Assembly (NCBI RefSeq): GCF_900107175.1
Contig: NZ_FNOZ01000014.1
Coordinates: 1 to 64,000, forward strand
Origin: Modestobacter sp. DSM 44400
GTDB lineage: Bacteria; Actinomycetota; Actinomycetes; Mycobacteriales; Geodermatophilaceae
Length of the DNA: 64,000 bases
Direction of reading: 5' to 3'
In this document: positions 1 through 64,000 of the stretch, piece by piece
Layout of the letters: every line of letters begins with the position of its first letter
Numbering within the stretch: position 1 is the first letter of the stretch
Program-made: the position numbers and the translations under genes
Notes under the pieces: generated by a model
The model's input: the letters and a program-made list of their open reading frames with translations, nothing else
Databases searched by the model: none
Told to the model about the DNA's origin: nothing

Positions 1-510
1 CGTCAGCGCGAGGATCGCCTGCTCAGCCTCCACGCGTCCGTCGGCGCCGAAGTAGTCGCGCGACTGCACCTGGCTCAACGTCCGGGCCAGCTGCGCGGCG
101 CGGCGCCGCAGCTCGCCGCGGTCACCTGAGGAGTCCTCGTTATTCGGACCGTTCCTGGTCGCTGCCAGCCACGCCTGGCCCCCCTCGGCGGCAACGGCGC
201 GCGCCTCGCGGCTCACTGCGGCGTACGCGGCGGCGATTGCGCTGTTCATCGACTGCACCATGGTGTCCTCCTCATCCCCCGACAGGTAGGCCGCCGTCCA
301 CAGCGTCGCCTGACCATCGGCGGCCACAACCCGCTCGGCCACCCACTCCAGGCCCTCCCGGGTCCGCGGCTCGTCGGGCAGCAGCACCAGCCCGTCCACC
401 GGCTGCGCCACCCCCAGCCGGCGAAGCCGCCGCCACACCGCGATCCGGGGGGTCGAGGGCTCCCGCGGCATCCGATAGGCCAACATCACCCAGCCACGCT
501 TGTCCGTCAC
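1..510 (-). CDS. chrB: ChrB-type chromate resistance regulator, N-terminal part (runs off the left edge)
   Basis: The reverse strand reads 170 codons without a stop from a GTG at 510 to the window edge. The opening VTDKRGWVMLAYRMPREPST, followed by PRIAVWRRLRRLGVAQPVDG, is the typical start of the ChrB N-terminal domain. An alternative ATG lies at 486, but starting there would remove the conserved first strand. ChrB proteins are known as chromate-responsive regulators or accessory factors of chrA. The gene is divergent from the chrA gene at 670, which supports the assignment. The C-terminal half lies outside the window, so full length cannot be judged. Confidence 0.8.
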   Translation of the reverse strand, partial: MTDKRGWVMLAYRMPREPSTPRIAVWRRLRRLGVAQPVDGLVLLPDEPRTREGLEWVAERVVAADGQATLWTAAYLSGDEEDTMVQSMNSAIAAAYAAVSREARAVAAEGGQAWLAATRNGPNNEDSSGDRGELRRRAAQLARTLSQVQSRDYFGADGRVEAEQAILALT

Positions 511-580
511 AGACCCCGCCTTCCGCCCAGCCCTCCATGGCACCCGTCTGTTGGCCTCCCGACCGTACGCGGCCTAGTGT

Positions 581-590
581 AACCGCGGTT
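581..590. promoter_or_regulatory. Palindrome in the chrB-chrA divergent promoter region
   Basis: The perfect 10-bp palindrome AACCGCGGTT lies between the divergent chrB and chrA starts, directly after a TAGTGT hexamer (575-580) that could be a -10 element for chrA. Its position suits an operator for a chromate-responsive regulator. The binding role is inference only. Confidence 0.3.
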
Positions 591-669
591 GCGTAGCTGT
601 ACTGGTGCCGGTAGAGCAGGCACCGCGCCGCCACATAGACGAGCCGGCGGACGGGTCGGCATCAAGCTG

Positions 670-2063
670 ATGGATTGGAGCTCCACGGTGCGGCCTCGTT
701 ATCCCGGCTGGACAGCGTGGCGACGCGGCAGCGACACCCAGCAGGCGGCGAGCCCAGAGCAGGCGGCTGGCCCGGAGCCTGACCCCGTGGACCAGCCCTC
801 ACCGGGTGGTCTGCGTCGGTTGGTCAAGTCTTTCCTCATCCTGGGCGCGACCGGCTTCGGTGGGCCGATCGCCACCGTCGGCTACATGCAGCGCGACCTG
901 GTGGAGAACCGCGGCTGGATCGACCGGGAAAACTTCCTCAACGGTGTCGCGCTGGGACAGACGATGCCCGGGCCCCTGGCGGCACAGGTCACCATGTGGG
1001 TCGGGTTCCTGCAGCGCCGGGCTCTGGGGGCGCTGGCCACCGCGGTGGCCTTCATCGCCCCCTCCTTCCTGTTCGTGTTGGCCGTCGCGGCCTCTACGCC
1101 CACTTCTCCGGATTGCCGGTGGTCCAGGCGGTCTTCTACGGCGTCGCCCCCGGGGTGATGGCGATCATCGCCATCGCCGCCTACAAGCTCGCTAAGATCA
1201 CCAACCGCCGCGACTGGCGCCTGTGGGCGATCAGCGCCGTCCTCGCCGCCGTCACCGCCGTCACCGGCGCGGAGATCGCCGTGCTCTTCATCGCCGCGGG
1301 GCTGCTGATGATCCTCATCGACGCGCCGCCGGCCTTCCTCGCCGCCCTTCATCGGCGACACCGACGCCCTGCCGTCTCCGAGCCACCACAGCCGACACCC
1401 ACCACCTCGACCGCGGGTGGGCAACCGTCCCCAGCGAGCGCCGGGCCCAGCCGGTCGCGCACGGGCCCTCTCGGGAGAATGGCCGGCGGAATCGGTGCGC
1501 TGGCCGGCGCCGGCACGCTCCTGGCCGTGTTGGCCCTCACCGGCGCCGGAACGCTGGTCGCGTTGACCCTGTTCTTCCTCAAGACCGGCGCCTTCACCTT
1601 CGGTTCGGGCCTGGCGATCGTGCCCTTCCTCCGCGAAGGCGTCGTCACCACCCATCACTGGCTCGACCCCCGCCAGTTCCTCGATGCGGTCGCGATGGGC
1701 CTGATCACCCCCGGCCCGGTCGTGATTACCGCCACCTTCATCGGCTACCTCACCGCAGGACTGCCCGGAGCCCTGGTCGCGACCGCCGCCATCTTCATCC
1801 CCATCTACCTCGGCGTGGTCCTCCCCGGCCCCTGGTTCGTCCGGCACAAGGACAACCGTCAGGTCAAAGCCTTCGTCAAAGGCGCCACCGCAGCCGCGGC
1901 CGGCGCCCTGACCGGAGCCACCGTCGTCCTCACCCGGCAAGTCGTCATCGACTGGCGCACCCTTCTCATCGCCGTCATCACCCTCGGCGTCCTGCTCCGC
2001 TTCAAAGTCAAAGAGCCCTACGTCGTCCTCGTCTGCGCCATCGCCGGCATCCTCCTGCACTGA
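670..2063 (+). pseudogene. chrA: Chromate transporter ChrA, interrupted by a one-base frameshift
   Basis: ChrA family (CHR) transporters export chromate. They have two homologous halves, each with a GFGGP/GSG-type motif and a PGP motif. The first half reads in one frame from the ATG at 670, with ATGFGGPIATVGYMQRDLVE and GQTMPGPLAAQ, up to PSFLFVLAVAA. From about 1092 the protein continues in another frame: LYAHFSGLPVVQAVFYG, then the second half with GAFTFGSGLAIVPFLREG and GLITPGPVVITATFIGY, ending at 2063. One base is missing near 1090 (GCGGCCTCTAC). Both halves are otherwise intact, so this is a recent mutation or a sequence error. An upstream ATG at 589 is in frame, but its extension does not look like a membrane protein. 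Confidence 0.85.
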
Positions 2064-2358
2064 CCTCACCCGCCGCTGCCGGCCTGGGCCCTCGGCAGAA
2101 CGGCTGTCCACGAGAGAGGAATACGGCGCCTGTCCGGGCTCGCCCAACATCGCTGGCTCGGGTCTTAGCGGCGAAGGTAGCTGGGCGAACCGTCCACCAG
2201 AGACTCCGGGACGTGCCATCTGACCAGCGCCAATAACCCGACCCGCGTGACCTAGTCATGTCCGTAGAGGAGGAAAACAGGGGCGAAACGCGGGTACTGG
2301 CGGGCAGATCAAGGGCGCCTCGCGGAGGCGCCACTGCGGCCCTGACCTGGGATTTTCG

Positions 2359-2432
2359 TGGAGCGGGTGACCGGGATCGAACCGGCATGGCCAGCTTGGA
2401 AGGCTGGGGCTCTACCATTGAGCTACACCCGC
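2359..2432 (-). tRNA. tRNA-Gly (anticodon TCC)
   Basis: The reverse strand folds as a cloverleaf with acceptor stem GCGGGTG/CACCCGC, a D arm beginning TAGCTCAATGGTAGAGC, an anticodon loop with TCC (complement of 2398-2400), and a T arm with GGTTCGATCCC. The 3' CCA is encoded. No gene is recognisable in the 295 bases between chrA and this tRNA. Confidence 0.95.
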
Positions 2433-2586
2433 GGTGACCAGGGGCGATGCCCCGGTCGGCCGTGCTGTCGTGCGACGTGCGGGGGCCAGTGTCGCATCCC
2501 GCTCTGTCGTGGCTCTCATCCGTGCTCCTGACGGGTGACCCCGTGGGCGTGCATCATCAGGGGCCCGACGTCCTGAGGAGGCCCCC

Positions 2587-3159
2587 GTGACCGACCTGAT
2601 CCTCATCCTGGGAACGATGGTGCTCGCCGTCCTTCTCGCGGTGGTCACCGGGAGCTGGCTGGTCTGGCGCCGGATCCGGCGCAGCCACGCACTCGCGCTG
2701 GCCCGTGAGGCAGCCGGCTACGGGAGCATGGCGGTGACTGCGTGGCGCCTGCGCTCCAGCCCGGACCGCTCCACCGCCGCGCTCGCGCTGCGCATCTCCC
2801 GCGCGCACGCCCGCCTGCGGCAGGAGGTCACCGTGGCGGAGCGGGCCGGAGCGCACCTCGGCAACGTCCCCGCGCTGCTGCCCCGCCTGCAGGTCGCCGG
2901 GGTCCGGATCGGGGCGGGGCTGCGCCACGTGGCCGTCGTCCCGGCGGTGTCGGCGCCCCGGCTGCTCGACGAGGCACGGACCCACCTGTCGACGCTGGAG
3001 GACCTGAGCGATGCCGTCCGGACGGCGACGCTGACGTCCGCGGCCGACGGGACGCTCGCCCAGGACGCCGAGGACGCCGCCCTCGCGCTGCGCTGTCGGA
3101 CGGCCGCCTATGAGGAGTTGGTCGCCCTGGCCGACTCGCTGGTACGGCCGCGCGGATAG
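2587..3159 (+). CDS. Small membrane-anchored protein of unknown function
   Basis: 190 residues from a GTG at 2587 with a strong GAGGAGG ribosome binding site upstream. Residues 3-27 form a single hydrophobic helix (LILILGTMVLAVLLAVVTGSW) followed by the basic stretch WRRIRRSH, so an N-in/C-out or inner-face anchor is likely. The rest is alanine- and arginine-rich and predicted helical, with no motif I recognise. It is flanked by two tRNA genes. It is the only clear annotated gene in the window that ends in TAG, which matters because TAG appears to be recoded here (see tRNA-Sec); no SECIS-like hairpin is obvious after this stop. Function unknown. Confidence 0.65.
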   Translation: MTDLILILGTMVLAVLLAVVTGSWLVWRRIRRSHALALAREAAGYGSMAVTAWRLRSSPDRSTAALALRISRAHARLRQEVTVAERAGAHLGNVPALLPRLQVAGVRIGAGLRHVAVVPAVSAPRLLDEARTHLSTLEDLSDAVRTATLTSAADGTLAQDAEDAALALRCRTAAYEELVALADSLVRPRG

Positions 3160-3217
3160 CCGTGCGGACGCTCGCGCCGGTCGCCGGTCCGCGAGGTGCC
3201 TACACTCAGGCTGGCCA

Positions 3218-3291
3218 CGGGGTGTAGCGCAGCTTGGTAGCGCACCCGCTTTGGGAGCGGGGGGCCGTGGGTTCGAATCCCGCCACCCCGA
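3218..3291 (+). tRNA. tRNA-Pro (anticodon TGG)
   Basis: Cloverleaf with acceptor CGGGGTG/CACCCCG, D arm TAGCGCAGCTTGGTAGCGC, anticodon loop TTTGGGA giving TGG at 3252-3254, and T arm GGGTTCGAATCCC. CCA is not encoded. A TACACT hexamer at 3201-3206 is a plausible -10 element. Confidence 0.95.
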
Positions 3292-3386
3292 CAGTGCACG
3301 AGCGGCGCATCTAGACTCGGGGCAACCCGGCGCCGCCGGCGTCACCTCCCACCGTCTGTACATCCCTCGAAGAGGAGCGCTGCGCT

Positions 3387-4889
3387 GTGAAGAGCACCAT
3401 CGAGAACCTGGGCCCGACCCGGGTCCGGCTCGCTATCGAGGTGCCGTGGGGCGACCTGGACCACGCCTTCGGTGAGGTCTACAAGGAACTCGGCAAGCAG
3501 GTGCGCGTCCCCGGCTTCCGGCCCGGCAAGGTCCCCAACCGGATCCTCGACCAGCGGATCGGGCGCCCCGTCGTCCTCGAGCAGGTCGTTCAGCACGCCG
3601 TCCCGGAGGTCTACTCCGAGGCCATCCGCGAGAACCAGGTCCGGGTGCTGAGCCAGCCCGACGTCGAGGTCACCCGCGTCGACGACGGCGAGACCATCGC
3701 TTTCACCGCCGAGGTCGACGTCGCCCCGGTCCTCGAGCTGCCCTCCCTGGACGGCCTGGCCGTCACCGTCGACGACGTCGAGGTCACCGACGAGGAGATC
3801 GACGCACAGATCGACACCATGCGTGAGCGCTTCGCGATGCTCACCGGCGTCGACCGCCCGGCCGCCGACGGCGACTTCGTCTCCATCGACCTGGAGGCCA
3901 CGCTCGACGGCGAGGTGCTGGAGGACGGCACCACCACCGGCATGTCCCACGAGGTCGGCTCCGGCCAGCTGATGGACGGCCTGGACGAGGCCGTCCGCGG
4001 CCTGTCCTCCGACGAGGGCGCCACCTTCTCCACCGCGCTGCTGTCCGGCGAGCATGCCGGTGAGATGGCCGAGGTCAAGGTCACCGTGCGCACGGTCAAG
4101 GCCAAGGACCTCCCCGAGCTGGACGACGAGTTCGCCTCCACCGCCAGCGAGTTCGACACCTTGGCCGAGCTCCGGGACGACATCCGCACCCGGCTGGGCC
4201 GCGTGAAGACGCTGCAGCAGGGCGCGCAGGCTCGCGACAAGCTGGTCGAGCACCTGCTCGGCTCCACCGAGGTGCCGGTGCCCGAGAAGCTCGTGGAGAC
4301 CGAGGTCGCCTGGCGCACGCAGGCCATGGAGCGCGAGCTCCAGCAGGCCGGCATGGACTGGGACGCCTACTTCACCGCCGCCGAGGTGGAGAGCCGCGAG
4401 GCCTACGACGCGGAGCTGCGGGAGAACGTGGAGAACGCGATCCGCACCCAGTTCGTGCTCGACTCGGTCGCCGACGCCCGCGAGGTCACCGTCGACAACG
4501 ACGACCTCTCCGCGCAGATCGTGGCGCAGGCCCAGCGCAATCGGATGAGCCCGGAGCAGTACGCCCAACAGCTGCAGCAGGGGGGCAACATCGCCGACTT
4601 CGTCGCCGACGTCCGCCGTACCAAGGCGCTGGCCCAGCTGCTGGAGGAGACGACGATCACCGACGCCTCCGGCAACCCCGTCGACCTGGAGGAGCTGCGC
4701 ACGCAGGGCCCCCAGACGGTGCGCGCCGCCGCCGACCCGGCCGCCGAGGACGCAGACGCCGAGGACGCCGCCGCCGCCGACGTCGAGGTGATCGAGGCCG
4801 AGGTGACCGAGGCCGCCACGCCCGAGGACGACGGGACCGAGGACGACGGGACCGAGGACGACGGGACCGAGGACGACGCGAAGGCTTGA
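3387..4889 (+). CDS. tig: Trigger factor, ribosome-bound chaperone and prolyl isomerase
   Basis: 500 residues. Trigger factor docks at the ribosomal exit tunnel through L23 and folds nascent chains. The N-terminal ribosome-binding domain holds the signature GFRPGKVP (about residues 43-50). A FKBP-type PPIase domain follows (about 150-240, with DGDFVSIDLEATLDGE and VKVTVRTVKAKDLPELDDEF), then the helical C-terminal chaperone domain. GTG at 3387 is chosen because AGAGGAGC sits just upstream and the protein opens MKSTIENLGPTRVRL. The C terminus is a long acidic tail that includes a 15-bp tandem repeat (GTEDD units, 4824-4877). It lies upstream of clpP1P2-clpX, the usual proteostasis order. Confidence 0.97.
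   Translation: MKSTIENLGPTRVRLAIEVPWGDLDHAFGEVYKELGKQVRVPGFRPGKVPNRILDQRIGRPVVLEQVVQHAVPEVYSEAIRENQVRVLSQPDVEVTRVDDGETIAFTAEVDVAPVLELPSLDGLAVTVDDVEVTDEEIDAQIDTMRERFAMLTGVDRPAADGDFVSIDLEATLDGEVLEDGTTTGMSHEVGSGQLMDGLDEAVRGLSSDEGATFSTALLSGEHAGEMAEVKVTVRTVKAKDLPELDDEFASTASEFDTLAELRDDIRTRLGRVKTLQQGAQARDKLVEHLLGSTEVPVPEKLVETEVAWRTQAMERELQQAGMDWDAYFTAAEVESREAYDAELRENVENAIRTQFVLDSVADAREVTVDNDDLSAQIVAQAQRNRMSPEQYAQQLQQGGNIADFVADVRRTKALAQLLEETTITDASGNPVDLEELRTQGPQTVRAAADPAAEDADAEDAAAADVEVIEAEVTEAATPEDDGTEDDGTEDDGTEDDAKA
4824..4877 (+). repeat. 15-bp tandem repeat in the acidic tail of tig
   Basis: The unit GAGGACGACGGGACC is repeated three times perfectly plus nine bases of a fourth, encoding EDDGT repeats. 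It is in frame, so copy-number change only alters tail length. Confidence 0.9.
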
Positions 4890-4900
4890 CCCGCCCGGCC

Positions 4901-4945
4901 ACGACGCCGCCCGCACCCGCCCGGGTGCGGGCGGCGCCGTCGTTT
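4901..4945 (+). terminator. Intrinsic terminator after tig
   Basis: Nearly perfect inverted repeat with arms 4906-4919 and 4922-4935, extended by ACGAC/GTCGT outer arms with a 3-nt bulge and followed by TTT. It starts 11 bases after the tig stop codon. Confidence 0.8.
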
Positions 4946-4962
4946 CCGACGGCACCGCGCTG

Positions 4963-5021
4963 CGCCCTCGGCGAACACCGACCCGCACGGGGAGGAAGGG
5001 GTCGGGGGTGCGCGTTAGGGT
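4963..5021 (+). promoter_or_regulatory. Candidate clpP1P2 promoter with ClgR-like site
   Basis: CGCCCTCGGCG followed by AAC (4963-4976) resembles the actinobacterial ClgR operator that activates clpP genes, with one mismatch in the core and poor 5' flank. A TAGGGT hexamer at 5016-5021 could be the -10 element, giving a leader of roughly 145 nt before clpP1. The assignment rests on pattern and position only. Confidence 0.35.
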
Positions 5022-5171
5022 CGACGTGACACCAGGACGACCACCGACGCCACCATCGACGCAGCCGGGCGTGACCCGGCCGTCTCCGGTGTCGCCGACC
5101 GTCCCCGGACGACCGACCTACCCGTTCCACGAGACCGACTGCCCGGCAGTCCTACGGAGGTCACCGCACCC

Positions 5172-5822
5172 GTGAGCACCACAGACCTGATCACGTCGAG
5201 CGCACCGCTGCTGCGCGGCGGCGGGTCGATGATGAACCTCAACGACTCCGTCTACGAGCGCCTCCTGCGCGAGCGGATCATCTTCCTCGGCAGCGCCGTC
5301 GACGACGTCATCGCCAACCAGCTGGCCGCGCAGATGCTGCTGCTGTCCGCCGAGGACCCCAAGCGCGACATCCACCTCTACATCAACTCGCCCGGTGGCT
5401 CGGTCACCGCGGGCATGGCCATCTACGACACGATGCAGTTCATCGACTGCGACGTCGCCACCTACGCGATGGGCCTGGCCGCCTCGATGGGCCAGTTCCT
5501 CCTGACCGCCGGCACCAAGGGCAAGCGCTACAGCCTGCCGCACGCGCGGATCCTGATGCACCAGCCTTCGGCCGGCGTCGGTGGCACCGCCTCGGACATC
5601 GCGATCCAGGCAGAGCTGTTCCGCAGTACCAAGCAGCAGCTCAGCGAGCTGCAGGCGCTGCACACCGGTCAGACAGCCGAGCGGATCACCGAGGACTCCG
5701 ACCGCGACCGGTGGTTCACCGCGCAGGAGGCCCTCGAGTACGGCTTCGTCGACCACGTGGTGACCCGGGCCGAGACCATGACCGCGACCGACAACCCGGT
5801 CACCGACGGACCGGAGAAGTGA
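5172..5822 (+). CDS. clpP1: ATP-dependent Clp protease proteolytic subunit 1
   Basis: 216 residues, serine peptidase of family S14. The triad is visible as Ser105 in GLAASMGQF, His130 in ILMHQPSAG and Asp179 in SDRDRWF. The GTG at 5172 follows ACGGAGGTCACC. Actinobacteria assemble a mixed ClpP1P2 tetradecamer capped by ClpX or ClpC that degrades tagged and regulatory proteins. clpP2 starts 2 nt after the stop, so the pair is translationally coupled. The first 20 residues look like the processed propeptide of the family. Confidence 0.97.
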
Positions 5823-5824
5823 CC

Positions 5825-6457
5825 ATGAGCAGCTTCGAAATGCCTTCGAGCCGGTACATCCTGCCCTCCTTCGTGGAGCGCACGAGCTACGGCATGAAGG
5901 AGTCCAACCCCTACAACAAGCTCTTCGAGGAACGGATCATCTTCCTCGGGGTGCAGGTCGACGATGCGTCGGCCAACGATGTGATGGCCCAGCTCATCAC
6001 GCTGGAGTCCAACGACCCCGACCGCGACATCACCATGTACATCAACTCACCCGGTGGCTCGTTCACCGCGCTGACGGCGATCTACGACACGATGATGTTC
6101 GTCCGGCCCGACATCCAGACCGTCTGCATGGGCCAGGCCGCTTCAGCGGCCGCCGTCCTGCTCGCGGCCGGGACACCCGGCAAGCGGCTGGCGCTGCCCT
6201 ACTCCCGGGTGCTGATCCACCAGCCCTCCGGCGAGGCCGGCGGCCAGGTCACCGACCTGGAGATCCACGCCCGCGAGATCGAGCGCGTGCGCGTTCAGAT
6301 GGAGTCGATCCTGGCCCGGCACACCGGCCAGACCCAGGAACAGATCCGCAAGGACATCGACCGCGACAAGATCCTCACGGCCCAGGAGGCCAAGGACTAC
6401 GGGATCGTCGACCAGGTGATCCCCAGCCGCAAGCTCAACGCCCTTCCCCCGGTCTGA
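5825..6457 (+). CDS. clpP2: ATP-dependent Clp protease proteolytic subunit 2
   Basis: 210 residues, second ClpP paralogue. The triad is Ser107 (GQAASAAAV), His132 ([11 protein letters not shown]) and Asp181 (DIDRDKIL). The ATG at 5825 is preferred over an upstream in-frame start inside clpP1 because it gives the usual [16 protein letters not shown] start. It forms one operon with clpP1. The 291 bases that follow, before clpX, hold no gene that I can support. Confidence 0.97.
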
Positions 6458-6748
6458 GCCGGATCGGTGCGGGTCGAGGGCGCGCGTGTCGCGTCTTCGG
6501 CCCGTACCGTGCGGGGAACTCCCAGCTCCCTGGGACACCTGGGGAACAGGGGGTCGCCGAGTCGCTGGACCGGGTGCGTCACTGCCTGGGAACGTCGGTG
6601 GAGGCCGGTACGGTCGGTGAACGCCCGATTCCCCGGTCAACACCGGCAGGGACGACGGACGCCCCGACACGGGGTGTCATGACGGGCACGAGAACGCAAT
6701 CGAGGGACCGCGAGCGCGGTGTCCCATCCCGAGGTGGAGGTACGCCAG

Positions 6749-8023
<1,275 letters not shown>

Positions 8024-8037
8024 CCCTCAGCAGCTTC

Positions 8038-8084
8038 GAACGTCACTGGCCCAGAACCCATGAGGTTCTGGGCCACTGACGTTC
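8038..8084. repeat. Long palindromic repeat, copy 1, probable bidirectional terminator
   Basis: Arms 8038-8058 and 8064-8084 (21 nt each, one mismatched pair) around a CATGA loop, with core TGGCCCAGAACC. It sits between the convergent ends of clpX and the DUF559 gene and overlaps the latter's stop codon. A diverged copy lies at 9800-9848 and a half copy at 9064-9082, so it belongs to a dispersed repeat family rather than being a one-off terminator. Confidence 0.8.
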
Positions 8085-9000
8085 AACGACCCAGTCGGCG
8101 GCGCACCACGGCCTCGATCTCGGCTCGGCAGCCGGCCGGGTCCTGGGTCAGCCGCTGGTAGCTGAACCGGAGTACGACCCACCCCAGCACGGCCAGCGCG
8201 CTGTCCCGGCGCATGTCCCGCTCCCTGGCCTGGCGGCCGTCGTGGAACTGGGCGCCGTCCAGTTCGACCGCGACGCGGACCTCCCGGTAGGCGGCGTCCA
8301 GGAACACGGACCGTCCATCGGCCAGCACGACCCGGTGTTGCTGGACCGGTGCCGGGACCTCGGGGATGCGCAGGACGTGCGTCACACCCCAGACCTCCAG
8401 CTCGCTCTGGCAGCCGCCCTCGACCAGGTCGAGGAGCCCGGACAGGGCGACACGGCCGCCGTGCAGTGGCTGACGCCCGGACTCGGCGCGGAGCCAACCG
8501 GTCCGGACGGCGCGCTGCCGGACCGCCTCGATGACGAGTCGGCGGACGACCGGCTGCTCCGTGGCTGAGCGTGGGTTCCGCCTTCCCGAGTGAGCCCAGC
8601 TCCAGGCGTCGACGATGCTCCGGGCCACCGGTAGTCGCGGAGGGCTCGTCGGTTCGATTCGCCCGATCGGTGCCGTCGTCCGGTGCGCGACCACGTCGGC
8701 GCAGCCGCGAGGGAAGCGGTCGGCCGGCACGGTCACGTGGACGGGACCGCCGCTCGGTACCAGCAGTCCGGCCGCCGTCAGGGCCGAGAGGTGGCTGAGC
8801 GGTCCTCGCGTCCACAGAGAGGCGGCGCGGGCCCGAACAAGCCAATCTTCGGCGCGGTCGGCAAGGACGAGAACCCCCGGATGCAGGAGCACGACGTCGC
8901 CGCGACTCATCCAGCGGCTCACACTGCTGGCACTGGTCGCCAGGGTGATGTCTTCCCGGCGGGCGACGCCGTCCGGCAGCAGGAACGCCAGCTGGTGCAT
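8083..9000 (-). CDS. DUF559/AbiEi-like domain protein
   Basis: 305 residues. The N-terminal part (LPDGVARREDITLATSAS, then a winged-helix-like segment with VLLHPGVLVLAD) resembles the AbiEi-type antitoxin head found in many actinobacterial proteins. The C-terminal 110 residues have the DUF559/VSR-like endonuclease fold pattern: CQSELEVWGV, FLDAAYREVRVAVELDG, a conserved HDGR and ERDMRRDSALAVLGWVVLRF. Such proteins are common in Geodermatophilaceae; their function is not established. The ATG at 9000 is chosen because the domain starts there. An upstream ATG at 9081 is possible, but that stretch overlaps a repeat half-copy. It stands alone and converges with clpX. Confidence 0.7.
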   Translation of the reverse strand: MHQLAFLLPDGVARREDITLATSASSVSRWMSRGDVVLLHPGVLVLADRAEDWLVRARAASLWTRGPLSHLSALTAAGLLVPSGGPVHVTVPADRFPRGCADVVAHRTTAPIGRIEPTSPPRLPVARSIVDAWSWAHSGRRNPRSATEQPVVRRLVIEAVRQRAVRTGWLRAESGRQPLHGGRVALSGLLDLVEGGCQSELEVWGVTHVLRIPEVPAPVQQHRVVLADGRSVFLDAAYREVRVAVELDGAQFHDGRQARERDMRRDSALAVLGWVVLRFSYQRLTQDPAGCRAEIEAVVRRRLGR

Positions 9001-9063
9001 GCACGCGAGGCTGCCGCATGGAGGGCGCCGACTGGCCGGGGCCTGTGGACGGCGGCTCACGGT

Positions 9064-9082
9064 TGAACCTGGGTGGCCCATA
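9064..9082. repeat. Half copy of the palindromic repeat
   Basis: TGAACCTGGGTGGCCCA matches one arm of the repeats at 8038-8084 and 9800-9848 with few changes. The second arm is degenerate (GTCAGGTTC further on). It lies between the DUF559 gene and the end of the kinase gene. Confidence 0.55.
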
Positions 9083-9102
9083 GGCAGGCCGTTGAGGGGG
9101 GG

Positions 9103-9849
9103 TCAGGTTCGGCGACGGCCCGATCCGGGAGCGATGCGCGGAGCGTTCACGTCCCTGTTGTCGATCACGACGTCGGCCCGCGCCCAGGGACGGCAGGCGG
9201 CGAAGGAGAGCTGCTGGCCACCGACGTAACGGTTGAGGCTCGGGTGTGCGGGATCGGGATGTGTGCCGTCGCGGGTGGCCATCCGAGGCACGCTGACGGC
9301 AAAGGGCACCTGGAGGAAGACCGAGAGGTCCCAGCGTCCGGCCAGCTCATCGCGGTGCAGGAAGAGCCCGTCCAGGACGAGGACCGTACCGGGTGGCACC
9401 TCGAGCAGTGGCCTGTCGAGCGTTCGATCGGTCGCCAGTTCGTGCACCGCGGTGCGGCAGGAACGGAAGCCGCCGCGTCGGAGCGGCGCCAGGAGGTCCC
9501 GCTCGAGTGAGTCCTGGTCGTAGCTGTCCAGCCAGAACCCGACAGGGGAGCCGGGCCCACCGCGGTGGCGCACGGCTCGCGGATGGTGGAAGTCGTCGAC
9601 TGACGCGCGGAGGACCGTGCGCCCAGCGCCGACGAGGACATCGGCAAGTTCGTCGCTGAAGACGGACTTGCCTGCGCCGTCCACGCCGTCCACGCCGTCC
9701 ACGCCGTCGATCGCGACCAGCGGGCAGTCCTCGCCCCGGGCAGGGACGCGCGCTGCGACCTCGGCCAGCAACTGCCTGCGGGCCCCCGCGACCTCGCGTT
9801 GAACACCGGCGGCCCACAAGCGGGCGGGTTCTGGGCCGCCGAGGTTCAC
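9103..9849 (-). CDS. Uridine kinase-like P-loop NTPase
   Basis: 248 residues from the GTG at 9849. The P-loop GVDGAGKS is followed by DELADVL, a substrate region SVDDFHHPRAVRHRGG with the FHHPR motif typical of the uridine kinase/phosphoribulokinase group, GFWLDSYDQDSLERDLL, and a Walker-B-like VLVLDGLFLHRDEL. The substrate is probably a nucleoside or small metabolite. Just before the P-loop the tripeptide VDG is repeated three times through a 9-bp tandem duplication. The start codon and first codons lie in a palindromic repeat copy (9800-9848). It begins 11 nt after the valS stop, so it is probably cotranscribed with valS. Confidence 0.75.
   Translation of the reverse strand: MNLGGPEPARLWAAGVQREVAGARRQLLAEVAARVPARGEDCPLVAIDGVDGVDGVDGAGKSVFSDELADVLVGAGRTVLRASVDDFHHPRAVRHRGGPGSPVGFWLDSYDQDSLERDLLAPLRRGGFRSCRTAVHELATDRTLDRPLLEVPPGTVLVLDGLFLHRDELAGRWDLSVFLQVPFAVSVPRMATRDGTHPDPAHPSLNRYVGGQQLSFAACRPWARADVVIDNRDVNAPRIAPGSGRRRT
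9800..9848. repeat. Palindromic repeat, copy 2, overlapping the kinase start
   Basis: Arms 9800-9819 and 9829-9848, 20 nt each with three mismatches. The arm TGAACCTCGGCGGCCCAGAA is the same family as copy 1. It encodes the first 16 residues of the kinase (VNLGGPEPARLWAAGV) and lies directly after valS. Copy 1, read in the corresponding frame, gives a similar peptide (SGPEPHGFWASDV). Confidence 0.7.
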
Positions 9850-9859
9850 GGGTGGGCGG

Positions 9860-12445
9860 TCAGGCGTCGGCGGGTTCGGCGAGCACGACGTCCACCCGCA
9901 GCGCACTGTCGCCGGCCAACACGCCGAGCTCCACGATGCGGCCGGCGTCGATGAGGTCGGAGCGGGCCGCCTCCACCAGCGGCACCTGCTCGGCCGGCGC
10001 GGTCACGGTCGCCGAGGCGACGTCGGCCCGCATCGATTGCTTGGCCTCCGACTTGGCCTTCCGCACCGCGGCCAGCGCTTCGGCAGCCACGGTCAGCACC
10101 GCCGGGTCCCCGCCGGTCGGCAGTTCGGCGGCCGCCGGCCACAGCGCACGGTGCACCGAGCCGGTCTGCCACCACGACCACACCTCCTCGGTCACGAACG
10201 GCAGCACCGGGGCGAACAGCCGCAGCTGGACCGACAGGGCCAGCGCCAGCGTCGCCTGCGCGGACGCCGCGGCGGCACTCGAGCTGTAGGCCCGGGTCTT
10301 GACGAGCTCCACGTAGTCGTCGCAGAACGACCAGAAGAACGTCTCGGCCACCTCGAGGGCCCGGGTGTAGTTGTAGGCCTCCATGGCCGCCGTCGCCTCG
10401 TCGACGACCGCGGCCAGCCGGGCCAGCAGCGCCCGGTCCAGCGGCTCGCTGACGTCGTCGGCCGACAGCCCCGCCGACGCCCCCAACCCGAGCACGAACT
10501 TCCCGACGTTGAGCAGCTTGATGGCCAACCGGCGGCCGACCTTCATCTGGGTCTCGTCGAACGGGCTGTCGGCACCCGGCCGGGCACCGGCCGCCCGCCA
10601 CCGGACGGCGTCGGTCCCGTACCGCTCGAGGACGTCGATCGGCGTGGTCGCGTTGCCCTTGGACTTCGACATCTTCTTGCGGTCGGGGTCGACCACGAAC
10701 CCGGAGATCGCCGCGTGCGACCACGGCACCGTTCCCTGTTCGTAGTGCGCGCGCACCACGGTGGAGAACAGCCAGGTCCGGATGATGTCGTGTGCCTGGG
10801 GCCGCAGGTCCATCGGGAAGACATGCGCGAACAGGTCCGGGTCGGTGTCCCAGCCGGAGGAGACCTGCGGCGACAGCGACGACGTCGCCCAGGTGTCCAT
10901 CACATCGGGGTCGGCCATGAACCCGTTCGGCACCCCGCGCTGGTCCTCGGTGTACCCGTCCGGCACGTCGGACGACGGGTCGACCGGCAGCGACGCCTCC
11001 GGCGGCAGCAGCGTCTGGTCGTACACCGGCTCCCCGTCGGCGTCCAGCGGGTACCAGACCGGGAACGGCACGCCGAAGAACCGCTGCCGGCTGACCAGCC
11101 AGTCGCCGTTGAGCCCCTCGACCCAGTTCTCGTACCGGTGCCGCATGTGCTCGGGCACCCACTGGATCTCCCGGCCGCGCGCGACGAGGGCGGCCCGCAG
11201 GTCGCCGTCCCGCCCGCCGTTGCGGATGTACCACTGCCGGGTGGTGACGATCTCCAGCGGGCGCTCGCCCTTCTCGAAGAACTTCACCTGGTGGGTGATC
11301 GGCTTCGGGTCGCCCTCGAGGTCACCGGACTCCCGCAGCAGCTGCACGATGCGGGCCTGCGCGCTGAAGGACGTCTTCCCGGCCAGCTCGGCGTAGACGT
11401 CGGCAGGCACCCCGGCCGGTGGGTCGGCGACGAAACGGCCGTCCCAGCCGATGACGGCGCGGGTCGGCAGCTGCAGCTCCCGCCACCAGGTGACGTCGTT
11501 GAGGTCGCCGAAGGTGCAGATCATCGCGATGCCAGAGCCCTTGTCCGGCTCGGCCAGCCGGTGCGCCACCACCGGCACCTCGACGCCGAACAGCGGCGTC
11601 GTGACGGTCTTCCCGAACAGCGGCTGGTAGCGCTCGTCGTCGGGGTGGGCGACCAGTGCGACGCAGGCCGGCAGCAGCTCGGGGCGGGTGGTCTCGATGA
11701 AGACCGGGCCGGACGGGCCGGCGAAGGCGATCCGGTGGTAGGCGCCGGGGCGCTCGCGGTCCTCGAGTTCCGCCTGGGCGACGGCGGTGCGGAAGGTGAC
11801 GTCCCAGAGGGTCGGCGCCTCCTGCGCGTACGCCTCACCGCGGGCCAGGTTGTGCAGGAACATCTTCTGGGCGGTGGCCCGGGAGGTGTTCGAGATCGTG
11901 CGGTAGACGTTGTTCCAGTCCACCGACAGGGCGACCCGGCGCCACAGCTTCTCGAACTCCGCCTCGTCCTCGGCGGTCAGCCGCTCGCACAGCTCGACGA
12001 AGTTGCGCCGCGAGATCGGCTGCTGGTCCTTGCCCGCCTTTTCCGGCGGCTCGAAGGACCCGTCGTAGGGCAGTGAGGGGTCGCAGCGCACGCCGTAGTA
12101 GTTCTGCACCCGGCGCTCGGTCGGCAGCCCGTTGTCGTCCCAGCCCATCGGGTAGAAGACGTGCTGACCGCGCATCCGATGGAAGCGGGCCACGATGTCG
12201 GTGTGGGTGTAGCTGAACACGTGGCCCACGTGCAGCGACCCGCTCGCCGTGGGGGGCGGGGTGTCGATGGCGTAGGTCTCCGCCCGGGGCGCGGCCAGCG
12301 CGGCCGCCCGGTCGAAGCCGTAGGTGTCCTCAGCGGCCCAACGGGCGACCCACTTGTCCTCGAGCCCGTCCAGGGTGGGCTTCTCGGGTACGCCGCCGGC
12401 CGTTCCCGGGGCCGTGCTGTCCGGGGCGCGGGTGTCGGTGACCAT
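9860..12445 (-). CDS. valS: Valine--tRNA ligase
   Basis: 861 residues, class Ia synthetase. The HIGH-type motif is HVGH in [19 protein letters not shown], and the KMSKS motif is [13 protein letters not shown]. The editing (CP1) domain lies between them, with the [12 protein letters not shown] region. The ATG at 12445 is preceded by TAGGAT and 7 nt, which fits leaderless transcription. An ATG three codons upstream overlaps that hexamer. The C terminus is short, without the long coiled coil of E. coli ValS. It is divergent from folC with only 19 bp between start codons. Confidence 0.95.
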
Positions 12446-12464
12446 GACTGGCATCCTAGGAGCG
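12446..12464. promoter_or_regulatory. Back-to-back valS/folC leaderless promoters
   Basis: Only 19 bp separate the valS ATG and the folC GTG. TAGGAT on the minus strand (12458-12453) lies 7 nt before valS, and CATCCT on the plus strand (12452-12457) lies 7 nt before folC. The two hexamers are essentially complements of each other, so polymerase could bind for only one gene at a time. No clear -35 boxes are seen. Confidence 0.5.
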
Positions 12465-13904
12465 GTGAGCACCCCCATTCCCGAAGAGCGGATTGACATG
12501 GCCCACGGGCAGACCAGCGGGGGCCGCGAACTGGCCCGGGTCGAGCAGGCGCTGCTGGCCCGTTGGCCGGAGAGCCGCCTCGAGCCGTCCCTCACCCGCA
12601 TCTCCGCGCTGGTCGACCTGCTGGGCTCTCCCCAGCGGGCCATGCCGGTCATCCAGGTCACCGGTACCAACGGCAAGACGACGACCGCGCGGATGATCGA
12701 CGAGCTGCTGCGCGGCTTCGGTCTGCGCGTCGGCCGCTTCACCAGCCCGCACCTGACCACCATGCGCGAGCGCATCGTGCTGGACGGCAAGCCGATCAGC
12801 GCCGCGCGCTTCGTCGAGGTCTTCGACGACATCGCGCCCTACGTGCAGCTGGTCGACGCCGGCAGCGACGTGCCGATGTCCTTCTTCGAGGTGGTCGTGG
12901 GCATGGCCTACGCCGCCTTCGCCGAGGCCCCGGTCGACGTCGCCGTCATCGAGGTCGGCATGGGCGGCACCTGGGACGCGACGAACGTCGCCGACGCGCG
13001 GGTCGCCGTGGTCACCCCGGTCGCGTTGGACCACGCCGAGTACCTCGGCCCCGACGTCGCCACGATCGCCACCGAGAAGGCTGGGATCATCAAGGCCGGC
13101 GCGCCGGACGACGTCGTGCCCGACGGCAGCCCGGACGGCGGCGTGGTCGCGGTGCTGGCCCACCAGCCGGCCGGTGCGCTGGAGGCACTGGTGCGCCGCG
13201 CGATCGAGGTGGACGCGACCGTGGCCCGGGAGGGCACCGAGTTCGCGGTGCTGGAGCGCCGGGTCGCCGTGGGCGGGCAGCAGCTGCGGCTGCAGGGCCT
13301 GGCCGGTGAGTACCCCGAGGTCTATCTGCCGCTGTTCGGCGCCCACCAGGCGCAGAACGCCGCCGTGGCGCTGGCCGCGGTGGAGGCGTTCCTGGGTGCG
13401 GGCGCGGCCACCGGGCCGATCGACCCCGATGTCGTCCGGTCGGCGTTCGGCGCCGTCCGCTCGCCCGGCCGGCTGGAGCGGGTGCGCAGCTCGCCGGCCG
13501 TGCTGGTCGACGCCGCGCACAACCCGGCCGGCATGGCGGCGACCGTCGCGGCGGTCCGCGAGTCGTTCGACTTCACCCGGCTGGTCGGCGTCGTCGGCTG
13601 CGTCGTGGGCAAGGACGTGACCGGGATGTTGTCCGAGCTCGAGGAGCTGTGCGCCGAGCTGGTCGTCACCCAGAACAGCTCGCCGCGGGCAATGCCCGCT
13701 GATGAGCTCGGGGCGCTGGCCGTCGACGTGTTCGGCGCCGACCGGGTCAGCGTGCACCCGCGGCTGTTCGACGCGCTGGAGTCGGCGATGGAGCTGGCCG
13801 AGGCCGGCCCGGACGACGCCCTGGGCGGCTCGGGCGTGCTGGTCACCGGCAGCGTGATCACCGCGGGGGAGGCCCGCACCCTGCTCTCCGGGGGCAGCGC
13901 ATGA
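12465..13904 (+). CDS. folC: Bifunctional folylpolyglutamate/dihydrofolate synthase
   Basis: 479 residues, Mur-ligase-like fold. It adds glutamate to dihydropteroate and tetrahydrofolate in folate synthesis. It shows the ATP-binding [14 protein letters not shown], the folate motif [45 protein letters not shown] and the C-terminal DAAHNPAGM. The start is GTG at 12465, with a -10-like CATCCT 7 nt before; an ATG at 12498 is the alternative. The downstream DUF4233 gene overlaps by 4 bp (ATGA), the standard actinobacterial arrangement. Confidence 0.95.
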
Positions 13905-14296
13905 CGGCGCCGGACCCGGTCCGCGCGGGGAAGGCCCTCGGTGGCGCCGCGGCCGCGATCCTGCTGCTGGAGGGCATCGCCGTCCTGTTCGTGCCCCGGG
14001 GCATCGCGCAGAGCGGACCGGGCCTGACCGGGTTCCGGCTGACCGTGCTCCTCGTGCTGGCCGCGCTGCTGATCGTCGCCTGCGGTGTGCAGCGCCGTCC
14101 GCAGGGCCTGGTGATCGGCACGGTGCTGCAGGTGCCGCTGGTGCTCACCGGGCTGCTGGGCCCGGCGATGTGGCTGGTCGGCGGTCTGTTCGCGCTGATC
14201 TGGCTGTACCTCCTCCAGGTCCGTAAGGACCTGCTCGGGTCACCCTTCGGCCCGCCGCCGTCGGGACCGCCGCCGACGGCCCCGACGGCGGGCTGA
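13901..14296 (+). CDS. DUF4233 membrane protein
   Basis: 131 residues with four hydrophobic helices (about 12-33, 45-62, 69-86 and 88-106) and a proline-rich tail. DUF4233 proteins almost always follow folC in actinobacteria; their role is unknown. The start overlaps the folC stop by 4 bp. The last 57 bases overlap the end of the convergent Clp-N gene, so the proline-rich tail may be poorly constrained. Confidence 0.85.
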   Translation: MTAPDPVRAGKALGGAAAAILLLEGIAVLFVPRGIAQSGPGLTGFRLTVLLVLAALLIVACGVQRRPQGLVIGTVLQVPLVLTGLLGPAMWLVGGLFALIWLYLLQVRKDLLGSPFGPPPSGPPPTAPTAG

Positions 14297-14578
14297 GGGG
14301 CCGAAGGTGGCCTCGGCCGCGGTCCGCAACTGCTCCAGGTCCACCCCGAGGGCGGCCAGCGCGTCGGCGTCCAGCGGGTCCCCGGAGCGCCGGGCGGCCG
14401 CCCGCAGCCGGTCGACATCAAGACCGGCGTCCTGCGCCAGCCGTCCCCCCGGGCCGCCGCCGGCGGCCAGTGCCAGCAGCAGGTGCACCGGGGCGGCGGC
14501 GTCGGCCCGCAGGCGGCGGGCCTCCTCCTGGGCCGCGGCGACCACTGAACAGGCCTCGGCGGTGAAGCGTTCGAACAT
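14240..14578 (-). CDS. Clp N-terminal-domain protein, stand-alone
   Basis: 112 residues. MFERFTAEACSVVAAAQEEA, then PVHLLLALAAGG and ALGVDLEQLR match one Clp-N (ClpA/ClpC N-domain) repeat, followed by a very basic arginine-rich tail. No ATPase module is present. It starts 1 nt after the stop of the HTH gene upstream, so the two are one operon. A Clp-N domain paired with a small HTH protein suggests a regulatory adaptor, but that role is inferred. The tail overlaps the DUF4233 coding end. Confidence 0.7.
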   Translation of the reverse strand: MFERFTAEACSVVAAAQEEARRLRADAAAPVHLLLALAAGGGPGGRLAQDAGLDVDRLRAAARRSGDPLDADALAALGVDLEQLRTAAEATFGPSARRRGRRRRSRRRRAEG

Positions 14579-14579
14579 C

Positions 14580-14804
14580 TCAGCGGTCTTTCCGATTGCG
14601 GGCGTGCTTCTTGTGGGCGGCCTGCCGGGTCACGCCGAGCGCGTCGGCGACCTGCTGCCAGGACCAACCGCGGGACCGGGCTCTGGCGACCTGCAGGGTC
14701 TCCAGCCGGTCGGCCAGCTCGCGCAGCGCGCGGATGGCCCGCAGGCCCACCTCGGGGTCCTCGGCGGCCGCCGCGGTGATGACGTCGGGAGATGTCGCGG
14801 CCAT
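14580..14804 (-). CDS. Small helix-turn-helix DNA-binding protein
   Basis: 74 residues. The segment WSWQQVADALGVTRQAAHKKHAR near the C terminus is a clear helix-turn-helix, and the N-terminal half looks like a helical dimerisation segment (AIRALRELADRLETLQ). It is cotranscribed with the Clp-N gene. Two matching inverted repeats immediately upstream of its ATG (14807-14822 and 14836-14851) are good candidates for its own operators. The second contains the likely -35 of the divergent ndk gene, so it may control ndk as well. Confidence 0.75.
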   Translation of the reverse strand: MAATSPDVITAAAAEDPEVGLRAIRALRELADRLETLQVARARSRGWSWQQVADALGVTRQAAHKKHARNRKDR

Positions 14805-14806
14805 GT

Positions 14807-14822
14807 GTCAACTGTGGTTGAC
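14807..14822. promoter_or_regulatory. Operator candidate 1 (GTCAA-N6-TTGAC)
   Basis: The inverted repeat GTCAACTGTGGTTGAC lies 2 nt upstream of the HTH gene start codon. It has the same half-sites and spacing as the repeat at 14836-14851. Confidence 0.6.
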
Positions 14823-14835
14823 GCCGCCGAAGCTC

Positions 14836-14851
14836 GTCAACCCACATTGAC
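14836..14851. promoter_or_regulatory. Operator candidate 2 (GTCAA-N6-TTGAC)
   Basis: The inverted repeat GTCAACCCACATTGAC is 29 bp from the first, centre to centre, close to three helical turns, so cooperative binding on one face of the DNA is possible. Its right half-site is the -35 box of the ndk promoter. Confidence 0.6.
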
Positions 14852-14880
14852 GCCAGGGCGGCGTGTCGTACGCTCCCGCC
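14847..14880 (+). promoter_or_regulatory. ndk promoter, leaderless
   Basis: TTGACG (14847-14852), a 16-bp spacer, TACGCT (14869-14874), then 6 nt to the GTG of ndk. Both boxes are close to the housekeeping sigma consensus, and the expected transcription start coincides with the start codon. Confidence 0.7.
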
Positions 14881-15303
14881 GTGTCTGCTCCCACTGCTGA
14901 TCGCACCCTCGTCCTCGTCAAGCCCGACGGCGTGGCCCGCGGCCTGGCCGGTCAGGTTCTCGCCCGGCTCGAGGCCAAGGGCCTGCGTCTGGTCGCCGCC
15001 GAGCTGCGCACGCTGACCGCCGAGGTCGCCGAGACGCACTACGCCGAGCACCGCGAGCGGCCTTTTTTCGGTTCCCTCGTCGAGTTCATCACCGGCGGCC
15101 CGTTGCTCGCCCTCGTCGTCGAGGGCCCGCGGGCGATCGAGGCGTTCCGCGCGCTGGCCGGCGCCACCGACCCGGTGAAGGCGGCCCCCGGCACCATCCG
15201 CGGCGACTTCGCCCTCGAGGTGCAGAACAACATCGTGCACGGCTCGGACTCCCCGGAGTCCGCCGCGCGCGAGATCGCGCTGTTTTTCCCCGACCTCGGC
15301 TGA
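14881..15303 (+). CDS. ndk: Nucleoside diphosphate kinase
   Basis: 140 residues. It transfers the gamma phosphate of ATP to NDPs through a phosphohistidine. The active site is His120 in NNIVHGSDS, and [15 protein letters not shown] opens the fold. The GTG at 14881 is chosen over an upstream ATG at 14863 because the promoter -10 box lies between them and because the family starts there. Its promoter overlaps an operator candidate of the divergent HTH/Clp-N pair. Confidence 0.96.
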
Positions 15304-15391
15304 ACCGGCCGGGGGCTGCACCGCTGGCGCTCCTCGGGGATGCGTGGCTGGGCGGTGTTCGATCGCCGCTCGCTCGGGTAACGGTTGGCAC

Positions 15392-16531
15392 ATGGCAACG
15401 GTTACCTCTTCTCGCACCGCAGCAGGCGGCGACCGCGGTGCTGCGACACCGGTGCGACGGCGGCGGCGGAGCCTGCGCGGAGCCGCTGGGTTGCTGGTAC
15501 TGCTGCCGCTGGCCGGCTGTACCGGGACGGCGGGTGATGCGCAGGAGGCATCCGGGTCCTCCGCGTCCGTCGACAGCGGTGCACCGCCGTCCGACGGTGC
15601 GGTCGTGGCGCTGCAGTCCGCCTACGAGAACGTCATTTCCGACGTCCTCCCCTCGGTGGTGGAGATCCGGAGCAGCACGGGCCTCGGTTCCGGAGTGGTC
15701 TACGACCAGCAGGGCGACATCGTCACCAACGCGCACGTCGTGGGGTCCGACCAGCAGTTCCAGGTGCTCACCTCCGGCTCGGCCACCCCGCTGTCGGCCA
15801 CCCTCGTCGGCGTCTACCAGCCCAACGACATCGCGGTGATCAAGGTGTCCGACGGTTCCGGACTGCACCCGGCCACCTTCGCCGACTCGTCCCAGGCCCA
15901 GGTCGGCGAGATCGTGCTGGCCATGGGCAACCCGCTCGGGTTGTCCGCGACGGTGACCAACGGGATCGTCTCGGCGATCGGCCGCACGGTGAGCGAGCCC
16001 GTGACCCAGGAGTCGCCGGGAGCCGCGCTGCCCAACACGATCCAGACCTCCGCCGCCATCAACCCCGGAAACAGCGGGGGCGCCCTGGTCGACCTGGAGG
16101 GCCGGGTCGTCGGCATCCCGACCCTGGCTGCGCTGGCCCCGACGGCGGAGGGCGGCGGAGCCGCCCCGGGGATCGGGTTCGCCATCCCGTCCAACGACGT
16201 CAAGCGGATCGCCGACCAGCTCGTGGCGACCGGCACCGTCACCAGTTCCGGCCGGGCCGCACTGAACGTCCGCGTCACCACGGTCACGGACCAGTCCGGG
16301 CAGCCGCAGGGTGTGGGCGTGGTCGACGTGGCTCCCGGCGGGGCGGCGGACCAGGCGGGGATCCAGCCGGGGGACGTGATCGTGTCCCTGGACGGCCAGC
16401 AGACACCGACGGTCCAGGCGCTCAGTGCGCTCCTCGCCGGGTTGCAGGTGGGCAAGGCGGTGCCCGTCACGGTCCAGCGCCAAGGTCAGGAGCAGAAGCT
16501 GCAGATCACCCTGGGGGAGCTCGGCGGCTGA
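15392..16531 (+). CDS. HtrA-like trypsin/PDZ serine protease, lipoprotein
   Basis: 379 residues. A basic N terminus (RRRRRS), a hydrophobic segment and the lipobox LAGC (Cys43) mark export and lipid anchoring. The S1C protease domain has His115 (TNAHVV), Asp146 (PNDIAVIK) and Ser228 (NPGNSGGAL). A single PDZ domain follows (GVGVVDVAPGGAADQAGIQPG, then DVIVSLDG). Such proteins degrade or refold damaged extracytoplasmic proteins. The ATG at 15392 is the start nearest the signal sequence; an upstream ATG at 15344 is possible. It is transcribed as its own unit after ndk. Confidence 0.9.
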   Translation: MATVTSSRTAAGGDRGAATPVRRRRRSLRGAAGLLVLLPLAGCTGTAGDAQEASGSSASVDSGAPPSDGAVVALQSAYENVISDVLPSVVEIRSSTGLGSGVVYDQQGDIVTNAHVVGSDQQFQVLTSGSATPLSATLVGVYQPNDIAVIKVSDGSGLHPATFADSSQAQVGEIVLAMGNPLGLSATVTNGIVSAIGRTVSEPVTQESPGAALPNTIQTSAAINPGNSGGALVDLEGRVVGIPTLAALAPTAEGGGAAPGIGFAIPSNDVKRIADQLVATGTVTSSGRAALNVRVTTVTDQSGQPQGVGVVDVAPGGAADQAGIQPGDVIVSLDGQQTPTVQALSALLAGLQVGKAVPVTVQRQGQEQKLQITLGELGG

Positions 16532-16582
16532 CCCGGTCGCCGGCCCGGGGTGGGCCGATGGACGGCTACCCTGATCCGGGTC

Positions 16583-18511
16583 ATGACTGTGGACTCGCTC
16601 TACCCCCAGCTCGAGCCGTTGTTCGCCCAGGTGCAGAAGCCGATCCAGTACGTCGGCGGCGAGCTCAACGCCCAGACCAAGCCGTGGGACGACGTCGCCG
16701 TCCACTGGGCGCTGATGTACCCCGACGCTTACGAGGTCGGGCTGCCCAACCAGGGCCTCATGATCCTGTACGAGGTGCTCAACGAGCGCCCCGACGCCCT
16801 GGCCGAGCGCACCTACGCGGTCTGGCCGGACCTCGCCGCGCTCATGCGCGAGGCCGGCGTCGGCCAGTTCACCGTCGACACGCACCGTCCGGTGGCCGCC
16901 TTCGACGTGCTCGGCGTCAGCTTCGCCACCGAGCTGGGCTACACCAACCTGCTCGAGGCGCTCGACCTCGCCGGGGTCCCGCTGCACGCGGTCGACCGCG
17001 ACGAGAGCCACCCGGTCGTCGTCGCCGGCGGGCACGCCGCCTTCAACCCCGAGCCGGTCAGCGACTTCGTCGACTGCGCGGTGCTCGGGGACGGCGAGCA
17101 GGTCGTCGGGGACATCACCGACGTCGTCGCCGCCTGGAAGGCCGCCGGTTGCCCCGGTGGCCGGGTCGAGCTGCTGACCCGCCTGGCGCGGGTCGACGGC
17201 GTCTACGTGCCCCGGTTCTTCGCCGTCTCCTACGCCGCCGACGGCACGATCGCCGCCGTTTCGCGCACCCGCGACGACGTGCCGGCGCGGGTCGGCAAGC
17301 GGACCGTGATGGACCTCGACGAGTGGCCCTACCCCAAGCAGCCGCTGGTCCCGCTTGCCGAGAGCGTGCACGAGCGGATGAGCGTGGAGATCTTCCGCGG
17401 CTGCACCCGCGGCTGCCGGTTCTGCCAGGCCGGCATGATCACCCGCCCGGTGCGGGAGCGGACGATCACCGGCATCGGCTCGATGGTCGACGCCGGGCTG
17501 AAGGCGACGGGGTACGAGGAGGTCGGCCTCCTCTCCCTCTCCAGCGCCGACCACTCCGAGATCGGCCAGTTGGCCAAGGAGCTCGCCGACCGCTACGAGG
17601 GCACCAACACCGGACTGTCGCTGCCCTCCACCCGGGTCGATGCCTTCAACGTCACGCTGGCCAACGAGCTGTCCCGCAACGGTCGCCGGTCGGGGCTGAC
17701 TTTCGCCCCCGAGGGCGGCAGCGAGCGGATCCGGCGGGTGATCAACAAGACCGTGTCCAAGGAGGACCTGGTCCGCACGGTCACCACCGCCTACGCCAAC
17801 GGCTGGCGCCAGGTGAAGCTGTACTTCATGTGCGGTCTGCCCACCGAGACCGACGAGGACGTGCTGGAGATCGCCGACCTGGCGGTCGAGGTGATCCGCG
17901 CCGGCCGGGAGGCCAGCGGGTCCAGGGACATCCGCTGCACCGTCTCCATCGGTGGCTTCGTGCCCAAGCCGCACACCCCCTTCCAGTGGGCCGCCCAGGC
18001 CAGCGCCGACACCATCGACCACCGGCTGAAGGTGCTGCGCGAGGCGATCAACGCCGACCGCCGAATCGGCCGCTCGATCGGCCTGCGCTACCACGACGGC
18101 AAGCCCGGGGTGATCGAAGGCCTGCTGTCCCGCGGCGACCGCCGGGTCGGCCGGGTCATCGAGCGGGTGTGGCGCGACGGTGGCCGGTTCGACGGCTGGA
18201 GCGAGCACTTCTCCTTTGCTCGGTGGACGACGGCCGCGGCGGAGGAGCTCGCCCCGTTCGGGGTGGATCTGGACTGGTACACCACCCGTGAACGCACCGA
18301 GCACGAGGTGCTGCCCTGGGACCACCTGGACGCCGGGCTGGACAAGCAGTGGCTCTGGGAGGACTGGCAGGACTCGCTCTCCGAGGAGGAGGTCGCCGAC
18401 TGCCGGTGGACCCCCTGCTACGACTGCGGCGTCTGTCCGACCATGGGCACCGAGATCCAGATCGGCCCCACGGGTCGCACGCTGATCCCGCTGACGCCCG
18501 TCACCGGCTGA
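16583..18511 (+). CDS. TIGR03960-type B12-binding radical SAM protein
   Basis: 642 residues. The N-terminal half is a B12-binding-like domain (MYPDAYEVGLPNQG; VVVAGGHAAFNPEP). The radical SAM cluster motif is CTRGCRFC (Cys274, Cys278, Cys281). A TIGR03960-type C-terminal region ends with a cysteine-rich CYDCGVCP. The family is strictly paired with the TIGR03936/DUF2344 protein encoded next and sits upstream of rne-rplU-rpmA in actinobacteria. The modified target is not known. The ATG at 16583 follows TACCCT by 10 nt, so the leader is very short. The stop overlaps the next start by one base. Confidence 0.92.
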   Translation: MTVDSLYPQLEPLFAQVQKPIQYVGGELNAQTKPWDDVAVHWALMYPDAYEVGLPNQGLMILYEVLNERPDALAERTYAVWPDLAALMREAGVGQFTVDTHRPVAAFDVLGVSFATELGYTNLLEALDLAGVPLHAVDRDESHPVVVAGGHAAFNPEPVSDFVDCAVLGDGEQVVGDITDVVAAWKAAGCPGGRVELLTRLARVDGVYVPRFFAVSYAADGTIAAVSRTRDDVPARVGKRTVMDLDEWPYPKQPLVPLAESVHERMSVEIFRGCTRGCRFCQAGMITRPVRERTITGIGSMVDAGLKATGYEEVGLLSLSSADHSEIGQLAKELADRYEGTNTGLSLPSTRVDAFNVTLANELSRNGRRSGLTFAPEGGSERIRRVINKTVSKEDLVRTVTTAYANGWRQVKLYFMCGLPTETDEDVLEIADLAVEVIRAGREASGSRDIRCTVSIGGFVPKPHTPFQWAAQASADTIDHRLKVLREAINADRRIGRSIGLRYHDGKPGVIEGLLSRGDRRVGRVIERVWRDGGRFDGWSEHFSFARWTTAAAEELAPFGVDLDWYTTRERTEHEVLPWDHLDAGLDKQWLWEDWQDSLSEEEVADCRWTPCYDCGVCPTMGTEIQIGPTGRTLIPLTPVTG

Positions 18512-19278
18512 TGGCCCGACGACCCGACGGCCCGCCGCCGCCGCCCACCGTGCAGAAGCTGCGGCTGCGCTACACCAAGCGCGGCCCGCTGCGCTTCGCC
18601 TCGCACCGCGACCTGGCCCGGGCGCTGGAGCGCGCGCTGCGCCGGGCTCAGGTGCCGATGGCGTTCTCGGCCGGCTTCAGCCCGCACCCGAAGGTCTCCT
18701 ACATGGGTGCTGCTCCCACCGGGGCGGCCTCGGAGGCGGAGTACTTCGAGATCGGGCTGTCGGAGCGCCGTGACCCGGAGCAGGTGCGGGCCGCGCTGGA
18801 CGCCTCGCTGCCGCCGGGGATCGACGTCCTGGAGTGCGTCGAGGCGGGGGAGGGCACCGGGTCGCTGGCCGACCGGCTCGACGCGACCCGCTGGCGGGTC
18901 GACCTGCCCGGGGTGGACGCCGGGGAGCTCGCCACCGCGGTCGAAGCGATGCTCGCGCGCAGTGAGGTGATGGTCACCAAGCGGACCAAGAATGGCACGC
19001 GGGAGGTCGACGCGCGGGCGGCGGTCGTCAACGCGTCGGTGGCCGAGGAGGCAGGTTGTGCCATACTGCACATGGTCGTCCGTCAGCTCACACCGACGGT
19101 TCGACCGGACGACGTGATGGCCGCCCTGGCTGTCGTCGCCGACCTGCACCCGCCGTTGCCCGCCCGGGCCGTGCGTGAGGCGCAGGGCCGGCTCGACGAC
19201 AGCGGGAACGTCGCCGATCCGCTCGGGCCCGACCGCGTGGCCAGCTCCTACTGCCAGGAGGAGCACGCGCAGGTCTGA
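18511..19278 (+). CDS. TIGR03936/DUF2344 radical-SAM-associated protein
   Basis: 255 residues. The motif KLRLRYTKRGPLRFASHRDL, then AFSAGFSPHPKVSYM, is diagnostic for the family, which is always encoded after the TIGR03960 radical SAM protein and in some bacteria fused to it. The ATG at 18511 overlaps the upstream stop by one base (TGATG), so translation is coupled. Function unknown; a tRNA or ribosome-related role has been suggested only from context. Confidence 0.9.
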   Translation: MARRPDGPPPPPTVQKLRLRYTKRGPLRFASHRDLARALERALRRAQVPMAFSAGFSPHPKVSYMGAAPTGAASEAEYFEIGLSERRDPEQVRAALDASLPPGIDVLECVEAGEGTGSLADRLDATRWRVDLPGVDAGELATAVEAMLARSEVMVTKRTKNGTREVDARAAVVNASVAEEAGCAILHMVVRQLTPTVRPDDVMAALAVVADLHPPLPARAVREAQGRLDDSGNVADPLGPDRVASSYCQEEHAQV

Positions 19279-19561
19279 CCGGCGGGGCCGGGTGCCCGGA
19301 CGTCATCGTCGTGCCACGTCTGCCAGCCGTGGCGCACGGTCTTCTGCACCACCTGCACGGCACAGCTCCACCGCGAACAGCACGCAGCACCACCGGGCCC
19401 CAGCCGCACCGGCCGGGGCGCGTACCCAAGACTTCGCGGGTCGGGACTCCCGGCCGCACCCTGATGCGGCCACTCGACCTGCCCAACCCGCGTTTCCTGC
19501 GCGGCCGCCAGTCGGAACACTCCGATCGGCGCCCGGGAGCGCACCAGGAGGCGAGCCCTTC

Positions 19562-22500
19562 GTGGCCGACCGCATCGACGAGAACACCCCCGAGACCGAG
19601 CAGGGGACGGCGGGGGAGATCCCCCAGGACCCCACGCCGAAGACCCCGGCTGCGGAGAACCCGACACCCGAGGCCCCAGCCGCCGAGGTCCCTGCTCCCG
19701 GCCCGGCCCACGAGGAGGACGAGGAGGCCGACGGCGGGGCCGAGGCCCTGGCCGCAGCCGAGCGGACCGGCGGGCGGTCCGCCGAGGCCGCCCTCGACTT
19801 CTCCGCACCGCCGCCCGTCCCGGTCTCCGCGCCGGTCGACGAGGTCCCCCGCTTCGCCGCACCGTTCAGCTCGCCCGAGCCGACCACGGTGACCGCCCGG
19901 CCGCGCCGGCGGGCCACCCGCCCCGCCCTGTCGGCCGACCCGGACTCGGTTGCCCCGGCTCCGGCCCAGGTCCCCCCGGCCGTCCCGTCCATCCCGGCCT
20001 TCGTCAGTTTCGTGGCCCCGCCCGAGCCCGACGCCGTCGCCCCCCGCCGGCGCGGCCGTCGTCCGCAGGCCGAGTCGCCGGTCGAGACCGGGGAGCCGGC
20101 CGCCACGCGGCCGGCCGAGCCGGCCGCCGCGGAGACCGAGGCGCCGGCCCCCCGCCGCAGCCGCGGCCGTCGCCGGGAGCCCGTCGAGCACGCCGCCGAC
20201 GAGGAGACCAGCCCGGTCGCCGAGGAGGCCGTTGTCTCGCGCCCGGGCACCCATGCACCCAGTTCCGACGACTCCGACCTCGACGAGCGCGACGCCGAGG
20301 ACGGCGACGACCGCGACGGCGAGGAGTCCGGTTCCAGCGGCAGCCGCCGCCGGCGGCGCGGTCGTCGGGGTCGCGGTCGTGGCCGCAGCGGCGAGGATGG
20401 CGCGGATGCCGAAGATGAGGGCGACACCTCCGCCGACGACGCCTCGACCGAAGACGACGTCGAGGACACCAGCGACGGCGACAGCGACAGCGACGCGGAC
20501 TCCACCGGTGAGGACGACGACGACTCCGACGACGGTGAGGCCGCCGGCGGCTCGAGCACCCGGCGCCGGCGCCGGCGCCGCCGCCGGGGCGAGAGCAGCG
20601 GCACCGGCACCGGCACCGAGGAAGCCGTCGAGGACACCGACGACCGCCCCGAGCGGGCCGGGCGCAACGGTCGCACCTCCAGCGATGACGACGTCCGTGG
20701 CGTCGCCGGCTCCACCCGGCTGGAGGCCAAGCGGCAGCGCCGGCGGGAGGGCCGTGACGGGGGGCGCAAGCGCGCGCCGATCCTGTCCGAATCGGAGTTC
20801 CTGGCCCGCCGCGAGGCGGTCGACCGGGCGATGGTCATCCGGCAGCAGGGGGAGCGCACCCAGATCGCCGTCCTCGAGGACGACGTGTTGGTCGAGCACT
20901 ACGTCACCCAGGCGCAGTCGGCGTCCTTCGCCGGCAACGTCTACCTCGGCCGGGTGCAGAACGTGCTCCCCAGCATGGAGGCCGCGTTTGTCGACGTCGG
21001 CAAGGGCCGCAACGCCGTCCTGTACGCCGGTGAGGTCAACTGGGACGCCGCCGGCCTGTCCGGCAAGTCCCGCTCCATCGAGCAGGCGCTGAAGTCCGGC
21101 GACAAGGTGCTGGTCCAGGTGACCAAGGACCCGATCGGCCACAAGGGCGCCCGGCTGACCCAGCAGATCAACCTGCCGGGCCGCTTCCTGGTCTACGTGC
21201 CCGGTGGCTCGATGACCGGGATCAGCCGGAAGCTGCCGGACAAGGAGCGCACCCGGCTCAAGGACGTCCTCAAGAAGATCGTTCCCGAGGACGCCGGCGT
21301 CATCATCCGGACCGCGGCGGAGGGCGCCTCCGAGGAGGAGCTCACCCGCGACGTGGCCCGGCTGCAGGCGCAGTGGGAGGTCATCCAGACCAAGGCCTCG
21401 TCGACCAGCACCGCCCCGACGCTGCTCTACGGTGAGCCGGACCTGGCCATCCGGGTCATTCGCGACGTGTTCAACGAGGACTTCAAGCGGCTGGTCGTCC
21501 AGGGGGATGACGCCTGGGACACCGTCGAGGCCTACGTCGCGCACGTCTCTCCGGAGCTGTCCGAGCGGGTACAGCGCTACACCGGCACCGGCGACGCCTT
21601 CCATGACCTGCGGATCGACGAGCAGCTGATGAAGGCGCTGGACCGCAAGGTCTGGCTGCCCTCGGGCGGGTCGCTGGTCATCGACCGCACCGAGGCAATG
21701 ACCGTGGTCGACGTCAACACCGGCAAGTTCGTCGGGTCCGGTGGCAACCTCGAGCAGACCGTCACGCGGAACAACATCGAGGCCGCGGAGGAGATCGTCC
21801 GACAGCTCCGGCTGCGCGACATCGGCGGCATGATCGTCATCGACTTCATCGACATGGTGCTGGAGAGCAACCGCGACCTGGTGCTCCGGCGGCTCACCGA
21901 GTGCCTGGGCCGGGACCGCACCAAGCACCAGGTCGCCGAGGTCACCTCGCTGGGCCTGGTGCAGATGACCCGCAAGCGGGTCGGCCAGGGCCTGCTCGAG
22001 GTTTTCTCCGAGCCGTGCGAGCACTGCCGCGGCCGCGGCGTGCTGGTCCAGCTGGACCCGGTGGACGAGAAGCGGCGCTCCGGTGCCAACGGCGGTGGCT
22101 CCAACGGCGGTGGCTCCAACGGCGGTGGCTCCAACGGCGGTGGCTCCAACGGCGGTGGCTCCAACGGCGGTGGGGGCGGGAACGGCTCTGGCCGCAACCG
22201 CGACCGGGACCGCTCCGGACGCGATCCCTCCCGTGACTCCGGCAGCGACCAGCCGCGCCGCGACACCACCGAGCCGCTCGACGACCTGGAGGCGGTCGTC
22301 GACGACGCGGTGGAGGCGGCCGGGGCCGCGGCACTGGAGTCGACCGGCGCGGGCGTCGCGGAGACCTCGGCCGAGGGGACCAGCCGCAGTGGCCGGCGCA
22401 GTCGGGGCCGTCGTGGCCGCGGCCAGTCCGGCGAGGCCCGCGCGGCCGAGGACGCCGCGGTGCTGGCCGGCGCACGCGACACGGAGGAGACCGACGGCGG

Positions 22501-22777
22501 CGAGCCCGAGGACGAGCGGGCAGACGAGTCGGTCGGTCACAGCACGGACGAGGTCAGCACGGACGAGGTCAGCACGGACGAGGTCGCAACCGCCGAGCTC
22601 GGCTCGGTCGAGATCGCCCCGGTCGAGGTGACCGCCGTCGACCTCGTCCCGATCTCCGGCCCGATCGTCCCGGCCGAGACGGAGGCCGAGGCCCAGATGG
22701 AGGTGGCGGCCGAAGAGCCGGTGGCGCGCCCGCGCCGTCGCCGTGCAGCCTCGCGGCCGGCCGGTCCGCCGTCCTGA
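19562..22777 (+). CDS. rne: Ribonuclease E/G
   Basis: 1071 residues. It is the central endonuclease of mRNA decay and rRNA/tRNA processing. The first ~400 residues are low-complexity, alternating acidic and arginine-rich, and are likely disordered RNA/protein-binding segments. An S1-type domain follows (about 430-500, NVYLGRVQNVLPSMEAAFVD). The DNase-I-like catalytic core has TVVDVNTGKFVGSG (Asp717) and GMIVIDFIDM, and the zinc link is EPCEHCRGRG. The C terminus is again low complexity, with SNGGG and STDEV repeats. The GTG at 19562 follows AGGAGGCGAGCC. An upstream open frame to 19175 is not family-like. Confidence 0.93.
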   Translation: MADRIDENTPETEQGTAGEIPQDPTPKTPAAENPTPEAPAAEVPAPGPAHEEDEEADGGAEALAAAERTGGRSAEAALDFSAPPPVPVSAPVDEVPRFAAPFSSPEPTTVTARPRRRATRPALSADPDSVAPAPAQVPPAVPSIPAFVSFVAPPEPDAVAPRRRGRRPQAESPVETGEPAATRPAEPAAAETEAPAPRRSRGRRREPVEHAADEETSPVAEEAVVSRPGTHAPSSDDSDLDERDAEDGDDRDGEESGSSGSRRRRRGRRGRGRGRSGEDGADAEDEGDTSADDASTEDDVEDTSDGDSDSDADSTGEDDDDSDDGEAAGGSSTRRRRRRRRRGESSGTGTGTEEAVEDTDDRPERAGRNGRTSSDDDVRGVAGSTRLEAKRQRRREGRDGGRKRAPILSESEFLARREAVDRAMVIRQQGERTQIAVLEDDVLVEHYVTQAQSASFAGNVYLGRVQNVLPSMEAAFVDVGKGRNAVLYAGEVNWDAAGLSGKSRSIEQALKSGDKVLVQVTKDPIGHKGARLTQQINLPGRFLVYVPGGSMTGISRKLPDKERTRLKDVLKKIVPEDAGVIIRTAAEGASEEELTRDVARLQAQWEVIQTKASSTSTAPTLLYGEPDLAIRVIRDVFNEDFKRLVVQGDDAWDTVEAYVAHVSPELSERVQRYTGTGDAFHDLRIDEQLMKALDRKVWLPSGGSLVIDRTEAMTVVDVNTGKFVGSGGNLEQTVTRNNIEAAEEIVRQLRLRDIGGMIVIDFIDMVLESNRDLVLRRLTECLGRDRTKHQVAEVTSLGLVQMTRKRVGQGLLEVFSEPCEHCRGRGVLVQLDPVDEKRRSGANGGGSNGGGSNGGGSNGGGSNGGGSNGGGGGNGSGRNRDRDRSGRDPSRDSGSDQPRRDTTEPLDDLEAVVDDAVEAAGAAALESTGAGVAETSAEGTSRSGRRSRGRRGRGQSGEARAAEDAAVLAGARDTEETDGGEPEDERADESVGHSTDEVSTDEVSTDEVATAELGSVEIAPVEVTAVDLVPISGPIVPAETEAEAQMEVAAEEPVARPRRRRAASRPAGPPS
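22088..22162 (+). repeat. 15-bp tandem repeat in rne encoding a glycine-serine linker
   Basis: The unit AACGGCGGTGGCTCC occurs five times perfectly and a sixth time partially, encoding NGGGS units directly after the catalytic region. Identical codons in each copy point to recent slippage expansion. Confidence 0.9.
22541..22585 (+). repeat. 15-bp tandem repeat in rne C terminus
   Basis: AGCACGGACGAGGTC is repeated three times in frame, encoding STDEV units in the acidic tail. Confidence 0.9.
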
Positions 22778-22779
22778 TG

Positions 22780-22822
22780 AAGGACCCCCTCCTGGACAAA
22801 GGGCCCCCTCCTGGGTCCCTTC
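22780..22822 (+). terminator. Probable terminator after rne
   Basis: AAGGACCC near the rne stop can pair with GGGTCCCTT (one bulged base), and an alternative AAGGG/CCCTT hairpin lies inside it. It resembles the hairpin after rpmA in composition. Confidence 0.45.
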
Positions 22823-23056
22823 GCACGCGTCGGGGACGCCCTGGAGGGGGCCGGGGCACGCCCCACCCGGGACCGTGCCCACCGCGTTCGACCCGGGCCG
22901 CGTGCCTCGGGTACGCTGGCCGGGTTGCATCGCCACGGGCCGCGCACTCGCGTGCCGCCTGGTCGGCGTCCGTGACCCGTCCAGCACCCGGCCCCGTACC
23001 GGTCGTGCGCGCAGGACACAGCGCAGGACATGAGTTAACCGATCGAGGAGTCAGTG

Positions 23057-23380
23057 GTGTACGCAGTCGTCAAGGCCGGTGGCAAGCAGCACAAGGTGGG
23101 TGTCGGTGACACCTTCACCGTGAACCGCCTGGTCGGAGAGGCCGGTGACACCCTCACCCTCCCGGCCGTGCTCCTGGTCGACGGTGACACTGTCACCGCC
23201 GACGCCCAGGCCCTGGCGGGCGTCACCGTGACCGGTGAGATCGTCGGCCACGGCAAGGGCCCGAAGATCCACATCCACAAGTTCAAGAACAAGACCGGTT
23301 ACCACAAGCGGCAGGGGCACCGTCAGCCCTTGACCGACGTCGTGGTCCGGGACATCAGCGCAGACATCACGAAGGGCTGA
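23057..23380 (+). CDS. rplU: 50S ribosomal protein L21
   Basis: 107 residues, opening [14 protein letters not shown] and containing [21 protein letters not shown] (quoted in part), typical L21. Two adjacent GTG codons (23054, 23057) are possible. The second is chosen because it gives the canonical N terminus and a better 6-nt spacing from GAGGAG. It is followed 7 nt later by rpmA. Confidence 0.97.
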
Positions 23381-23387
23381 CGACGAC

Positions 23388-23663
23388 ATGGCACACAAGA
23401 AGGGCGCCTCGTCCTCCCGCAACGGCCGCGACTCAAATGCGCAGCGTCTCGGCGTCAAGCGCTTCGGTGGCCAGGTCGTGAAGGCCGGTGAGATCATCGT
23501 CCGCCAGCGCGGCACGCACTTCCACCCGGGTCTGGGCGTCGGCCGCGGCAAGGACGACACGCTGTTCGCTCTGGTCCCCGGCGCGGTGACCTTCGGCTTC
23601 CGGCGCGGCCGGCGCGAGGTCGCGATCTCCGCCGTCCCGGCGCAGGTCCCGGTCGCCGTCTGA
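23388..23663 (+). CDS. rpmA: 50S ribosomal protein L27
   Basis: 91 residues: [19 protein letters not shown] then [20 protein letters not shown], the conserved L27 N terminus that reaches the peptidyl transferase centre. It is cotranscribed with rplU and ahead of obg, the universal order. Confidence 0.98.
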
Positions 23664-23670
23664 AAGAGGA

Positions 23671-23721
23671 CCCCTCTGCCCCCCACCGCTCGCACGCTCG
23701 CGGCGGGACCCTGCAGAGGGG
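23671..23721 (+). terminator. Hairpin after rpmA
   Basis: Outer stem CCCCTCTGC (23671-23679) pairs with GCAGAGGGG (23713-23721), with an inner CCGC/GCGG stem. It starts 7 nt after the rpmA stop. There is no T run, as usual in this GC range. Confidence 0.65.
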
Positions 23722-23841
23722 CCGATCGGGGCCGACCCAGCACCACCTGCTGTCCTTCGCCCAGCGCCGACCCCGGTCGGCGCTGGGCGGAGCGGTAGTT
23801 TCCCTGTTTCCGTACGGCCGTAACGCAGAGAGGCGGCGATC

Positions 23842-25335
23842 ATGGCCGCTTTCATCGACCGCGTGACCGTGCTTGTGGCAGCAGGCAAGGGCGCCAACGG
23901 AGTCAGCTCCGTGCACCGCGAGAAGTTCAAGCCCCTCGGGGGCCCGGACGGCGGCGACGGCGGCGACGGCGGCGACATCGTCGTCGAGGTCGACCCCAGC
24001 GTGCACACGCTGCTGGACTTCCACCACAGCCCGCACCAGAAGGCCGGCAACGGCAAGCAGGCCGCCGGCAACTACCGCAACGGTGGCCGCGGCGAGGACC
24101 TCGTCCTCCGCGTCCCGTCGGGCACGGTCGTGACCGTGAACGGCATCCAGGTCGCTGACCTCGTCGGCGCCGGCGCCCAGATGGTGCTCGCCAAGGGCGG
24201 CAAGGGCGGCCTCGGCAACGCGGCGCTGGCCAACGCCCGCCGCAAGGCCCCCGGTTTCGCCCTGCTCGGCGAGCCCGGCGAGACCGTCGACGCCGTCATC
24301 GAGCTCAAGAGCGTCGCCGACGTCGGCCTGGTCGGGTTCCCGTCGGCGGGCAAGTCCTCGCTGGTCGCCGCCATGTCCGCGGCCCGGCCGAAGATCGCCG
24401 ACTACCCCTTCACCACTCTGGTGCCGCAGCTGGGCGTCATCCGCTCCGGCGACACGACGTACACGATGGCCGACGTCCCCGGCCTCATCCCTGGTGCGTC
24501 GGTCGGCAAGGGCCTGGGCCTGGAGTTCCTCCGGCACGTCGAGCGCTGCGCCGTCCTGGTGCACGTGATCGACATGGCGACCATGGAGCCCGGCCGCGAC
24601 CCGGAGACTGACATCGATGCCCTCGAGCACGAGCTCCGCGAGTACGGCGGCGACGAGCTCGACCTCGTCGGCCGGTTGCAGATCGCCGTCCTGAACAAGA
24701 TCGACGTGCCGGACGCCCGCGAGCTGGTCGACCTGGTCCGTCCCACCTTGGAGGCGCGCGGGCTGCAGGTCTTCGCCATCAGCGCGGCCACCGGTGAGGG
24801 CCTGACCGAATTCGGCTTCGCGCTGGCCGCGGCGGTCGACGAGCACCGCGCCACGCTGCCCGCACTCGATGCGGCGCCGATCACGATCACTCCGCGCGCG
24901 GTGGACGACGGCGGCTTCACCGTCGAGCCCGACCCGCGCACCGACGGCTGGGTCGTGCTGGGCACCCGCCCCGAGCGGTGGGTCCGGCAGACCGACTTCA
25001 CCAACGACGAGGCGGTCGGCTACCTCGCCGACCGGCTCAACCGGCTGGGCGTCGAGGAGCAGCTGGCCAAGGTCGGCGCCGTCCCCGGCGACGCGATCAC
25101 CGTCGGCGACGTCACCTTCGACTGGGAGCCCACGCTGCCCGCCGGCATCCTGTCGATCGAGGAGACCGCCGGGCTCGGCGGCCGGGGCACTGACACCCGG
25201 CTGGAGAGCGACAGTCGGGCCCGGGCCAACGAGCGGCTGGCGGCCAAGAAGGCCCGTCGGGTGCCCTACGAGCTGACCCCGCTGGAGGACGAGCCGGAGC
25301 ACGACCCGGACGCCGTCCCCGCCGACGGCACGTGA
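23842..25335 (+). CDS. obgE: GTPase Obg/CgtA
   Basis: 497 residues. It is a ribosome-assembly and stress GTPase. The glycine-rich Obg fold is residues ~1-158 ([29 protein letters not shown]). The G domain has GFPSAGKSS (G1), DYPFTTLVP (G2), DVPGLIPGA (G3) and NKIDVPD (G4). An OCT-type C-terminal domain follows ([22 protein letters not shown]). The ATG at 23842 follows AGAGAGGCGG. It leads the obg-proB arrangement common in actinobacteria. Confidence 0.97.
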
Positions 25336-25408
25336 GCGAGCTCGCGAGCTCACGCAGGGACGGAGCACCTCCAGGCGCGTGGCCGACGAGCGCCAGCGAG
25401 GAAAACAC

Positions 25409-26530
25409 GTGACTGCCCGGCCGCAGATCGGCGATGCCCGCCGGGTCGTGGTCAAGGTCGGTTCCTCGTCGCTGACCACCCTGCCCGGTGGGCTGGACGT
25501 CGACCGGTTGCGGGCGCTCGTCGACGTCCTGGGTGCCCTGCGCGCCGCCGGCCGTGAGGTCGTGCTGGTCTCCTCCGGCGCGATCGCCGCCGGTCTGGCC
25601 CCGCTCGGGCTCACCGGCCGGCCGCGTGACCTGGCCACGGCGCAGGCCGCCGCCAGCGTCGGGCAGCTCCGCCTGGTGCAGACCTACGCCGACGCCTTCG
25701 GCGCACACGACATCATGGTCGGGCAGGTGCTGCTCACCGCCGACGACCTGACCCGGCGCAGCCACTACCGCAACGCCCGGCAGACGGTGGAGCGGCTGCT
25801 CGCCCTTGGTGCGCTGCCGATCGTCAACGAGAACGACACGGTGGCCACCGAGGAGATCCGCTTCGGGGACAACGACCGGCTCGCCGCGCTGGTCGCGCAC
25901 GTCGCCGCCGCCGATGCGCTGGTGCTGCTCTCCGACGTCGACGGCGTCTACGACGGCGACCCGCGCACCGGCCCTGCCCAGCTGGTCGACACGGTGCACG
26001 GCCCGGCCGACCTGGCGACGGTGACCCTCGGGTCGGCCAGCCGCAACGGCGTCGGCACTGGGGGGATGGCCACCAAGGTCGAGGCCGCGTTCATCGCCGC
26101 ATCTGCCGGGGTGCCCGTCGTCGTCACCTCCACTGCGCAGGCCGCGGCGGCGCTGGCCGGGGAGCGGGTCGGCACGCTGTTCGCGCCGTCGGGGCGCCGG
26201 CCCTCGGCCCGTCAGTTCTGGCTGCGCTACGCCAGCCGCCCGCGCGGCCGGCTGCTGCTCGACGACGGCGCGGTGCGCGCGGTGCGGGAGCGGCACGCCT
26301 CGCTGCTGGCGGCGGGCATCACCGGCGTGACCGGGGAGTTCCTGGCCGACGACCCGGTGGAGCTGGTCGCCCCCGACGGGCTCGTGGTGGCCCGGGGCCT
26401 GGTCGCCTACGACGCCCGCGAGCTGCCCGACCTGCTGGGACGCAAGACCTCCGAGCTGGACCCCGAGCACCGCCGGGAGGTCGTGCACCGGGACGAGATG
26501 GTCCTCGTCGGGCGCAGACTCGTCGGCTGA
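25409..26530 (+). CDS. proB: Glutamate 5-kinase
   Basis: 373 residues, first step of proline synthesis. It has an amino-acid kinase domain (RVVVKVGSSSLTT; VSSGAIAAGL; NENDTVATEEIRFGDND; DVDGVYDGDP; GTGGMATKVEAA) and a C-terminal PUA domain (about 275-373). The GTG at 25409 follows AGCGAGGAAAACAC and gives the normal N terminus; an in-frame GTG at 25379 would add ten residues. proA, the next pathway enzyme, lies at 28932 on the same strand beyond def, a GNAT and a reverse-strand MFS gene. Confidence 0.96.
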   Translation: MTARPQIGDARRVVVKVGSSSLTTLPGGLDVDRLRALVDVLGALRAAGREVVLVSSGAIAAGLAPLGLTGRPRDLATAQAAASVGQLRLVQTYADAFGAHDIMVGQVLLTADDLTRRSHYRNARQTVERLLALGALPIVNENDTVATEEIRFGDNDRLAALVAHVAAADALVLLSDVDGVYDGDPRTGPAQLVDTVHGPADLATVTLGSASRNGVGTGGMATKVEAAFIAASAGVPVVVTSTAQAAAALAGERVGTLFAPSGRRPSARQFWLRYASRPRGRLLLDDGAVRAVRERHASLLAAGITGVTGEFLADDPVELVAPDGLVVARGLVAYDARELPDLLGRKTSELDPEHRREVVHRDEMVLVGRRLVG

Positions 26531-26542
26531 GAGACTGGGCGG

Positions 26543-27022
26543 GTGAGCATCCGTCCCATCCGCGAGCTCGGGGACCCCGTGCTGCGCACCCCCGCCGACC
26601 CGGTGCGGGCCTTCGACCGTGATCTCGCCGCCCTCGTCCGCGACCTGGAGGAGACCGTTGACCACCCCGGTCGCGCCGGGGTCGCCGCTCCGCAGATCGG
26701 GGTGTCCCTGCGCGTCTTCTCCTACAACGTCGACGGGGTCATCGGCCACCTGGTCAACCCGGTGGTCGTCGAGCGGTCCGAGGAGCTCCAGGACGACGAC
26801 GAGGGGTGCCTGTCCATCCCGGGCCTGTACGCACCCACCGTGCGGGCGATGCACTGCGCCGCCGAGGGTCTCGACGTGCACGGCGAGCCGCTGCGGCTGG
26901 AGGGCTCCGGCCTGATGGCGCGCTGCCTGCAGCACGAGGTCGACCACCTCGACGGGAAGCTCTTCGTCGACCGGCTCACCGGGGACACCCGCAAGCGGGT
27001 TCTCCGGGCGCTGCGCGGCTGA
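26543..27022 (+). CDS. def: Peptide deformylase
   Basis: 159 residues, removes the N-formyl group from nascent proteins. Motif 1 is GRAGVAAPQIGV, motif 2 is EGCLSIPG (metal Cys) and motif 3 is QHEVDHLDGKLF (two metal His and the catalytic Glu). The start is GTG at 26543, exactly 6 nt after a GAGACT hexamer, resembling the leaderless promoters elsewhere here. Another def copy probably exists in the genome next to fmt, but it is not in this window. Confidence 0.93.
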   Translation: MSIRPIRELGDPVLRTPADPVRAFDRDLAALVRDLEETVDHPGRAGVAAPQIGVSLRVFSYNVDGVIGHLVNPVVVERSEELQDDDEGCLSIPGLYAPTVRAMHCAAEGLDVHGEPLRLEGSGLMARCLQHEVDHLDGKLFVDRLTGDTRKRVLRALRG

Positions 27023-27024
27023 CC

Positions 27025-27705
27025 GTGGAGTTCCTGGAGCCGGTCACCTTCGCCGGGGACGTCGTCGTCCTGGAGCCGTTGCGGCGGGAGCACGCCGACG
27101 AGCTGGCCGTCGCGGCGTCGGACGGGCGGCTGTGGGAGCTCTGGTACACCGCCGTGCCGAGTCCGGACACGATGGCGGCCGACATCGAGGCGAAGCTGGC
27201 GGCGCACGCCGCCGGCACGATGCTGCCGTTCACCGTGCGCCGGGCCAGCACCGGGACGGCGCTGGGGATGACCACCTACTGCAACGTCGACGCCGCGACG
27301 CCCCGGCTGGAGATCGGCTACACCTGGACCGCGCGCTCCGCCCAGCGCACCGGGGTGAACACCGAGAGCAAGCTGCTGCTGCTCGGCCACGCGTTCGAGA
27401 CGCTCGGCTGCATCGCGGTGGAGTTCCGCACACACTGGCACAACCGGCAGTCCCGGACGGCGATCGCCGCGCTGGGCGCCAAGCAGGACGGCGTGCTGCG
27501 CAACCACCGGCGGCAGCCGGACGGGTCGCTGCGGGACACGGTGGTCTTCTCCATCACCGACGCCGAGTGGCCCGCCGTCCGGAGCGGGCTGCGCTCCCGG
27601 CTGGCCCGGCACCGCCCCGCCACCCCTGTCGGGGCTCTGCCCGGGCTGCGCGCACCAGCGCGGGGGTCAGGAGGACCGGCAGCACCACCAGGACGGCGAT
27701 CGTGA
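27025..27705 (+). CDS. GNAT-family N-acetyltransferase (RimJ/RimL type)
   Basis: 226 residues from a GTG 2 nt after the def stop. VVVLEPLRREHADELAVAA, LEIGYTWTARSAQRTGVNTE (acetyl-CoA loop region), LLGHAFETLGCIAVEFRTHW, then NRQSRTAIAALGAKQDG and LRDTVVFSI match the RimJ/RimL group. The domain ends near residue 200, and the remaining tail reads antisense across the end of the convergent MFS gene (152-bp overlap), so it may be spurious read-through. The substrate is unknown. Confidence 0.85.
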   Translation: MEFLEPVTFAGDVVVLEPLRREHADELAVAASDGRLWELWYTAVPSPDTMAADIEAKLAAHAAGTMLPFTVRRASTGTALGMTTYCNVDAATPRLEIGYTWTARSAQRTGVNTESKLLLLGHAFETLGCIAVEFRTHWHNRQSRTAIAALGAKQDGVLRNHRRQPDGSLRDTVVFSITDAEWPAVRSGLRSRLARHRPATPVGALPGLRAPARGSGGPAAPPGRRS

Positions 27706-28869
27706 CCAGTCCCCAGCTCGCCAACCGCGGCCCGCCGAACGTGGCGGCCAGCAGCAGGCCGGCCACGACCGCCGCGTCCGTGACCGGGCTGAGCACGGAG
27801 AAGTAGCGCCCGACCTCGGCCGACGGGACCAGCTCCTGCACGCGGCTGAAGAACAGGGCGGTGGCCGCACCCTCGCCGGCCCCGACGAGGGCCAGCAGCA
27901 CCACGGTCCCCGGGTAGGACGGCACCAGCAGCAGCAGCGCCCACCCGGCGCCCTCCATGGCCGACAACAGCAGGTACCACCGCTCGGGCCGGGCCGGAGC
28001 CAGCCGACCGAGCAGCAGGCCGCCGGCGGCGCCCCCGGCCGCGAGCGCGGCCGTCAGCACACCCAGCTCGGGTCCCGCGCGGCCGGTGAGGAGGACCGCG
28101 AGCGCGGGCAGCGCCAGCCGCCGCACTCCGATGCCGATCGAGTAGGTGGTCGCCGGGACCGTGTAGCCGGTCAGCAGCGCGTTTCCCCGGAACAGCGCCG
28201 TCGCCCGTCGGTAGGGCCCGCTCCACCGGTGGGGCCCGGACGTGACCGCCGGAACCGGCGCGAGGAGGGCGTGCGGAGCAGCAGGGCGGCAGCTGCAGCG
28301 GCGAGCACCGCCTCGCCGTAGAAGACGGCCGGGTAGCCCAGCCGGGCAGCGAGCAGGCCGGCGGCCAGCGGACCGAGCACCAGGGCCAGCCGTTCGGCCG
28401 CGACCATCTGGCCACTGACGCGGTGCTGGGACGCCGCGGGCACGAGCGCGGACCGCAGCGCCATCCGGGCCGGGATGCCGGGCAGCACCGCCAGGCCGGT
28501 CAGGAAGGCGACGAGCTGCGCCTGACCGGGCGTGTGCGCCGCCGGGTAGCCGAGCACCAGCAGCCCGCCGGTCAGGGAGCTGCCGATGGCCAGCGACCGG
28601 GGGGCGCGCCGGGACACCAGGTCACCGACCAGAGGTCCGACCAGCACGTTGGTCAGCACCTGCACCGCGAGCGCCGTCCCGGTGGTGACCCCGAGGCCGA
28701 AGCGGTCGACCAGCAGGAGCGCTGCACCCACCGATGTCAGGGCGAACCCGGTCCAGGTGAGGAACAGGCTGGCGAGCAGGCGGTGGACGGAGCGGTCAGC
28801 GGCGGGCACCGCTCGTCGCCCGGACACCTCGCGGAGGCTGCCGGGCTCCGGCCGGGCGGGCAACCGCAT
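27554..28869 (-). pseudogene. MFS transporter broken by a one-base frameshift
   Basis: The first half reads from the ATG at 28869 (LLASLFLTWTGFALTSVGAA; LVGDLVSRRAPRSLAIGSSL; GIPARMALRSALVPA) through about six helices to LLLRTPSS. From about 28260 the protein resumes in another frame (VPAVTSGPHRWSGPYRRATA, then LLTGYTVPATTYSIGIGVRR, ELGVLTAALAAGGAAGGLLL) with the remaining helices to 27554. One base appears to be missing near 28258. The arrangement is that of a drug- or metabolite-efflux MFS of roughly 400 residues. The C-terminal end overlaps the convergent GNAT gene by 152 bp. Confidence 0.8.
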
Positions 28870-28931
28870 TCGGACGCCGCTGCACCTGCTGGGAGGAGCT
28901 GCCCGGCATGCCCGCCGCGTAGTCTGGGGGC

Positions 28932-30182
28932 GTGTACGCCGCCGACCTGCCCCTGATCGGGGCTGCCGCGGAGCGCGCCCGCGAGGCCGCCCGCGTGCTG
29001 CGCACGCTGCCCACCGACACCAAGGACGCCGCGCTGGCGGCGATGGCCGAAGCGCTCCTGGAGCGGGCGGACGAGGTGCTCGCCGCCAACGCCGCCGATG
29101 TGGAGGCGGCCGCCGCCGACGGCACGCCGGAGTCGCTGCTGGACCGGCTGCGGCTGGACCGGACCCGGCTGGCCGGGGCCGCCGACGGCCTCCGTCAGTT
29201 GATCGCGCTGCCCGACCCGGTGGGCGACGTCGTCCGCGGGTCGACGCTGCCCAACGGGCTGCAGCTGCGCCAGGTGCGGGTGCCCCTCGGCGTGGTCGGC
29301 ATCGTGTACGAGGCCCGCCCCAACGTGACCGTCGACGCCGCCGGACTGTGCCTGAAGAGCGGCAACGCGGCCCTGCTGCGTGGCTCCGCCTCGGCGCACC
29401 GCACCAACACGGCGCTGGTCGCCGTCCTCACCGAGGCGGCCGAGAAGGCCGGGCTGCCGGCCGGCTCGATCGCCCTGCTGCCCGCCGACCGGGCCTCGGT
29501 GGGGGAGCTGCTGGGCGCCCGCGGGCTGGTCGACGTGGTCATCCCCCGCGGTGGCGCCTCGCTGATCCAGCGGGTCGTGCGGGAGGCGACGGTGCCGGTG
29601 ATCGAGACCGGCGTCGGCAACTGCCACGTCTACGTCGACGCCTCCGCCGACGCTGCGACCGCCGAGGCGGTCGTGCTGAACTCCAAGACCCACCGGGTCA
29701 GCGTCTGCAACTCCGCGGAGACGCTGCTGGTGCACCGGGACGTGCCGTTCCTGCCCCGGCTGCTGTCCGCGCTCACCGACGCGGGGGTGACCCTGCACGG
29801 CGACGAGATGGCGCTCGCCGCGCACGACGGCGTCCTCCCGGCCACCGACGAGGACTGGGCCACCGAATACCTGTCGCTGGACATGGCCGTCCGCGTGGTC
29901 GACGACCTGCCGCAGGCGCTGGACCACATCGACCGGTGGGGCAGCGGGCACAGCGAGGCGATCGTGGCCGACTCCGCGACGGCGATCGCCGCCTTCACCG
30001 CCGGGGTGGATGCCGCCGCCGTCCTGGTCAACGCCTCGACCCGGTTCACCGACGGGGCTGAGTTCGGGTTCGGCGCCGAGATCGGCATCTCGACCCAGAA
30101 GCTGCACGCCCGGGGGCCGCTCGGCCTGCCCGAACTCACCTCGACCACTTACGTCGTCACGGGCTCCGGCCACATCCGCTGA
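28932..30182 (+). CDS. proA: Glutamate-5-semialdehyde dehydrogenase (gamma-glutamyl phosphate reductase)
   Basis: 416 residues, second step of proline synthesis. It has [60 protein letters not shown] and the catalytic-cysteine motif [15 protein letters not shown], which is standard ProA. The GTG at 28932 lies exactly 6 nt after TAGTCT (28920-28925), so the mRNA is probably leaderless. proA has its own promoter although proB lies upstream on the same strand. Confidence 0.97.
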
Positions 30183-30214
30183 GCACCTGACCGACCCGCT
30201 TTCCGAGGAGCCGC

Positions 30215-31108
30215 ATGCCCCGCCCGCCGGCGCACACCGCCCAGTTCGCCGACGTCGCGGACGTGACCGCTCGGCTCTCCGCGGCCGGTTACCTGCCCGA
30301 CCACCAGATCGCCACCACCGTCTTCCTGGCCGACCGGCTCGGCAAGCCGTTGCTGGTCGAGGGACCGGCGGGCGTCGGCAAGACCGAGCTGGCCAAGGCG
30401 CTGGCGACGGCGACAGCGGCCGAGCTGATCCGGCTGCAGTGCTACGAGGGTCTGGACGAGGCCCGCGCACTGTACGAGTGGAACTACAAGAAGCAGCTGC
30501 TGCGCATCTCCGCGGCCGGGGCCGGTACCGACGGTGGCGCCGACTGGGACAGCGTGCACGACGACGTGTTCGGCGAGGAGTTCCTGCTCGCCCGCCCGCT
30601 GCTCACCGCGATCCGCCGCACCGACCCCACGGTGCTGCTCATCGACGAGACCGACAAGGCCGACGTCGAGGTGGAGGGCCTGCTGCTGGAGGTGCTCAGC
30701 GACTTCCAGGTCACCATCCCCGAGCTGGGCACGATCACCGCGGTGCGCCGTCCACTGGTGGTGCTCACCTCCAACGCCACCCGCGAGCTGTCCGAGGCGC
30801 TCAAGCGCCGGTGCCTGTACCTGGCCCTGGACTACCCGACCGCGGAGCGGGAGCGGGAGATCGTGCTGTCCCGGGTGCCCGACCTGGCGCCGGCGCTGGC
30901 CGACCAGCTGGTGCGGACCGTGCGGGCGATGCGCGCGCTGGAGTTGAAGAAGTCGCCGTCGATCTCCGAGACGCTCGACTGGGCGCACACCTTGTTGGCG
31001 CTGGGCCTGGACACGCTGGACGAGGCGGCCGTGAAGGCCACGCTGGGTGTGGTGCTCAAGCACTCCAGCGACCAGGCGCGGGCCGCCGCCGAGCTCCGGC
31101 TGAACTGA
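30215..31108 (+). CDS. MoxR-type AAA+ ATPase
   Basis: 297 residues. Walker A is GPAGVGKTE, Walker B is VLLIDETDKAD, sensor 1 is VLTSNATREL, and the arginine-finger region is LKRRCLYLALDYP. MoxR ATPases act with VWA-domain proteins as metal- or cofactor-insertion chaperones. The next gene encodes such a VWA (CoxE-like) protein and overlaps by one base (TGATG). The closest functional analogues are the CoxD/CoxE and NorQ/NorD pairs, but no target enzyme is encoded nearby. Confidence 0.9.
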   Translation: MPRPPAHTAQFADVADVTARLSAAGYLPDHQIATTVFLADRLGKPLLVEGPAGVGKTELAKALATATAAELIRLQCYEGLDEARALYEWNYKKQLLRISAAGAGTDGGADWDSVHDDVFGEEFLLARPLLTAIRRTDPTVLLIDETDKADVEVEGLLLEVLSDFQVTIPELGTITAVRRPLVVLTSNATRELSEALKRRCLYLALDYPTAEREREIVLSRVPDLAPALADQLVRTVRAMRALELKKSPSISETLDWAHTLLALGLDTLDEAAVKATLGVVLKHSSDQARAAAELRLN

Positions 31109-32547
31109 TGCCCGCCCCGGACGACACCGTGCCCGGGGGGCTGGCCGGGCACCTGGACGGCTTCGTCCGGGCGGTGCGGGAGGCCGGCGTGCCGGTCGGC
31201 ATCAGCCAGGCGGTGGACGCCGCCGAGGTGCTCACCGTGGTCGACCTGCTCGACCGGGAGCAGCTGCGGCACGGGCTGGGTGCCGTGCTGCTGCAGCGGG
31301 CGGCCCAGCGGCCGACCTTCGACGTGCTGTTCGACCTGTGGTGGCCGCTGACGGACCGGCCGGGCCGGCCCGGGGGCAGTGCGAATCCGGACGCGGACGA
31401 CGAGGCGACCGGGGCGGACACCGACGGCATGCCCCCGGCCGGCGGGGACCCCGGGCAGCTGGCCGAGTGGATGCGGGCAGAGCTGCTGCGGCTGCTGCTG
31501 TCCGGCGACGAGGAGGCGCTGCGGCGCTTCGCCCGGCTCGCCGTCGACCAGCTCGGCCAGGGCCAGCCCTCCCCGAGTGGGCAGTCGTTCTTCAGCTACC
31601 GGGTGCTGCGCGCGCTGTCGCCGGACACCTTGATCGCCGCCCTGGTCCGCGGCCTGCTCGGGGGAGAGCAGGGCGGCGGGTTGGCCGAGCAGGTCGCCCG
31701 GCAGACGGGCAAGGAGCGCGTGGCGGCATTCCGGGCGGCCGTGGAGGCAGAGGTGCGGCGGCGCACGGCCGCGGAGAAGGGCCGGGACAGGGTCGCCCGG
31801 ACGGCGGTGCGCCCGCTGGCTGACCAGGTCGACTTCCTCCGTGCCCAGCAGTCCGACCTGGCGGAGCTGCGCCGCACGGTGGCACCGCTGGCCCGGCGAC
31901 TGGCCGCCCGCCTGTCAGCCCGCCGTCGGCTGGGCCGGGAGGGGCGGCTGGACTTCCGCCGCACCGTGCGGGCCTCGCTGGCCACCGGCGGCATGCCGCT
32001 GGTCACGCACCACCGGCCGCGGGCGGTGCACAAGCCGGAGCTGGTGGTGCTGTGCGACGTCAGCGGCTCGGTCGCCGGCTTCAGCCACTTCACCCTGATG
32101 CTCACCCAGGCGCTGCGCGAGCACTTCACCGGCGTGCGGGCGTTCGCCTTCGTCGACGCCACCGACGAGGTGACCCGGTTCTTCCGCCCCGGGGTGGACG
32201 TCGTCGACGCGATCGCCCGGATCGGCCGGGAGGCCGACGTCGTCGCCTTCGACGGGCACAGCGACTACGGCAACGCCTTCGAGGTGTTCGCCGAGAAGTG
32301 GCCGGCGGCCGTGGGTCCGAAGACCTCGCTGCTGGTGCTGGGCGACGGGCGGACCAACTACCGCCAGCCGGGGCTGGCCACGCTGGCCGACCTGGTCCGG
32401 CGGTCGCGCTCGGCGTACTGGCTGAACCCGGAACCCCGCCGGCTGTGGGGGAGCGGTGACTCTGACGCCGACCGCTACCGCGAGGTCATCCCGATGGTCG
32501 AGGTGCGCACCGCGGCCCAGCTGGCCGACTTCGTCACCACCCTCTGA
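31108..32547 (+). CDS. VWA (CoxE-like) protein
   Basis: 479 residues. The C-terminal VWA domain has the MIDAS motif DVSGSVAGFS (DxSxS) with VAFDGHSDYGNAF and LLVLGDGRTNY further on. The N-terminal half is helical and variable, with a linker rich in Asp and Gly. It is translationally coupled to the MoxR ATPase gene upstream, the usual MoxR-VWA module. The substrate complex is not identifiable from this window. Confidence 0.88.
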   Translation: MPAPDDTVPGGLAGHLDGFVRAVREAGVPVGISQAVDAAEVLTVVDLLDREQLRHGLGAVLLQRAAQRPTFDVLFDLWWPLTDRPGRPGGSANPDADDEATGADTDGMPPAGGDPGQLAEWMRAELLRLLLSGDEEALRRFARLAVDQLGQGQPSPSGQSFFSYRVLRALSPDTLIAALVRGLLGGEQGGGLAEQVARQTGKERVAAFRAAVEAEVRRRTAAEKGRDRVARTAVRPLADQVDFLRAQQSDLAELRRTVAPLARRLAARLSARRRLGREGRLDFRRTVRASLATGGMPLVTHHRPRAVHKPELVVLCDVSGSVAGFSHFTLMLTQALREHFTGVRAFAFVDATDEVTRFFRPGVDVVDAIARIGREADVVAFDGHSDYGNAFEVFAEKWPAAVGPKTSLLVLGDGRTNYRQPGLATLADLVRRSRSAYWLNPEPRRLWGSGDSDADRYREVIPMVEVRTAAQLADFVTTL

Positions 32548-32872
32548 CCCGCGCTGTCGGACCTCACCGTCCCGCCCACCGGGACGACACGCCGGTGGGA
32601 CCGTTGCCATCGGGTTTTCCGCATCCGAGCCGTATCCGGGGAGCGCCGGCCGCGTTGCCCTGGGTGGGACGGCGGCTCGCCGCCCGCTGCAGCAAGAGCC
32701 CGCACTCGGGGGCGTCGCGGCGGGTGAGCCGCTGAACGACCGGCTGCACGGGGGGGCCGGTCGCCGAAGGGTGCCGGTCCGCCGCAGTCGAACGCCTGGC
32801 CCCGAGGTACTGCGCCCGCCGGAGCCGGTGGTCACACGACTGGCTCCGGTGGGACCGGGCTAGGCTCGTTCG
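32548..32872. other. 325-bp intergenic region before nadD
   Basis: No coding region with family similarity is seen on either strand. The only element I can support is TAGGCT at 32861-32866, 6 nt before the nadD GTG. The rest is ordinary high-GC spacer. Confidence 0.5.
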
Positions 32873-33649
32873 GTGGCCGGACGACTCGGGGTGATGGGCG
32901 GCACCTTCGACCCCGTCCACCACGGGCACCTGGTGGCCGCCAGCGAGGTGGCCGACCTCTTCGACCTCGACGAGGTGGTGTTCGTCCCCACCGGCCAGCC
33001 CTGGCAGAAGTCCGAGCGCGGGGTGAGCCCCACCGAGGACCGCTACCTCATGACGGTGATCGCCACTGCCTCCAATCCCCGCTTCTCCGTGAGCCGGGTC
33101 GACGTCGACCGCGGCGGGCCCACCTACACCATCGACACCCTCACCGACTTGGGCGCTCAGCACCCGGGCACCGAGTTGTTCTTCATCACCGGCGCCGACG
33201 CTCTCGCCCAGATCGTGGGGTGGCGGGACAACCAGCGGCTGTTCGACATGGCGCACTTCGTCGGCGTCACCCGCCCCGGCTACCAGCTCGCCGAGGCCGA
33301 CCTGCCCGCCGGCGGCGTCAGTCTGGTGGAGATCCCGGCCCTGGCGATCAGCTCCACCGACTGCCGCGACCGGGTCCGTCGGGGGTCGCCGGTCTGGTAC
33401 CTGGTGCCCGACGGCGTCGTGCAGTACATCGAGAAGCGCGGGCTGTACCGCGCGCCCCGGGCTTCCGCCGTGAACGACGAGGCGCGTGCCGGGACGGGGC
33501 TGCGCCGACCGTTCACCGTCTCCGGACCGGCCCCCCTCCACCACCACTCGGGTTCCGACGACCCGGCCGGTGACCCGGCGCCGTCGCCCGACGGCCCATC
33601 CCCCGGGGACCCCCCGTCCCACGACCTGCAGGAGAAGATTCCCCGATGA
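32873..33649 (+). CDS. nadD: Nicotinate-nucleotide adenylyltransferase
   Basis: 258 residues; forms NaAD from NaMN and ATP in NAD synthesis. It shows [20 protein letters not shown] (T/HxGH nucleotidyltransferase motif), [23 protein letters not shown] and the [13 protein letters not shown] motif (ISSTxxR). The last ~55 residues are a proline-rich extension not needed for the fold. The GTG at 32873 lies 6 nt after TAGGCT, so it is likely leaderless. It overlaps rsfS by 4 bp (ATGA). Confidence 0.95.
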
Positions 33650-34098
33650 CCGCCTCGGCCGAGGCCCGCGAGACCGCACTGCTCGCCGCACAGGCTGCCG
33701 CCGACAAGCTCGCCACCGACGTGTCCATCATCGACGTGAGCGACCGGCTGGCCATCACCGACGCCTTCGTCCTGGCGTCGGCACCCAACGAACGCCAGGT
33801 CCAGTCCATCGTCGACGCGGTGGAGGAGCGGCTGCGCGAACACGGTGTGAAGCCGGTGCGCCGCGAGGGCGTCGCCGAGTCGCGCTGGGTGCTGCTGGAC
33901 TTCGTCGACGTCGTCGTGCACGTCCAGCACGCCGAGGAGCGCGCCTACTACTCCCTCGAGCGGCTGTGGAAGGACTGCCCGGTCATCCCCTTCGTCGACG
34001 CTGCCGCGCCGCCCTCGGCACCCGCTGCGCCGGCCGCCCACGACACCGACGAGCTGGGTGACCCTGACCTCGACACCGCGGGGCAGACCGAGCGGTGA
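33646..34098 (+). CDS. rsfS: Ribosomal silencing factor RsfS
   Basis: 150 residues. It binds L14 and blocks subunit joining in starvation. It has [55 protein letters not shown] and [15 protein letters not shown], the conserved RsfS/Iojap core. It overlaps nadD and the next gene by 4 bp each, forming a coupled operon. Confidence 0.96.
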
Positions 34099-34868
34099 CC
34101 GACGGGGTCGCCGTCCCGCCGGTCGCCCGACTGCTGGTCTGGCGGCACGGCCGGACGGAGTGGAACGCCGGCGGGCGCTTCCAGGGCCAGCTGGACCCAC
34201 CCCTGGACGACGAGGGCCGGGCACAGGCCGCCCGGACCGCACCGCACCTGGCGGAGCTGCTGTCCGGCCAGCAGACGGCCGTGATCTCCAGCGACCTGCT
34301 GCGCGCCCGTGGGACCGCGGCCGCTCTGGCCCCGTTGCTGGGTGTGCCGGTGCAGGTCGACGAGCGGCTGCGGGAGCACGGCCTGGGTGCGTGGGAGGGC
34401 CTGACCCGGGACGAGGTGGCCGAACGGCATCCCGAGCAGTACGCCGACTGGATGTCCGGGCGCCCGGTGCGGGGGCGCGGCGGGGAGTCCGCGGATTCCG
34501 TGGGGCAGCGGTCGCTGGCCGCCGTGGCTGGGCTCCCTCCGGTGGACGTGGCGGTGCTGGTGACCCACGGCGGCACGGCCGGTCGGCTGGTCGAGGTGCT
34601 GATGGGCCTGGGGGCCGACCACCGGCGGGTCTTCGGGCCGCTGGGCAACTGCCACTGGAGTGAGCTGACCTTCCAGTCCACCCGGTGGCGCCTGATGCAG
34701 CACAACGTCTCGGTGCCGCGACCCGGCCGCGCCCCCACCCCGGTGGACGTCACCCTGGCCGGCCGGCGTTCCGGAGCGGACGCGGACGGGCACCCGTCGC
34801 GCAGTGGAGCGACCCCCGAGGAGGGGGCGCCGGCGGCGTCGCCGGAGGACGCCGACGCGGCGCTCTGA
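34095..34868 (+). CDS. gpgP: Histidine phosphatase, probable glucosyl-3-phosphoglycerate phosphatase
   Basis: 257 residues. It has the phosphohistidine motif LVWRHGRTEWN, a second-shell arginine (SSDLLRARGTA), LREHGLGAWEGLTRDEV and the second histidine in VLVTHGGTAGRL, the branch 1 histidine phosphatase fold. In mycobacteria the gene after nadD-rsfS is gpgP (Rv2419c), which makes glucosylglycerate for methylglucose polysaccharides. The symbol rests on this synteny, since phosphoglycerate mutases share the fold. The C-terminal ~45 residues are a disordered acidic tail. The GTG start overlaps rsfS by 4 bp. Confidence 0.8.
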   Translation: MTDGVAVPPVARLLVWRHGRTEWNAGGRFQGQLDPPLDDEGRAQAARTAPHLAELLSGQQTAVISSDLLRARGTAAALAPLLGVPVQVDERLREHGLGAWEGLTRDEVAERHPEQYADWMSGRPVRGRGGESADSVGQRSLAAVAGLPPVDVAVLVTHGGTAGRLVEVLMGLGADHRRVFGPLGNCHWSELTFQSTRWRLMQHNVSVPRPGRAPTPVDVTLAGRRSGADADGHPSRSGATPEEGAPAASPEDADAAL

Positions 34869-34890
34869 GCCGCGCCGTTAGCCTCGCGAC

Positions 34891-35838
34891 ATGTCCGTCG
34901 CCGTGGTCACCGACTCCACGGCCTATCTGCCGGCCGCCCTGATCGGACGGTACGACGTGGAGGTCGTCCCGCTCTACGTCGTGCTGGCCGGCCGCTCGGG
35001 GCGCGAGGGCGCCGACGTCACCCCCGACGAGGTGGCCCGGGCGCTCGGCGTCCGCGGCGGCCAGGTGTCGACCTCCCGGCCCACGCCGGGGGACTTCGTG
35101 GCCGCCTACCGCCGGCGGCTGGCCGCCGGCGCCGACCGCATCGTGTCGGTCCACCTCTCCGGAGAGCTGTCCAGCACCGTGGACGCCGCCCGGCTGGCTG
35201 CCGCCCAGGTCGGTGAGCACCTGGTGACCGTTCTCGACTCGCGGTCGGCGGCGATGGGCACCGGGTTCGCGGTGCTCGCCGCCGCACGGGCGGCTGCCTC
35301 CGGGGAGGACGCAGCGCTGGTCGCCGCCGCGGCCCGCAACACCGCCGCCGGTGCCCGGGTCTTCTTCGTCGTGGACACCCTGGACCACCTGCGCCGCGGC
35401 GGGCGGATCGGGTCGGCGGCGGCGCTGTTGGGCAGCGCTCTGGCGGTCAAGCCGGTGCTGCACGTGGTCGACGGCCGGGTCGTGGCGCTGGAGAAGGTGC
35501 GCACGTCGAGCCGCGCACTCAACCGCATCGTCCAGCACGCCGTCGACGTGGCCGGCAGCGGACCGGTGGGCGTGGCGGTGCACCACCTGGCGGCGCCGGA
35601 CCGGGCGCAGCGGCTGGCCGACGCGCTCACCGCCCGGCTGCCCGACGTCCGCGAGCTGCACTTCAGCGAGATCGGCGCCGCGGTCGGGGCCCACGTCGGC
35701 CCCGGCGCCGTCGGGGTCGTGCTCGATCCGTTCCGGCCGGAGGCAGCGGTCGGGGACGCGCCGCCGGTACGCGGCCCGGCCGGCGACGACCGCCCGGACG
35801 ACGCAGGCCAGCACACCGGCCAGCACGGGGACGGTTGA
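34891..35838 (+). CDS. DegV-family fatty-acid-binding protein
   Basis: 315 residues. SVAVVTDSTAYLPAAL, VSTSRPTPGDFVAAY, VSVHLSGELSSTVDAARLAA and VDTLDHLRRGGRIGSAAALL are the DegV signatures for binding a fatty acid (FakB type). It corresponds to Rv2417c in the mycobacterial order. The ATG at 34891 is 6 nt after TAGCCT (34879-34884), so it is probably leaderless and independently transcribed. A low-complexity tail follows residue ~285. Confidence 0.92.
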   Translation: MSVAVVTDSTAYLPAALIGRYDVEVVPLYVVLAGRSGREGADVTPDEVARALGVRGGQVSTSRPTPGDFVAAYRRRLAAGADRIVSVHLSGELSSTVDAARLAAAQVGEHLVTVLDSRSAAMGTGFAVLAAARAAASGEDAALVAAAARNTAAGARVFFVVDTLDHLRRGGRIGSAAALLGSALAVKPVLHVVDGRVVALEKVRTSSRALNRIVQHAVDVAGSGPVGVAVHHLAAPDRAQRLADALTARLPDVRELHFSEIGAAVGAHVGPGAVGVVLDPFRPEAAVGDAPPVRGPAGDDRPDDAGQHTGQHGDG

Positions 35839-35975
35839 GGAGGAGGGGGCGGGCACCCGCTCACCCTGGACCTCGGGCCCGTCGAGCGTGGCCCGCCGTC
35901 CACAGCCGGGTCCGTCGTCCACAGTCGGCCTGCGGGGGTCGCCCCGGTCGGGAGTGACACCTACCGTCCAGACCC

Positions 35976-36833
35976 GTGCGCTCCTCAGCCCGCCGCAGCG
36001 ACGACGACGTGATCCGGGCCCGGCTGCGTGCGCTGCTCGCCGGCACCCGCACCGACGGGTGGGTGCCCTCTGACGAAGACGAGCCGGACGAGTGGACGGA
36101 CGAGGACGACGGCGAACGGGACGAGGCGGGGCCGGCGGCGCGGCCCGAGGCGGGGTCTGATCCGGCCGGTCGCCTGCCGGCCGGGATGGGGCGGCACCGG
36201 GCGCCGGGCGCCACTGCCCGGCTGGACCCCGGGAGGCCGGGCACGTGGGCGCTGTGGGCGGTCGGCCTGCTCGCCGCCGTCGCCGTGGCCGGCTGGACGT
36301 GGGTGGACCGCCCGGCAGTAGAGCCGGTCCCCGCAGTGCAGACCGCTGCCCCGGCGGCGACCGCGGGGTCCGCGGCCCCGAGCTCGGCGCCGCCTCCTTC
36401 GCCGACCAGCGGCACGGTCGTGGTCTCCGTGGTCGGGCACGTGGCGTCACCGGGCGTGGTGACGCTGCCGGCGGGCTCCCGGGTCGCCGACGCACTGGCC
36501 GCCGCCGGCGGCCTATTGCCCGAAGCTGACCCGGCCGCCGTGAACGCCGCTGCGCTGCTGACCGACGGCGAGCAGATCGCGGTGGGCGTGTCCGGCGCGC
36601 CGGTCCCGCCCGCGGGTCCTTCGGGGGGTGCTGCGCCCGGCGGGCTGCTGGACCTCAACAGCGCCACCGTCGCCGACCTCGACGCCCTGCCGGGCATCGG
36701 GCCAGTGCTGGCGCAGCGGATCGTCGACCACCGCACCACGTCCGGCCCCTTCACCAGCGTCGACCAGTTGGACGACGTCAGCGGCATCGGGCCGGCGATC
36801 TTCGCCCAGCTCGCCGAGCGGGTCACCGTCTGA
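35976..36833 (+). CDS. comEA: ComEA-like DNA-binding competence protein
   Basis: 285 residues. The N-terminal ~85 residues are charged and cytoplasmic, with one transmembrane helix near 93-108 (LWAVGLLAAVAVAGW). A SLBB-type domain follows (VVVSVVGHVASPGVVTLPAG), and the C-terminal double helix-hairpin-helix has LLDLNSATVADLDALPGIGP and LDDVSGIGPAIFAQL. It binds incoming DNA outside the membrane and hands it to ComEC, encoded next. The GTG at 35976 is 8 nt after TACCGT. Confidence 0.92.
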   Translation: MRSSARRSDDDVIRARLRALLAGTRTDGWVPSDEDEPDEWTDEDDGERDEAGPAARPEAGSDPAGRLPAGMGRHRAPGATARLDPGRPGTWALWAVGLLAAVAVAGWTWVDRPAVEPVPAVQTAAPAATAGSAAPSSAPPPSPTSGTVVVSVVGHVASPGVVTLPAGSRVADALAAAGGLLPEADPAAVNAAALLTDGEQIAVGVSGAPVPPAGPSGGAAPGGLLDLNSATVADLDALPGIGPVLAQRIVDHRTTSGPFTSVDQLDDVSGIGPAIFAQLAERVTV

Positions 36834-36948
36834 CTGTCTGAGCACACCGGTGGTTCGATGCGCTGGCCGCCGTCCCCAGCGGCCGCGCCCGTCCACAGCC
36901 TGCCTGTGCCGGGCTGTCGGACGGCCGGCCGCTCCTAGCGTCGCCGGT

Positions 36949-39591
36949 GTGCGGGTGCGACGGCAGGTGACGACCGACCGGTGGTCGTGGGTCGACCTCC
37001 GGCTGGTGCCGCCGGCAGTCACCGTCTGGCTGCTCACCCTGGTTGCGCGCACCTGGGCCCCGGCGACGCTGGGAGTCCTGGCCGTCGGCTGCGCGGTGCT
37101 GGCGACCGTGCTGCTGGTGCGCGGGCGGAGGCCCGGACTGGCGCGGTGGCCGGCCCGTGCGGCCGTCGCCGTGGCCTGCCTGGCCGCCGCCACCGCGGTG
37201 TCGGCCACCGCTGCGGCACGGGCCGCAGACCGGGCCGGCTCACCCCTGGCCCAACTCGCTGCGGAAGAGGCGATCGCCCCGGTCCTGGTGCGAGTGGACG
37301 ACGACCCACGTCCGCTGTCGGGGATGGGGAAACCTCGCGTGCTCATCGCCGCCACGGTCGAAGAGGCCGCCGGCCTGCCCGTGCGGGGCGGCGCGGTGCT
37401 GGTTTTCGGTCCCGCCGCGGAGTGGTCCGGGTTGCTGCCCGGGCAACAGGTGCGGCTGCGGGCGGCGGTCCGGCCGGCGGAACCCGGCGACGACGTCGTG
37501 GCAGTGCTCTCGGCCCGGTCCCCGCCGGTCGGCGCGGGCGGCCCGGGACGGGTGCAGCAGGTGGCCGGGGTGCTCCGGACCGGCCTGGCCGACTCGGCCG
37601 CCCGCGCGCTCGACCCGCGACCGGCCGGCCTGCTGCCCGGGCTGGTGGTCGGCGACACCGGCGCGATGGACCCGGCGCTGACCAGCGAGTTCCACCGGGC
37701 AGGGCTGTCGCACCTGACGGCCGTGTCCGGCGCGAACGTCGCCATCGCGGTCGCCCTGGTGCTGTGGCCGTTGCGCCGCCGGGCCGTCGACCGCCGGGTA
37801 CAGGCAGCGGTCGGCCTGCTGGCCCTGGTGGCTTTCGTGGTGCTGGCCCGGCCGGGTGCGAGCGTGCTGCGGGCCGGCGCGATGGGTGCGGTCACGCTGG
37901 TGGCCCTGGCATCCGGGCGGTCCCGGGCCGCGGTGCCGGCGCTGTCCGCGGCCGTCGCCGTGCTGCTCCTGTTGGACCCGACGCTGGCCCGGGACGGCGG
38001 CTTCGTCCTGTCGGTCGCCGCCACCGTGGCCATCGTGCTGCTGGCGCCGCCGTGGGCACTGGCCCTGCGGCGGCGGGGCGTCCCACGGCTGCCGGCCGAG
38101 GCGATCGCCGTCAGCGCCGCAGCCGGTCTGGTCACCGCGCCGCTGGTGGCCGCGTTCTCCGGGGTGGTCAGCCTGGTGTCGCTGCCGGCCAACCTGCTGG
38201 CCGCGCCCGCCGTCGCGCCGGCCACCGTGCTCGGCCTCGGCGCGGCCGTGATGTCCCCGATCCTGCCGGGTGCGGCCGACGTGCTGAGCTGGCTGGCCGG
38301 CTGGCCGGTGCGCTGGCTGGTGGTCGTCGCCGAGCGCGCCGCAGCCGTACCGGATGGGGCGGCCGGCTGGCCGGCCGGCCTGCGGGGCGCGGTGCTGCTG
38401 GCCGTTCTGCTGGCGGGAGGCGCGGTGGTGCTGCTGCGCTGGCCCCGCCTGCGCCCCCTCTTCCTGGCCGCACTGCTCGGCGTCGTGCTGCTCGGCTGGC
38501 CGCTGCGGCAGGCGGCCCGTGGTTGGCCGCCGGCCGACACCGTCCTGGTCGCCTGCGACGTCGGTCAGGGCGACGCCCTCGTGCTGCCCACCGCGCCGGG
38601 GGAGGGCGTGCTCGTCGACGCCGGCCCGGATGCCACCGGCGTCGACAGCTGCCTGACCCGGCTGGGCGTCGACCGGCTGCCGCTGGTGCTGCTCTCCCAC
38701 CTGGACGCCGACCACGTCGCCGGGCTGGCGGGTGCGCTGACCGGCCGGAAGGTCGGCGTGGTCGCCACCGGGACCCTCGCCCCGACCGACGACCGGGTGG
38801 GCTCCCTGGAGCGGTTGGTCGTCCGATCGGGCGGCCGACACGTGGTGCTGGAGCCGGGCGAGATCCGCACGGTCGGGGACGCCCGGTTCGAGGTGCTGGC
38901 TCCTCGGGCTGCCGCGGCAACGGCCGGCGCGGAGCCCAACGACCTGTCCATGGTAGTGCGCGCCAGTCAGCGCGGTGTCCGGGTGCTGCTCACCGGGGAC
39001 CTCGGCGCCGAGGCCGAGCAGCGGCTGGTGTCCGCCGGGGTGGATCTGCAGGCCGACGTCCTCAAGGTGCCTCACCACGGCAGCGCGGACGCTGATCCGG
39101 GTTTCCTGGCGGCCAGCGGTGCGCAGGTGGCGGTGGTGTCCGTGGGCGTCGATAACACCTACGGCCACCCCACGGACCGGCTGCTCGACTGGCTCGCCGA
39201 GGACCGGATGCGGGTCTATCGCACCGACCGGGACGGCGACGTCGCCGTGGTCGGCCGAGCCGGGGACTGGGGCGTGGCGGTGCGCGGGCCGGACACCGTC
39301 GCCCGGGCCACGGCCGGTGGGCTGCCGGTCGCTGGGGTGCCCGTCGACCTGCGCCGTGCGGCCCGTTGCGCGGCGACCGGACGGTCTGTACCGCGTGACA
39401 CGATGGGCCCGTGGCAGCAGCACCCCCGGCACCGACGTCGCACCTGCGGGTGGTGGTGGGCGAGGAGGAGCTGCTGCGTGCCCGCGCGGTCTCCGCCGTC
39501 CGGGCGGCGGTCCGCGACGCCCATCCCGACTCCGAGGAGCACGAGCTCGTCGCCGGCGGCCTGCCGATGGGCACCCTGGCCGAGGCGCTGA
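36949..39591 (+). CDS. comEC: ComEC/Rec2-type DNA-uptake channel with metallo-beta-lactamase domain
   Basis: 880 residues. The N-terminal helices and DUF4131 region are followed by the Competence domain (GLLPGLVVGDTGAMDPALTS; HLTAVSGANVAIAVALVLW) with about ten membrane helices. The C-terminal MBL-fold nuclease-like domain has CDVGQGDALVLP, LLSHLDADHVAGLAG and KVPHHGSADADPGF. The GTG at 36949 is 7 nt after TAGCGT. The conserved protein ends near 39290. The frame then stays open for ~100 more codons to 39591, so its last 181 bases overlap holA in another frame; that tail is probably not functional. Confidence 0.9.
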   Translation: MRVRRQVTTDRWSWVDLRLVPPAVTVWLLTLVARTWAPATLGVLAVGCAVLATVLLVRGRRPGLARWPARAAVAVACLAAATAVSATAAARAADRAGSPLAQLAAEEAIAPVLVRVDDDPRPLSGMGKPRVLIAATVEEAAGLPVRGGAVLVFGPAAEWSGLLPGQQVRLRAAVRPAEPGDDVVAVLSARSPPVGAGGPGRVQQVAGVLRTGLADSAARALDPRPAGLLPGLVVGDTGAMDPALTSEFHRAGLSHLTAVSGANVAIAVALVLWPLRRRAVDRRVQAAVGLLALVAFVVLARPGASVLRAGAMGAVTLVALASGRSRAAVPALSAAVAVLLLLDPTLARDGGFVLSVAATVAIVLLAPPWALALRRRGVPRLPAEAIAVSAAAGLVTAPLVAAFSGVVSLVSLPANLLAAPAVAPATVLGLGAAVMSPILPGAADVLSWLAGWPVRWLVVVAERAAAVPDGAAGWPAGLRGAVLLAVLLAGGAVVLLRWPRLRPLFLAALLGVVLLGWPLRQAARGWPPADTVLVACDVGQGDALVLPTAPGEGVLVDAGPDATGVDSCLTRLGVDRLPLVLLSHLDADHVAGLAGALTGRKVGVVATGTLAPTDDRVGSLERLVVRSGGRHVVLEPGEIRTVGDARFEVLAPRAAAATAGAEPNDLSMVVRASQRGVRVLLTGDLGAEAEQRLVSAGVDLQADVLKVPHHGSADADPGFLAASGAQVAVVSVGVDNTYGHPTDRLLDWLAEDRMRVYRTDRDGDVAVVGRAGDWGVAVRGPDTVARATAGGLPVAGVPVDLRRAARCAATGRSVPRDTMGPWQQHPRHRRRTCGWWWARRSCCVPARSPPSGRRSATPIPTPRSTSSSPAACRWAPWPRR

Positions 39592-40421
39592 CCCCCTCGC
39601 TGTTCGGCGGGCACCGGCTGGTCGTCGTCACCGGGGTGCACGAGGCAGCCGGGGTGCTGGTCGACTCCCTCGTCAGCTACACCACGAGTCCCGACCCCGA
39701 CCTGACGCTCGTGGTCGTGCACCCCGGCGGGAAGCGGAACGAGGCGTTGCTCAAAGCGTTCAAGGCGGCCGGCGCGGCCGTCGACGAGTGCCCCAGGATC
39801 GGTTCGGCGGGGGAGCGCATCGCCTTTCTCCGCAACGAGGTGCGCCGGGTCGGTGGGCGGATCACCCCCGACGCGGCCACCGCGTTGCTGGAGGCCGTCG
39901 GCAACGACTTGCGCCAGTTGTCCTCGGCGGCCAGCCAGCTGGTATCGGACTTCGGCGGGTCCATCGACGCCGACGCGGTGGCCCGGTTCCACCGTGGGCA
40001 GGCGGAGGTCACCGGGTTCACCGTGGCCGAGCGGGTCCTCGTCGGCGACACGGCCGGCTCGGTGGAGATGCTCCGGTGGGCGCTGCAGCGCGGCGTTGCG
40101 CACGTCCTCATCGCCGACGCGCTCGCCGACGGTGTGCGCACCGCGGCCCGCGTCGCGTCGCTGAACACCTCGAACGTCGGGGACCTGGCCCGCACGCTGA
40201 AGCTGCCCCCGTGGAAGGTGAAGAAGGCTCAGAGCCAAGCCCGCGGCTGGACGATCGACGCGCTGCAGCAGGCCATCGGCGTCACCGCCGAGCTCAATGC
40301 CGACGTCAAGGGCGCCGCGGCCAGCCCGGACTACGCGCTGGAGCGGGCGGTGCGCCGGATCGTGGCGATCCGGGCGGAGTCCGCCCGCGGTCGCGACGCG
40401 CGGGTACGCACCGGTCGCTGA
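39411..40421 (+). CDS. holA: DNA polymerase III subunit delta
   Basis: 336 residues, clamp-loader delta subunit. It shows LRVVVGEEELLRARAVSAVR, LFGGHRLVVVTGVHE, LVVVHPGGKRNEALLKAFK, TPDAATALLEAVGNDLRQLS and the C-terminal KLPPWKVKKAQSQARGW. GTG 39411 lies 6 nt after CACGAT, a leaderless arrangement inside the 3' end of comEC. It is followed by a convergent terminator shared with rpsT. Confidence 0.95.
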   Translation: MAAAPPAPTSHLRVVVGEEELLRARAVSAVRAAVRDAHPDSEEHELVAGGLPMGTLAEALTPSLFGGHRLVVVTGVHEAAGVLVDSLVSYTTSPDPDLTLVVVHPGGKRNEALLKAFKAAGAAVDECPRIGSAGERIAFLRNEVRRVGGRITPDAATALLEAVGNDLRQLSSAASQLVSDFGGSIDADAVARFHRGQAEVTGFTVAERVLVGDTAGSVEMLRWALQRGVAHVLIADALADGVRTAARVASLNTSNVGDLARTLKLPPWKVKKAQSQARGWTIDALQQAIGVTAELNADVKGAAASPDYALERAVRRIVAIRAESARGRDARVRTGR

Positions 40422-40460
40422 GGCATGTTCCGTAGCGGGAGAGTGGCACCCCGCAGAACG

Positions 40461-40497
40461 CGACGAGCCCCGTCCCGCGGCGGGGAGGGGCTCGTCG
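40461..40497. terminator. Bidirectional terminator between holA and rpsT
   Basis: Stem CGACGAGCCCC (40461-40471) pairs perfectly with GGGGCTCGTCG (40487-40497), with an inner CCCGC/GCGGG stem. It lies between convergent genes. Confidence 0.85.
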
Positions 40498-40544
40498 TTC
40501 CCGCCGGTGGGCCGTCACCACGACGGTCCGCCGAACGGCGGAGA

Positions 40545-40805
40545 TCAGAGGCCGGCGACCTTCTTGGCCAGCGCCGACTTGCGGTTGGCGGCCTGGTTCT
40601 TGTGGATGACGCCCTTGCTGGCGGCCTTGTCGAGCGCCTTGCTGGCGGTCTGCAGGGCGGCCGTTGCGGCGGCCTTGTCCCCGCCCTCGGCGGCGGTACG
40701 GAAACGTCGCACCGACGTCTTCAGGGCGGACTTGACCGCGACGTTGCGCTGACGCGCGATCTCGTTGGTCTTGATCCGCTTGATCTGGGACTTGATGTTC
40801 GCCAC
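40545..40805 (-). CDS. rpsT: 30S ribosomal protein S20
   Basis: 86 residues: [20 protein letters not shown], lysine- and alanine-rich helices, and the end [19 protein letters not shown]. The GTG at 40805 is the canonical S20 start, with AGAGG upstream; further upstream codons are not family-like. It is transcribed against holA and lepA, as in other actinobacteria. Confidence 0.97.
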
Positions 40806-40946
40806 GCGTGAGCCTCTGGTGTCTCGCAGGAAGGTGTACTTCTGACGGTGCTGCAATGATCGTGCGTCCGCGACGGCATGCATCAGCGGACCGGTCTCAC
40901 AAGATACCAGCCCCGCCCGCTCCGGCCCCAACCGGCGGCTGGCCGG

Positions 40947-41995
40947 TCAGCAGCCGACGCAGCGCCCGACCGCCACCCGGCGGACGACCCAGTCCAGCGC
41001 CGCGTCGTGGAACCGCCGCTGGAACGCCCGCAGCGTGGGCAGTCCGGGTGGCGCGGGACGGCGCATCGAGAACTCCCACATCCCGGCCATGCCCAGGAGG
41101 AAGTCGGTGACGTCGGCCGCGTCCGCCGCGGCAACCACCGGCACCCCGTCCACCAGGCGCCCGGGATCCAGTCCGCCGTGCACCGCGGCGTCCAGCGCCT
41201 GGACGACCGCATCGACCCACGCCGGGCCTCGGCAGGCCCACGGCCAGTCGAGCAGGACGACACCGCCGTCCGGCGTGAACAGCAGGTTGTCCGCGCGCAG
41301 GTCGAGGTGGACGAGCGTGTCGCCGGCCAGGCTGCCCCGGGCGGCCAACCGGTCCGGGGTGGCGGCGAGCCAGTCGAGCCGGGCGGCCGCCCAGGGATAC
41401 AGGTCCTCGGGCGGCTGTACGGCCAGCAGTCGCCACGCAGTGAACTCCTCGGCGAGCCGGTCGGTCAGCGGGGGCAGATCGGGAACCGGGCACGGCGTGG
41501 CGAGCTGCGAGAAGGTGCCCACGCCGGCGAGCGCCCGGGCCGCGGTCGACGTGGTCCACGGCAGCGGCGGTGGGGCGCCGTCGACCACGTCGAAGACCAG
41601 GGCCACCCACTGGCCGGCGGCGTCGGACCACTCGACGCTCGCCCGCAGCGCGGGCACCGACAGGGTCGAGGGCAGTCCGGCGGCCACCCGGGCCTCGGTG
41701 CGCAGCAGTGCGGGGTGTCGGGGTTCAGCGGCGTCCCGACCGCCTTGACGAACGCGCGGCGCCCATCCGTGCAGGTGACGACGACAGCCGGACCGGGGGA
41801 GAAGCCGCCCTGTCGAGGCGAGATGCCCACCACCGGCGAGCCCAGCGCCTCGTCGATCTCCGCGCGCAGTCCGGCCGGGAGCTGGGCGTAGGGAAGGCGC
41901 GGACTACCGGGGAGGGGCACCCCTTCACCGTGCGGGACGATGTCGTCCCAGGCAATCGCTTTGCCGCGCGCCGGTCCGTGGGACGATGGGCGCAC
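40947..41995 (-). pseudogene. Aminoglycoside-phosphotransferase-like kinase with a frameshift
   Basis: The N-terminal lobe reads from about 41995 ([58 protein letters not shown]). After 41718 the protein continues in another frame: ALLRTEARVAAGLPSTLSVP, DTLVHLDLRADNLLFTPDGG (the catalytic HxDxxxxN loop), and VVLLDWPWACRGPAWVDAVV (DxD-like metal site), ending at 40947. One C seems to be missing from a CCCC run. The family is the APH/choline-kinase fold; the substrate is unknown. The start is uncertain because GTG 41995 abuts the divergent lepA start. Confidence 0.75.
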
Positions 41996-41996
41996 T

Positions 41997-43835
41997 GTGA
42001 CTGCTCCCGCCTCCACTGACCCGGCCCGCATCCGGAACTTCTGCATCATCGCCCACATCGACCATGGCAAGTCGACGCTGGCCGACCGGATGCTGGAGGT
42101 CACCGGCATCGTCGAGGGACGCGCGATGCGCGCCCAGTACCTCGACCGGATGGACATCGAGCGCGAGCGCGGCATCACCATCAAGTCCCAGAACGTCCGG
42201 CTGCCCTGGATTCCGCGCAGCGGGGAGTTCGCGGGCACTGAGCACGTGCTGGACATGATCGACACCCCTGGCCACGTGGACTTCACCTACGAGGTGTCCC
42301 GGTCGCTGGCCGCCTGCGAGGGCGCTGTGCTGCTCGTCGACGCCGCGCAGGGCATCGAGGCGCAGACGCTGGCCAATCTGTACCTGGCCATCGAGAACGA
42401 CCTGACGATCATCCCGGTGCTCAACAAGATCGACCTCCCGGCCGCCCAGCCGGAGAAGTTCGCCGCGGAGATCGCGCACATCATCGGCTGCAAGCCCGAC
42501 GAGGTGCTGCGGGTCAGCGGCAAGACCGGGGAGGGCGTCCCGGAGCTGCTGGACCAGATCGTCGCGAAGATCCCGGCCCCGACGGGCCGCGCCGAGGGCC
42601 CCGCCCGGGCGCTGATCTTCGACTCCGTCTACGACATCTACCGCGGCGTCATCACCTACGTGCGGGTCTTCGACGGCCGGATCTCCGGCCGCGAGCGGAT
42701 CAAGATGATGTCGAACAACGTCACCCACGAGCTGCTGGAGATCGGCGTCATCTCCCCAGAGCCCAAGCCGGTGGAGAGCCTGGGCGTGGGGGAGGTCGGC
42801 TACTTCATCACCGGGGTGAAGGACGTCCGGCAGTCCCGGGTCGGTGACACCGTGACCCTGCAGCACGCCCCGGCGAAGGAGTCCCTCGGCGGCTACCGCG
42901 ACCCCAAGCCGATGGTCTACTCCGGGCTCTACCCGATCGACGGCAGCGAGTACCAGCTGCTTCGCGAGTCGCTGGACAAGCTGCTGCTCAACGACGCCGC
43001 GCTGGTCTACGAGCCGGAGACCTCCGCCGCACTCGGGTTCGGTTTCCGGGTCGGCTTCCTCGGCCTGCTGCACCTGGAGATCGTGCGGGAGCGGCTCGAG
43101 CGGGAGAGTGGGCTGAGCCTGATCTCCACCGCGCCCAACGTCGTCTACCGGGTGGTGATGGAGGACGGCTCCGAGCACGTCGTCACCAACCCCAGCGACT
43201 GGCCGCACGGCAAGATGGACAAGATCTTCGAGCCGATCGTCAGCGCCACGGTGATCGCGCCCAGCGACTACACCGGCGCCATCATGGAGCTCTGCCAGGG
43301 TCGCCGCGGCAGCCTCTCCGGGATGGACTACCTGTCGGAGTCCCGGGTCGAGCTGCGGTACACGCTGCCCCTCGGCGAGATCATCTTCGACTTCTTCGAC
43401 GCGCTGAAGTCACGCACGCGCGGCTACGCGAGCCTGGACTACGCCGAGGCCGGCGAGCAGGAGGCCGATCTCGTCAAGGTCGACATCCTGCTGCAGGGCG
43501 AGGCCGTCGATGCCTTCTCCTCGATCGTGCACCGGGACAAGGCCTACGGCTACGGCGTGATGATGGCCGGCAAGCTGCGGGAGCTGATCCCGCGCCAGCA
43601 GTTCGAGGTGCCGATCCAGGCCGCCGTCGGCGCCCGGGTCATCGCCCGCGAGACCGTCCGCGCGATCCGCAAGGACGTGCTGGCCAAGTGCTACGGCGGT
43701 GACATCACCCGCAAGCGCAAGCTGCTGGAGAAGCAGAAGGAGGGCAAGAAGCGGATGAAGATGGTCGGCCGCGTCGAGGTCCCCCAGGAGGCCTTCGTGG
43801 CCGCGCTCTCCAACGCCGAGCCCACCAAGAAGTGA
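41997..43835 (+). CDS. lepA: Elongation factor 4 (LepA)
   Basis: 612 residues, ribosome-associated GTPase. G1 is [11 protein letters not shown]2 [10 protein letters not shown]3 DTPGHVDF and G4 NKIDLPAA. The EF-G-like domains and the LepA-specific C-terminal domain ([40 protein letters not shown]) are complete. The GTG at 41997 gives [20 protein letters not shown]; the in-frame ATG at 41940 would add an unrelated stretch. It overlaps the next gene by 4 bp (GTGA). Confidence 0.97.
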
Positions 43836-44494
43836 GCTCGACCGGCCGGGTCGAGGCGGTCTGCGTCGCAGGCGTCGACCTGCTGCCGCTGCCCGGCCGT
43901 CGGCCCGACCGCAGCGGTATCGACAAGCGGCCGGTCGGTGGCCGGGTCGCCGTCGGCGAGCTCGGCCTGGACGGCGACGTCCAGGTCAACCGCCGGCACC
44001 ACGGCGGGGAGGGCCAGGCGGTCTACGCCTACGCCCAGGACGACGCCGACTGGTGGGCCGCCGAGCTGGACCGCGACCTGCCCCCGGGCCGCTTCGGAGA
44101 GAACCTGCGGACGACGGGCCTGGACCTCGTCGGCGCCGTCCTCGGTGAGCGGTGGCAGGTCGGGACGGCGCTGCTCGAGGTGACCGCCTGGCGCACCCCG
44201 TGCGCCAACTTCGCCCGCTACTGGGCCATCCCGGACCTGGTCAAGCGGTTCGCAGCGCACGGCGCCACCGGTGCCTATCTGCGGGTCCTCGAACCGGGTC
44301 ACCTCGCGGCCGGCGACGTCGTCGAGGTCGTCTCCCGCCCCGACCACGGGATCACCGTCGGGCGGGCCTTCCGGATCGCCATGACGGAGAAGTCCCGGCT
44401 CCCCGACCTCGCCCCGGCGCTCCACCACCTGCCGGTCAAGGACCAGCCGAAGCTGGCGGCCACGATCGAGCGGCGGCTCGCCGCGCGGGCGTGA
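43832..44494 (+). CDS. MOSC-domain protein
   Basis: 220 residues. [46 protein letters not shown] and the conserved cysteine in [13 protein letters not shown] match the MOSC fold (YiiM-like), which handles molybdenum-cofactor sulfur or reductive detoxification of N-hydroxylated bases. It is translationally coupled to lepA, although no functional link between the two is known. Confidence 0.85.
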
Positions 44495-44558
44495 GAACGC
44501 GGCCGCGCTACTGTCCGGCCCGGTACGCCGGGCGCCCGCCCCGGCAACGGGGGGGACC

Positions 44559-45260
44559 ATGCGGCAGCGCCGCCGAGGCACGGCACTCGCCATCCTCGCC
44601 ATCCTCGCCGTCCCCGCGTTCGCCGCCTGCAGCAGCGACCCGGCGGAGTCGGCCACCGACCTGCTCGCCCGGGCCCGGACGACGCTCGACGACACCCGCA
44701 GCGTGCACTTCGTCCTGGAAAGCACGGGTGCCCCGGCCACCGGCACCGTGCTGCTCGGCGGGATGGGCGACCTCGCCCGACCCGCCTCCTTCAGCGGGAC
44801 GTTGCGCGTGCAGGCAGTGGGCTCGGCGATCGACGTCAACGCGGTCTCCGTCGACGGCACCGTCTACGCCCAGCTGCCGTTCCAGCAGACCTACAGCATT
44901 GTCGACCCCGCGCAGTTCGGCGTCGGTGACCCCGGCGCCCTGCTCGACCCAGACACCGGCATCTCCCCGCTGCTCACCTCCGCCGAGGACGCGAAGCTCG
45001 GGAAGGAGAAGCGGGTGGGCGGGGAGGTGGTCCGCGAGGTCACCGCGCAACTGCCCGGGGACCTCGTCGCGCAGGCGCTCACCAGCAAGGAACCCAGTCA
45101 GCCGGTGCAGGCCCGGCTGTCCATCGCCACCGACAGCGGACAGCTGCGCCGGGTCGAGCTGACCGGCCCGTTCTTCACCGCCGGAGATGACGCGACGTAC
45201 ACGCTGGAGCTGTCCGACTTCGGGGCCGATGTCCAGATCACCGCACCCCCCACCGGCTGA
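44559..45260 (+). CDS. lprG: LppX/LprAFG-family lipoprotein (LprG-like)
   Basis: 233 residues. The signal peptide has the lipobox AFAAC (Cys24) after a hydrophobic ALAILAILAVPAFA stretch. The rest fits the LppX_LprAFG fold (ARTTLDDTRSVHFVLESTGA; VDGTVYAQLPFQQTY; TYTLELSDFGADVQITAPP), a hydrophobic-cavity lipid carrier. The next gene is an MFS exporter that overlaps by 32 bp, the same pairing as mycobacterial lprG-Rv1410c (P55), which move triacylglycerides and lipoglycans. The symbol is by similarity of fold and synteny. Confidence 0.85.
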   Translation: MRQRRRGTALAILAILAVPAFAACSSDPAESATDLLARARTTLDDTRSVHFVLESTGAPATGTVLLGGMGDLARPASFSGTLRVQAVGSAIDVNAVSVDGTVYAQLPFQQTYSIVDPAQFGVGDPGALLDPDTGISPLLTSAEDAKLGKEKRVGGEVVREVTAQLPGDLVAQALTSKEPSQPVQARLSIATDSGQLRRVELTGPFFTAGDDATYTLELSDFGADVQITAPPTG

Positions 45261-46959
45261 GCCGGCCGCCCCGCCCTTGCCCGGGCTGGGGCTGGTCGTC
45301 CTCGCAGCGCTCGCGGTCCTGGTTACCGCGGCCGACACCTACGTCGTCGTCCTGGCGTTGCCCGACGTCCTGGTGGGCATCGGGGTCGGGATCGACGAAC
45401 TCCAGCGGGCCACTCCCATCGTCGGCGGCTTCCTGCTGGGCTACACCGCCACGCTGCCGCTGCTGGGCGGGCTGGCCGACCTGCGCGGCCGGGTCCCCGT
45501 CCTGGTCGGGTGCCTGCTCCTCTTCGCGGCCGGCTCGCTGCTGACCGCCACCGCCCTGGGCCTCGGTCAGGCAGTGGCCGGACGCGGGCTGCAGGGCGTC
45601 GGGGCCGGTGGCCTGGTGCCGGCCACCCTCGCGCTGGTCGCCGACCGATGGCCGCCAGAGCGCCGGGCGCTCCCGCTGGGCGTGGTGGGAGCCGTGCAGG
45701 AGGCCGGCGCGGTGCTCGGCCCGCTGGCCGGGGCCGCGGTCCTCGCCGTGGCCGACTGGCGCGCCATCTTCTGGCTCAACCTGCTCCTGGCCCTCGGGCT
45801 GGCCATCGGCATCGTCGCCACCGGCCGCGTCCGCCGGCTCGACCCGCTGGGGACCGTCCTGGCCGCCCTGGCCGGTGTCGCGGTCGCGCTGCAGCTGGCG
45901 GCCCCCGCGGCGCTGGCCGAGGACGTCACGCTGGGCCTGCTCTACGTGCCCGTAGCCGAGGGGGCCAGCCCGCTGGTGTTGGTGGCCGCGCTGGCCGGGC
46001 TGGCGCTCGTCGTCCGCAGCTGGACGGTTCCGGCCGGCGCGGTGCTGCCGCTGCGCGGTCTGCGCTCGCTGGTCGCCGACGTCGACGTCCTGGGCTCCGG
46101 GCTGGTAATTGTCGCCCTGGGTGCCGTGGTGTGGGCCTTCGCCGCAGCCGACCCAGCGACCCAGGTGGTGGCGCACGGGCCCGTGCTGCTGCCGGTCGCG
46201 GTGCTGGCCGCGGGAGCGTTCGTGCTGCACGAGCGGCGGGCGCCCGACCCGGTGCTGCCGCTGGCCGTGCTGCGGCCGGTCGGCGCCTGGGGTGCCCTGG
46301 TGGTGAATGTGCTGGTGGGGGCGGCGCTGGTGGGGGCGGCACTGGTCGATGTGCCGTTGTTCGCCCGGTCCACCACCGCGCAGGGGGACCAGCTCGGTGC
46401 CGCCCTGGTGTTGCTGCAGCTGCTCGTCGCCGTCCCGGTCGGGGCGGTGGCCGGGGGCTGGCTGAGCCGCAGGGTGGCACCCCGGTTCGTCGCGGCGGCC
46501 GGGATGGCGCTCAGTGCGGGAGCGTTCGTCGTCATGACCGGCTGGGGCGAGCGGTCCCTGGAGGGTGCGGCGTCCACCGTCGTCCTGCTGGCGGCCGGGC
46601 TCGGGTTCGGACTGACGATCGCCCCGGTCAACGCCGTCCTGCTGGCCGTCACCCCACCCCGGGTGCACGGCAGCGCCGGTGCGCTGGCCGTCGTGGCGCG
46701 CACGGTCGGGATGCTGGTCGGGCTCTCGCTGCTGACCGCCGTCGCCCTCCGCCGATTCACCGCGGAGGTGGCCGTCATCGCCTCGCCCTTCCAGCAGTGC
46801 CCGCAGACTCCGGCGAACTGCCCGCCCTACGACGCGGCCACCAACGCCGCCGTGCTCACCCAGCTCCACACGGTGTTCGGCGGAGCGGCGGTCGCGGCGG
46901 CGCTGGCCGCGGTTGCCGCCCTGGTGCTGCTGCGGGGCGGGCGCCGGGTCAGAGGGTGA
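45229..46959 (+). CDS. MFS exporter, P55-like partner of LprG
   Basis: 576 residues with about 14 membrane helices (DHA2-like). It has GGLADLRGRVPVLVG (motif A), GRGLQGVGAGGLVPATLALV, and VVGAVQEAGAVLGPLAGAAV (motif C). A lumenal loop near residues 525-545 holds two cysteines (QQCPQTPANCPPYD). The ATG at 45229 lies inside lprG, giving a 32-bp overlap; the first membrane helix starts at about residue 20. It is most likely a lipid or drug exporter working with the lipoprotein upstream. Confidence 0.88.
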   Translation: MSRSPHPPPAEPAAPPLPGLGLVVLAALAVLVTAADTYVVVLALPDVLVGIGVGIDELQRATPIVGGFLLGYTATLPLLGGLADLRGRVPVLVGCLLLFAAGSLLTATALGLGQAVAGRGLQGVGAGGLVPATLALVADRWPPERRALPLGVVGAVQEAGAVLGPLAGAAVLAVADWRAIFWLNLLLALGLAIGIVATGRVRRLDPLGTVLAALAGVAVALQLAAPAALAEDVTLGLLYVPVAEGASPLVLVAALAGLALVVRSWTVPAGAVLPLRGLRSLVADVDVLGSGLVIVALGAVVWAFAAADPATQVVAHGPVLLPVAVLAAGAFVLHERRAPDPVLPLAVLRPVGAWGALVVNVLVGAALVGAALVDVPLFARSTTAQGDQLGAALVLLQLLVAVPVGAVAGGWLSRRVAPRFVAAAGMALSAGAFVVMTGWGERSLEGAASTVVLLAAGLGFGLTIAPVNAVLLAVTPPRVHGSAGALAVVARTVGMLVGLSLLTAVALRRFTAEVAVIASPFQQCPQTPANCPPYDAATNAAVLTQLHTVFGGAAVAAALAAVAALVLLRGGRRVRG

Positions 46960-47218
46960 AGACGATCTTCCCTGCGGTGCGGCCCTCGAGCATCCGCTCG
47001 AACCTCTCGCGGGCCCGGTCCAGCGGCAGCTCGACGTCGATCTCGGCGCGGACGCCGGTGACCCGGCACATCTGGATGAGGGAGTCCAGCTCGTCCCGGG
47101 TGCCCATCGTGGAACCGATGACCGACAACTGGGTGAGGAAGACCCGGTTCAGCTCGGCGCCGGGGTTGCAGCCGGTGGTCGCATCGCAGATGACGACGCC
47201 GCCGCCGAGGCGGTCAGT
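46949..47218 (-). pseudogene. C-terminal remnant of a zinc-binding quinone oxidoreductase
   Basis: Ninety codons read TDRLGGGVVICDATTGCNPG, AELNRVFLTQLSVIGSTMGT, RDELDSLIQMCRVTG and end PLDRARERFERMLEGRTAGK plus IVFTL, the unmistakable C terminus of a medium-chain dehydrogenase/quinone oxidoreductase. The N-terminal ~250 residues are missing: the frame runs directly into the end of the LysR gene at 47214. It marks a deletion or insertion junction. Confidence 0.8.
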
Positions 47219-48119
47219 CCGCTGTGCGTTGCAGCGGGGCGGGGATCACCGTGGGCACCCGCGCCTGGATGGCGGCTGCCGCAGCGCGGACCTCCGGACG
47301 ACGGAGGTTCTCCGGGCGGCCGCTCATCCAGTAGGTGAGCACGACCGTCGCCTCGTCGGGGAGCACCCGGACGAGGTCGGGCGAGCGTGCGGCGAGGTAG
47401 GCGGGGAGCAGGCCGATGCCTGCACCGGAACGCGTCATCTCCAGCTGCGCCAGCACGCTCGTGGCGCCCAGGACCTCGGCACGCTGCGGGAACAGTCGGT
47501 CCAGCAGGTCCAGCTCGACCACTTGGAGCATGGACTCCACGTAGTAGACCGGTCGGTGCGCCGCCAGCTCGGCGAGGTGGCGGGGGTGCCCGAGCCGGTC
47601 CAGGTGCTCCGCTGTCGCGAACAGGCCGAGCTCATAGTCGGCGAGCTTGCTCACCGCCAGCCGGCGGGAGGCTGGGCGGGTCACCCCGATGTCCAGGTCG
47701 GCCGCCGGGCCGTACGCCGGCGTCGGCCGGGTGACCGAGGTCAGCTCGAAGCTGACCAGCGGGTGGTCGACGTGCAGCTGGGCCAGGGCGGGCGCCACGA
47801 CGAGCACCCCGAACACCTCCGTGCAGGAGACCCGGACCAGGCCGTGCAGGTCGTCGTCAGCAGCCCGGCCGTCCGAACCCGGCAGCAGGGACAGCGCCGA
47901 CTCGAGAGCCTCGGCGGCCGCCAGCGCCTCCCGCCCGGCGGACGTCAGCTCCCAGCCGCCCACGGCCGAGACGACCAGGCGAACGCCGAGTGCGCGTTCC
48001 AGGGAACCCACCCGGCGGGCGACCGTGGTGTGGTTGACGCCCAGCATCGTCGCGGCAGCGGTGTAGGTGCGCGCCCGGGCCACGGCGAGTAGTACCAGCA
48101 GGTCATGCGGGTCGACCAG
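47214..48119 (-). CDS. LysR-family transcriptional regulator
   Basis: About 301 residues. The N-terminal winged HTH is LLVLLAVARARTYTAAATML, GVNHTTVARRVGSLERALGV; the effector domain follows, with PALAQLHVDHPLVSFELTSV and SGAGIGLLPAYLAARSPDLV. The start is uncertain. A strong GAGGAGG lies before codons CTG (48119) and GTC, while the nearest in-frame GTGs are at 48194 and 48200 without a good ribosome site. It is divergent from the valine-degradation operon and probably regulates it. Confidence 0.8.
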   Translation of the reverse strand: MVDPHDLLVLLAVARARTYTAAATMLGVNHTTVARRVGSLERALGVRLVVSAVGGWELTSAGREALAAAEALESALSLLPGSDGRAADDDLHGLVRVSCTEVFGVLVVAPALAQLHVDHPLVSFELTSVTRPTPAYGPAADLDIGVTRPASRRLAVSKLADYELGLFATAEHLDRLGHPRHLAELAAHRPVYYVESMLQVVELDLLDRLFPQRAEVLGATSVLAQLEMTRSGAGIGLLPAYLAARSPDLVRVLPDEATVVLTYWMSGRPENLRRPEVRAAAAAIQARVPTVIPAPLQRTAD

Positions 48120-48476
48120 GGTGCCCTCCTCGCCGTGTCGAGGTGCACATCCTTGCAGACTGCCAGTGCGCGCCTGCCCATCGACTGCATGCACCTGCAC
48201 CGGGAGGATGGTGGCAGCCGCCACAGCCTGCGCCGCCGGTCCTCGGGCCGGCGGGCAGCCTCGCCCGGAACGCGACGTGCGCCCGCACGCCTGCAGGAGG
48301 TCCCATGTCGCCCGACTCCCCGTCCCTCGTCGCTGGCCGGCTCGGCCATGCGCCGCGGCTGCGGCCGCGCCGTCGCCGACTGCCCTGACCCGAAAGGCTG
48401 CCCCGTGTCCCCTCGACGGCGTCCGACCGCGCCCCAGTTCACGACCACCGGCCCCGCCGCACCGGCGGTGGTCTGA
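48120..48476. other. 357-bp LysR/acyl-CoA dehydrogenase intergenic region
   Basis: No gene is supported here. It should hold the divergent promoters and LysR operators. A TGCATGCACCTGCAC segment near 48187-48200 is locally palindromic (TGCATGCA), but no clear T-N11-A pair stands out. The LysR N terminus would extend into it if the GTG at 48194 is used. Confidence 0.4.
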
Positions 48477-49616
48477 GTGTTCGCCCTCACCGAGGACCAG
48501 CGGGATCTCGCTGCCCTGGCCCGCGAGTTCGCGGCGGAGAACCTCGCTCCGCACGCGATCGAGTGGGACCGCGCCAAGCACTTCCCGGTCGACGTTCTCC
48601 AGCAGGCGGGGGAGCTGGGCATGGGCGGCATCTACGTACGCGAGGACGTCGGCGGGACGGGGCTGTCCCGGATGGACGCCGTCCTGATCATCGAGGCGCT
48701 GGCCACCGGCTGCCCGTCGATCGCCAGCTATGTGTCGATCCACAACATGGTCGCCTGGATGGTCGACCGCTACGGCAGCGACGACCAGCGCCTGCGCTGG
48801 CTGCCCGACCTCTGCTCGATGACCACGCTGGGCAGCTACTGCCTGACCGAGCCCGGGGCGGGCTCGGACGCTGCGGCACTGCGCACGCGCGCCGAGCGGG
48901 ACGGCGAGGAGTACGTGCTCACCGGCGTCAAGCAGTTCATCTCAGGTGCCGGCGCGGCGGGGCTGTACATCGTGCTGGCCCGGACCAGTGACGACGGGCA
49001 CCGGGGGATCAGCGCCTTCCTCGTCGAGCGCGACCAGCCGGGGGTCTCCTTCGGCCCGAACGAGGTCAAGATGGGCTGGAACGCCCAGCCCACCCGCCAG
49101 GTCGTGCTGGAGGGGGTGCGCGTGCCCGCCTCGTCCCGGCTCGGCGAAGAGGGAGAGGGCTTCCGGATCGCGATGTCCGGGCTCAACGGCGGCCGGCTCA
49201 ACATCGCGGCGAGCTCGCTGGGCGGGGCGGGTGCGGCGCTGCAGCAGACCCTGACCTACATGCGGGACCGGCGCGCGTTCGGCTCGCCCCTCACCGCGTT
49301 CCAGGCCCTGCAGTTCCAGGTCGCCGACATGGCGACCGAGCTGGAGGCCGCCCGCACGCTCCTGTGGCGGGCCGCCTCGGCGCTGGACGCGGGGGAGTCG
49401 GACGCCGTCCGGTTGTGTGCCATGGCCAAGCGCTTCGTCACCGACGTCGGCTTCGACGTGGCCAACCGGGCCCTGCAGCTGCACGGCGGCTACGGATACC
49501 TCGCCGAGTACGGCATCGAGAAGATCGTCCGAGACCTCCGGGTGCACCAGATCCTGGAGGGCACGAACGAGATCATGCGTGTCATCATCGGCCGCGAGCT
49601 GGTGGGACAGGCATGA
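48477..49616 (+). CDS. Acyl-CoA dehydrogenase, probably isobutyryl-CoA dehydrogenase
   Basis: 379 residues. FAD/substrate motifs are LGSYCLTEPGAGSDAAALRT, GVKQFISGAGAAGLYIVLA and RRAFGSPLTAFQALQFQVAD. The catalytic base is probably Glu361 in HQILEGTNEIMR. The GTG at 48477 opens the family-typical MFALTEDQRDLAALAREFAA. The three coupled genes after it encode hydroxyisobutyryl-CoA hydrolase, hydroxyisobutyrate dehydrogenase and an enoyl-CoA hydratase, the valine pathway after isobutyryl-CoA, which suggests the substrate. Confidence 0.9.
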   Translation: MFALTEDQRDLAALAREFAAENLAPHAIEWDRAKHFPVDVLQQAGELGMGGIYVREDVGGTGLSRMDAVLIIEALATGCPSIASYVSIHNMVAWMVDRYGSDDQRLRWLPDLCSMTTLGSYCLTEPGAGSDAAALRTRAERDGEEYVLTGVKQFISGAGAAGLYIVLARTSDDGHRGISAFLVERDQPGVSFGPNEVKMGWNAQPTRQVVLEGVRVPASSRLGEEGEGFRIAMSGLNGGRLNIAASSLGGAGAALQQTLTYMRDRRAFGSPLTAFQALQFQVADMATELEAARTLLWRAASALDAGESDAVRLCAMAKRFVTDVGFDVANRALQLHGGYGYLAEYGIEKIVRDLRVHQILEGTNEIMRVIIGRELVGQA

Positions 49617-50686
49617 GCGCCCCGACGGAGGACAGCCACGTCCTGGTCCAGGTCGAGGGCGGCATCGGTCACCTCACGCTCAACCGGCCCCGGGCGATCA
49701 ACGCGCTCTCGCACGACATGGTGCGCGTGGTCCAGGCGGCGCTGGACGAGTGGGAGCACGATGACGCGGTCACCGCGGTGCTGGTCGACGGTGCCGGCGA
49801 GCGCGGGCTGTGCGCCGGGGGTGACATCCGCGCCATCTACGACGACGCCCGCGCCGGCGGCGACGCATCGGCCCGGTACTGGGCCGACGAGTACCGGATG
49901 AACGCCCACGTCGCCCGCTACGGCAAGCCCGTGGTCGCCTTGATGGACGGCATCGTGATGGGTGGGGGAGTGGGGCTGGCCGGGCACGCCAGCCACCGGG
50001 TCGTGCGCGAGGACTCCGTGGTGGGCATGCCCGAGGTCGGGATCGGCTTCGTCCCCGACGTCGGCGGCACCTGGCTGCTCGCCCGGGCACCCGGGGAGCT
50101 GGGCACCCACCTGGCCCTCACGACCGACCGCATGGACGCCGGTGACGCCATCCACTGCGGCTTCGCCGACGCCTTCGTCCCCCAGGCCCGCCGCGACGAA
50201 CTGGTCGCCGCGATCCGCGACGTCGGGCCGGACCAGGCCCTCCGGGACCTCGCGACGGCGCCGCCGGCGAGCGGGCTCGCCGGCCACCGGTCGTGGATCG
50301 ACGAGTGCTACGCGGCCGACCACGTGGAGACCGTCCTCCAGCGGCTCGACAGCCGCGGGGAGGAGGCGCCGTCCGCGGCTGCCGGACGATTGCGTGCCTG
50401 GTCGCCGACCTCGCTGAAGGTGACCCTCCGGGCGCTGCGTGCGGCCCGGGGCGACGCGTCCCTCGGGGACACCCTGGTCCGTGAGTACCGCATCTCCTGT
50501 CGATGCCTCCGCGGGCACGACTTCCCCGAGGGCATCCGAGCCCAGGTCGTCGACAAGGACCGCACCCCCCACTGGGAGCCGGCGCGCCTGACCGAGGTGT
50601 CCGACGACGCCGTCGACACGTACTTCGCGCCGCTCGGCGACGAGGAACTCACGCTGACGCCGACCACCAGGAGGAACCACCCGTGA
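49613..50686 (+). CDS. 3-hydroxyisobutyryl-CoA hydrolase
   Basis: 357 residues, crotonase fold. It has [39 protein letters not shown] (oxyanion hole), [20 protein letters not shown], and [20 protein letters not shown] with the catalytic Glu/Asp pair. The extra C-terminal ~100 residues with [18 protein letters not shown] and [20 protein letters not shown] separate it from simple hydratases. The ATG overlaps the dehydrogenase stop by 4 bp. Confidence 0.92.
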
Positions 50687-51606
50687 CAGAGACACCGCGC
50701 GCCGTCGGCTTCATCGGTCTGGGGAACATGGGCGGTCCGATGGCGGCCAACCTGGTCGCCGCGGGTCACGCAGTGACCGGGTTCGACCTTTCGCCGGAGG
50801 CCAACGACGCCGCCCGCGCGGCGGGCGTTCCCATCGCCGGGTCCGCAGCCGAGGCGGTGGCCTCGGCCGAGTACGTCATCACCATGCTGCCGGCCGGACG
50901 CCACGTGCTGGGGGCCTACCAGGGCGAGGACGGACTGCTGGCCGCCGCTCCGGCCGGAACGCTGTTCATCGACTGCTCGACCATCGACGTCGCCGACGCC
51001 CGGACCGCCGCCGCGGCCGCGCAGGCCGCCGGCCACCGGGCCATCGACGCCCCCGTCTCCGGGGGTGTCGCGGGTGCCAGCGCCGGCACGTTGACCTTCA
51101 TGGTCGGCGGGTCCGAGGAGGACATCGAGGCGGCCGAGCCGCTGCTCACGGTCATGGGCCGCAAGACCGTGCACTGCGGTGGTCCCGGCGCCGGCCAGGC
51201 CGCCAAGTTGTGCAACAACATGATCCTCGGCATCTCGATGATCGCCGTGAGCGAGGCCTTCGTCCTCGGCGAGGCGCTGGGCCTGTCGAACCAGGCGCTG
51301 TTCGACGTCTCCTCGACCGCGACCGGCCAGTGCTGGGCGCTCACCACGAATTGCCCGGTGCCCGGTCCGGTCCCGGCCAGCCCGGCCAACCGCGACTACC
51401 AGGCCGGGTTCGCCGCGGCCCTGATGGCCAAGGACCTGGGGCTGGCCGCCGACGCGGTGACCAGCAACGGCGTGCAGGCCACCCTCGGCCTGGCGGCCGC
51501 CGACATCTACCGGCAGCTCGCCGACGGGGAGCTGGCCGGACAGGACTTCTCCACGGTGATCAACCGGATCCGCGGGAACTCCGGCGCCGGGGCGGCCGAC
51601 GCATGA
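50683..51606 (+). CDS. mmsB: 3-hydroxyisobutyrate dehydrogenase
   Basis: 307 residues, beta-hydroxyacid dehydrogenase. The NAD motif is [16 protein letters not shown], the substrate motif [20 protein letters not shown], and the catalytic lysine is in [18 protein letters not shown] at 50683 follows CCAGGAGG and overlaps the hydrolase stop by 4 bp. It oxidises 3-hydroxyisobutyrate to methylmalonate semialdehyde. The next enzyme (mmsA) is not in the window. Confidence 0.93.
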
Positions 51607-52379
51607 ACGAGCCCACCACGATCTCACTCGAGCGGCACGACCGGGTCGCCCTGGTCCGGCTGAACCGGCCGAAGGCGCTGAACGCGCTGAACACCCAGCT
51701 GATGCACGAGCTGACCGACGCCGTCGCCGAGCTGGACCGCGACCCCGGCGTCGGCGCGATCGTTCTCACCGGCTCGGCGAAGGCGTTCGCGGCCGGCGCC
51801 GACATCAAGGAGATGCAGCCCAAGGAGTTCTCCGACGTCTACGCGGCGGACTGGTTCTCCGAGTGGGACCGGCTGAGCCAGGTCCGGACGCCACTGGTGG
51901 CCGCGGTGGGTGGCTACGCCCTGGGTGGCGGCTGCGAGCTGGCGATGCTCTGCGACATCCTGCTGGCCGCCGACACGGCGACGTTCGGCCAGCCGGAGAT
52001 CAAGCTCGGCGTCATCCCCGGCATCGGCGGCTCGCAGCGGCTCACCCGGGCCATCGGTAAGGCCAAGGCCATGGAGCTGTGCCTGACCGGCCGGACCATG
52101 GGCGCGGAGGAGGCCGAACGGGCCGGGCTCGTCTCCCGGATCGTCCCCGCCGACGACCTCGTGCGCGAGGCGCTGGAGTTGGCCGCGGTGATCGCCGGCA
52201 TGTCCCTGCCGGTCGCCATGATGGTCAAGGAGAGCGTCAACCGCGCCTTCGAGACGACCCTCGCGGAGGGCGTTCGTTTCGAGCGTCGCCTCTTCCACGC
52301 GACGTTCGCGACGGCCGACCAAAAGGAGGGCATGGCCGCGTTCGTGGAGAAGCGGACCCCGGTCTTCCGGCACCGCTGA
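51603..52379 (+). CDS. Enoyl-CoA hydratase
   Basis: 258 residues. It has [33 protein letters not shown] (oxyanion hole), [18 protein letters not shown], and [20 protein letters not shown] with the two catalytic glutamates. It is the hydration step for methacrylyl-CoA in the valine operon, coupled to mmsB by an ATGA overlap. It ends the operon, just before a strong hairpin. Confidence 0.94.
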
Positions 52380-52384
52380 CGCCC

Positions 52385-52419
52385 GCGGTACCCGCTTCGG
52401 CGCCGAAAGCGGGTACCGC
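52385..52419. terminator. Terminator between the valine operon and selD
   Basis: GCGGTACCCGCTT (52385-52397) pairs perfectly with AAGCGGGTACCGC (52407-52419) around a 9-nt loop that is itself rich in GGCGCC. It serves the convergent ends of the hydratase gene and selD. Confidence 0.85.
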
Positions 52420-52470
52420 CGTAACTCCGCTCCTCGGTCGCTGGCGCTCCCGGCGATGCTCCCGCGGCTG

Positions 52471-53478
52471 TCAGCGGACGATGACCGTGAACTCCGTCTG
52501 CGCGATGAACTCGCCGATCACCGGAGCGCCGGGGACCTCGCCGCCCAGCAGCAGCCCGCCGGAGGTCTGTGCGTCGGCCAGCAGCAGTGCCTCGTCCTCG
52601 CCGACCGCCGACAGGTCCGTGTGCGGCCGGACCCAGTCCAGGTTGCGCCGGGTCCCGCCGGAGACCCAGCCGTCGGCCAGCGCCTGCCGGGCCCCGGTCA
52701 GGTACGGGACGGCGGCTGCGTCGACGACGGCGGTCACCCCGCTGGCCCGGGCCATCTTGTGCAGGTGCCCGAGCAACCCGAACCCGGTGACGTCGGTGCC
52801 GGCGCGGATGCCCGCGGCCACGGCGGCCCGGCCGGCCTCGGCGTTGAGCGCGGTCATCGAGGCGACCGCCTCCGCCGACACCTCGCCGGTGTTCTTGTGC
52901 CGGCTGTTGAGCACGCCGACGCCGAGCGGCTTGGTCAGCGACAGCGCCGTCCCGGCCACCGCCGCGTCGTTGCGGATCAGCCGGTCCAGGTCGACCAGGC
53001 CGGTGACGGCCATACCGTACTTGGGCTCCGGGTCGTCGATGGAGTGCCCGCCGCCGACGTGGCAGCCGGCCTCGTGGGCGACCTCCAGCCCGCCGCGCAG
53101 GACCTCGGCGGCGAGCTCGGCGGGCAGCACGTCACGCGGCCAGCCCAGCAGGTTCACCGCAACGACCGGGGTGCCGCCCATGGCGTAGACGTCGGAGAGC
53201 GCGTTGGCCGCGGCGATCCGGCCGAAGGTGTAGGCGTCGTCGACCACCGGGGTGAAGAAGTCGGTGGTCAGCACCAGCCCCTGGCCGCCGGCGATCCGGA
53301 CCACCGCGGCGTCGTCCCCGTCGTCCAGGCCGACGACCAGTTCGGCGGCCGGGTCGGTCGGCTCTGTGCCGGCGAGCCCGGCGACCACGGCTTCCAGCTC
53401 GCCGGGCGGGATCTTGCAGGCACAGCCGCCGCCGTGGGCGTACTGGGTCAACCGGACGGGGGAGGCGAGCGCGGTCAT
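52471..53478 (-). CDS. selD: Selenide, water dikinase (selenophosphate synthetase)
   Basis: 335 residues. It makes selenophosphate from selenide and ATP for SelA. The N-terminal LTQYAHGGGCACKIPPGEL has the catalytic position as Cys, so this SelD is not itself a selenoprotein. It also shows LTTDFFTPVVDDAYTFGRIA, HVGGGHSIDDPEPKYGMAVT and FGLLGHLHKMA. The ATG at 53478 lies 6 nt after TACCGT on the minus strand (53490-53485), so it is probably leaderless. It is the first gene of the selenocysteine island and is divergent from the ABC importer. Confidence 0.95.
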   Translation of the reverse strand: MTALASPVRLTQYAHGGGCACKIPPGELEAVVAGLAGTEPTDPAAELVVGLDDGDDAAVVRIAGGQGLVLTTDFFTPVVDDAYTFGRIAAANALSDVYAMGGTPVVAVNLLGWPRDVLPAELAAEVLRGGLEVAHEAGCHVGGGHSIDDPEPKYGMAVTGLVDLDRLIRNDAAVAGTALSLTKPLGVGVLNSRHKNTGEVSAEAVASMTALNAEAGRAAVAAGIRAGTDVTGFGLLGHLHKMARASGVTAVVDAAAVPYLTGARQALADGWVSGGTRRNLDWVRPHTDLSAVGEDEALLLADAQTSGGLLLGGEVPGAPVIGEFIAQTEFTVIVR

Positions 53479-53592
53479 GACAGCACGGTAGGTCGTCCGG
53501 ACGACGGTCGCCGCATCCCCGGTTCGGGACGGCGCTGGACACAACTGCATCTCGCGTTGCCGATCTGTGTCCGGGATCGCGTCCCGTGCCGT

Positions 53593-53604
53593 TATCTTCT
53601 GCCC
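53593..53604 (+). promoter_or_regulatory. -10 element TATCTT of a leaderless transcript
   Basis: TATCTT (53593-53598) lies 6 nt before a GTG at 53605, the same geometry as other starts in the window and the best -10 match in the selD-ABC intergenic region. No clear -35 box is seen. Confidence 0.55.
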
Positions 53605-53811
53605 GTGAGTACGCGCAACGGGGTGCGGGACGGCCGCGGCCCTCTCGTCGACCCCGCACCGGGTCGTCGTCGGAAGTTCGACCCATGGACACCTGACGGC
53701 GGTCCTGCGGCCCCGGCCGCCCGGCACGCTGCTCCACGGTCGGCCGGGACGTCCCCGGCGCGGGCAGGGGGGCGGTCCCGGATGGGTCTGGAGACGTCAT
53801 GGCGTCGGTAG
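53605..53811 (+). CDS. Possible leaderless small ORF ahead of the ABC importer
   Basis: 68 codons from the GTG that follows TATCTT: VSTRNGVRDGRGPLVDPAPG, then basic and alanine-rich sequence ending GLETSWRR and a TAG that overlaps the permease gene by 13 bp. There is no recognised domain. It may be a leader peptide whose translation couples to the permease, or simply the untranslated 5' part of the ABC mRNA with a fortuitous frame. TAG termination is notable because TAG is recoded here, but no SECIS-like hairpin follows. Confidence 0.3.
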   Translation: MSTRNGVRDGRGPLVDPAPGRRRKFDPWTPDGGPAAPAARHAAPRSAGTSPARAGGRSRMGLETSWRR

Positions 53812-54770
53812 CGGCGCCGCCGATGGAGGTCCCCGGCGCTGCGCCCGGCTCCCCGCCGGCCCCGCGCGCCCGGACCCGCCGCCGGCGGCGGCCCAGCCGG
53901 CGGAACCGGCGCGACTACCTGGTCTTCCTCGCCTTCGCTGCGCCCAACCTGCTGCTCATCGCGTTCTTCACCTACCGGCCGCTGTTCTCCAACATCTACT
54001 ACTCGACGCTGAACTGGACCCTCGGTTCGCCCTACGCGACCCCGATCGGGCTGGGCAACTACCAGGAGTTCTTCAGCTCCCCGGGCACCGGTCGGATCCT
54101 GACCACGACCCTGGTGTTCACCGTCGCCACCGTCGGCGGGTCGATGGTCCTGGGGCTGCTGGTCGCCCTCGCGCTGAACCGGCGGGTGCGCGGCGGCGGG
54201 TTCGCCCGGGCCGCGGTGTTCTCCCCGTTCGTGCTGTCCGGGGTGGGTGTCGGGCTGGTCTGGCTGTTCATCTTCGACCCGGTGGTCGGCGTCCTCGGTG
54301 CGATCCTGCGGGCCTTCGGCAGCTCCAGCCCGCAGTGGTTCAACGACCCGACGCTCAGCCTGGTCATGGTGATCATCGTCTACGTCTGGAAGAACCTGGG
54401 CTACGCCGCGGTGATCTACCTCGCCGGTCTGCAGTCGATCAACAAGGACCTGCTCGAGGCCGCCGCGATCGACGGCGCCAGCTCCCGGCGCACCTTCTTC
54501 TCGATCGTGCTGCCGCTGCTGTCGCCGACCACCTTCTTCCTGCTGGTCACCACCATGCTCAACTCGCTGCAGGCCTTCGACCTGCTCCGCATCATGACGC
54601 CGCTGGGCCGGGGGACGACGACGCTGATCTTCGACGCATACCTGCAGGCCTTCGGCGGCTCCAACCGGGCCGGCTACTCCGCGACGGTGTCCACGGTGCT
54701 CTTCGCGCTGCTGGTGCTGTTGACGGTCTTCCAACTGACCGTCCTCGAGCGCCGGGTGCACTACCGGTGA
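53799..54770 (+). CDS. Carbohydrate ABC transporter permease 1 (UgpA/MalF type)
   Basis: 323 residues. A basic, proline-rich cytoplasmic N terminus (~38 residues) is followed by six membrane helices. The EAA loop EAAAIDGASSRRTFFSIVLP contacts the ATPase. YRPLFSNIYYSTLNW and GLGNYQEFF are typical of the sugar/glycerol-phosphate class. It overlaps the second permease by 4 bp. No ATPase is encoded, so a shared MsiK/UgpC-type ATPase from elsewhere is expected. Confidence 0.92.
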   Translation: MASVAAPPMEVPGAAPGSPPAPRARTRRRRRPSRRNRRDYLVFLAFAAPNLLLIAFFTYRPLFSNIYYSTLNWTLGSPYATPIGLGNYQEFFSSPGTGRILTTTLVFTVATVGGSMVLGLLVALALNRRVRGGGFARAAVFSPFVLSGVGVGLVWLFIFDPVVGVLGAILRAFGSSSPQWFNDPTLSLVMVIIVYVWKNLGYAAVIYLAGLQSINKDLLEAAAIDGASSRRTFFSIVLPLLSPTTFFLLVTTMLNSLQAFDLLRIMTPLGRGTTTLIFDAYLQAFGGSNRAGYSATVSTVLFALLVLLTVFQLTVLERRVHYR

Positions 54771-55675
54771 CCGCGCTGCTGGACCCCACCGACCCTCGAC
54801 CGGCCGAGCAGACGTCGGAGCCCCGCCGGTCCGGGCCGCTGTCGCGGAGGAACCTGGTCGCCACGATCACCACCGGCTACCTGCCGATCCTGCTGGCCAC
54901 CGCGGTCGTCGTCCTCCCACTGGTGTGGATGGCGCTGGCCTCGTTCAAGAGCCCGGGGGAGCTGCTCACCCAGCGCCCCAGCGTGCTGCCGGACTCCTTC
55001 GCGCCCACGAACTACACCGACGCCGCACGCAGCGTGCCGTTCGGGCGGCTGTTCCTAAACTCGGCGATCGTCACCGTGGTCGGCGCCGGGCTGAAGGTCG
55101 TGCTGGCGGTGCTCACCGCGTACGCGCTGGTCTTCGTCCGCTTCCCCGGCAAGCGGATCATCTTCATCCTCGTGCTGGCCACGCTGATGGTCCCGCCGCA
55201 GGTTTCCGTGCTGCCCAACTACGTGCTGATCAGCAGCCTCGGTGGGCAGGACACCTACTGGGGGATCATCCTGCCGGGCCTGGGCACCGGGTTCGCCACG
55301 TTCCTGCTGCGCCAGCAGTTCCTCAGCCTGCCGCTGTCGATCCTGGAGGCCGCCGAGATCGACGGCGCGAGCCACTGGCGCCGGCTCACCCGGATCGTGG
55401 TGCCGATCTCCACGCCGGCCATCGCCACCGTCGCGCTGGTCAACATCGTCTTCGAGTGGAACGAGTACCTCTGGCCGCTGGTCATCGTCTCCGACCCGCA
55501 CATGATGACCCTGCCGGTCGGGCTGACCCTGCTGGCCAACAGCGAGAGCGGGGCGGACTCCTACGGGATCGTCATGGCCGGCACCGTGCTGGTGCTCGTC
55601 CCGGTGCTGGTCGTCTTCGCCGCCTTCCAGCGCTACATCGTCTCCGGGCTGACCCAGGGGGCCGTCAAGGACTGA
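54767..55675 (+). CDS. Carbohydrate ABC transporter permease 2 (UgpE/MalG type)
   Basis: 302 residues, six helices. It has WMALASFKSPGELLTQRPSV and LPDSFAPTNYTDA, then the EAA loop EAAEIDGASHWRRLTRIVVP, and FEWNEYLWPLVIVSDP near the end. GTG at 54767 overlaps the first permease stop (GTGA). It forms the translocation pore with permease 1. Confidence 0.92.
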   Translation: MTALLDPTDPRPAEQTSEPRRSGPLSRRNLVATITTGYLPILLATAVVVLPLVWMALASFKSPGELLTQRPSVLPDSFAPTNYTDAARSVPFGRLFLNSAIVTVVGAGLKVVLAVLTAYALVFVRFPGKRIIFILVLATLMVPPQVSVLPNYVLISSLGGQDTYWGIILPGLGTGFATFLLRQQFLSLPLSILEAAEIDGASHWRRLTRIVVPISTPAIATVALVNIVFEWNEYLWPLVIVSDPHMMTLPVGLTLLANSESGADSYGIVMAGTVLVLVPVLVVFAAFQRYIVSGLTQGAVKD

Positions 55676-55731
55676 CGACTCCCGCTTCCGGCCCAGCCAC
55701 CACTCCGCCCCATCCGTCCTCAGGAGACCCC

Positions 55732-57117
55732 ATGTCAGCCACGCCGCCGTTCCGCCCCGGGACCCTCGCATCCGCCGCCCTGGACCGCCGCCGTTTCCTC
55801 GGCCTGGCCGGTCTCGGCCTGTCCGCTGCCGCCCTCGCCGCCTGCAGCGGTCCCTCGACCGCCCCCGGCGCCCGTGCGTCGGCCGCGGCCACCGGCATCG
55901 ACTACTCCGGGGTGAAGCCCGCCGCGGAGATCACCTGGTGGTCGAGCAACCCCGGCTCGTCGCAGGAGGTCTCCCAGCAGATCGTCGACGCCTTCCACGC
56001 CTCCCAGCCCGACATCAAGGTCAGCCTGGTCACCGCGGGCGCCAACTACGAGGAGATCGCGCAGAAGTTCCAGGCCGCGCAGTCCGGCGGCCAACTGCCG
56101 GACCTGATGGTCTTCTCCGACGTGTGGTGGTTCCGCTACTTCATGCAGGACTCGATCGTCCCGCTGGACCCGCTGATGGACGCCGTGGGCATCGAGACCG
56201 ACGACTACCGCGACTCGCTGCTGGCCGACTACCAGTACGAGGACTCCCAGTGGGCCATCCCGTGGGCCCGCTCGACGCCGCTCTTCTACTACAACAAGGC
56301 CCACTGGGCCGCCGCCGGCCTTCCCGACCGGTCGCCGAAGACCTGGGACGAGTTCAGTGAGTGGGCGCCGAAGCTGCAGGCGGCCGGCACCGGCGTCCAG
56401 CACGCCTTCCAGCACCCGGCGCTGGCCGGTTACGCGGGCTGGAGCTTCCAGAACAACCTGTGGGGCTGGGGTGGCGGCTGGTCGAAGAAGGGCTCGTTCG
56501 ACATCACCTGCAACTCCGAGCCGTCGGCGGCCGCGATCCAGTTCCTGCAGGACTCGGTCTACAAGAACGGCTGGGCCGGGGTCGCCAGCAACGACTCGGT
56601 CAACGACCTGACCGCCGGGGCGGCCAGCGCGACGATCGCCTCCACCGGCAGCCTGGTCACCGTCCTCAAGGCCGCCCAGTTCGACGTCGGCGCCGGTTTC
56701 CTGCCCGGTGGTCCGAAGGAGATTTCTCCCGTCTGCCCGACCGGTGGCGCCGGGGTGGGTATCCCCAAGGACATCCCCAAGGAGAACCAGCTCGCCGCGG
56801 CCACCTTCATCAAGTTCCTCACCTCGCCGGAGAACGCGGTCACCTTCTCCAAGGCCACCGGTTACCTGCCGGTGCGCAAGTCGGCCAAGGTCGACGACAT
56901 CATCGCCGCCGCCCCGCAGGCGAAAGTCGCGATCGAGCAGCTGGACGTGACCCGCCCGCAGGACTGGGCCCGCGTCTTCCTGCCCGGCGCCGACCAGGAG
57001 ATGGCCAAGACCTGCGCCAACATCCTGACCAGCCAGGCCGACGTACAGAGCGAGTTGGACGGGCTGAAGACGACCCTGGAGACGATCTACAACCGGGACG
57101 TCGCGCCGAACATCTGA
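55732..57117 (+). CDS. Extracellular solute-binding lipoprotein (family 1, sugar type)
   Basis: 461 residues. The Tat-like RRRFLGLAGLG motif and the lipobox AAC (Cys38, LAACSG) mark export and lipid anchoring. The SBP_bac_1 pattern includes EITWWSSNPGSSQEVSQQIV, AQSGGQLPDLMVFSDVWWF, WAIPWARSTPLFYYNKAHW and KATGYLPVRKSAK. The ATG at 55732 follows CAGGAGACCC. It completes the importer. Fifty-six bases separate it from tRNA-Sec. Confidence 0.93.
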   Translation: MSATPPFRPGTLASAALDRRRFLGLAGLGLSAAALAACSGPSTAPGARASAAATGIDYSGVKPAAEITWWSSNPGSSQEVSQQIVDAFHASQPDIKVSLVTAGANYEEIAQKFQAAQSGGQLPDLMVFSDVWWFRYFMQDSIVPLDPLMDAVGIETDDYRDSLLADYQYEDSQWAIPWARSTPLFYYNKAHWAAAGLPDRSPKTWDEFSEWAPKLQAAGTGVQHAFQHPALAGYAGWSFQNNLWGWGGGWSKKGSFDITCNSEPSAAAIQFLQDSVYKNGWAGVASNDSVNDLTAGAASATIASTGSLVTVLKAAQFDVGAGFLPGGPKEISPVCPTGGAGVGIPKDIPKENQLAAATFIKFLTSPENAVTFSKATGYLPVRKSAKVDDIIAAAPQAKVAIEQLDVTRPQDWARVFLPGADQEMAKTCANILTSQADVQSELDGLKTTLETIYNRDVAPNI

Positions 57118-57173
57118 CCGCTGGGGCCGGTCCCGTGCAGCACCGGGCCGGGGCCGGCCCTAAGCTCGCTCCC

Positions 57174-57269
57174 GGAGGCGTCAGGGTGTCTGGTGGCCCC
57201 CGCGGCCTCTAAAGCCGACGTGACCGAGCAGCTCGGTCAGGCGGGTTCGATTCCCGTCCGCCTCCGCCA
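57174..57269 (+). tRNA. selC: tRNA-Sec with anticodon CTA (reads UAG)
   Basis: 96 nt with the hallmarks of tRNA-Sec: an acceptor GGAGGCG/CGCCTCC, a discriminator G and encoded CCA (57267-57269), a T arm GGTTCGATTCC, and a long variable arm with a perfect 8-bp stem (TGACCGAG, CAG loop, CTCGGTCA). The anticodon stem CGGC/GCCG encloses the loop CTCTAAA, so with U33 at 57208 the anticodon is CTA (57209-57211), not the usual TCA. It therefore pairs with UAG. A TAAGCT hexamer at 57161-57166 places the transcript start at the first tRNA base. It lies between the ABC genes and the TAG-containing selenoprotein gene. Confidence 0.93.
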
Positions 57270-57475
57270 GCCACAGGGCCGGCCGGGAACCTCCCGGCCG
57301 GCCTTGCTCGTACCCACCGCCGGCACTGTTGCGCGCAACCCAATGGGCCACTACCGTCCGCCGGGGAGCGTGAGCCGGATCACAAACTGCGCAGCGCTCC
57401 TTGCGTCGAGCCGCCGGCGTCCGCCGTGCGGTCCGCCCGGGACGGCGCTGTCCCGGCCGCACGAGAGGCCCCCGC

Positions 57476-59152
57476 ATGACCGCACCTCCGCAGGCCGCCG
57501 GCACCGTCCACGTCGTCGACCCGTCCCCGCTGAACTGGCTTTTCATCACCTGGAACACCATGGAAGAGCCCATCCGGATCGACGAGGCCGGACGCGTCGT
57601 CTACTCCCTCGCCGAGTCCTCGGAATGGCTCGACGACCGGACCCTGGAGCTCCGGCTGCGCCGCGGGGTCCGCTTTCAGGACGGCGAGCACTTCACCGCC
57701 CACAACATCAAGCAGAACTTCGACGAGATGCAGCGCTGGGCGGCTCCCCACCCGCCGGGCACCTGGCTGAACTTCCCACCGCAGTCCACCGCCGAGGTCG
57801 TCGACGACCACGTCCTGCGTTTCCACTTCCCCGGCCCGGACGGGCTGGCCATCGGCAAGTTCCGCGGCTTCCACGTCGCCTCCTCCGCCTTCTGGAACGG
57901 CAAGGACGCCCCCGGCTTCGGCTACAAGAAGTTCGGCTCGGGAGAGGGCCACTGGTAGGTGATCGACGAGCCGGGCCCGTGGGGCACCGGTCCGTTCACC
58001 CTGGTCCAGGGTGCTTCGTCGATCACCACCCGCAACGTCGTCATGAGCGCGGACCCCTACCGCGCGTCCTGGTTCATCGAGAGCGAGCAGCGTGATCCGC
58101 AGGTCGTGCTGGAGGCCAACCCCGACCACTGGAACCGCGCGGCCCGCGGCCCCCGCATCGAGCGGGCCGTGTTCCGCAACGACGTGACGCCGGACGAGGC
58201 GCTGCGGCTGGTGTGCGACACCGAGGGCGAAGTCGACATCGTCACCGAGGTGTCACCGGCGGACGCCCAGCGGGTGCAGGACTCCGCGCACGCCCGCCTG
58301 GTCGTCTGTGACGCCAACCGGGTCCTCGTCGGGATCCTCAACCGCAACAGCGACGCGCCGCTCGACGACCTCGGCGTCCGCCGCGCGCTGAACATGGCCA
58401 TCGACCGGCAGGCGATCATCGAGCAGGGGCTGGCCGGGTATGCGTCGGTGATCCCGGCGCTGACCCCGAACTGGTGCAGTGGCTTCCCCGCCGGCGCGGT
58501 CCCTTACGAGCTGGACGCGGCGAGAGCCCGCGAGGCGTTCTCCCGCGGGTCCTGGCCTGCGCGCCGGCCGCTGCGGATCGCCACGCCCGAGCCGTTCGCC
58601 GGGATCGCGCACATGGTGGCAGCCAGCATCCGCTCGACCCTGGACCTGATGGTGGAGGTCATCGTGGTGCCTCCGGACCAGGCCCCGGGCGGTGCCCGGG
58701 CGCTGGTGGAGAAGAAGCTCGACCTGCCGTGGGACGTGCTGATCCACGCCTGGTTCGACCTCTCCTCCGAGGCGCCACCCGCCGCGGTGCACCGGGAGTT
58801 CTTCGGGCTAGACGGCGCCTTTCGGGCCGGCCCGCCGGACGACGCCTTCGACGCGCTGTTCGACGAGATGAAGGTGCAGCTGGACGGCGGGGCACTGGTT
58901 GCGGTGGCCGAGCGGATCGACGCGTACGTGCACGACCAGGCGCTGGCGCTGTTCATCTGCGCCCCGCAGGCGCTGTACGCGGTGAACGAGCACGTCACGT
59001 TCTCCCCGTACAAGACGACCTTCGAGCTCGCCGAGGTCACCGTCGACGACCGGCACTGGTCGGTCACCGGCGGTGGAGCGGAGCTCGGCGCACGGACCGC
59101 ACGGTCGCAGTCGAAGCCGGGCTTCGCCGGCGCGGCCGGCAACGCCTGCTGA
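57476..59152 (+). CDS. Solute-binding-protein-like selenoprotein with in-frame TAG (Sec161)
   Basis: One continuous frame of 558 codons with a single TAG at 57956-57958 (codon 161). Before it the protein reads YKKFGSGEGHW and directly after it VIDEPGPWGTGPFTLVQ, with no break in homology, so the TAG is read as an amino acid. The fold is SBP_bac_5 (peptide/nickel type): TLELRLRRGVRFQDGEHFTA, LDDLGVRRALNMAIDRQAII, FSPYKTTFELAEVTVDD. There is no signal peptide or lipobox, so it is probably cytoplasmic. A hairpin 6 nt after the TAG and the adjacent tRNA-Sec(CUA), selA and selB support selenocysteine. ATG 57476 follows GAGAGG. Annotation pipelines will split it into two genes (57476-57958 and 57959-59152). 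Confidence 0.85.
57965..57996 (+). promoter_or_regulatory. Bacterial SECIS-like hairpin
   Basis: It begins 6 nt after the TAG. Pairs: 57965-57968 with 57993-57996, one A-C mismatch (57969/57992), G-T at 57970/57991, CCGG (57971-57974) with CCGG (57987-57990), a bulged A at 57986, and GCCC/GGGC (57975-57978 with 57982-57985) closing a GTG apical loop. A G at the first loop position, 20 nt after the codon, satisfies the general bacterial SECIS rules bound by SelB. Confidence 0.7.
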
Positions 59153-59232
59153 CGCCGGCCGGCCCGGGCGGCGGATCCCCGCCCGGGCCGCCCTGCGCCG
59201 CTCCGGGCACCGACCTCCTACGCTCGGCGACG

Positions 59233-60561
59233 ATGACCGCCGACCCGAGCGCCGACCCCCGCCGACGGGTGCCGCGCACCGACACGCTGCTCGCCGAACC
59301 GCAGGTGGCCGCTGCCGCCGGCCGGCTCGGGCGCGAGCTGGTCAAAACGGCCGTGCAGACCGTGCAGACGCGGGTGCGCAGCGGTGACCTGCCCCCCGAG
59401 GACGCCGTCGCGGCCGTGCTGGCGGCGCTGCCCGGCACGGCCGGCAGCCTGCAGCCGGTGCTCAACGCCACCGGCGTCCTGGTGCACACCAACCTCGGCC
59501 GGGCCCCGCTGTCGGCCGCGGCGGTCGAGGCGGTGGTCGCCGCCAGCGGCACCACCGACGTCGAGCTGGACCTGGCCACCGGACGGCGCGGTCCCCGCGG
59601 CGAGGCGGCGCTGTCGGCGCTGCTGGCCGCCGTCCCCGCCGCCGAGGCCGCCCTCGTGGTCAACAACTGCGCGGCCGCCCTCGCGCTGGTCGCCACCTGC
59701 TTCTGCGCCGGCCGGGAGCTGGTCATCGCGCGCGGGGAGCTGGTGGAGATCGGCGACGGGTTCCGCATTCCCGAACTGCTCACCGCCACCGGGGCCCGGC
59801 TCCGCGAGGTCGGGACGACGAACCGCGTCGCGCTGGCCGACTACACCGCGGCGCTGACCCCGGACACCGGCGCGGTGCTCAAGGTGCACCCCTCCAACTT
59901 CGTCGTCCGCGGCTTCACCCGGGCCGTCGAGGTCGCCGAGCTGGCACCCGCGCTCGCCGGCACCGGCGTCCCGCTGGTCGCCGACGTCGGCTCCGGGCTG
60001 CTCCGCCCGCACCCGCTGCTGCCCGACGAGCCGGACCTGCAGACCGCTCTGGCCGACGGCGCGGACCTGGTGCTGGCCAGCGGCGACAAGCTGTTCGGCG
60101 GCCCGCAGGCCGGGTTGGTGCTCGGCCGCGCCGACCTCGTGCAGCGGTTGCGCCGCTCTCCGCTGTACCGCGCGCTGCGGGTCGACAAGACGACCCTGGC
60201 CGCGCTGGAGGCGACCCTGCGCGGACCGCAGCCGCCGGTTCACCAGATGCTCGACGCCGACCCAGACATGCTCCGGAAGCGGGCCAGGGCGCTGGCCGCC
60301 CGGCTGGTCGACGGCGGGCTGGACGCGGTCGCCGTCGCCTCCACCGCCCGGGTCGGCGGGGGAGGAGCCCCGGAGTTCGAACTGCCCAGCTGTGCCGTCT
60401 CGCTGCCTGCCGCCTTTGCCGAGCCGCTGCGCCGCGGACCGCGGCCGGTGGTCGGCCACCTCGCCGGGGACCGCACCCTGCTCGACCTGCGCAGCCTGCT
60501 CCCGGCCCAGGACGACGCCCTGGCCGACGCGGTGCTCGCGGTAGCGCAGCGGTGGACGTGA
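59233..60561 (+). CDS. selA: L-seryl-tRNA(Sec) selenium transferase
   Basis: 442 residues, PLP enzyme that converts Ser-tRNA(Sec) to Sec-tRNA(Sec). It shows NATGVLVHTNLGRAPLSAAA, ELDLATGRRGPRG, VNNCAAALALVATCF, EIGDGFRIPELL, VGTTNRVALADY, and the PLP lysine Lys286 in LASGDKLFGGPQAGL. The N-terminal ~65 residues are the tRNA-binding domain. The ATG at 59233 lies 8 nt after TACGCT. It overlaps selB by 4 bp. Confidence 0.96.
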   Translation: MTADPSADPRRRVPRTDTLLAEPQVAAAAGRLGRELVKTAVQTVQTRVRSGDLPPEDAVAAVLAALPGTAGSLQPVLNATGVLVHTNLGRAPLSAAAVEAVVAASGTTDVELDLATGRRGPRGEAALSALLAAVPAAEAALVVNNCAAALALVATCFCAGRELVIARGELVEIGDGFRIPELLTATGARLREVGTTNRVALADYTAALTPDTGAVLKVHPSNFVVRGFTRAVEVAELAPALAGTGVPLVADVGSGLLRPHPLLPDEPDLQTALADGADLVLASGDKLFGGPQAGLVLGRADLVQRLRRSPLYRALRVDKTTLAALEATLRGPQPPVHQMLDADPDMLRKRARALAARLVDGGLDAVAVASTARVGGGGAPEFELPSCAVSLPAAFAEPLRRGPRPVVGHLAGDRTLLDLRSLLPAQDDALADAVLAVAQRWT

Positions 60562-62318
60562 CCGGCGCCGGCATGGACGTCGTCGCCACTGCCGGGCACG
60601 TCGACCACGGCAAGTCCACGCTGGTCAAGGCACTGACCGGGATGGAGCCGGACCGCTGGGAGGAGGAGCGCCGCCGCGGGCTGACCATCGACCTGGGGTT
60701 CGCCTGGACGACGCTGCCTTCGGGTCGCCGACTGGCGGTCGTCGACGTCCCCGGGCACGAGAAGTTCGTCGGCAACATGCTGGCCGGCGTCGGCTCGGTG
60801 CCGGCCGCCCTCATCGTGGTTGCGGCGGACGACGGCTGGTCGGCGCAGACCGCCGAGCACGTCGCCGTCCTGGACGCCCTCGGCGTGCGGCACGGGCTGC
60901 TGGTCGTGACCAAGGCCGATGCCGCCGACCCGGCACCGGCGCTCGCCGACGCCCTGGACCGGCTGGCCGGCACGTCGCTGGGCAGACTGCCGGCCGTCGC
61001 GGCCAGCGCACGCACCGGCGCCGGCGTGCCCGAGGTCGCGGCGGCGCTGGAGTCGGTGCTGGCCGGGCTGCCCGCGCCGGACGTCACCGCGCCCGTGCGG
61101 CTGTGGGTCGACCGCGCCTTCACCATCCGCGGCGCCGGCACCGTGGTCACCGGCACGCTCGCCGCCGGCACCGTCGCGGTGAGTGACCGGCTGGAGCTCG
61201 GCGGGCGGCCGGTGACAGTGCGGGGGCTGCAGTCCCTCGGCGAGGCGGTGCCGACCGCGTCGGCCACCGCCCGGGTCGCGCTGAACCTGCGCGGCGTCGC
61301 GGTGGAGGAGGTCGCCCGTGGCGACGCCCTGCTGACCCCGGACGCCTTCCGGCGCACCGACGCCCTCGACGTCACGCTGGTCACGCCGGTCGAGGACCGG
61401 CTGCCGGCCGAGCTCGTCGTCCACGTGGGGTCGGCGACCGTCGCCGCGCGGGTGCGCCCACTCGACGGGTCGGCGCTGCGGCTGCGGCTGACCGAGCCGC
61501 TGCCGCTGCGGGTGGGCGACCGGCTGCTGCTGCGCGACCCCGGCACGCGCCGCGTGCTGGGCGCCGACGTGCGCGACGTCGACCCGCCGGAGCTGGGCCG
61601 GCGGGGGGCGGCCCGCACCCGCGCCGCCGAGCTCGCCGAACAGCCGCCGGGTGCGGGCGGGGCCCGCGCCGACCTGGCCCGGCGCCGGGTCGTGCGGCGG
61701 GTGGACTTCGTCGCGATGGGCTGGCCAGTGCCGCCCGAGGCGACGTCGACCGGGCCGTGGCTGCTGGCGCCGGGGCTGGTCGAGGAGCTCGCGGCCCGCG
61801 TGCTGCCGCTGGTGGCGGGCTACCGGAACCGGCTGCCGCTGGAGCCGGGGCCGCCGGTGGAGTGGGTGCGCCAGGAGCTCGGCCTGCCCGACGCCGAGCT
61901 GGTGGCCGGCGTCGTCCGGGCGCCACTGGCGCTGCGCGGCGGGCGGGTGGTGGTCGCCGGCGCCGGACTGCCGCCGGCGGTGCAGCGTGCCGTGGACGGC
62001 GTTCGGGCGCGACTGGCCGAGTCGCCGTTCGCCGCTCCGGAGGCCGGTGACCTGGCCGCCGCCGGGCTGGGTCCCCGTGAGCTGGCCGCCGCGGTGCGCG
62101 AGGAGCTACTGGTGCGGATCGCCGACGCCGTGTACCTGGCGCCCGGCGTCGAGGCAGAGGCGACGGCCCGGCTGGCGTCTGTGCCGCAGCCGTTCACCCT
62201 CAGCCAGGCCCGGACGGCGTGGGGGACCAGCCGCCGGGTCGCCGTCCCGCTGGCCGAGTGGCTCGACGCCCGCGGCGTCACCGAGCGGCTGCCGGACAAC
62301 ACCCGCCGACTGCGGTGA
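60558..62318 (+). CDS. selB: Selenocysteine-specific elongation factor SelB
   Basis: 586 residues from GTG 60558, which overlaps the selA stop (GTGA); ATG 60573 is the alternative. The GTPase domain has TAGHVDHGKSTLVKAL (G1), GLTIDLGF (G2), VVDVPGHEKF (G3) and VTKAD (G4). EF-Tu-like domains II and III follow (FTIRGAGTVVTGTL). From about residue 370 there are winged-helix repeats that bind the SECIS hairpin (EWVRQELGLPDAELVAGVVR; FTLSQARTAWGTSRRVAVPL). It delivers Sec-tRNA to recoded codons. Nothing in it contacts the anticodon in known SelB structures, which is compatible with a CUA tRNA. Confidence 0.95.
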   Translation: MTGAGMDVVATAGHVDHGKSTLVKALTGMEPDRWEEERRRGLTIDLGFAWTTLPSGRRLAVVDVPGHEKFVGNMLAGVGSVPAALIVVAADDGWSAQTAEHVAVLDALGVRHGLLVVTKADAADPAPALADALDRLAGTSLGRLPAVAASARTGAGVPEVAAALESVLAGLPAPDVTAPVRLWVDRAFTIRGAGTVVTGTLAAGTVAVSDRLELGGRPVTVRGLQSLGEAVPTASATARVALNLRGVAVEEVARGDALLTPDAFRRTDALDVTLVTPVEDRLPAELVVHVGSATVAARVRPLDGSALRLRLTEPLPLRVGDRLLLRDPGTRRVLGADVRDVDPPELGRRGAARTRAAELAEQPPGAGGARADLARRRVVRRVDFVAMGWPVPPEATSTGPWLLAPGLVEELAARVLPLVAGYRNRLPLEPGPPVEWVRQELGLPDAELVAGVVRAPLALRGGRVVVAGAGLPPAVQRAVDGVRARLAESPFAAPEAGDLAAAGLGPRELAAAVREELLVRIADAVYLAPGVEAEATARLASVPQPFTLSQARTAWGTSRRVAVPLAEWLDARGVTERLPDNTRRLR

Positions 62319-62809
62319 CCGGCGTCCGGGCCGCCGCGGCCACCGACCTGCCCGGCCTGGACGAGGCGCTCGGTGCACCGCCGGGTGTCCACCGTTCGCT
62401 GTTCGCCCGGCACGAGGCGGGGGAGGCGGTGCTGTTTCTCGCGTTCGGCGAAGACGGGTGTCCGGTGGGCAGCGGACTGCTCCGCTGGCGGGCGCGTGAG
62501 GACGTCGTCCGCACGGCCTTTCCCGGCGCACCGGAGCTGTCCAACCTCCAGGTCAGCCCGGCCGCGCGCGGCCGCGGCTCCGGATCGGCGCTGATCGAGG
62601 CGATCGCGGCGCGAGCCGCGTCCGCCGGCTGCCCGACCCTCGGGCTGGCCGTGGGCGACGAGAACCCGGGCGCGGCGCGGCTGTACCTGCGGCTCGGCTT
62701 CACCGAGAACGGACTGCGCTACGTCGACCGCTACAGCTGGACCGACCTCACCGGCGAGGCCCATGACGAGGCTGACCCGGTGCGGTACCTGGTCCGGTAC
62801 CTGCGCTGA
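62315..62809 (+). CDS. GNAT-family N-acetyltransferase
   Basis: 164 residues. TGVRAAAATDLPGLDEAL, LSNLQVSPAARGRGSGSALI (acetyl-CoA loop RGRGSG) and DENPGAARLYLRLGFTENGL are the GNAT core. The GTG start overlaps the selB stop by 4 bp, so it is cotranslated with the sel genes. A link to selenium metabolism is only suggested by position. Confidence 0.88.
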   Translation: MTGVRAAAATDLPGLDEALGAPPGVHRSLFARHEAGEAVLFLAFGEDGCPVGSGLLRWRAREDVVRTAFPGAPELSNLQVSPAARGRGSGSALIEAIAARAASAGCPTLGLAVGDENPGAARLYLRLGFTENGLRYVDRYSWTDLTGEAHDEADPVRYLVRYLR

Positions 62810-62851
62810 GGAACCCGCCGGTTTCCGGTCGGCTCCACCGGTGGCCGGGAG

Positions 62852-63013
62852 GGGCCTGCCGACCCGTTGGGGGTTCTCGACGAGCGGGCCGAAGTGGAAC
62901 TCGACGCAGGCCGTTGCGATCTTCTCCGGCAGGCGCAGCAGGTCGCGGGCAGCGCGAGCGGTGATCTGTATCTGATACGGCTCAGTGCCGTGCTCCGGCG
63001 TGAGCTCGCTCAC
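62852..63013 (-). pseudogene. Truncated RelE/ParE-type toxin
   Basis: 54 codons from a GTG that overlaps the antitoxin stop: SELTPEHGTEPYQIQITARA, ARDLLRLPEKIATACVEF, GPLVENPQRVGRPL, which is the first half of a RelE-family toxin. Beyond RPL the frame loses all similarity and runs antisense through the GNAT and selB genes. The second half, with the catalytic arginine/tyrosine strands, is gone, so the toxin is inactive. Confidence 0.7.
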
Positions 63014-63279
63014 CGGAACCCGGAGCGGGCGCTGATCTCGTCGTTGTCGGCGAACCGACCGGCTGCGGCGTCGGCCTGCCCTCCCGGACCGCCTTCGCGG
63101 CGCCGGGGGGTGTCGAGCATCTCCAAGGTCTCCTCGATGGAGGCGAGGTCGTCTACGGAGATGAGTACGGCGGCCGGGCGACCGTGTCGTGTGATGGTGA
63201 CCCGTTCGTGGGTGCGCTCGACATCGGTCACGTACTCAGACAGCCGGTCACGAGCCTCGCCCAGCGGCACAGCGCTCAT
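63010..63279 (-). CDS. Phd/YefM-type antitoxin
   Basis: 89 residues. SAVPLGEARDRLSEYVTDVE, RVTITRHGRPAAVLISVDDL and ETLEMLDTP are typical of the Phd/YefM fold, a DNA-binding antitoxin that neutralises RelE-type toxins. ATG 63279 is chosen over an in-frame upstream ATG at 63309 because it gives the family start. Its toxin partner downstream is truncated, leaving an orphan antitoxin. Confidence 0.85.
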   Translation of the reverse strand: MSAVPLGEARDRLSEYVTDVERTHERVTITRHGRPAAVLISVDDLASIEETLEMLDTPRRREGGPGGQADAAAGRFADNDEISARSGFR

Positions 63280-63496
63280 GGCGCTCAGGACAGCCAGAAG
63301 TACGGGCAAACACTACTGCTGCACGTGTCGCGACCCGACCTCGGATCCACTCGTCCGCGATCGGATACGGACCCACTGCCGGAAGGGCCCGACCTCACTG
63401 GCGTCTGGTCGGGCAGCGCGGCTGGTCGGCCGAGCGGTTCGGGGCCGTCCTCGCCGACGCCTGGACCCGGCTGATCTTGGCCTGACGGACGGGGGC

Positions 63497-63661
63497 TCAG
63501 CCCCCGGCGGCGCGGAGCAGCTGGTCGCGCTCGGCGTCCAGGTCGCGCTCGGGCAGCCGGCCGGTGTCGACGCTCTCGACCATGTCCTCCAGCCGCACCG
63601 GCACGGGCAGCTCCCGGAAGCGGCTTTCCCGGTCCTCCGCAGGCTGCGCCTGATGGGTCAT
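63497..63661 (-). CDS. Small charged protein of unknown function
   Basis: 54 residues: MTHQAQPAEDRESRFRELPV then PVRLEDMVESVDTGRLPERD and AERDQLLRAAGG. ATG at 63661, TGA at 63497-63499. It is rich in charged residues and probably helical; no family is recognised. It lies 39 bp after the enoyl-CoA hydratase gene on the same strand, so it may be cotranscribed. The inverted repeat GGGGGCTCAGCCCCC over its stop codon could act as a terminator. Confidence 0.55.
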   Translation of the reverse strand: MTHQAQPAEDRESRFRELPVPVRLEDMVESVDTGRLPERDLDAERDQLLRAAGG

Positions 63662-63700
63662 GGCGTCAGCGTCCGCGCCCCGGCGGCGGCTGACAAGCGG

Positions 63701-64000
63701 TCACTCCGCGGCGGGCACCCAGCGGGCGGGCCGGTTCTCCCGGAACGCGGCGATGCCCTCCTGTCCCTCGGCGCTGGCGAAGAACCGGGCCGACAGGCTC
63801 GACAGGTTGGCAAACTGCTCCGACAGCGTCCCGGTCGGCGTGGACCGCAGCAGCCGCTTGGTCTCCGCCAGCGCAGCCGGAGCGCCTGCGCCCAGCGCGG
63901 TGACCTGCGCGGCCACCGTGGCGTCGACCTCGTCATCGGGCACGGCCAGGTCGACCAGCCCGCCGGCCGCCGCCGTGTCGGCGTCGAACACCTCGCCGGT
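63701..64000 (-). CDS. Enoyl-CoA hydratase/isomerase family protein, C-terminal part (runs off the right edge)
   Basis: The last 99 codons are visible: VFDADTAAAGGLVDLAVPDD, ALAETKRLLRSTPTGTLSEQ, ARFFASAEGQEGIAAFRENR and PARWVPAAE. This is the C-terminal trimerisation region of crotonase-fold enzymes. The catalytic part lies beyond the window, so the reaction cannot be specified. Confidence 0.8.
   Translation of the reverse strand, partial: TGEVFDADTAAAGGLVDLAVPDDEVDATVAAQVTALGAGAPAALAETKRLLRSTPTGTLSEQFANLSSLSARFFASAEGQEGIAAFRENRPARWVPAAE

Follow-up and report, generated by a model that had tools for sequence, protein, structure and literature searches.

A tRNA-Sec Gene with a CUA Anticodon and a Neighboring SBP_bac_5-Fold Gene with In-Frame UAG, a Proposed Selenoprotein, in Geodermatophilaceae

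The tRNA-Sec Gene and Its Neighbors

The window, by which we mean the whole 64,000-nucleotide stretch of DNA analyzed here, contains the tRNA-Sec gene selC, the genes for SelA, SelB, and SelD, and, between selC and selA, a gene with an in-frame TAG that we propose encodes a selenoprotein of the SBP_bac_5 fold (Table 1). This gene, hereafter the SBP gene, starts 207 bp downstream of the tRNA, and a sugar-type ABC transporter, recognized by eye, is encoded between selD and selC. SelD is the Cys form (GGGCACK), with homology from approximately residue 89 of its ORF.

Table 1. Features at the selC locus, in window positions
Feature	Position	Strand	Basis
selD ORF, selenide, water dikinase	52471..53727	-	TIGR00476, 385.5 bits, cut-off 125
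selC, tRNA-Sec gene, anticodon CUA, CCA encoded	57174..57269	+	RF01852, ARAGORN, direct reading
Anticodon CTA (CUA) of selC	57209..57211	+	ARAGORN and direct reading
Proposed selenoprotein gene, SBP_bac_5 fold, 558 residues, one in-frame TAG	57476..59152	+	
In-frame TAG, proposed Sec codon, residue 161	57956..57958	+	
SECIS-like hairpin after the UAG, apical loop GUG	57965..57996	+	Pairing, covariation, folding
selA, L-seryl-tRNA(Sec) selenium transferase	59233..60561	+	TIGR00474, 421.6 bits, cut-off 267.9; start codon by eye
selB, Sec-specific elongation factor	60552..62318	+	TIGR00475, 283.2 bits, cut-off 242.25

The tRNA-Sec covariance model RF01852 matches selC over its full length (model positions 1-91, window 57174-57265, plus strand) at 66.9 bits, above the gathering score of 47, and ARAGORN, which labels the gene tRNA-Pyl, places the ends at 57174-57269 and reads the anticodon as cta. 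Read directly, the sequence has the loop CTCTAAA from 57207, a G discriminator (G73) at 57266, and the CCA at 57267-57269; the long variable arm is present in the model alignment. These results bear out the original prediction of a tRNA-Sec with a CUA anticodon at this position. The prediction also described the tRNA as otherwise canonical, which holds for the variable arm and the discriminator and fails at the acceptor arm, where seven pairs are followed by a U·C mismatch at the eighth. In the accessible text of PMC5330540, the bacterial tRNA-Sec fold is given as 8/5. Base 8 stands opposite a C also in the CUA and UCA relatives that were read (among L037-L065), leaving seven pairs there too, and the acceptor arm of these tRNAs is possibly a 7/5 helix, or an 8/5 helix with a mismatch.

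RF01852 gives five matches in the assembly of this genome (G000; 99.93% complete, 182 contigs). The other four are tRNA-Ser or tRNA-Leu by ARAGORN, one of them a tRNA-Ser(UGA) that scores 48.1 bits, just over the gathering score, and the assembly therefore holds no UCA-type tRNA-Sec; no second tRNA-Sec of any type was found in it by RF01852 and ARAGORN. The genome-wide search for a UCA-type copy, a find that would have contradicted the predicted reassignment, thus left the prediction standing.

The UAG Code in the Genome and across the Family

UAG occupies the selenocysteine site in other genes of the same genome. FdhA (TIGR01553, contig C98) reads QIENQARI-U-HSSTV, where U is TAG, and a UGSC-family gene on contig C94, whose match of 98.9 bits lies under the curated cut-off of 125 for that family, reads VAAGD-U-GSC, again with TAG. 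Together with the SBP gene, which the original prediction overlooked, these sites agree with its claim that UAG is the selenocysteine codon here. The FdhA of other family genomes (L114-L126) reads QARI-U-HSATV with TAG in 13 of 13 cases among the matches listed. Within genus g8, an FdhA of another type (CNRT-TGA-HAPSV) carries TGA in G074, which is a UCA genome, and in G072. A TGA-bearing FdhA row from the CUA genome G080 was considered as a candidate for UGA serving as a selenocysteine codon beside a CUA tRNA-Sec and was rejected: its TGA lies next to a frame break and off the Sec site. TIGR01591 was likewise tried as the formate dehydrogenase model and set aside in favor of TIGR01553, which is the right model; there is no TAG in the TIGR01591 rows.

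The CUA form of tRNA-Sec was found by motif search in 101 of the 112 Geodermatophilaceae genomes and the backward control in 0, so the anticodon in the window is neither a chance occurrence nor a read error. Of the 11 genomes lacking the motif, nine belong to genera g6, g7, and g8; the others, G098 and G099, are incomplete genomes of genus g1 in which RF01852 finds no tRNA-Sec at E ≤ 1e-8. At that same threshold the model matches in 109 of the 112 genomes, a count in which matches of ∼50 bits (e.g., in G072) may be tRNA-Ser. Seven tRNA-Sec sequences from g6-g8 were read (L037-L042 and L045) and all are UCA; in the rest of these genera, G072 has weak RF01852 matches only and G068 has none. A single relative, G059, carries a CUA copy plus a second, divergent UCA tRNA-Sec on another contig (L070, C17, 1169-1263), the latter surrounded by transposase-like ORFs.

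UAG is a rare stop in the window: of 32 gene-like ORFs, 30 end in TGA and 2 in TAG, and one of those TAGs is the proposed Sec codon of the SBP gene. In small samples from relatives, TAG stops make up 9 of 33 in CUA pieces and 6 of 16 in UCA pieces.

The SBP Gene

With translation table 11 the SBP gene appears as two ORFs in the same frame, one ending at the TAG (57401-57958) and one following it (57959-59152). Read through, positions 57476-59149 encode one SBP_bac_5 protein (PF00496, 130.3 bits; cut-off 32.4), with the Sec-site motif GEGHW-U-VID.PGPW. The predicted structural model is one full SBP fold that spans the stop; its comparison by VIA-align covers the top 1000 Foldseek chains, and families beyond that list may match as well. 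Inspection by eye revealed no signal peptide or lipobox in the window gene or in 17 homologues with readable N-termini (23 tried), and the protein is probably cytoplasmic. A GNAC-COOH end, after a low-confidence linker, is conserved in the window protein (residue 558) and in its clade-1 orthologues and is absent from the second-clade rows of the alignment; its Cys might pair with Sec161.

The SBP gene adjoins sel genes in three lineages, namely, Geodermatophilaceae, Pseudonocardia, and Methylobacterium. The order selC-SBP-selA-selB is found in the window, L145, L146, and L147 (UGA), and, with a broken SBP gene, in L174 and L076; L144 has SBP-selA-selB, with the tRNA cut off by the contig end, and G059 has selD-selC-selA-selB without an SBP gene. 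In Pseudonocardia (L149 and L189, UGA), selD, SBP, selA, and selB are clustered, selA being set off by at least 1.2 kb in front of it, and the L189 match covers SBP residues 5-216 only. The Methylobacterium radiotolerans SBP gene is directly upstream of an annotated selB, in a gene table that is incomplete and lists no gene over the SBP itself. Outside these sel-linked lineages, no common neighbor and no shared theme emerged among the 24 neighboring ORFs scanned. In a Pseudonocardiaceae MAG (L148, 391-5237), a formamidase gene, FmdA (653.5 bits), lies upstream of the SBP gene, as do ORFs of 518 and 551 aa that resemble each other and look tubulin-like by eye; neither of these two ORFs has an NCBIfam match at E ≤ 1e-20.

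A SECIS-like Hairpin Follows the UAG

The hairpin in Table 1 was analyzed in an alignment of the window with 50 of the 57 named-genome loci that hold the Sec site (46 distinct rows). Five loci (L161, L162, L166, L174, and L190) were left out as having the same or nearly the same stretch as a row that was kept, and two (L187 and L199) as decayed or broken; the latter two fold at -11.6 and -13.2 kcal/mol. The helix comprises columns 10-13/38-41 and 16-23/27-35 and closes on the GUG apical loop. Within it, 94.0% of the cells are paired, compared with 27.0 to 61.2% in slid controls, and 11 cells carry double changes, compared with 3.2 (sd 1.6) in shuffles, of which 0 of 500 reach 11. None of the 500 shuffles reaches the covariation score or the paired share either. 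Two of the five covariation measures do not rise above the shuffles, these being double-change pairs (3, a value reached by 153 of 500 shuffles) and further pair types (9, reached by 373 of 500). Because the hairpin lies inside a conserved protein motif, part of its pairing may reflect coding constraint. In seven low-GC Bacillaceae-type genes, third positions are 57 to 71% GC in the hairpin codons versus 28 to 47% in the remainder of the gene, a comparison made over seven codons per gene, TGG included.

For the window's own hairpin stretch, the folding energy is -25.8 kcal/mol (z -2.73), a value matched by 3 of 200 shuffles. The loop of a bacterial SECIS usually starts 16-37 nt after the codon, and here the distance is 20 nt. 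No Rfam family covers 57850-58150 as a SECIS; the four matches there are weak, unrelated, and all under their gathering scores. A second hairpin after the first (columns 44-56, 83.6% of cells paired) was considered and not retained as an element, since coding may account for its pairing. The predicted structure for the first SBP clade includes a longer, enclosing stem. In the selC-linked clade, at window positions 57957-58028, a 12-base inverted repeat (57958-57969 with 58015-58026) surrounds both this second hairpin and the SECIS-like one, and the repeat and both hairpins are together predicted to form a three-way element.

The Codon at the Sec Site Matches the tRNA-Sec Anticodon

Among the 112 family genomes, close SBP orthologues with one TAG are found in G096, G063, and G111; the genes of G048 and G058 have the TAG and a frame break, and that of the UCA genome G074 has TGA. 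A second SBP clade, ∼47% identical, has TAG at the same place in G004, G005, G009, G024, G044, G058, G060, and G000 itself. The second-clade paralogue in G000 (L066, C115 43225-44791) has the UAG and is frame-shifted, through decay or an assembly error. A second-clade copy in the UCA genome G075 (L018/L187) has decayed: its Sec site reads TAA, and another TAG lies downstream. This TAA could be an intermediate between TGA and TAG.

Scanning named genomes for N-terminal patterns returned 62 loci from Modestobacter, Geodermatophilus, Blastococcus, Pseudonocardia, Rubrobacter, Solirubrobacterales, Euzebyaceae, Dormibacteria, several Bacillaceae, a Rhodospirillales bin, and others. As the patterns lay at the N-terminus, the scan exerted no selection for the codon. 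The Sec site is present in 57 of these loci and reads TGA in 46, TAG in 10, TAA in 1 (the decayed G075 copy), and a sense codon in 0; several of the 57 are interrupted at other places by additional stops or frame breaks, and not every locus represents a separate genome (L160 and L163, for example, share one). The remaining five are N-terminal remnants in the match frame (L200-L202) or lie at a contig end (L203 and L204). A wider, pooled reading of the site gives 69 TGA, 13 TAG, and 1 TAA, which is not a count of organisms. All 10 TAG loci belong to Geodermatophilaceae (eight CUA-list genomes: G004, G005, G044, G058, G060, G063, G096, and G111). A profile search across the phylum matched 24 of 396 genomes at E ≤ 1e-40, comprising our own, which reads TAG at the Sec site, and 23 from one family, f19, which read TGA there. 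A further homologue, 39% identical, is encoded on a Methylobacterium radiotolerans plasmid with TGA in AEGHW-U-VIDAPGPWGTG; a search of that plasmid found no tRNA-Sec. No Cys homologue was seen among the 57 loci holding the site or the 24 matching phylum genomes (E ≤ 1e-40), and such an absence is unusual for selenoproteins.

The carriers of UGA forms were also searched for tRNA-Sec, with 42 of the 46 TGA loci, lying in 41 genomes, covered. A match was obtained in 35 of the 41 genomes, and 6 gave none under the strict filter (E ≤ 1e-9). Of the 36 matches in these carriers, 30 were fetched, and the loop is CTTCAAA (UCA) in all 27 that could be read; the other three (L239, L255, and L262) were unreadable by pattern. 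Codon and anticodon thus agree: the TAG loci are in CUA-list genomes, and TGA is found in carriers whose readable tRNA-Sec is UCA. As homologues outside Geodermatophilaceae use UGA and their tRNA-Sec, where read, is UCA, the SBP codon has followed the tRNA. On a tree of 41 proteins, the UAG rows are accounted for by two changes among UGA rows, and 0 of 500 shuffles give so low a number; the codon therefore switched in two clades, both within Geodermatophilaceae. The nesting of the UAG rows, taken with UCA as the common state, leads us to infer that the direction of the switch was UGA to UAG.

How the UAG Is Read

We infer that selenocysteine is inserted at the UAG of the SBP gene, and UAG is very probably the selenocysteine codon of this genome, decoded by SelA, SelB, SelD, and tRNA-Sec(CUA), with FdhA, the UGSC-family protein, and the SBP-fold protein as clients. 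SelA would convert Ser-tRNA-Sec(CUA) to Sec-tRNA-Sec with selenophosphate supplied by SelD, and SelB would then bring the Sec-tRNA-Sec to UAG codons that have a hairpin after them.

It is very unlikely that the UAG is a true stop, separating two proteins, or that the locus is a pseudogene. A GTG codon follows the UAG directly, so that a gene finder sees two ORFs, and broken copies and remnants of the gene do exist (frame breaks in G048, G058, and the C115 copy of this genome, decay in G075, and extra stops or frame breaks in several of the named loci). However, all 57 loci that hold the site, drawn from four phyla, have their stop at this residue, written as UGA or, within Geodermatophilaceae, as UAG. 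The aligned proteins, 40 in number, do not vary at the Sec column; these rows (the window, L007, and 38 of 50 named loci) were chosen for one internal stop, yet 0 of the 50 loci examined lacked a stop. The 12 named loci left out of the alignment have a broken frame or an additional stop, which in some is simply where the gene ends. Conservation and the codon-position pattern also persist beyond the stop: between the window and L145, from Geodermatophilus sp. DSM 45219, whose gene has one TAG and is otherwise unbroken, protein identity is 0.94 upstream and 0.85 downstream, and the downstream differences at codon positions 1, 2, and 3 are 0.088, 0.086, and 0.292. The predicted single SBP fold across the stop and the covarying hairpin after it likewise argue against termination at this codon.

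Programmed readthrough by an ordinary near-cognate tRNA, in place of selenocysteine insertion, is very unlikely. Readthrough with a downstream hairpin is known in principle, but it would leave unexplained why the codon is UAG in genomes with a CUA tRNA-Sec and UGA elsewhere, why most genomes with UGA forms (the 35 of 41 above) have a tRNA-Sec match, and why the gene sits beside sel genes. A dual code, in which both UGA and UAG are decoded as selenocysteine and the CUA tRNA is an extra, is highly improbable. Its precedent would be the relative G059 with both tRNA types; however, our genome has a single tRNA-Sec and its three Sec sites read are all UAG, and the UCA copy of G059 has transposases in abundance around it, the 19 kb read there containing nothing that matches SelA, SelB, or SelD. 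We give almost no credence to a pyrrolysine tRNA or another amber suppressor that would read UAG as Pyl or Ser, the reading to which the ARAGORN label tRNA-Pyl(cta) points, given the full-length tRNA-Sec model match with its long variable arm, a best PylS score under the cut-off (22.5 bits against 178.15, with some match in 13 of 14 control genomes too), the presence of selA, selB, and selD, and UAG at the classic selenoprotein positions U-H-S of FdhA and UGSC.

Possible Function of the SBP Protein

Taking the UAG as selenocysteine, the linkage to sel genes in three lineages suggests that the SBP protein takes part in selenium handling. Since the gene's surroundings in the other lineages have no theme in common, a general role in redox chemistry or binding is as likely as one in selenium handling. 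We tentatively propose a cytosolic ligand-binding or redox role for Sec161 in selenium or thiol/metal handling, a possibility that we hold at rather less than even. A narrower proposal, and a doubtful one, is that the protein is more than a client and belongs to the selenium machinery itself: it would carry or sense a selenium compound in the cytosol, would depend strictly on Sec, and would have had its codon changed from UGA to UAG together with the tRNA.

Comparison with Known Systems

The UAG-Sec code itself is already published, and the window is a further member of that case. The original prediction pointed to a report of UAG-reading tRNA-Sec (Mukai 2016), and this reference proved sound: PMC5330540 (Santesmasses 2017) gives three Geodermatophilaceae genomes with tRNA-Sec(CUA) and credits to Mukai et al. 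this anticodon, with formate dehydrogenases and UGSC proteins as the selenoproteins, to which it adds AhpC in Blastococcus saxobsidens. UAG use is also cited in PMC8124441. The window resembles the Geodermatophilus and Blastococcus cases described in these sources (Mukai 2016; PMC5330540) in its family, its CUA anticodon, and UAG in formate dehydrogenase and UGSC genes. It differs in coming from another species (genus g1, probably Modestobacter), which it adds to the published code, and in the adjacent, proposed SBP selenoprotein, which the accessible text of PMC5330540 does not name.

The SBP_bac_5-fold protein appears to be a selenoprotein family new to the inventories. By name or domain, this type is absent from the 119 prokaryotic families in Table 1 of PMC13188914 (2026), and such an SBP selenoprotein is not named in the accessible portions of PMC9312934, PMC5029168, PMC1794560, and PMC5322559; Mukai 2016 may nonetheless mention the gene. 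No cysteine form was seen in this family, which ranges over Actinomycetota, Bacillota, Dormibacterota, and Alphaproteobacteria, and a search method that depends on Cys homologues could overlook it; the authors of the deep-Sep method note in PMC12013277 that families without such homologues may escape their method. The natural switch from UGA to UAG inside one gene family allows the agreement of codon and anticodon to be tested cleanly, and one more substrate-binding-protein family would be shown to contain selenium.

Compared with the family-5 solute-binding proteins (PF00496: OppA, DppA, NikA, and GsiB/YliB), the window SBP is without an evident signal peptide or lipobox, and its Sec is in a loop before the G(T/S)GPF strand. 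It does not reach the equivalogs of this family, the best being NikA at 70.5 bits against a cut-off of 600. SaoX and SaoB (NF040735 and NF040727), as given in Table 1 of PMC13188914, are ABC transporter proteins and also selenoproteins of the substrate-binding type. Their two models gave no match in the NCBIfam scan at E ≤ 0.001, and the Sec motifs listed for them in that source, UxP and CUxxT, differ from the GEGHW-U-VID.PGPW of the window SBP.
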